Below, piece by piece: positions 1-13,162 of a stretch of 13,162 bases of DNA. Position numbers and translations under genes: made by a program. The DNA lies in the NCBI GenBank assembly GCA_028293265.1, contig JAQGPB010000376.1, forward strand, positions 1-13,162. The letters run 5' to 3'. The first letter of the stretch is position 1. Each line of letters starts with the position of its first letter. This DNA comes from Pedosphaera sp. GTDB taxonomy: Bacteria; Verrucomicrobiota; Verrucomicrobiae; Limisphaerales; Pedosphaeraceae. The notes below the pieces were generated by a model, which saw only the letters and a program-made list of their open reading frames with translations, searched no databases and was not told the DNA's origin.

Positions 1-361
1 AATCGCGCTCGGTGAAGTTGGTGAGTGGATTGTTGAATATTTCTTCCGTTACTGAAGGAAGCTGAGCCGCCTTCCAGCGTTGATGGAGGCGGAACTGAAC
101 GTTCTTCTCGTCCACCGGCTGGGTTTCCAAGTGTCGGGTAAGGGCGGCGATTTGCATCGCGTCATCCTTTAAAATCGGTTCACCAATGGAAATGCGCCCA
201 CCGGGCTTGAGCATCCGATGGAACTGCCTCACTGAGGCAGCTTTGTCAGTAATGTAGGCCAACACGGCCCTGGTCGTAAGAACGTCCGACGATGCAGCCG
301 CGATACCCTCGAGTTGCTCTGTGGGAGATGGGAGAAAGGTGCAGCGACCACGCAGCCCGCT
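1..361 (-). pseudogene. SAM-dependent methyltransferase, C-terminal remnant (runs off left edge)
   Basis: Read on the minus strand from 361 down to 1, the frame stays open to the edge of the window. It gives a typical class I methyltransferase middle: GRCTFLPSPTEQLEGIA, then SSDVLTTRAVLAYITDK (the acidic D followed by motif II/post-II), then FHRMLKPGGRISIGEPI (the 'LRPGGR' strand-turn motif). The SAM-binding motif I (DxGxGxG), which should lie about 50-60 residues earlier, is not present. A TGA at 364-362 closes the frame just upstream, and no convincing start codon or ribosome binding site precedes the conserved part. About 90-100 N-terminal residues are therefore missing. I read this as a 5'-truncated or frameshifted remnant. 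A sequencing frameshift is an alternative, but no methyltransferase-like sequence was found in the other two minus frames up to 500. The substrate cannot be told. The 3' end lies outside the window. Confidence 0.55.
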
Positions 362-494
362 TCAACGTGAGCAATTGAGTTGCTATTCGGACGATTTTGA
401 CAAATCGCATATTGAAGCGGCGTGAACGCCGCGCTCCGCCTGCCACTTATGAGATTACTTGTAGCATGCTGGCATCCGCTTTGTTACGTTTGGA
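362..494. other. Divergent intergenic spacer
   Basis: About 130 bp lie between the methyltransferase remnant (minus) and the MBL hydrolase (plus). The stretch holds one perfect short hairpin (417-432) and no coding frame with recognisable similarity. It must contain the promoter of the hydrolase, but I cannot point to a convincing -35/-10 pair. Confidence 0.5.
417..432. repeat. GC-rich perfect inverted repeat (6-bp stem, TGAA loop)
   Basis: GCGGCG, TGAA, CGCCGC forms a perfect 6-bp GC stem with a four-base loop, about 60 bp upstream of the hydrolase start. It has no following T-run on either strand, so it is not a classical intrinsic terminator. It could be an operator half-site pair, or a structure left at the edge of the truncated methyltransferase. 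Its function is unknown. Confidence 0.4.
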
Positions 495-1448
495 ATGCCT
501 TGTAAAATGTATGCAAACTCGTACCCCCATCCGGCGCATGGATTTCTGGATGTGCTGCGTTGGCAATTGGGGCTGGGTCCACGCGAAGCTTCACCATTCG
601 CACCCGGCGATTTGCCGCCTTACAAACCGCAATCATGCACGCCGGAAGGCACCCGTCTGGCTCATCCCAATCCTGAACGCATTCAACTCACCTGGATCGG
701 CCATTCGACGTTTCTGATCCAATATCGCGGACGTAATATTCTGACCGACCCGATTTTTGGAAATTGTGGTCCGTTGCCGTCGAAGCGGTTGCGCCGGGTT
801 GTGGCACCGGGTTTGCCGTTTCGGTCTTTGCCACAAATACACGACGTCCTCATCAGCCACTGTCATTATGATCACCTTGACGCCGCCACGATTGACCTGT
901 TGGGTGGCGGACCAAAATATTGGCTGCCAGCGGGACTGGCCAGGTGGTTTCAAAAACGGGGTATAAACCACTGCCAACAAATGGAATGGGGGCAGTCCGC
1001 GACCATGGCTGAGCGGATCGAAGTCCACTGCGTTCCCGCCCAGCACTTTGCCGCGCGCAGCCCGTTTGACCGAAACCGGACCTGGTGGTGTGGGTGGGTA
1101 GTTCGCAGTTCCGACCGGTCCATTTATTTTGCGGGAGACACGGGATACTGCCCGGTGTTCCGGGAGATCGGCAAGCATTTTGGCGGATTTGATTTGGCGA
1201 TGATTCCAATCGGCGCTTATCGTCCCCGCTGGCTTATGCAACCCATGCACGTGGACCCGCGCGAGGCGGTGCAAATTCATCTGGATGTCCATTCCCGCCA
1301 GTCAGTGGCCTGTCATTGGGGGACGTTTGCCCTGACGGACGAACCCCTGAACGAGCCGCCCGCACTGCTTGCACGCGCGCTGGCTGATCAATCCATGCCG
1401 GCGGAGCAATTCCGCGTGTTACGCTTTGGCGAAACGGTTGAAGTCTGA
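495..1448 (+). CDS. NAPE-PLD-like metallo-beta-lactamase-fold hydrolase
   Basis: This is a 317-residue metal-dependent hydrolase of the COG2220/NAPE-PLD-like branch of the MBL superfamily. The metal-binding set is complete: HCHYDH (H122, H124, D126, H127), H184 in PAQHFAARSP, D215 in FAGDTGY and H274 in ACHWGTF. The flanking family signatures WIGHSTFLIQ (67-76) and LTDPIF (83-88) are also present. Spacing and motif wording match bacterial relatives of N-acyl-phosphatidylethanolamine phospholipase D, which cleaves a phosphodiester in membrane lipids. The true substrate here is unknown. No signal peptide is visible, so it is probably cytoplasmic or associated with the inner face of the membrane. 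The start at 495 has no good ribosome binding site, and ATG at 507 (MYANSY...) is an equally possible start. A gap of about 110 bp separates it from the following operon, so it is probably its own unit. Confidence 0.85.
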   Translation: MPCKMYANSYPHPAHGFLDVLRWQLGLGPREASPFAPGDLPPYKPQSCTPEGTRLAHPNPERIQLTWIGHSTFLIQYRGRNILTDPIFGNCGPLPSKRLRRVVAPGLPFRSLPQIHDVLISHCHYDHLDAATIDLLGGGPKYWLPAGLARWFQKRGINHCQQMEWGQSATMAERIEVHCVPAQHFAARSPFDRNRTWWCGWVVRSSDRSIYFAGDTGYCPVFREIGKHFGGFDLAMIPIGAYRPRWLMQPMHVDPREAVQIHLDVHSRQSVACHWGTFALTDEPLNEPPALLARALADQSMPAEQFRVLRFGETVEV

Positions 1449-1559
1449 TTCGCCGCCGCTTGAAGCCGCCTGGAGCAGACGGGCCGTGCCAAGGCTGAAA
1501 CATAAAGAAAAATTCATGCTTTCTTCATCGTCATTTCATTTTCCCTTGGTCTATTGATA
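1449..1559. promoter_or_regulatory. Spacer holding the presumed operon promoter
   Basis: This is the only gap longer than 15 bp between 495 and 11867. Its second half (about 1497-1560) is markedly AT-rich compared with the surrounding genes, as expected for a promoter region. No -35/-10 pair with good hexamers and spacing can be read with confidence. No intrinsic terminator (hairpin plus T-run) is visible for the upstream hydrolase. Confidence 0.35.
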
Positions 1560-2123
1560 ATGATGAGAAGTATTAAAGTAATTTTATTGATGGCGGGTTT
1601 CGCAGCCATGGCCATTACCACTCGCGCGGCACCGCTCGCAATTGACCCGCGGCAAAGCACGGTTGAAGTGGCTGTCAGTTGCAGCATGGATTCGTTCGTC
1701 GGCCATCTGGAAAAATACCAGGCCGCCATTGAATGCGATCCCACGGCGGCCTTGCCGACCAAGGCGGACTTGAGTTTTGATTTTGCCGATCTGAAGACCG
1801 GAAAGAAAGATCGCGACAGCGCAATGCTAAAATGGCTTGAATACAGTGCCCATCCCGCAGCGTCATTTCATCTCACCGGCTGGAACCAGGTGGGAACCAC
1901 CAACATTGGCCTGGGCACGCTGACAATGCATGGCGTCGTGTTGCCGGTGCAAATGCCTGTAGTCATCAACCACGATGACACGGTCTGGTACATTTCCGGT
2001 CAAACGCTCATTGACTACCGTGATTTCAAGCTCCCCAAAATTCGCAAGGCTTTGGTTCTGACCGTTAATCCAAAACTAACGGTAAAGTTTCACCTGGTGG
2101 GCAAAATCGTCGCCTCGAAATAA
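1560..2123 (+). CDS. Exported YceI-family protein (polyisoprenoid-binding lipocalin-like fold)
   Basis: This protein of about 187 residues has an N-terminal signal peptide: MMRSIK, then the hydrophobic run VILLMAGFAAMAI and an ARAA-like cleavage site near TTRAA. It is followed by a YceI domain over most of the mature length. Family features include the opening LAIDPRQSTVEVAVS, the middle KDRDSAMLKWLEYSAHP (in YceI proteins usually 'R(D)xhl..ffd...yP'), then FHLTGW, LTMHGV and the closing beta-strands. YceI proteins form a beta-barrel that binds long isoprenoid chains such as ubiquinone or polyprenyl tails in the periplasm. The frame extends upstream to a TTG at 1554, but ATG at 1560 or 1563 is the likelier start. 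It is followed after 15 bp by a polyprenyl diphosphate synthase, which fits an isoprenoid role. The binding partner is inferred from the family only. Confidence 0.82.
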   Translation: MMRSIKVILLMAGFAAMAITTRAAPLAIDPRQSTVEVAVSCSMDSFVGHLEKYQAAIECDPTAALPTKADLSFDFADLKTGKKDRDSAMLKWLEYSAHPAASFHLTGWNQVGTTNIGLGTLTMHGVVLPVQMPVVINHDDTVWYISGQTLIDYRDFKLPKIRKALVLTVNPKLTVKFHLVGKIVASK

Positions 2124-2138
2124 TTCCCTGCCATTTTC

Positions 2139-3071
2139 ATGCTTTACGTCAAACCCGTGTCGGCCGACATCGAGGCGGAATTGCAGACGGCTTTCACGAC
2201 CGGCTTGCCATGGGCTGCGGAAACCGAGCCTCATTTGGGTGGAGCACTGCGGCAGACTCTGGACCACCCCGGCAGCCTGGTGCGCGCCCGGCTCGTTTAT
2301 GAAATGGCCCATGCCTACGGCCTGGCGAACAGCCGCGCGAAGAACCTTGCCGTGGCCATTGAATATTTTCATACGGCATCGCTTCTGTTTGACGATTTGC
2401 CGTGCATGGATGACGCCGCAGAGCGGCGTGGTCAGCCTTGTGTACATCACACCCACGGCGAAGCCGCCGCCATTCTCGCGGCGCTGGGATTGGTCAGCCG
2501 CGCTTACGCTTTGCTGTGGCAGGCACTGACGGAGTCGTCAGCGGACCGCCAGACGCTTGCCGGCTCTTACGTGGAAAAATGTCTCGGTGTCAATGGGCTG
2601 TTGAGCGGGCAGAGCGAAGACCTGCATTACGTCAGCCTGCCGGAATATCGCCGTTCGCCGCAGAAAGTCGCCACCGGTAAAACCGTTTCGCTTATCCGCC
2701 TCTCGCTCGTTCTGCCCGCGCTGCTCGCCGGCGTGGAACCGGGAGAAGTGCGTTTATTGGAACGCCTCGCGGTCTTCTGGGGATTGGGCTACCAGATCCT
2801 CGACGACTTCAAGGATGTTTACCAGCAAGCGGCGGCCTGTACCGGCAAGACTTCAGCCCGGGATCAGTCTCTCAATCGTCCGAATCTGGTGCTGGCCGTC
2901 GGAGCAGACCAGTCCCTTCAGCGACTTGAAAGGCTCATGGGTTTGGGCGACCAGATTTTGAACCGGCTGATGGCGCGGCTGCCGTCCTTGGGTTACCTGA
3001 ACGAGCTTCGTGGCCGCTTTCGGCAGGAAATCAGCAGGATCAAAGCGATCAATTTTTCCCCAGCCTTATGA
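2139..3071 (+). CDS. Short-chain polyprenyl diphosphate synthase (FPP/GGPP synthase type)
   Basis: This 310-residue trans-isoprenyl diphosphate synthase joins isopentenyl diphosphate units to an allylic diphosphate in the cytoplasm. The first aspartate-rich motif is DDLPCMDD (D85, D86, D91, D92) followed by ERRGQP. The second is LDDFKD (D222, D223, D226) in GLGYQILDD. Also visible are VEKCLGVNGLLSGQSED (140s-161, the family 'GQxxD') and GKT (180-182). The FARM is the type II kind with two extra residues (DDxxxxD). The residue five places before it is Ala80, where farnesyl synthases usually carry an aromatic. This favours a product of C20 or longer, an inference from known chain-length rules. 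The segment after SARM is unusual, with GKTSARDQSLNRPNL in place of the common 'GKD...GK.T' lysine loop. It overlaps the next gene by 4 bp (ATGA). Confidence 0.85.
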   Translation: MLYVKPVSADIEAELQTAFTTGLPWAAETEPHLGGALRQTLDHPGSLVRARLVYEMAHAYGLANSRAKNLAVAIEYFHTASLLFDDLPCMDDAAERRGQPCVHHTHGEAAAILAALGLVSRAYALLWQALTESSADRQTLAGSYVEKCLGVNGLLSGQSEDLHYVSLPEYRRSPQKVATGKTVSLIRLSLVLPALLAGVEPGEVRLLERLAVFWGLGYQILDDFKDVYQQAAACTGKTSARDQSLNRPNLVLAVGADQSLQRLERLMGLGDQILNRLMARLPSLGYLNELRGRFRQEISRIKAINFSPAL

Positions 3072-4180
3072 TTTTCCTGAGGTTAATTCTGACCAACCTG
3101 CAACGGCATCGGGTGCGCACGCTGATTGGCATCACGGGCATTGCGTTTAGTGTCGCCGCGATGTTGACGGTGGTCACCATTCTTCAAGGCGCCATTGGAA
3201 TGTTCGAACACATTCTATCCAACGACAGCGAATTCATCGTCTTTGAAAGGAACGTGTCGGACCTTTTTTTTAGCAGCGTGCCGGATGAGGCGGTCAGGCA
3301 GTTAAGCCAGTGGAACATGGTGGAACACGCCCATCCCGTGCTCTTTGGCATCGTGTCGAGCGCGGACCACCCCATCATTACCTGCTTTGGGGTGATGGCG
3401 GACGACGCGCGCATCCACAATACGACCTGGCTGGCCGGCAATCGTGACGACTTCGCAAACAATAAGCGCGGCGTGGTGCTGGGAGAACGCGCCGCGGAAT
3501 TTCTCAAGGCCAAAGTCGGCGCCGAAATTCCCATCGGCCGTGAAACCTTTCCCGTGATTGGCATCCTGAAAACGGCGAACGGCTTTGAGGACGGCGGTGT
3601 CTTTATGCCGCTGGTGGCCACCCAGCAATTCTTTCACAAGGAAGGTCTGTCGTCTGTGGCCACTGTCAAACTCAAAAGCGGCGAAGACAAGGCTGCATTC
3701 AGACAAGCGGTCTCTGACAAATACCCCGCGCTGATCGCGCTGGAAAACGAGGAGTTCAGCCGGTCGTATTCGCAATTCAAAATCCTCAGGGCGACGGCGT
3801 GGGCCGTGGGGTGCTGTGGACTGATTCTGGGGGGGCTTGGAATCGCGAACACGATGATCATGTCTGTGTTCACGCGCATTCGGGAGATTGCCATCCTGCG
3901 GGTCAACGGATTCTCCAACGTGCAGATCACCGGACTGATCCTGGGTGAATCCGCCTTGGTGTCAGCCGTGGGGGCAGTCGCCGGGCTGGTTGTCGGGGGG
4001 ATGCTCGTAGTTGCGCTCAAGTTCGTGCCGATGCTCCACGGTTATGTGGACGCTCATATGCAGGCAAGTGTGGTGCTCGCCGTGGGCGCACTGGCCTGCT
4101 TGACGGGCATTGTCGGCGCGCTTTACCCGGCCTTTTATGCCTTGCGAATCCGGCCGGTGGAGGCTTTGCGTTTCGAGTAG
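3068..4180 (+). CDS. ABC transporter permease, MacB/FtsX type
   Basis: This is a 370-residue inner-membrane permease with the MacB/LolC/DevC layout. One transmembrane helix (about 17-40) is followed by a periplasmic domain (about 45-235), then three helices (about 240-265, 290-318 and 333-356). The short amphipathic opening LRLILTNLQRHRVRTLIG precedes TM1. The FtsX-type coupling segment REIAILRVNGFSNVQITGL (272-290) and the closing YALRIRPVEALRFE are characteristic. These permeases are usually mechanotransmission or lipoprotein/export machines rather than true channels. The partner ATPase follows after 12 bp. No membrane-fusion protein (MacA/HlyD) or outer-membrane factor is nearby, so the pair either stands alone or uses a remote partner. 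It starts inside the stop of the prenyl synthase gene (ATGA overlap). A run of eight T bases near 3264 is in frame. The substrate is unknown. Confidence 0.88.
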   Translation: MIFLRLILTNLQRHRVRTLIGITGIAFSVAAMLTVVTILQGAIGMFEHILSNDSEFIVFERNVSDLFFSSVPDEAVRQLSQWNMVEHAHPVLFGIVSSADHPIITCFGVMADDARIHNTTWLAGNRDDFANNKRGVVLGERAAEFLKAKVGAEIPIGRETFPVIGILKTANGFEDGGVFMPLVATQQFFHKEGLSSVATVKLKSGEDKAAFRQAVSDKYPALIALENEEFSRSYSQFKILRATAWAVGCCGLILGGLGIANTMIMSVFTRIREIAILRVNGFSNVQITGLILGESALVSAVGAVAGLVVGGMLVVALKFVPMLHGYVDAHMQASVVLAVGALACLTGIVGALYPAFYALRIRPVEALRFE

Positions 4181-4192
4181 CATTCCCAGACC

Positions 4193-4882
4193 ATGTCTCC
4201 TTTATCTCCAGTCAAAACAGTCATCCTGCGCGCCGAAAGCGTTTGGAAGAGTTACGACCATGACGCCATCCGAGTGCTCAACGGCGTGGATTTTCATGCG
4301 GTGGCCGGCGAAACCGTGGCCCTGTGTGGTCCGTCCGGCTGTGGCAAAAGCACCTTGCTCCATTTGCTGGGCGGATTGGATGTGCCCGATCGTGGTGAAA
4401 TTACCATTTGCGGAACATCATCCCGTCAAAGCGGGGACTTGCTGCGGTTGCTGAGACATGAGGTGAGCCTTGTCTTCCAGCTTCACAATCTCATTCCCGA
4501 TCTTACTCTGGAGGAAAATTGCCTGGTCCCTGCGGTGGCTGCCGGAGTCAGTCGTCGCGAAGCGCAGGCCAGGCTCGCGCAACTGGCCGCGCGCACCGGA
4601 CTGACGGACCGGCTAAACCAACGTATCCAAAAGCTTTCGGGCGGCGAACGTCAGCGCACCGCGCTTTGCCGGGCGCTCATGAATCGTCCGCGCGTTCTGC
4701 TGGCCGACGAGCCGACCGGCTCGCTGGATGAACGCACCCGCAATCAGGTTTTTCAATTGCTCATCGAACTCGTCGCCGATGAAGGCGTCACGCTTGTCAT
4801 GGCAACCCATGACCGCCAACTCGCCGAACGGTGTGACCGCATGGTGGTGATGAAGGATGGAAAGATGCATGAACTTTCATAA
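4193..4882 (+). CDS. ABC transporter ATP-binding protein, LolD/MacB type
   Basis: This is a 229-residue ATPase that energises the preceding FtsX-type permease from the cytoplasmic side. All nucleotide-binding elements are intact: Walker A GPSGCGKST (46-54), Q-loop VFQLHNL (Q96), signature LSGGERQR (148-155), Walker B VLLADEP (168-174) with GSLD following, and H-loop ATHD (H206). Length and motifs match the LolD/FtsE/MacB ATPase family, which works with MacB-type permeases. There is no recognisable ribosome binding site in the 12-bp gap, so translation may be coupled to the permease. Its 3' end overlaps the start of the CcoN-like gene, tying the transporter into the same message as the oxidase-like genes. 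A role in assembly of, or export linked to, that complex is possible but not shown. Confidence 0.9.
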   Translation: MSPLSPVKTVILRAESVWKSYDHDAIRVLNGVDFHAVAGETVALCGPSGCGKSTLLHLLGGLDVPDRGEITICGTSSRQSGDLLRLLRHEVSLVFQLHNLIPDLTLEENCLVPAVAAGVSRREAQARLAQLAARTGLTDRLNQRIQKLSGGERQRTALCRALMNRPRVLLADEPTGSLDERTRNQVFQLLIELVADEGVTLVMATHDRQLAERCDRMVVMKDGKMHELS

Positions 4883-6266
4883 TGCGGAACAGCGGGAAGC
4901 CGGTTCGGACGCACGGGAGGCAGTTCTTGGCGAAGGCCAAACGAATGTGCTGGCGTTTGCCGCCTGGCACAGTCTCGCCTGGTTGGTCATCAGCAATGGC
5001 ATCGGGTTGCTGCTCGGGTTGCTATTGCTCTTTCCGCAATTGAACCATTGGCTGGGGGAATGGACTTACGGCCGCTGGATGCCGCTGCATCTGAATCTTA
5101 ATCTTTACGGCTGGTGCAGCCTGCCACTGGTGGTCTGGCTTTTGCGATTTTACCAGGCTGACTGCAATCCGGCGGCGCGATGGAGTCGGACCGCGCTCTG
5201 GGCCTGGTCCACGGCATTGGCCATTGGCGCGATTTCGTGGCTCACGGGTCACAGCAGCGGCAAACTGTTTCTGGACTGGCAGGGTTATGCGCGGATGCTG
5301 TTCGCGTTGGCGATGCTGGTTTTATGGCTCGTGCTGGCGTGGTCGCTGTGCAGTCATTGGCGTGCCGGAGAGAATCTTTCACGGATTCTCCGCGCAGCCA
5401 AAATAGCCGGCCTCGTTCTGCTCCTGTGCGTCCCGTTCGCACTTTATTGGGCAGCCTCGCCAAAAGTTTATCCGCCAGTTAATCCAGACACCGGCGGGCC
5501 AACCGGCAACAGCTTGTTGGAATCAACCCTCGGCATCATTTTGATCCTTCTGGTGCTGCCCTACGGCACCCGTCGGCCAGCGAGGGCAAAGCGGAGGGCA
5601 ATCGCCTGGGCCTGGATTTTGTTCGCCGCGGAAAACCTCCTTTGTTTGGCGCTTGGGCGGGGCAACTCCAGTCACCACCAACGCAGCCAAATTCTGGGAT
5701 TGGGCAGCCTGTTGATTTGGATGCCACTCTTGCCGGCCTACTTTAACTCCTTCGATTGGCCGGCTGAAACGAAGCGCTGGCGCAATGCCTGTCTCTTTTG
5801 GTGGGGTTTGCTGGTGGTGAGCGCGTGGCTGGTTTTTTTGCCAGGTTTGCTGGACCGCTTCAAGTTCACGGATGCGCTGGTCGGCCATTCGCACATGGCC
5901 ATGGCGGGGTTTATCTCCAGCCTGAACATTTTTTTACTGGTGACCCTGCTGGAGGAAGATGGACGCAGGTTCAACTCGACCTGGGCGTTTTTCGCGTGGC
6001 AGGCGGGCACACTTGGCTACATCGTCATCATGTTCCTGGCGGGGTGGTTGGAGGGAAATAATCCCGGTTTCACCATTATTCCCGGCGTTAGCCGAGACAT
6101 AATCTACGTTTTGCGACTGGGTTGTGGCGGACTGATGACGGCGGCGGCCATATATTGGTGGCAGGGGCTTTCTTTGATGGATGGTCGGAAGCCGGAACTT
6201 CAAAGGAAAACTATATTGGAGGGCCGGCTTTCCTATGTTGCCCCTTCGCGGGCAAAAATCACATGA
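4869..6266 (+). CDS. Diverged CcoN-like haem-copper oxidase subunit I
   Basis: This membrane protein of about 465 residues has around twelve hydrophobic helices, like CcoN of cbb3 oxidases (positions below count from an in-frame ATG at 4857). GRWMPLHLN carries H78, matching the low-spin haem b ligand in CcoN 'GRLRPLHTN'. GHSHMAMAG carries H344 and H346, matching the high-spin haem and second low-spin ligands in 'GHVHAGALG'. SSHHQRSQ gives H273-H274, matching the Cu-B His pair. The helix around NPDTGGPTGNSLLESTLG (209-226) should hold the third Cu-B histidine and has none; E222 sits near that place. The catalytic tyrosine six residues before the His pair is replaced (G267). It is therefore either an atypical oxidase, an NO-reductase-like enzyme, or a non-catalytic relative. 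I prefer ATG 4869 (GGA 7 bp upstream) to 4857. It overlaps the ATPase gene before it and, by ATGA, the gene after it. Confidence 0.75.
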   Translation: MNFHNAEQREAGSDAREAVLGEGQTNVLAFAAWHSLAWLVISNGIGLLLGLLLLFPQLNHWLGEWTYGRWMPLHLNLNLYGWCSLPLVVWLLRFYQADCNPAARWSRTALWAWSTALAIGAISWLTGHSSGKLFLDWQGYARMLFALAMLVLWLVLAWSLCSHWRAGENLSRILRAAKIAGLVLLLCVPFALYWAASPKVYPPVNPDTGGPTGNSLLESTLGIILILLVLPYGTRRPARAKRRAIAWAWILFAAENLLCLALGRGNSSHHQRSQILGLGSLLIWMPLLPAYFNSFDWPAETKRWRNACLFWWGLLVVSAWLVFLPGLLDRFKFTDALVGHSHMAMAGFISSLNIFLLVTLLEEDGRRFNSTWAFFAWQAGTLGYIVIMFLAGWLEGNNPGFTIIPGVSRDIIYVLRLGCGGLMTAAAIYWWQGLSLMDGRKPELQRKTILEGRLSYVAPSRAKIT

Positions 6267-6682
6267 GCCAAATCCGCCCATCCCGCTGGTTGCTGGTTTA
6301 TCAGTGCCTTGCCGGTTTGTGTGATGTCACGACCGGAGTGCTCTTGGTGTTCGCTCCTGGTTGGACGCTCACCCTGATGGGGGTGCGGCACATTCCGCAA
6401 CCGGTTGATTTCGCCTCGTTCATCGGCGCATTCGTGCTGTCCGTGGGCGTCGCCTACCTATATGCCGCGTGTCTGCCCATGAATGCCGCCAACGCACCGC
6501 GCTGGCAAACGGTCTGGTGGCTGACCGCTCTAAGCCGGACATCCGTCGCCGGTTTTCTGGCGTGGAAGATTCTTACGGGCCATTTGGAATCAGCCTGGCT
6601 GACAGTAGCGCTCACGGATGGCCTCGTGGCCGTGTTCCAATGGATCGGCCTGCGCGCGGGGTGGTTGTGTTTCAAAGACTGA
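6263..6682 (+). CDS. Four-helix integral membrane protein, probable complex subunit
   Basis: This 139-residue hydrophobic protein has about four membrane helices (roughly 8-32, 47-70, 83-103 and 115-133) and no haem-binding or metal motif. I do not recognise a named family. The start at ATG 6263 is fixed by the ATGA overlap with the CcoN-like stop; an upstream in-frame ATG at 6122 would bury 140 bp in that gene and is unlikely. It is followed after 3 bp by the cytochrome fusion gene. Lying between a subunit I homologue and its cytochrome partner, in a tightly overlapped run, it is plausibly a small structural or assembly subunit playing the part that CcoQ or CcoH plays in cbb3 oxidase. That role is inferred from position alone. 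Confidence 0.72.
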   Translation: MSQIRPSRWLLVYQCLAGLCDVTTGVLLVFAPGWTLTLMGVRHIPQPVDFASFIGAFVLSVGVAYLYAACLPMNAANAPRWQTVWWLTALSRTSVAGFLAWKILTGHLESAWLTVALTDGLVAVFQWIGLRAGWLCFKD

Positions 6683-6685
6683 ATC

Positions 6686-8752
6686 ATGCCTGCCCAAAGT
6701 GAAAATGGGAGATGGATCGAGGGTTGGCGCGGGGTTGGCCTCGTGGCGATCACCTACATCTATTTTCTCATCTTCGCTCAATTTGGTTTTCTCAAGCGCC
6801 TGGCCGATTTGGGCATCACCGGCCTTCAACTCAAATTCATCATGGGAGCGATGGCCACCGGCGGCATTGCCACCAGCCTGCTGGCTTTGCGATGGGAAGC
6901 CTGCTGGTTGCCCGGGCGGCGATTACAAGCCGGATTATTCGGTTGTGCCTTCGGCGCCATCCTGACTTTGTTGCCCGTGAGTCTGGTGGGGGGCATGGCC
7001 GTATCGTTTTTGATTGGCGCCGCGTTGGGCCTGCTGACCGTCACGCTGGTCACGCACCTGAAGTTATGGATTGGCACTGTTTGCCCCCTCCTCAAAATCG
7101 GGTTGGGGGTGGGGCTGGCGTATTTCGTTTGCAACTGTCCACAACTGTTTGAAGCTTCAGCGAGAGCGATGGCGGTGGTTTCGGCAGGACTGTGTTGCGT
7201 GGGCATTGGGCTGGCCGCTCGAAAGCTAAAAACACCATCGGAGGCCGGCTTCCAACCCGCCGGTTGGAACATTCCGCCGTTCTGGCTGGTCTTGGGCTGT
7301 TTCACCGCTCTGGTGTGGTTGGATTCGGCGGCATTTTTCGTCATTCAACATACGCCCGGGCTAAAATCGGAAACCTGGGAAGGCGCACGGCGGCTCTGGC
7401 AAAATGGCGGGGTGCATTTCCTTGCCGCGCTGGGCAGCGGCGTAATGCTGAATCGTCGCGGACTTTCAGCCACGTTGCTCCTGGCTTTCGTCAGTTTGGC
7501 CTGCGCTTGTTTGTTGTTGATTGAACCGGGGCGGGCCATGCTGGCAGGGCTTTGCTATCCGTTGGGCGTGTCACTCTATTCCGTCGCTCTGGTTGCCTAT
7601 CCAGCTTATCTCGCACCCACCGCTTCAGCGTTGGGAAGATCGCGTTCGGCCGGCCGCCTTTATGCTGTCGCCGGCTGGCTCGGTTCGGCGCTGGGTATCG
7701 GCATGGCGGAAAATCTCCGGCGGATTCCGCCAACCTTTGTCGGGCTGGCGGCGTTGCTGTTTTTTGCGCCTCACCTTTGGGATTATTTCCGTGAACGCAA
7801 ACGAGAGCTGTTGGCGACGGCCGCTTTGCTGCTGGCTGCTTGGGGAATGCAAAATCTTTTAGGCTCATCAGATGCGCCAGCATCGGCACCACAGCGGATA
7901 TCGCAGGCAAATCTGGGCCGTCAGGTATATATTTCGGAAGGCTGCATCCATTGTCACTCGCAATATGTGCGTCCGCATTCCAGCGATGAAATCATGTGGG
8001 GGCCGGTTGCGGATGTGGTCACGCGGCGTACGGAAGAGCCGCCACTAATCGGCAACCGGCGGCAGGGACCGGACTTGACAGAGGTCGGCAACCGGCGATC
8101 GAGCCTGTGGTTGAAGGCCCATTTTATGAATCCGGCGATGTTGAGTCCCCATTCTCCGATGCCGGTTTATGCACATCTTTTTGCCGATGAACGCGGCGAG
8201 GCCTTGCTCGCTTACGTGCAAAGCCTCGGTGAAACTGACGTTCCGGCGCATTTAGAAATCTCCCAAAAGCTTTGGCGGCTATCGGACGCAAGCATTGCGG
8301 CGGCGCGAGGACTCGATGGCGTGGCGTTGCTGCAGAAATATTGCGCAACCTGTCATGCCGCTGACGGTTTAACACGCCAAACCTGGAAGAGCAGCTTCAG
8401 GCGCTTGCCGCCGGATTTTGCCACCGGGCCATTCGTTTATGCGCCGCCGGGGTCGCCGTCAAACTGGCGATTGAAGCGCATCGCCGAAATCATCAAGTTC
8501 GGGTTGCCAGGGACCGACATGCCCGGACATGAATATCTGGCGGATGAAGAAGTCGCGGCGATGGCGATGCGAATCGTCAAACTCGCGGAGTCCAAAGCGC
8601 CTGATAGTGTGATGAACCATCGCGGCGCCGGTGGCATCCCGCATGGCACCCTGTCCACTTCCGTCAAATCGTTTGACACGAAAGGGTTGGGGGCGGAATG
8701 TGAAACCACTGTCTGCAAAGCTAAGCATGAAAATTTTGTTGGTGGAAGATGA
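6686..8752 (+). CDS. MFS-like membrane domain fused to CcoO-type and CcoP-type cytochrome c domains
   Basis: This is a 688-residue fusion. Residues 15-392 hold about 12-13 hydrophobic helices with a major-facilitator character (TM2 region GAMATGGIATSLLALRW; GLAYFVCNCPQLFEA near 143-157). Next comes a CcoO-type cytochrome c domain (about 405-515): EGCIHCHSQYVRP gives haem ligands C420, C423 and H424, then DEIMWGPV, RRQGPDL and SPMPVY with the likely axial M492. A second, CcoP-type domain (about 540-635) has YCATCHAADG (C553, C556, H557) and GTDMPGHEYL with the likely axial M612. Both cytochrome domains would lie in the periplasm. In classical cbb3 oxidases these domains are on two proteins, each held by one or two helices. 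Here one transporter-like domain carries both, next to a CcoN-like partner. A poorly conserved tail (636-688) extends 26 bp into the regulator gene. The MFS assignment is by eye and less certain than the cytochrome calls. Confidence 0.8.
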   Translation: MPAQSENGRWIEGWRGVGLVAITYIYFLIFAQFGFLKRLADLGITGLQLKFIMGAMATGGIATSLLALRWEACWLPGRRLQAGLFGCAFGAILTLLPVSLVGGMAVSFLIGAALGLLTVTLVTHLKLWIGTVCPLLKIGLGVGLAYFVCNCPQLFEASARAMAVVSAGLCCVGIGLAARKLKTPSEAGFQPAGWNIPPFWLVLGCFTALVWLDSAAFFVIQHTPGLKSETWEGARRLWQNGGVHFLAALGSGVMLNRRGLSATLLLAFVSLACACLLLIEPGRAMLAGLCYPLGVSLYSVALVAYPAYLAPTASALGRSRSAGRLYAVAGWLGSALGIGMAENLRRIPPTFVGLAALLFFAPHLWDYFRERKRELLATAALLLAAWGMQNLLGSSDAPASAPQRISQANLGRQVYISEGCIHCHSQYVRPHSSDEIMWGPVADVVTRRTEEPPLIGNRRQGPDLTEVGNRRSSLWLKAHFMNPAMLSPHSPMPVYAHLFADERGEALLAYVQSLGETDVPAHLEISQKLWRLSDASIAAARGLDGVALLQKYCATCHAADGLTRQTWKSSFRRLPPDFATGPFVYAPPGSPSNWRLKRIAEIIKFGLPGTDMPGHEYLADEEVAAMAMRIVKLAESKAPDSVMNHRGAGGIPHGTLSTSVKSFDTKGLGAECETTVCKAKHENFVGGR

Positions 8753-9395
8753 TCGGAAGATTGGCCAGTTCGCCAAGAAGGGACTGGAGGAAGTTTCGTA
8801 TTCCGCCGTTTGGGTTCGTAGTTGCATAGAAGCGCGGGCAGCTGCGACGAAAAACCAGTTTGACGTCATTGTCCTCGACATCGGCCTGCCCGACGGCAAC
8901 GGCCTTCAGCTGCTGACGGAATGGCGCCAAAAAGGTATCGCCGCCCATGTGCTTGTCTTGAGCGCACGGCACGCGGTGGAAGACAAGATCACAGCGCTGA
9001 ATCTCGGGGCGGATGACTATTTGACCAAACCTTTCAGTTTTGGAGAATTGCTGGCGCGCATCCGTTCCCTGGTCCGTCGCCATGCGGGGCAGAAAAATAC
9101 GGTTCTGAAGCACCGCCATATCCGGCTGGACCTGTTGGCCCGCGAAGTCACGGTTGACCGGGCGCCCGTCCAGCTCACGCAGCGCGAATTCGCACTGCTG
9201 GAATTTTTCCTGCAAAATCCCGCGCGTGTACTGACCCGCACCCAGATTGCCGAAAAGATCTGGGACTGCCACTTCGACATGGAGACCAATCTTGTGGATG
9301 TCTATGTCGGCAAACTGCGCGCCAAACTCCGCAGCCCCGGCGAATCCGAACCGTTGTTCCACAGCGTGCGCGGCGTCGGCTACAAACTCGGATGA
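8727..9395 (+). CDS. OmpR/PhoB-family response regulator, CusR/CopR-like
   Basis: This 222-residue two-component regulator has a receiver domain (1-115) followed by a winged-helix DNA-binding domain (about 125-222). The receiver is complete: acidic pair E7, D8, D9; phosphoacceptor D51 in VIVLDIGLPDGNG; S79 in VLSAR; K101 in LTKPFSFGELLARI. The output domain ends in the typical VDVYVGKLRAKL and SVRGVGYKLG. General resemblance is to the heavy-metal/copper branch (CusR, CopR), but the ligand cannot be inferred from the regulator. ATG 8727 (MKILLVEDD) is the natural start; the frame is open further upstream only because it overlaps the fusion gene. It overlaps that gene by 26 bp and the kinase gene by 4 bp (ATGA), so it is co-transcribed with the oxidase-like genes and probably controls its own operon. 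Confidence 0.92.
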   Translation: MKILLVEDDRKIGQFAKKGLEEVSYSAVWVRSCIEARAAATKNQFDVIVLDIGLPDGNGLQLLTEWRQKGIAAHVLVLSARHAVEDKITALNLGADDYLTKPFSFGELLARIRSLVRRHAGQKNTVLKHRHIRLDLLAREVTVDRAPVQLTQREFALLEFFLQNPARVLTRTQIAEKIWDCHFDMETNLVDVYVGKLRAKLRSPGESEPLFHSVRGVGYKLG

Positions 9396-10771
9396 TTCCG
9401 CTGCGCATCGCCCATGTCGTGTTCTATGCGGCCGTGGTTACGCTGACGGTCACGCTGGCGGTGGGATTTGGGTTTTGGTTCATCCGCCGGCAGATGCTCA
9501 CCGGCAACGATTTTTTGCTCGACGCCGAGAGCAAGGAAATCCTCGCCCGCATTGAACAAATCACGCCGCCGATTGATGCCCGCAATCTGGAGGCAGCCTT
9601 GCGGGAGCACACCGAGAATGACCGGGCATTGTTTTACTTTCAAGTGCATGAACCCAAAGGCCGGGTGCTCTACCATTCGCCCAACCTGGGCGGGGAGGCC
9701 TTGACGAGCCTGACGGGCCGCCTCGGCAAACGCACGGTGAATCTTCAGCCCTTCGGCCTTTTGCGCGTAGCGGAGTACCACACCCCGACGGTGCAGGTGC
9801 AGATCGCCATGTCGTTGCGGAATTTTCAAAGCATCAACGACAGTTTTGTGCGCGTTTTTTTGGTGGGCGTTCCGCTCATCGCGGTGTTGAGCATCGGATT
9901 TGGCATGGCCTTGCGCCATTCCACCCTGCGCCCCGTCCGGCTGATGCAGTCCACCGCCCGGCGCATCAGCGCCAACAACCTCGGCGAACGCATTGTCGTG
10001 CCAACGGGTGGAGGCGAGATGGCCGCCCTGGCCAGGTTGTTGAACGACATGATTGAGCGGCTCGAAAAATCTTTCAACCACGTGAAGCGGTTCACCGCTG
10101 ATGTTTCCCATGAACTGATGACGCCTCTGTCCATCATCCGCCTCCACACCGAACGGCTGCTGAACGATCCGGAATTGCCCGCGAAATACCAACATTCGGT
10201 TGAAGAGCAATTGCAGGAGACGCTTCATCTCGCCGAAACGGTCGAACAACTGCTGATGCTGGCCAAGGCGGACTCCAACGTCTTGCCGCTCAGATTGCAA
10301 CCTGTATCAACCTGCGACTTCATGGGGCAATTTGCCGAGGACGCCCTGCTTTTGGCGGAGAGCCGCGGACTGAAGGTGGTTGTGGCACAAAATGACTGTG
10401 GCTTTGCCAGCTTTGACCAGGGCTGGATACGCCAGGTAATGTTCAACCTGCTTTCCAATGCTCTTCGTTTCAGTCCGCCAAACGGAACCATCACCTTCCA
10501 TTCAAAATGCGCCGATGGAACCTGGGCCGTGGAAGTATGGGATGAAGGCAACGGCGTGCCGCCAATACGGATTAATGAAATCTTTGAGCGGTTCATCCAG
10601 ATCACTCCGCTTTCGGAACCCGGGTCCGGTGCCGGCCTTGGGCTGGCCATCTGCAAGAGCATCGTGCAACTGCATAAGGGCCGGATCTCCGCGCAAAATC
10701 GCACGGATCGCACCGGCTTGGCAGTTGCCTTTTCTCTGCCATTGAACAATGCCGGCGTTCAAGCGGACTAA
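9392..10771 (+). CDS. Membrane sensor histidine kinase, CusS-like
   Basis: This 459-residue inner-membrane kinase partners the preceding regulator. TM1 is about 8-30 and TM2 about 153-175, enclosing a periplasmic sensor domain of about 120 residues. A HAMP segment (about 176-228) follows, then the phosphoacceptor H240 in FTADVSHELMTPLSIIRL. The catalytic ATP-binding domain shows the N box FNLLSNALRFS (N352, N356), G1 box VWDEGNGVP, F box FERFIQ and G2 box GSGAGLGLAICK. All boxes expected for an active kinase are present. The periplasmic domain has no obvious cysteine or methionine cluster, so a copper ligand is not evident. The start overlaps the regulator stop as ATGA. The gene ends with TAA at 10769-10771, which overlaps the ribosome binding site of the small ORF that follows. 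Confidence 0.92.
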   Translation: MIPLRIAHVVFYAAVVTLTVTLAVGFGFWFIRRQMLTGNDFLLDAESKEILARIEQITPPIDARNLEAALREHTENDRALFYFQVHEPKGRVLYHSPNLGGEALTSLTGRLGKRTVNLQPFGLLRVAEYHTPTVQVQIAMSLRNFQSINDSFVRVFLVGVPLIAVLSIGFGMALRHSTLRPVRLMQSTARRISANNLGERIVVPTGGGEMAALARLLNDMIERLEKSFNHVKRFTADVSHELMTPLSIIRLHTERLLNDPELPAKYQHSVEEQLQETLHLAETVEQLLMLAKADSNVLPLRLQPVSTCDFMGQFAEDALLLAESRGLKVVVAQNDCGFASFDQGWIRQVMFNLLSNALRFSPPNGTITFHSKCADGTWAVEVWDEGNGVPPIRINEIFERFIQITPLSEPGSGAGLGLAICKSIVQLHKGRISAQNRTDRTGLAVAFSLPLNNAGVQAD

Positions 10772-10779
10772 GGATTGAG

Positions 10780-10908
10780 ATGGTATCTGGATGTAAAATT
10801 GATCGGAAAGACCCGCGCTTGGGAATGCTCGCCATCATCACCCCCGCTCCGGATCACCTCGGCAACCCGAAAAATCTCGCGCCACACTGGCGGGAGGAAA
10901 GTTGCTGA
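10780..10908 (+). CDS. Probable 42-residue small protein gene, coupled to the prenyltransferase gene
   Basis: This short frame runs from ATG 10780 to TGA 10906-10908. It is preceded by AAGGA at 10770-10774, one of the better-placed ribosome binding sites in the window (5-bp spacing). Its TGA overlaps the ATG of the next gene (TGATG), a common arrangement for translational coupling. The product is soluble-looking: DPRLGMLAIITPAPDHLG in the middle and NPKNLAPHWREESC at the end, with two cysteines (5, 42) and two histidines (26, 36). I do not recognise a family. It fills exactly the space between kinase and prenyltransferase, so it could be a genuine small protein, a leader peptide controlling the next gene, or the degraded end of a lost gene. 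Confidence 0.45.
   Translation: MVSGCKIDRKDPRLGMLAIITPAPDHLGNPKNLAPHWREESC
10892..10897 (+). promoter_or_regulatory. Shine-Dalgarno site of the prenyltransferase gene
   Basis: GGGAGG lies 10 bp before ATG 10908, inside the end of the small ORF. It is 4 bp before a TTG at 10902 that extends the frame by two codons. The ATG is preferred because it also forms the TGATG overlap. Confidence 0.55.
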
Positions 10909-11867
10909 TGACAAATGACGCAGCCTTCCTGCCTCCAACCTCGCCTTTTGGCGTTATCGGCAAATGGGCGAGCTTCGTAAAGCTGTCTCACACCGTCTTT
11001 GCCCTGCCTTTCGCGCTGGCTTCGATGGTCGTGGCGGCGCGGGACCAACGTGGCTGGCCCGGTTGGCAGAAGTTTGGGCTCATCCTGGCCGCCATGATTT
11101 GCGGCCGCACTTGCGCCATGGCCTTCAACCGCATCGTGGACCGCGAGTTCGACCAGGCCAATCCTCGCACTGCGGGCCGCCATCTGCCCACCGGCCAAAT
11201 CTCCTTGGCCAGTGCCAGCGTGCTTTGCGCTTCCAGCGGGGCGGGATTAATCGCCGCCTGTTATTTTCTGAATCCAATCTGTTTTTATTTCTCGTTCGTG
11301 GCTCTGGTGGTGGTCTGTTTTTATTCCCTGACCAAACGTTTTACTGACTTTACCCATGTCTTTCTTGGGGTGGCGCTGGCGCTGGCTCCCATCGGCGCCT
11401 GGCTGGCGGTGAAAGGCGGCTTTTCGTTCTCACGGATGCAGGACAGCGCCCTGTTGCCGATCCTGCTGGCGATGGCGGTCGTCCTCTGGCTCATCGGTTT
11501 TGACATCATCTATGCCCTTCAGGATTATGATTTTGACCGCACTCACGGCCTGCATTCGCTGGTCGTACGCTGGGGACCGAATCGGGCCCTGACCGCAGCC
11601 TTTTTTGCGCACATGCTGATGTGGGGATTGTTGGTTGCCTTCGGATTGCTTTGCCGGTTTCACGTGGCATTCTTGGTGGGATTGTTGGTGATCCTGTTCA
11701 GCCTGGTGCTGGAGCACCGACTGGCGCGCCGTCGCAGTCTGAAATGGATCAACACGGCCTTTTTCCGGCTGAATGCCCTGATCAGCGTCGTGTTTCTCAT
11801 CGTGACCGTGGCGGAAGTGGTGTTTCCCTTTCATTTCGGTCGGTTAAATTTCTGGGTCCATCGCTGA
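10908..11867 (+). CDS. mqnP: UbiA-family prenyltransferase, MqnP-like (aminofutalosine menaquinone pathway)
   Basis: This is a 319-residue integral membrane prenyltransferase with about eight to nine helices. The first Mg/diphosphate-binding motif is NRIVDREFD (74-82), followed by the tell-tale NPRTAGRHLPTG. The second is DIIYALQDYDFD (199-210), followed by THGLHSLVVRWG. This wording is that of the 'other UbiA' group of 4-hydroxybenzoate-type prenyltransferases, now assigned as MqnP in organisms that make menaquinone through futalosine. There it attaches the polyprenyl tail to the aromatic precursor. The symbol is assigned by motif and not by a search, and a UbiA role is the alternative. It uses a polyprenyl diphosphate as donor, and a synthase for such a donor is the second gene of the same run. 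Its start overlaps the small ORF. The gene ends 88 bp before the convergent hydrolase gene. Confidence 0.82.
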   Translation: MTNDAAFLPPTSPFGVIGKWASFVKLSHTVFALPFALASMVVAARDQRGWPGWQKFGLILAAMICGRTCAMAFNRIVDREFDQANPRTAGRHLPTGQISLASASVLCASSGAGLIAACYFLNPICFYFSFVALVVVCFYSLTKRFTDFTHVFLGVALALAPIGAWLAVKGGFSFSRMQDSALLPILLAMAVVLWLIGFDIIYALQDYDFDRTHGLHSLVVRWGPNRALTAAFFAHMLMWGLLVAFGLLCRFHVAFLVGLLVILFSLVLEHRLARRRSLKWINTAFFRLNALISVVFLIVTVAEVVFPFHFGRLNFWVHR

Positions 11868-11955
11868 GGTGAATGTCCTCCCCCAAACTTTCCGGTTTGT
11901 CTCTCCGTCAATGACCCAGCTTTGCACATCCCAACGCCTGCAACGGCCCGGGCTC
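11868..11955. other. Convergent intergenic spacer
   Basis: This spacer separates the ends of the prenyltransferase (plus) and hydrolase (minus) genes. It holds a weak stem CAAAC/GTTTG (about 11895) and a GCCCGGGC palindrome near 11946, neither with a T-run. No convincing intrinsic terminator is visible although both genes end here. Confidence 0.4.
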
Positions 11956-13011
11956 TTAATACCGCACCCGATAAAACACCCTCCCGCCGGGACCATTCGT
12001 CAAGACCACGTTTGCGTTCGTGCCCGTGGCGGTGAACGTCTGGTAATCGGACCACGCGAAGAGGTTTGTGCTTGTCTGAATGGTGTAAGTCAGATTGGGA
12101 CTGAGATTGCGGACCCCGAGAGTCAAATTGGTGCCACTGCGCGCAGAACTCAATTGAACGCCCACGCTTTGAAATGCCGTCGCCGCGATCAAGGCATGCC
12201 CTTTGGTGGTCGGATGGATTGAATCCCAGAAAACGTAATTCTGCCCCGGGCCGGTGAAGCTTTTATCAGCGAAGGCCGGGTCATCAAGGGCTCCGATTGT
12301 GGTGACAGTGAAGCCATAAGCCGCCGGCGTGCTTAAAAAAGCGTTGTAACGCGAATACATATCCACCGGATAAATGCGCAATCCCAGATTGCGTTGCATG
12401 ACCGCAGTGAGCGCTGAAGCCAGCGTGGTGTTGAATGCAACCACTTTCGAGCCCACGTAAGTTTGGTAGGCGCTTGGAAAAGCCGACGCCGCTGGAATTC
12501 GTCCCAGGTTGGGCAGGTTGCAAACCAATATTTCCCGCGCTCCCTTTGCGTACAATGCGCCGACTGCATTTGTCAGATTCATTACTGCGGTCGTGATGAT
12601 GCTGTTCCAGCTGGCGTCATTGATCCCCGCGCTCATCGCGTAGTTCAGAAAGTCATTCCCGCCGGACCAGATGGTGAACAACGCCGTTTGCAGATTCGTG
12701 GATGCACTGACACCGGCGATCTCGGATGCCAGATCGGACGTGACGCTTCCTGACACCGCAAAATTATTCGCCGGGTCGTAAGCCAGCCCGAGTTGCGCGG
12801 ACAAATATTCCACCCAGAGCGAGCCGTTCGAGAAACGGCCATCGTAATAGGACGGCGACGGGGCGGGACTGCGTCCGGTATCCGAAAGGCTGTCCCCAAA
12901 CGCATACAGGGCCGAGAACGAATACCCGCTCGTCGCAGTCAAAAGCAGCGCGAGAAAGATTGTCTGGAAAAGGAGCCGTCCCGGTGCTGGTTTCACTTGG
13001 TCAAAGCGCAT
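11956..13011 (-). CDS. Secreted SGNH/GDSL-family lipase or esterase with C-terminal beta domain
   Basis: This 351-residue exported hydrolase begins MRFDQVKPAP and then a signal sequence with hydrophobic core LLFQTIFLALLLTATSG. The SGNH blocks follow in order: block I YAFGDSLSDTG (nucleophile S41), block II Gly in NNFAVSG (G88), block III SGGND (N119) and block V WDSIHPT (D263, H266). The catalytic Ser-Asp-His triad and oxyanion residues are therefore present. Layout resembles plant-type and bacterial GDSL esterases. Residues of about 284-351 form a separate beta-rich domain with TYTIQTSTNLFAWS and the ending VFYRVRY, a tail often seen on secreted verrucomicrobial proteins. Its role in sorting or surface attachment is not established. 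The frame reaches a TTG at 13038, but ATG 13011 gives a proper signal peptide. The substrate is unknown. It is transcribed against the main operon. Confidence 0.88.
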   Translation of the reverse strand: MRFDQVKPAPGRLLFQTIFLALLLTATSGYSFSALYAFGDSLSDTGRSPAPSPSYYDGRFSNGSLWVEYLSAQLGLAYDPANNFAVSGSVTSDLASEIAGVSASTNLQTALFTIWSGGNDFLNYAMSAGINDASWNSIITTAVMNLTNAVGALYAKGAREILVCNLPNLGRIPAASAFPSAYQTYVGSKVVAFNTTLASALTAVMQRNLGLRIYPVDMYSRYNAFLSTPAAYGFTVTTIGALDDPAFADKSFTGPGQNYVFWDSIHPTTKGHALIAATAFQSVGVQLSSARSGTNLTLGVRNLSPNLTYTIQTSTNLFAWSDYQTFTATGTNANVVLTNGPGGRVFYRVRY

Positions 13012-13019
13012 GCCTGCAT

Positions 13020-13048
13020 TGTGTACTGCACCAATCAAAAAGCGTCAA
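13020..13048 (-). promoter_or_regulatory. Candidate promoter of the SGNH hydrolase gene
   Basis: On the minus strand TTGACG (13048-13043) and TACACA (13025-13020) are 17 bp apart, the optimal sigma-70 spacing. The -35 matches five of six consensus bases, the -10 only three of six. Transcription would begin at about 13012-13014, almost exactly at ATG 13011, implying a leaderless or near-leaderless message. No ribosome binding site is seen before that ATG, which is consistent with this. Confidence 0.3.
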
Positions 13049-13162
13049 TTGACATTCCCATCCAGATTGAGAGACCTGTTCGGCATCAGTTCAACTTCGG
13101 AAAAAACTTCCGCGCCGTCGCGCAGGTGGCGGAGCTTAATTCATCCAAAGCGCAGCCTTTCA
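13049..13162. other. Right-edge stretch, unidentified, coding-like on the minus strand
   Basis: The last 114 bases contain no recognisable gene. On the minus strand one frame is open from the edge to a TGA at 13088-13086 (ending TARKFFPKLN), and an overlapping frame reads GAEVFSEVELMPNRSLNL before stopping at about 13048. One plus frame is also open, so which, if any, is coding cannot be decided. It could be the 3' end of another minus-strand gene or part of a dispersed repeat. CGGAA/TTCCG (13098-13112) makes a small hairpin. Confidence 0.3.

Follow-up and report, generated by a model that had tools for sequence, protein, structure and literature searches.

In cbb3-type O2 reductases the helix-7 Tyr is cross-linked to a His, and the FeB site of cNOR consists of three His and a Glu. 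In MFS proteins, helices 1, 4, 7, and 10 line the cavity and helices 3, 6, 9, and 12 face lipid. The copper motifs of the MFS protein CcoA are MxxxM in TM7 and HxxxM in TM8, according to an excerpt of PMC6362234. Here we describe a locus in which an MFS domain, a CcoO-type and a CcoP-like cytochrome domain share one polypeptide and lie beside a CcoN-like subunit. It was analysed within a 13,162-nt stretch of Pedosphaera sp. contig JAQGPB010000376.1 (the window), to whose forward strand all coordinates refer.

Table 1. Genes and domains of the locus in the window, with the matches that support each assignment.
Feature	Coordinates	Strand	Support
YceI-family protein	1554..2123	+	Pfam
Polyprenyl (FPP-type) synthase	2139..3071	+	Pfam, NCBIfam
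ABC permease, MacB_PCD + FtsX	3068..4180	+	Pfam
ABC ATPase	4193..4882	+	Pfam
CcoN-like 12-helix subunit P0121, 465 aa, without helix-6 His	4869..6266	+	
Small conserved hydrophobic protein, 139 aa	6263..6682	+	
MFS-CcoO-CcoP fusion protein P0001, 688 aa	6686..8752	+	
12-helix MFS domain, residues 5-365	6698..7780	+	
Thirteenth helix, residues 372-392, probable CcoO anchor-helix position	7799..7861	+	
CcoO (FixO) haem c domain, residues 410-502	7913..8191	+	Pfam FixO E 9e-25; CcoO chains 8smr_F, 3mk7_B
CcoP-like haem c domain, residues 544-627	8315..8566	+	Pfam Cytochrom_C / Cytochrome_CBB3
OmpR-type response regulator, start inferred	8727..9395	+	best NCBIfam cztR/silR/copR, below cut-off
Sensor histidine kinase	9392..10771	+	best NCBIfam cztS/silS/copS, below cut-off

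Residues 5-365 of the fusion adopt a 12-helix MFS fold. The earlier note on this DNA had proposed 12-13 helices of MFS character, and the fold search on the N-terminal part indeed returned a transporter fold, with NarK-type nitrate carriers among the matches. The thirteenth helix would correspond to the CcoO anchor, judging from its place before the haem domain relative to CcoO chains. The FixO domain scores above the Pfam cut-off, and each haem domain contains a CXXCH motif and a candidate axial Met: CIHCH (residues 420-424) with M492 in the CcoO part, CATCH (553-557) with M612 in the CcoP-like part. C420, C423, and H424 are conserved at 99% in the fusion family (199 rows); M492 is kept in 198/198 and M612 in 195/195 rows having a residue there, and exactly two CXXCH occur in 194 of 200 sequences. 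These matches and conserved motifs bear out the assignment of one CcoO-type and one CcoP-type domain. The NCBIfam CcoO model TIGR00781 gives 79.9 bits, below its cut-off of 200.65. The note had further stated that CcoO and CcoP are separate proteins in known cbb3 oxidases; a CcoO with a second cytochrome nevertheless has a precedent in an NCBIfam model (NF011054), and what remains unusual is the MFS domain in front, together with the degenerate CcoN. The nearest relative has 646 aa, 42 fewer than the fusion, whose end (8610-8752) overlaps the inferred response-regulator start by 26 bases.

The fusion is not peculiar to the window. A search with residues 1-400 yielded 1422 proteins at E ≤ 0.001 among 7997 scored candidates; among the 120 matches listed (the window included), FixO is present in 118 and the full MFS, FixO, and cytochrome architecture in 116, and two (P0044, P0104) are MFS-only. 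A single-sequence scan of genome contigs found no relatives, whereas a scan with alignment A1 found 131, of which 80 were kept as loci: 48 from Acidobacteriota (24 Terriglobales, one Thermoanaerobaculia), 29 from Verrucomicrobiota, and one titled Rhodanobacteraceae. In 77 of these 80 loci one open frame spans MFS, CcoO, and CcoP; the three exceptions are contig-end loci. L038, L048, and L058, which reach contig ends and contain neither a CcoN-like gene nor a full-length fusion, are kept in n = 80. Apparent CcoN-MFS-CcoO fusions in L055, L060, L069, and L076 were rejected since the frame merely overruns the small gene, which itself lies in another frame.

At the genome level, a full-length fusion is present in 18 of 150 genomes of the order of Terriglobus roseus, and a strong CcoN-like match in 11 of 194 genomes of the phylum of Luteolibacter pohnpeiensis. 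Seven of these 11 Verrucomicrobiota genomes carry the full fusion, one (G246) an MFS-CcoO protein without the CcoP part, and three (G336, G324, G277) split forms, in which the MFS gene lies ~340, 314, and 15 kb from the CcoN-like gene and a CcoO-type cytochrome gene directly follows the CcoN-like or the small gene on its 3′ side. The 11 kb examined in G336 and G324 contained no Lol-like permease, and the 12 kb examined in G277 no polyprenyl synthase. Thus, the fusion inferred in the earlier note is real but not universal, and since MFS and cytochrome genes are separate in 3/11 genomes, covalent coupling is not essential everywhere. Further copies include a second, partial fusion in G057, an additional standalone MFS copy in G243, and MFS genes without a CcoN-like match in G230 and G310.

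The CcoN-like subunit has the haem-copper-oxidase (HCO) fold, and the window protein retains H74, H340, and H342. In the hhalign alignment no residue of the window protein pairs with the canonical helix-6 His, which faces a gap; the canonical Tyr aligns with C259 and the canonical CuB His pair with G265-N266. H269-H270 was rejected as a CuB pair because it is set four residues downstream of the canonical place. We compared 120 database rows, 31 mainly Verrucomicrobial rows, and 46 Acidobacterial-set loci. None of the 196 rows having residues at positions 207-231 contains a His there; nearby, His occurs at 206 (2 rows), 232 (3), and 236 (16). Both 265 and 266 are His in one row, and 264-265 in eight; H269 is found in 175/196 rows and H270 in 138/196. 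It is the helix-6 His on which the apparent loss of the three-His CuB site rests across the family.

Tyr occupies 259, the canonical helix-7 position, in 10 of 194 rows, and is combined with the His pair at 264-265, one residue off, in seven, which have Asp and not Glu at 218 (P0169, P0175, P0178, P0188, P0194, P0198, P0226). This Asp218 sub-group is a candidate less degenerate CcoN-like form. Because Tyr and the His pair are kept near their canonical places, an altered metal site is possible in this minority, where a partial site of two His and a carboxylate could survive.

Of the haem ligands, H74 (helix 2, low-spin haem) and H340 (first helix-10 His, high-spin haem) are present in all rows with a residue (192/192 and 197/197). 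H342 (second helix-10 His, low-spin haem) is found in 51/120 database rows and 31/31 mainly Verrucomicrobial rows, but in 0/46 Acidobacterial-set loci; haem content thus differs within the family. Residue 218 is Glu in 109 and Glu or Asp in 117 of the 120 database rows, Glu in 46/46 Acidobacterial-set loci, and Gly in 25/31 mainly Verrucomicrobial rows. The NCBIfam ccoN model TIGR00780 does not match the window protein at E 1, and the only NCBIfam model it matches is NF011053 (CcoN/O), at 21.4 bits where the cut-off is 1080. Without the three-His CuB site the partner is not an ordinary CcoN, and the complex is probably not a cbb3 oxidase.

A further HCO-like protein is encoded in two Verrucomicrobiota genomes (L097:1417-2883 and L101; G006:C20, G005:C193), in L097 after a gene that resembles actF of alternative complex III by eye; in both genomes a strong PF00115 oxidase gene follows ~3 kb on. 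Helix 10 of the L097 protein reads THGELGYYMTG at the place of the CcoN GHxH, and because it lacks this motif the haem ligands seem to be lost.

Conservation of the MFS domain was mapped over 200 rows, with helix limits taken from the structure model. Columns conserved to at least 97% are concentrated in helices 1, 4, 7, and 10 (31/105), with 16/95 in helices 2, 5, 8, and 11 and 2/79 in helices 3, 6, 9, and 12 (Fisher p = 5e-7 for the first against the last set). D213, Q221, H244, Y291, and Y298 are invariant in 200/200 rows. Six standalone MFS proteins retain these residues and S296, one of them (L139) differing at Q32 and several other positions, and a standalone query gave exactly one match per genome in nine genomes, either a fused copy or one of its own kind. 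A carrier that had a function of its own and became tied to a cytochrome would show this pattern, and the domain looks like a functioning transporter. The conserved cavity residues and standalone orthologues make a simple recruited scaffold, the other option raised in the note, less likely.

The CcoA pattern of MxxxM in TM7 and HxxxM in TM8 occurs at those columns in 0/200 rows, which agrees with the first reading of the window; anywhere in residues 1-400, M...M is found in 106 and H...M in 8 of 200 sequences. In two standalone proteins (L131, L133) helix 1 is preceded by an N-terminal extension that contains several His and could bind metal. In L131, L133, L135, and L137 the standalone MFS gene adjoins hisG-like and other histidine-biosynthesis-like genes (by eye) on the opposite strand, which may reflect no more than how genes are arranged locally in related genomes.

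The genes from 1554 to 10771 lie on one strand with gaps of at most 15 bases or overlaps, in the order YceI, polyprenyl synthase, permease, ATPase, CcoN-like, small protein, fusion, response regulator, kinase. The small-protein gene overlaps the CcoN-like stop by 4 bases; its product, in the window frame and two relatives, has no Pfam match. In six-frame searches of the 80 loci, CcoN-like and small-protein genes were each found in 77, permease and ATPase in 74 each, the synthase in 71, and YceI in 67. Two Asp-rich motifs are present in 70/71 synthase relatives, and Walker A and LSGG in 74/74 ATPase relatives. All six module genes are on the + strand in 71/80 loci, 63 of them in strict order by frame start; joins or upstream frame starts account for L043, L044, L055, L060, L069, L076, L077, and L078. 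Nine loci are incomplete: L038, L048, L057, L058, L059, L062, and L074 lie near contig ends, L066 has no synthase although >9 kb of upstream sequence is present, and L073 (Thermoanaerobaculia, 9.5 kb upstream) has CcoN-like, small-protein, and fusion genes without synthase and ABC genes.

The neighbourhood comparison proposed in the earlier note places the CcoN-like gene with the fusion: the two share a locus in 77/80 cases, and they co-occur in the same 18/150 genomes of the T. roseus order, adjacent in 18/18 at ~400-500 bases; one more genome (G106) has a CcoN-like fragment only. In NCBIfam the L012 permease is closest to LolC/E and the L012 ATPase to LolD, below curated cut-offs. The two-component genes of the window and L012 are closest to the heavy-metal families cztRS/silRS/copRS, likewise below curated cut-offs; kinase matches in 45/80 loci are a rough count, with some missed and some unspecific. 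In L043 and L044 a single open frame (619 and 609 aa) covers the CcoN-like and small membrane proteins; this possible fusion would speak for direct contact between the two. Two neighbours flank the operon: a UbiA-family prenyltransferase (10902-11867), not a core component because relatives occur in just 2/80 loci, and, upstream, a metallo-beta-lactamase-fold hydrolase (Lactamase_B_2, 495-1448) with relatives in 24/80.

Public source names call relatives of the CcoN-like protein and the fusion 'cytochrome c oxidase cbb3-type subunit 1/2'. Locus L016 belongs to T. roseus DSM 18391, which we take to be strain KBS 63. Two PF00115 genes are present in its genome, TIGR00780 matches nothing there, and the one CcoN-like gene, at 5038722-5040020 of NC_018014.1, encodes E218, H269, H270, H340, and L342. 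PMC5900883 and PMC8407424 count a single 'cbb3 oxidase' for T. roseus; in the former, a cbb3 or bd oxidase gene is proposed to mark acidobacteria as microaerobes, and in the latter the T. roseus cbb3 is hardly expressed at all O2 levels tested, surprise is voiced that a 'high-affinity oxidase' is not expressed at nanomolar O2, and loss of function is left undecided. By exclusion, given the gene content of the genome, the enzyme counted in both papers is the CcoN-like protein without the three-His CuB site, which would explain that surprise.

On balance, we lean towards a membrane-bound redox complex of cbb3-oxidase ancestry that no longer reduces O2 and has a working MFS transporter tethered to it, the fusion being one subunit. 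Electrons, most likely from cytochrome c or a bc1-type donor, would enter at the CcoP-like haem and pass through the CcoO haem to the CcoN-like subunit, which would hold a high-spin haem at H340 and, in the window lineage, low-spin ligands H74 and H342, the three-His CuB site having been lost. Their end point may be the CcoN-like b-haem site or a periplasmic substrate. The MFS domain would act as a 12-helix secondary transporter whose solute is handled at, or gated by, the redox complex, and a lipid-like partner may be provided or carried by YceI, the polyprenyl synthase, and the Lol-like ABC transporter. The analysis shows the architecture, the folds, the conservation, the gene order, and the loss of the helix-6 ligand; the absence of O2 reduction, the assembly into a complex, and the path from haem via substrate to the MFS domain are inferred, and it is the conservation pattern that suggests live transport. 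A bolder version, in which electron flow from CcoP/CcoO to a CcoN-type subunit lacking the usual CuB drives or gates the MFS domain on the same polypeptide, we consider unlikely; we know of no described system in which part of a respiratory chain is energetically coupled to a solute carrier in this redox-gated way.

The operon could, though we doubt it, serve a periplasmic isoprenoid/quinone-type redox system: the synthase would make the chain, the Lol-like ABC transporter lift it from the membrane, and YceI carry it; the b/c haems would oxidise or reduce it, and protons or a soluble product would pass through the MFS domain. The linkage of synthase, permease, and YceI over the 80 loci and the Asp-rich motifs of the synthases fit this idea, YceI proteins bind isoprenoids, and a YceI/cytochrome b561 gene pair exists; yet nothing ties the operon proteins directly to a prenylated redox carrier, and L073 lacks the synthase and ABC genes and L066 the synthase. 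A metal reductase-importer, whose c-haems reduce periplasmic Cu(II)/Fe(III) and whose MFS domain takes up the reduced ion, strikes us as rather improbable. It draws on the heavy-metal affinities of the two-component genes, the His-containing extensions of L131 and L133, and the invariant D213 (TM7) and H244 (TM8), which lie in the helices that bear the copper motifs of CcoA (PMC6362234); however, those motifs themselves are missing from every row, the two-component matches fall under curated cut-offs, and such a system has no need for a polyprenyl synthase, YceI, or a Lol-like ABC transporter.

The loop His pair and E218/D218 might hold a metal beside the H340 haem and reduce a gas such as NO. 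The near-invariance of the carboxylate in database and Acidobacterial-set rows, the frequency of H269 and H270, and a fold as close to cNOR as to cbb3 speak for such a reductase, but Gly218 in most mainly Verrucomicrobial rows and the variability of H270 leave it improbable. That the complex senses a gas or the redox state through its haem and signals to the neighbouring two-component system is very unlikely in our view: the high-spin ligand is kept in all CcoN-like rows and kinase and regulator adjoin the window operon, but a sensor would hardly need a transporter domain and an ABC transporter besides two c-haem domains, and the kinase pair lies outside the conserved core. We give least credence to a genuine, divergent cbb3-type O2 reductase with the MFS domain as just an enlarged CcoO anchor. 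Annotation, intact CcoO and CcoP motifs, the overall HCO fold, and the Tyr and His pair in the minority rows are compatible with it; the helix-6 His missing from all 196 rows, the hhalign placement of CuB pair and Tyr on G265-N266 and C259, the loss of H342 in the Acidobacterial-set loci, and cavity-centred MFS conservation, unexpected for an anchor, argue against it.

Because the CcoN-like partner lacks the usual copper site, genes now annotated as an oxygen-respiration enzyme in some Acidobacteria and Verrucomicrobia probably do something else. T. roseus is a cultured strain in which the covalent linkage of an MFS transporter to electron transfer could be put to the test. A literature search confined to titles and abstract beginnings of open-licence papers returned neither an MFS-cytochrome fusion of this kind nor any questioning of the CuB site.

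Among known systems, the NF011054 'bifunctional subunit II/cytochrome c' is, by its family name, a CcoO with a C-terminal cytochrome c; the fusion scores 82.6 bits against its cut-off of 447, with the match restricted to the CcoO part, and differs in the MFS domain that precedes CcoO. Compared to cbb3 CcoNOP (PDB 3mk7, 8smr, 9g6b), an MFS domain is attached to CcoO, the CcoN-like subunit lacks the helix-6 His and, in the window, also the CuB pair and Tyr positions, and the accompanying operon genes encode an ABC transporter, a polyprenyl synthase, and YceI. In contrast to cNOR (4xyd, 3o0r), the CcoN-like subunit has no helix-6 His, departing from the three-His-plus-Glu FeB site, and its cytochrome partner is CcoO-type, unlike NorC. 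CcoA/CalT share the MFS fold and the link with cbb3-like genes, but here the TM7 and TM8 copper motifs are absent and the MFS domain is covalently joined to cytochromes. The ABC pair resembles LolCDE/MacB-type transporters (nearest LolC/E and LolD in L012, MacB_PCD + FtsX by Pfam in the window), with scores under curated cut-offs, and its genes stand with those of a polyprenyl synthase and a redox complex. The parts are of known kinds; unusual are the MFS domain before CcoO, the degenerate CcoN, and an operon of lipid-type ABC, prenyl, and YceI genes.
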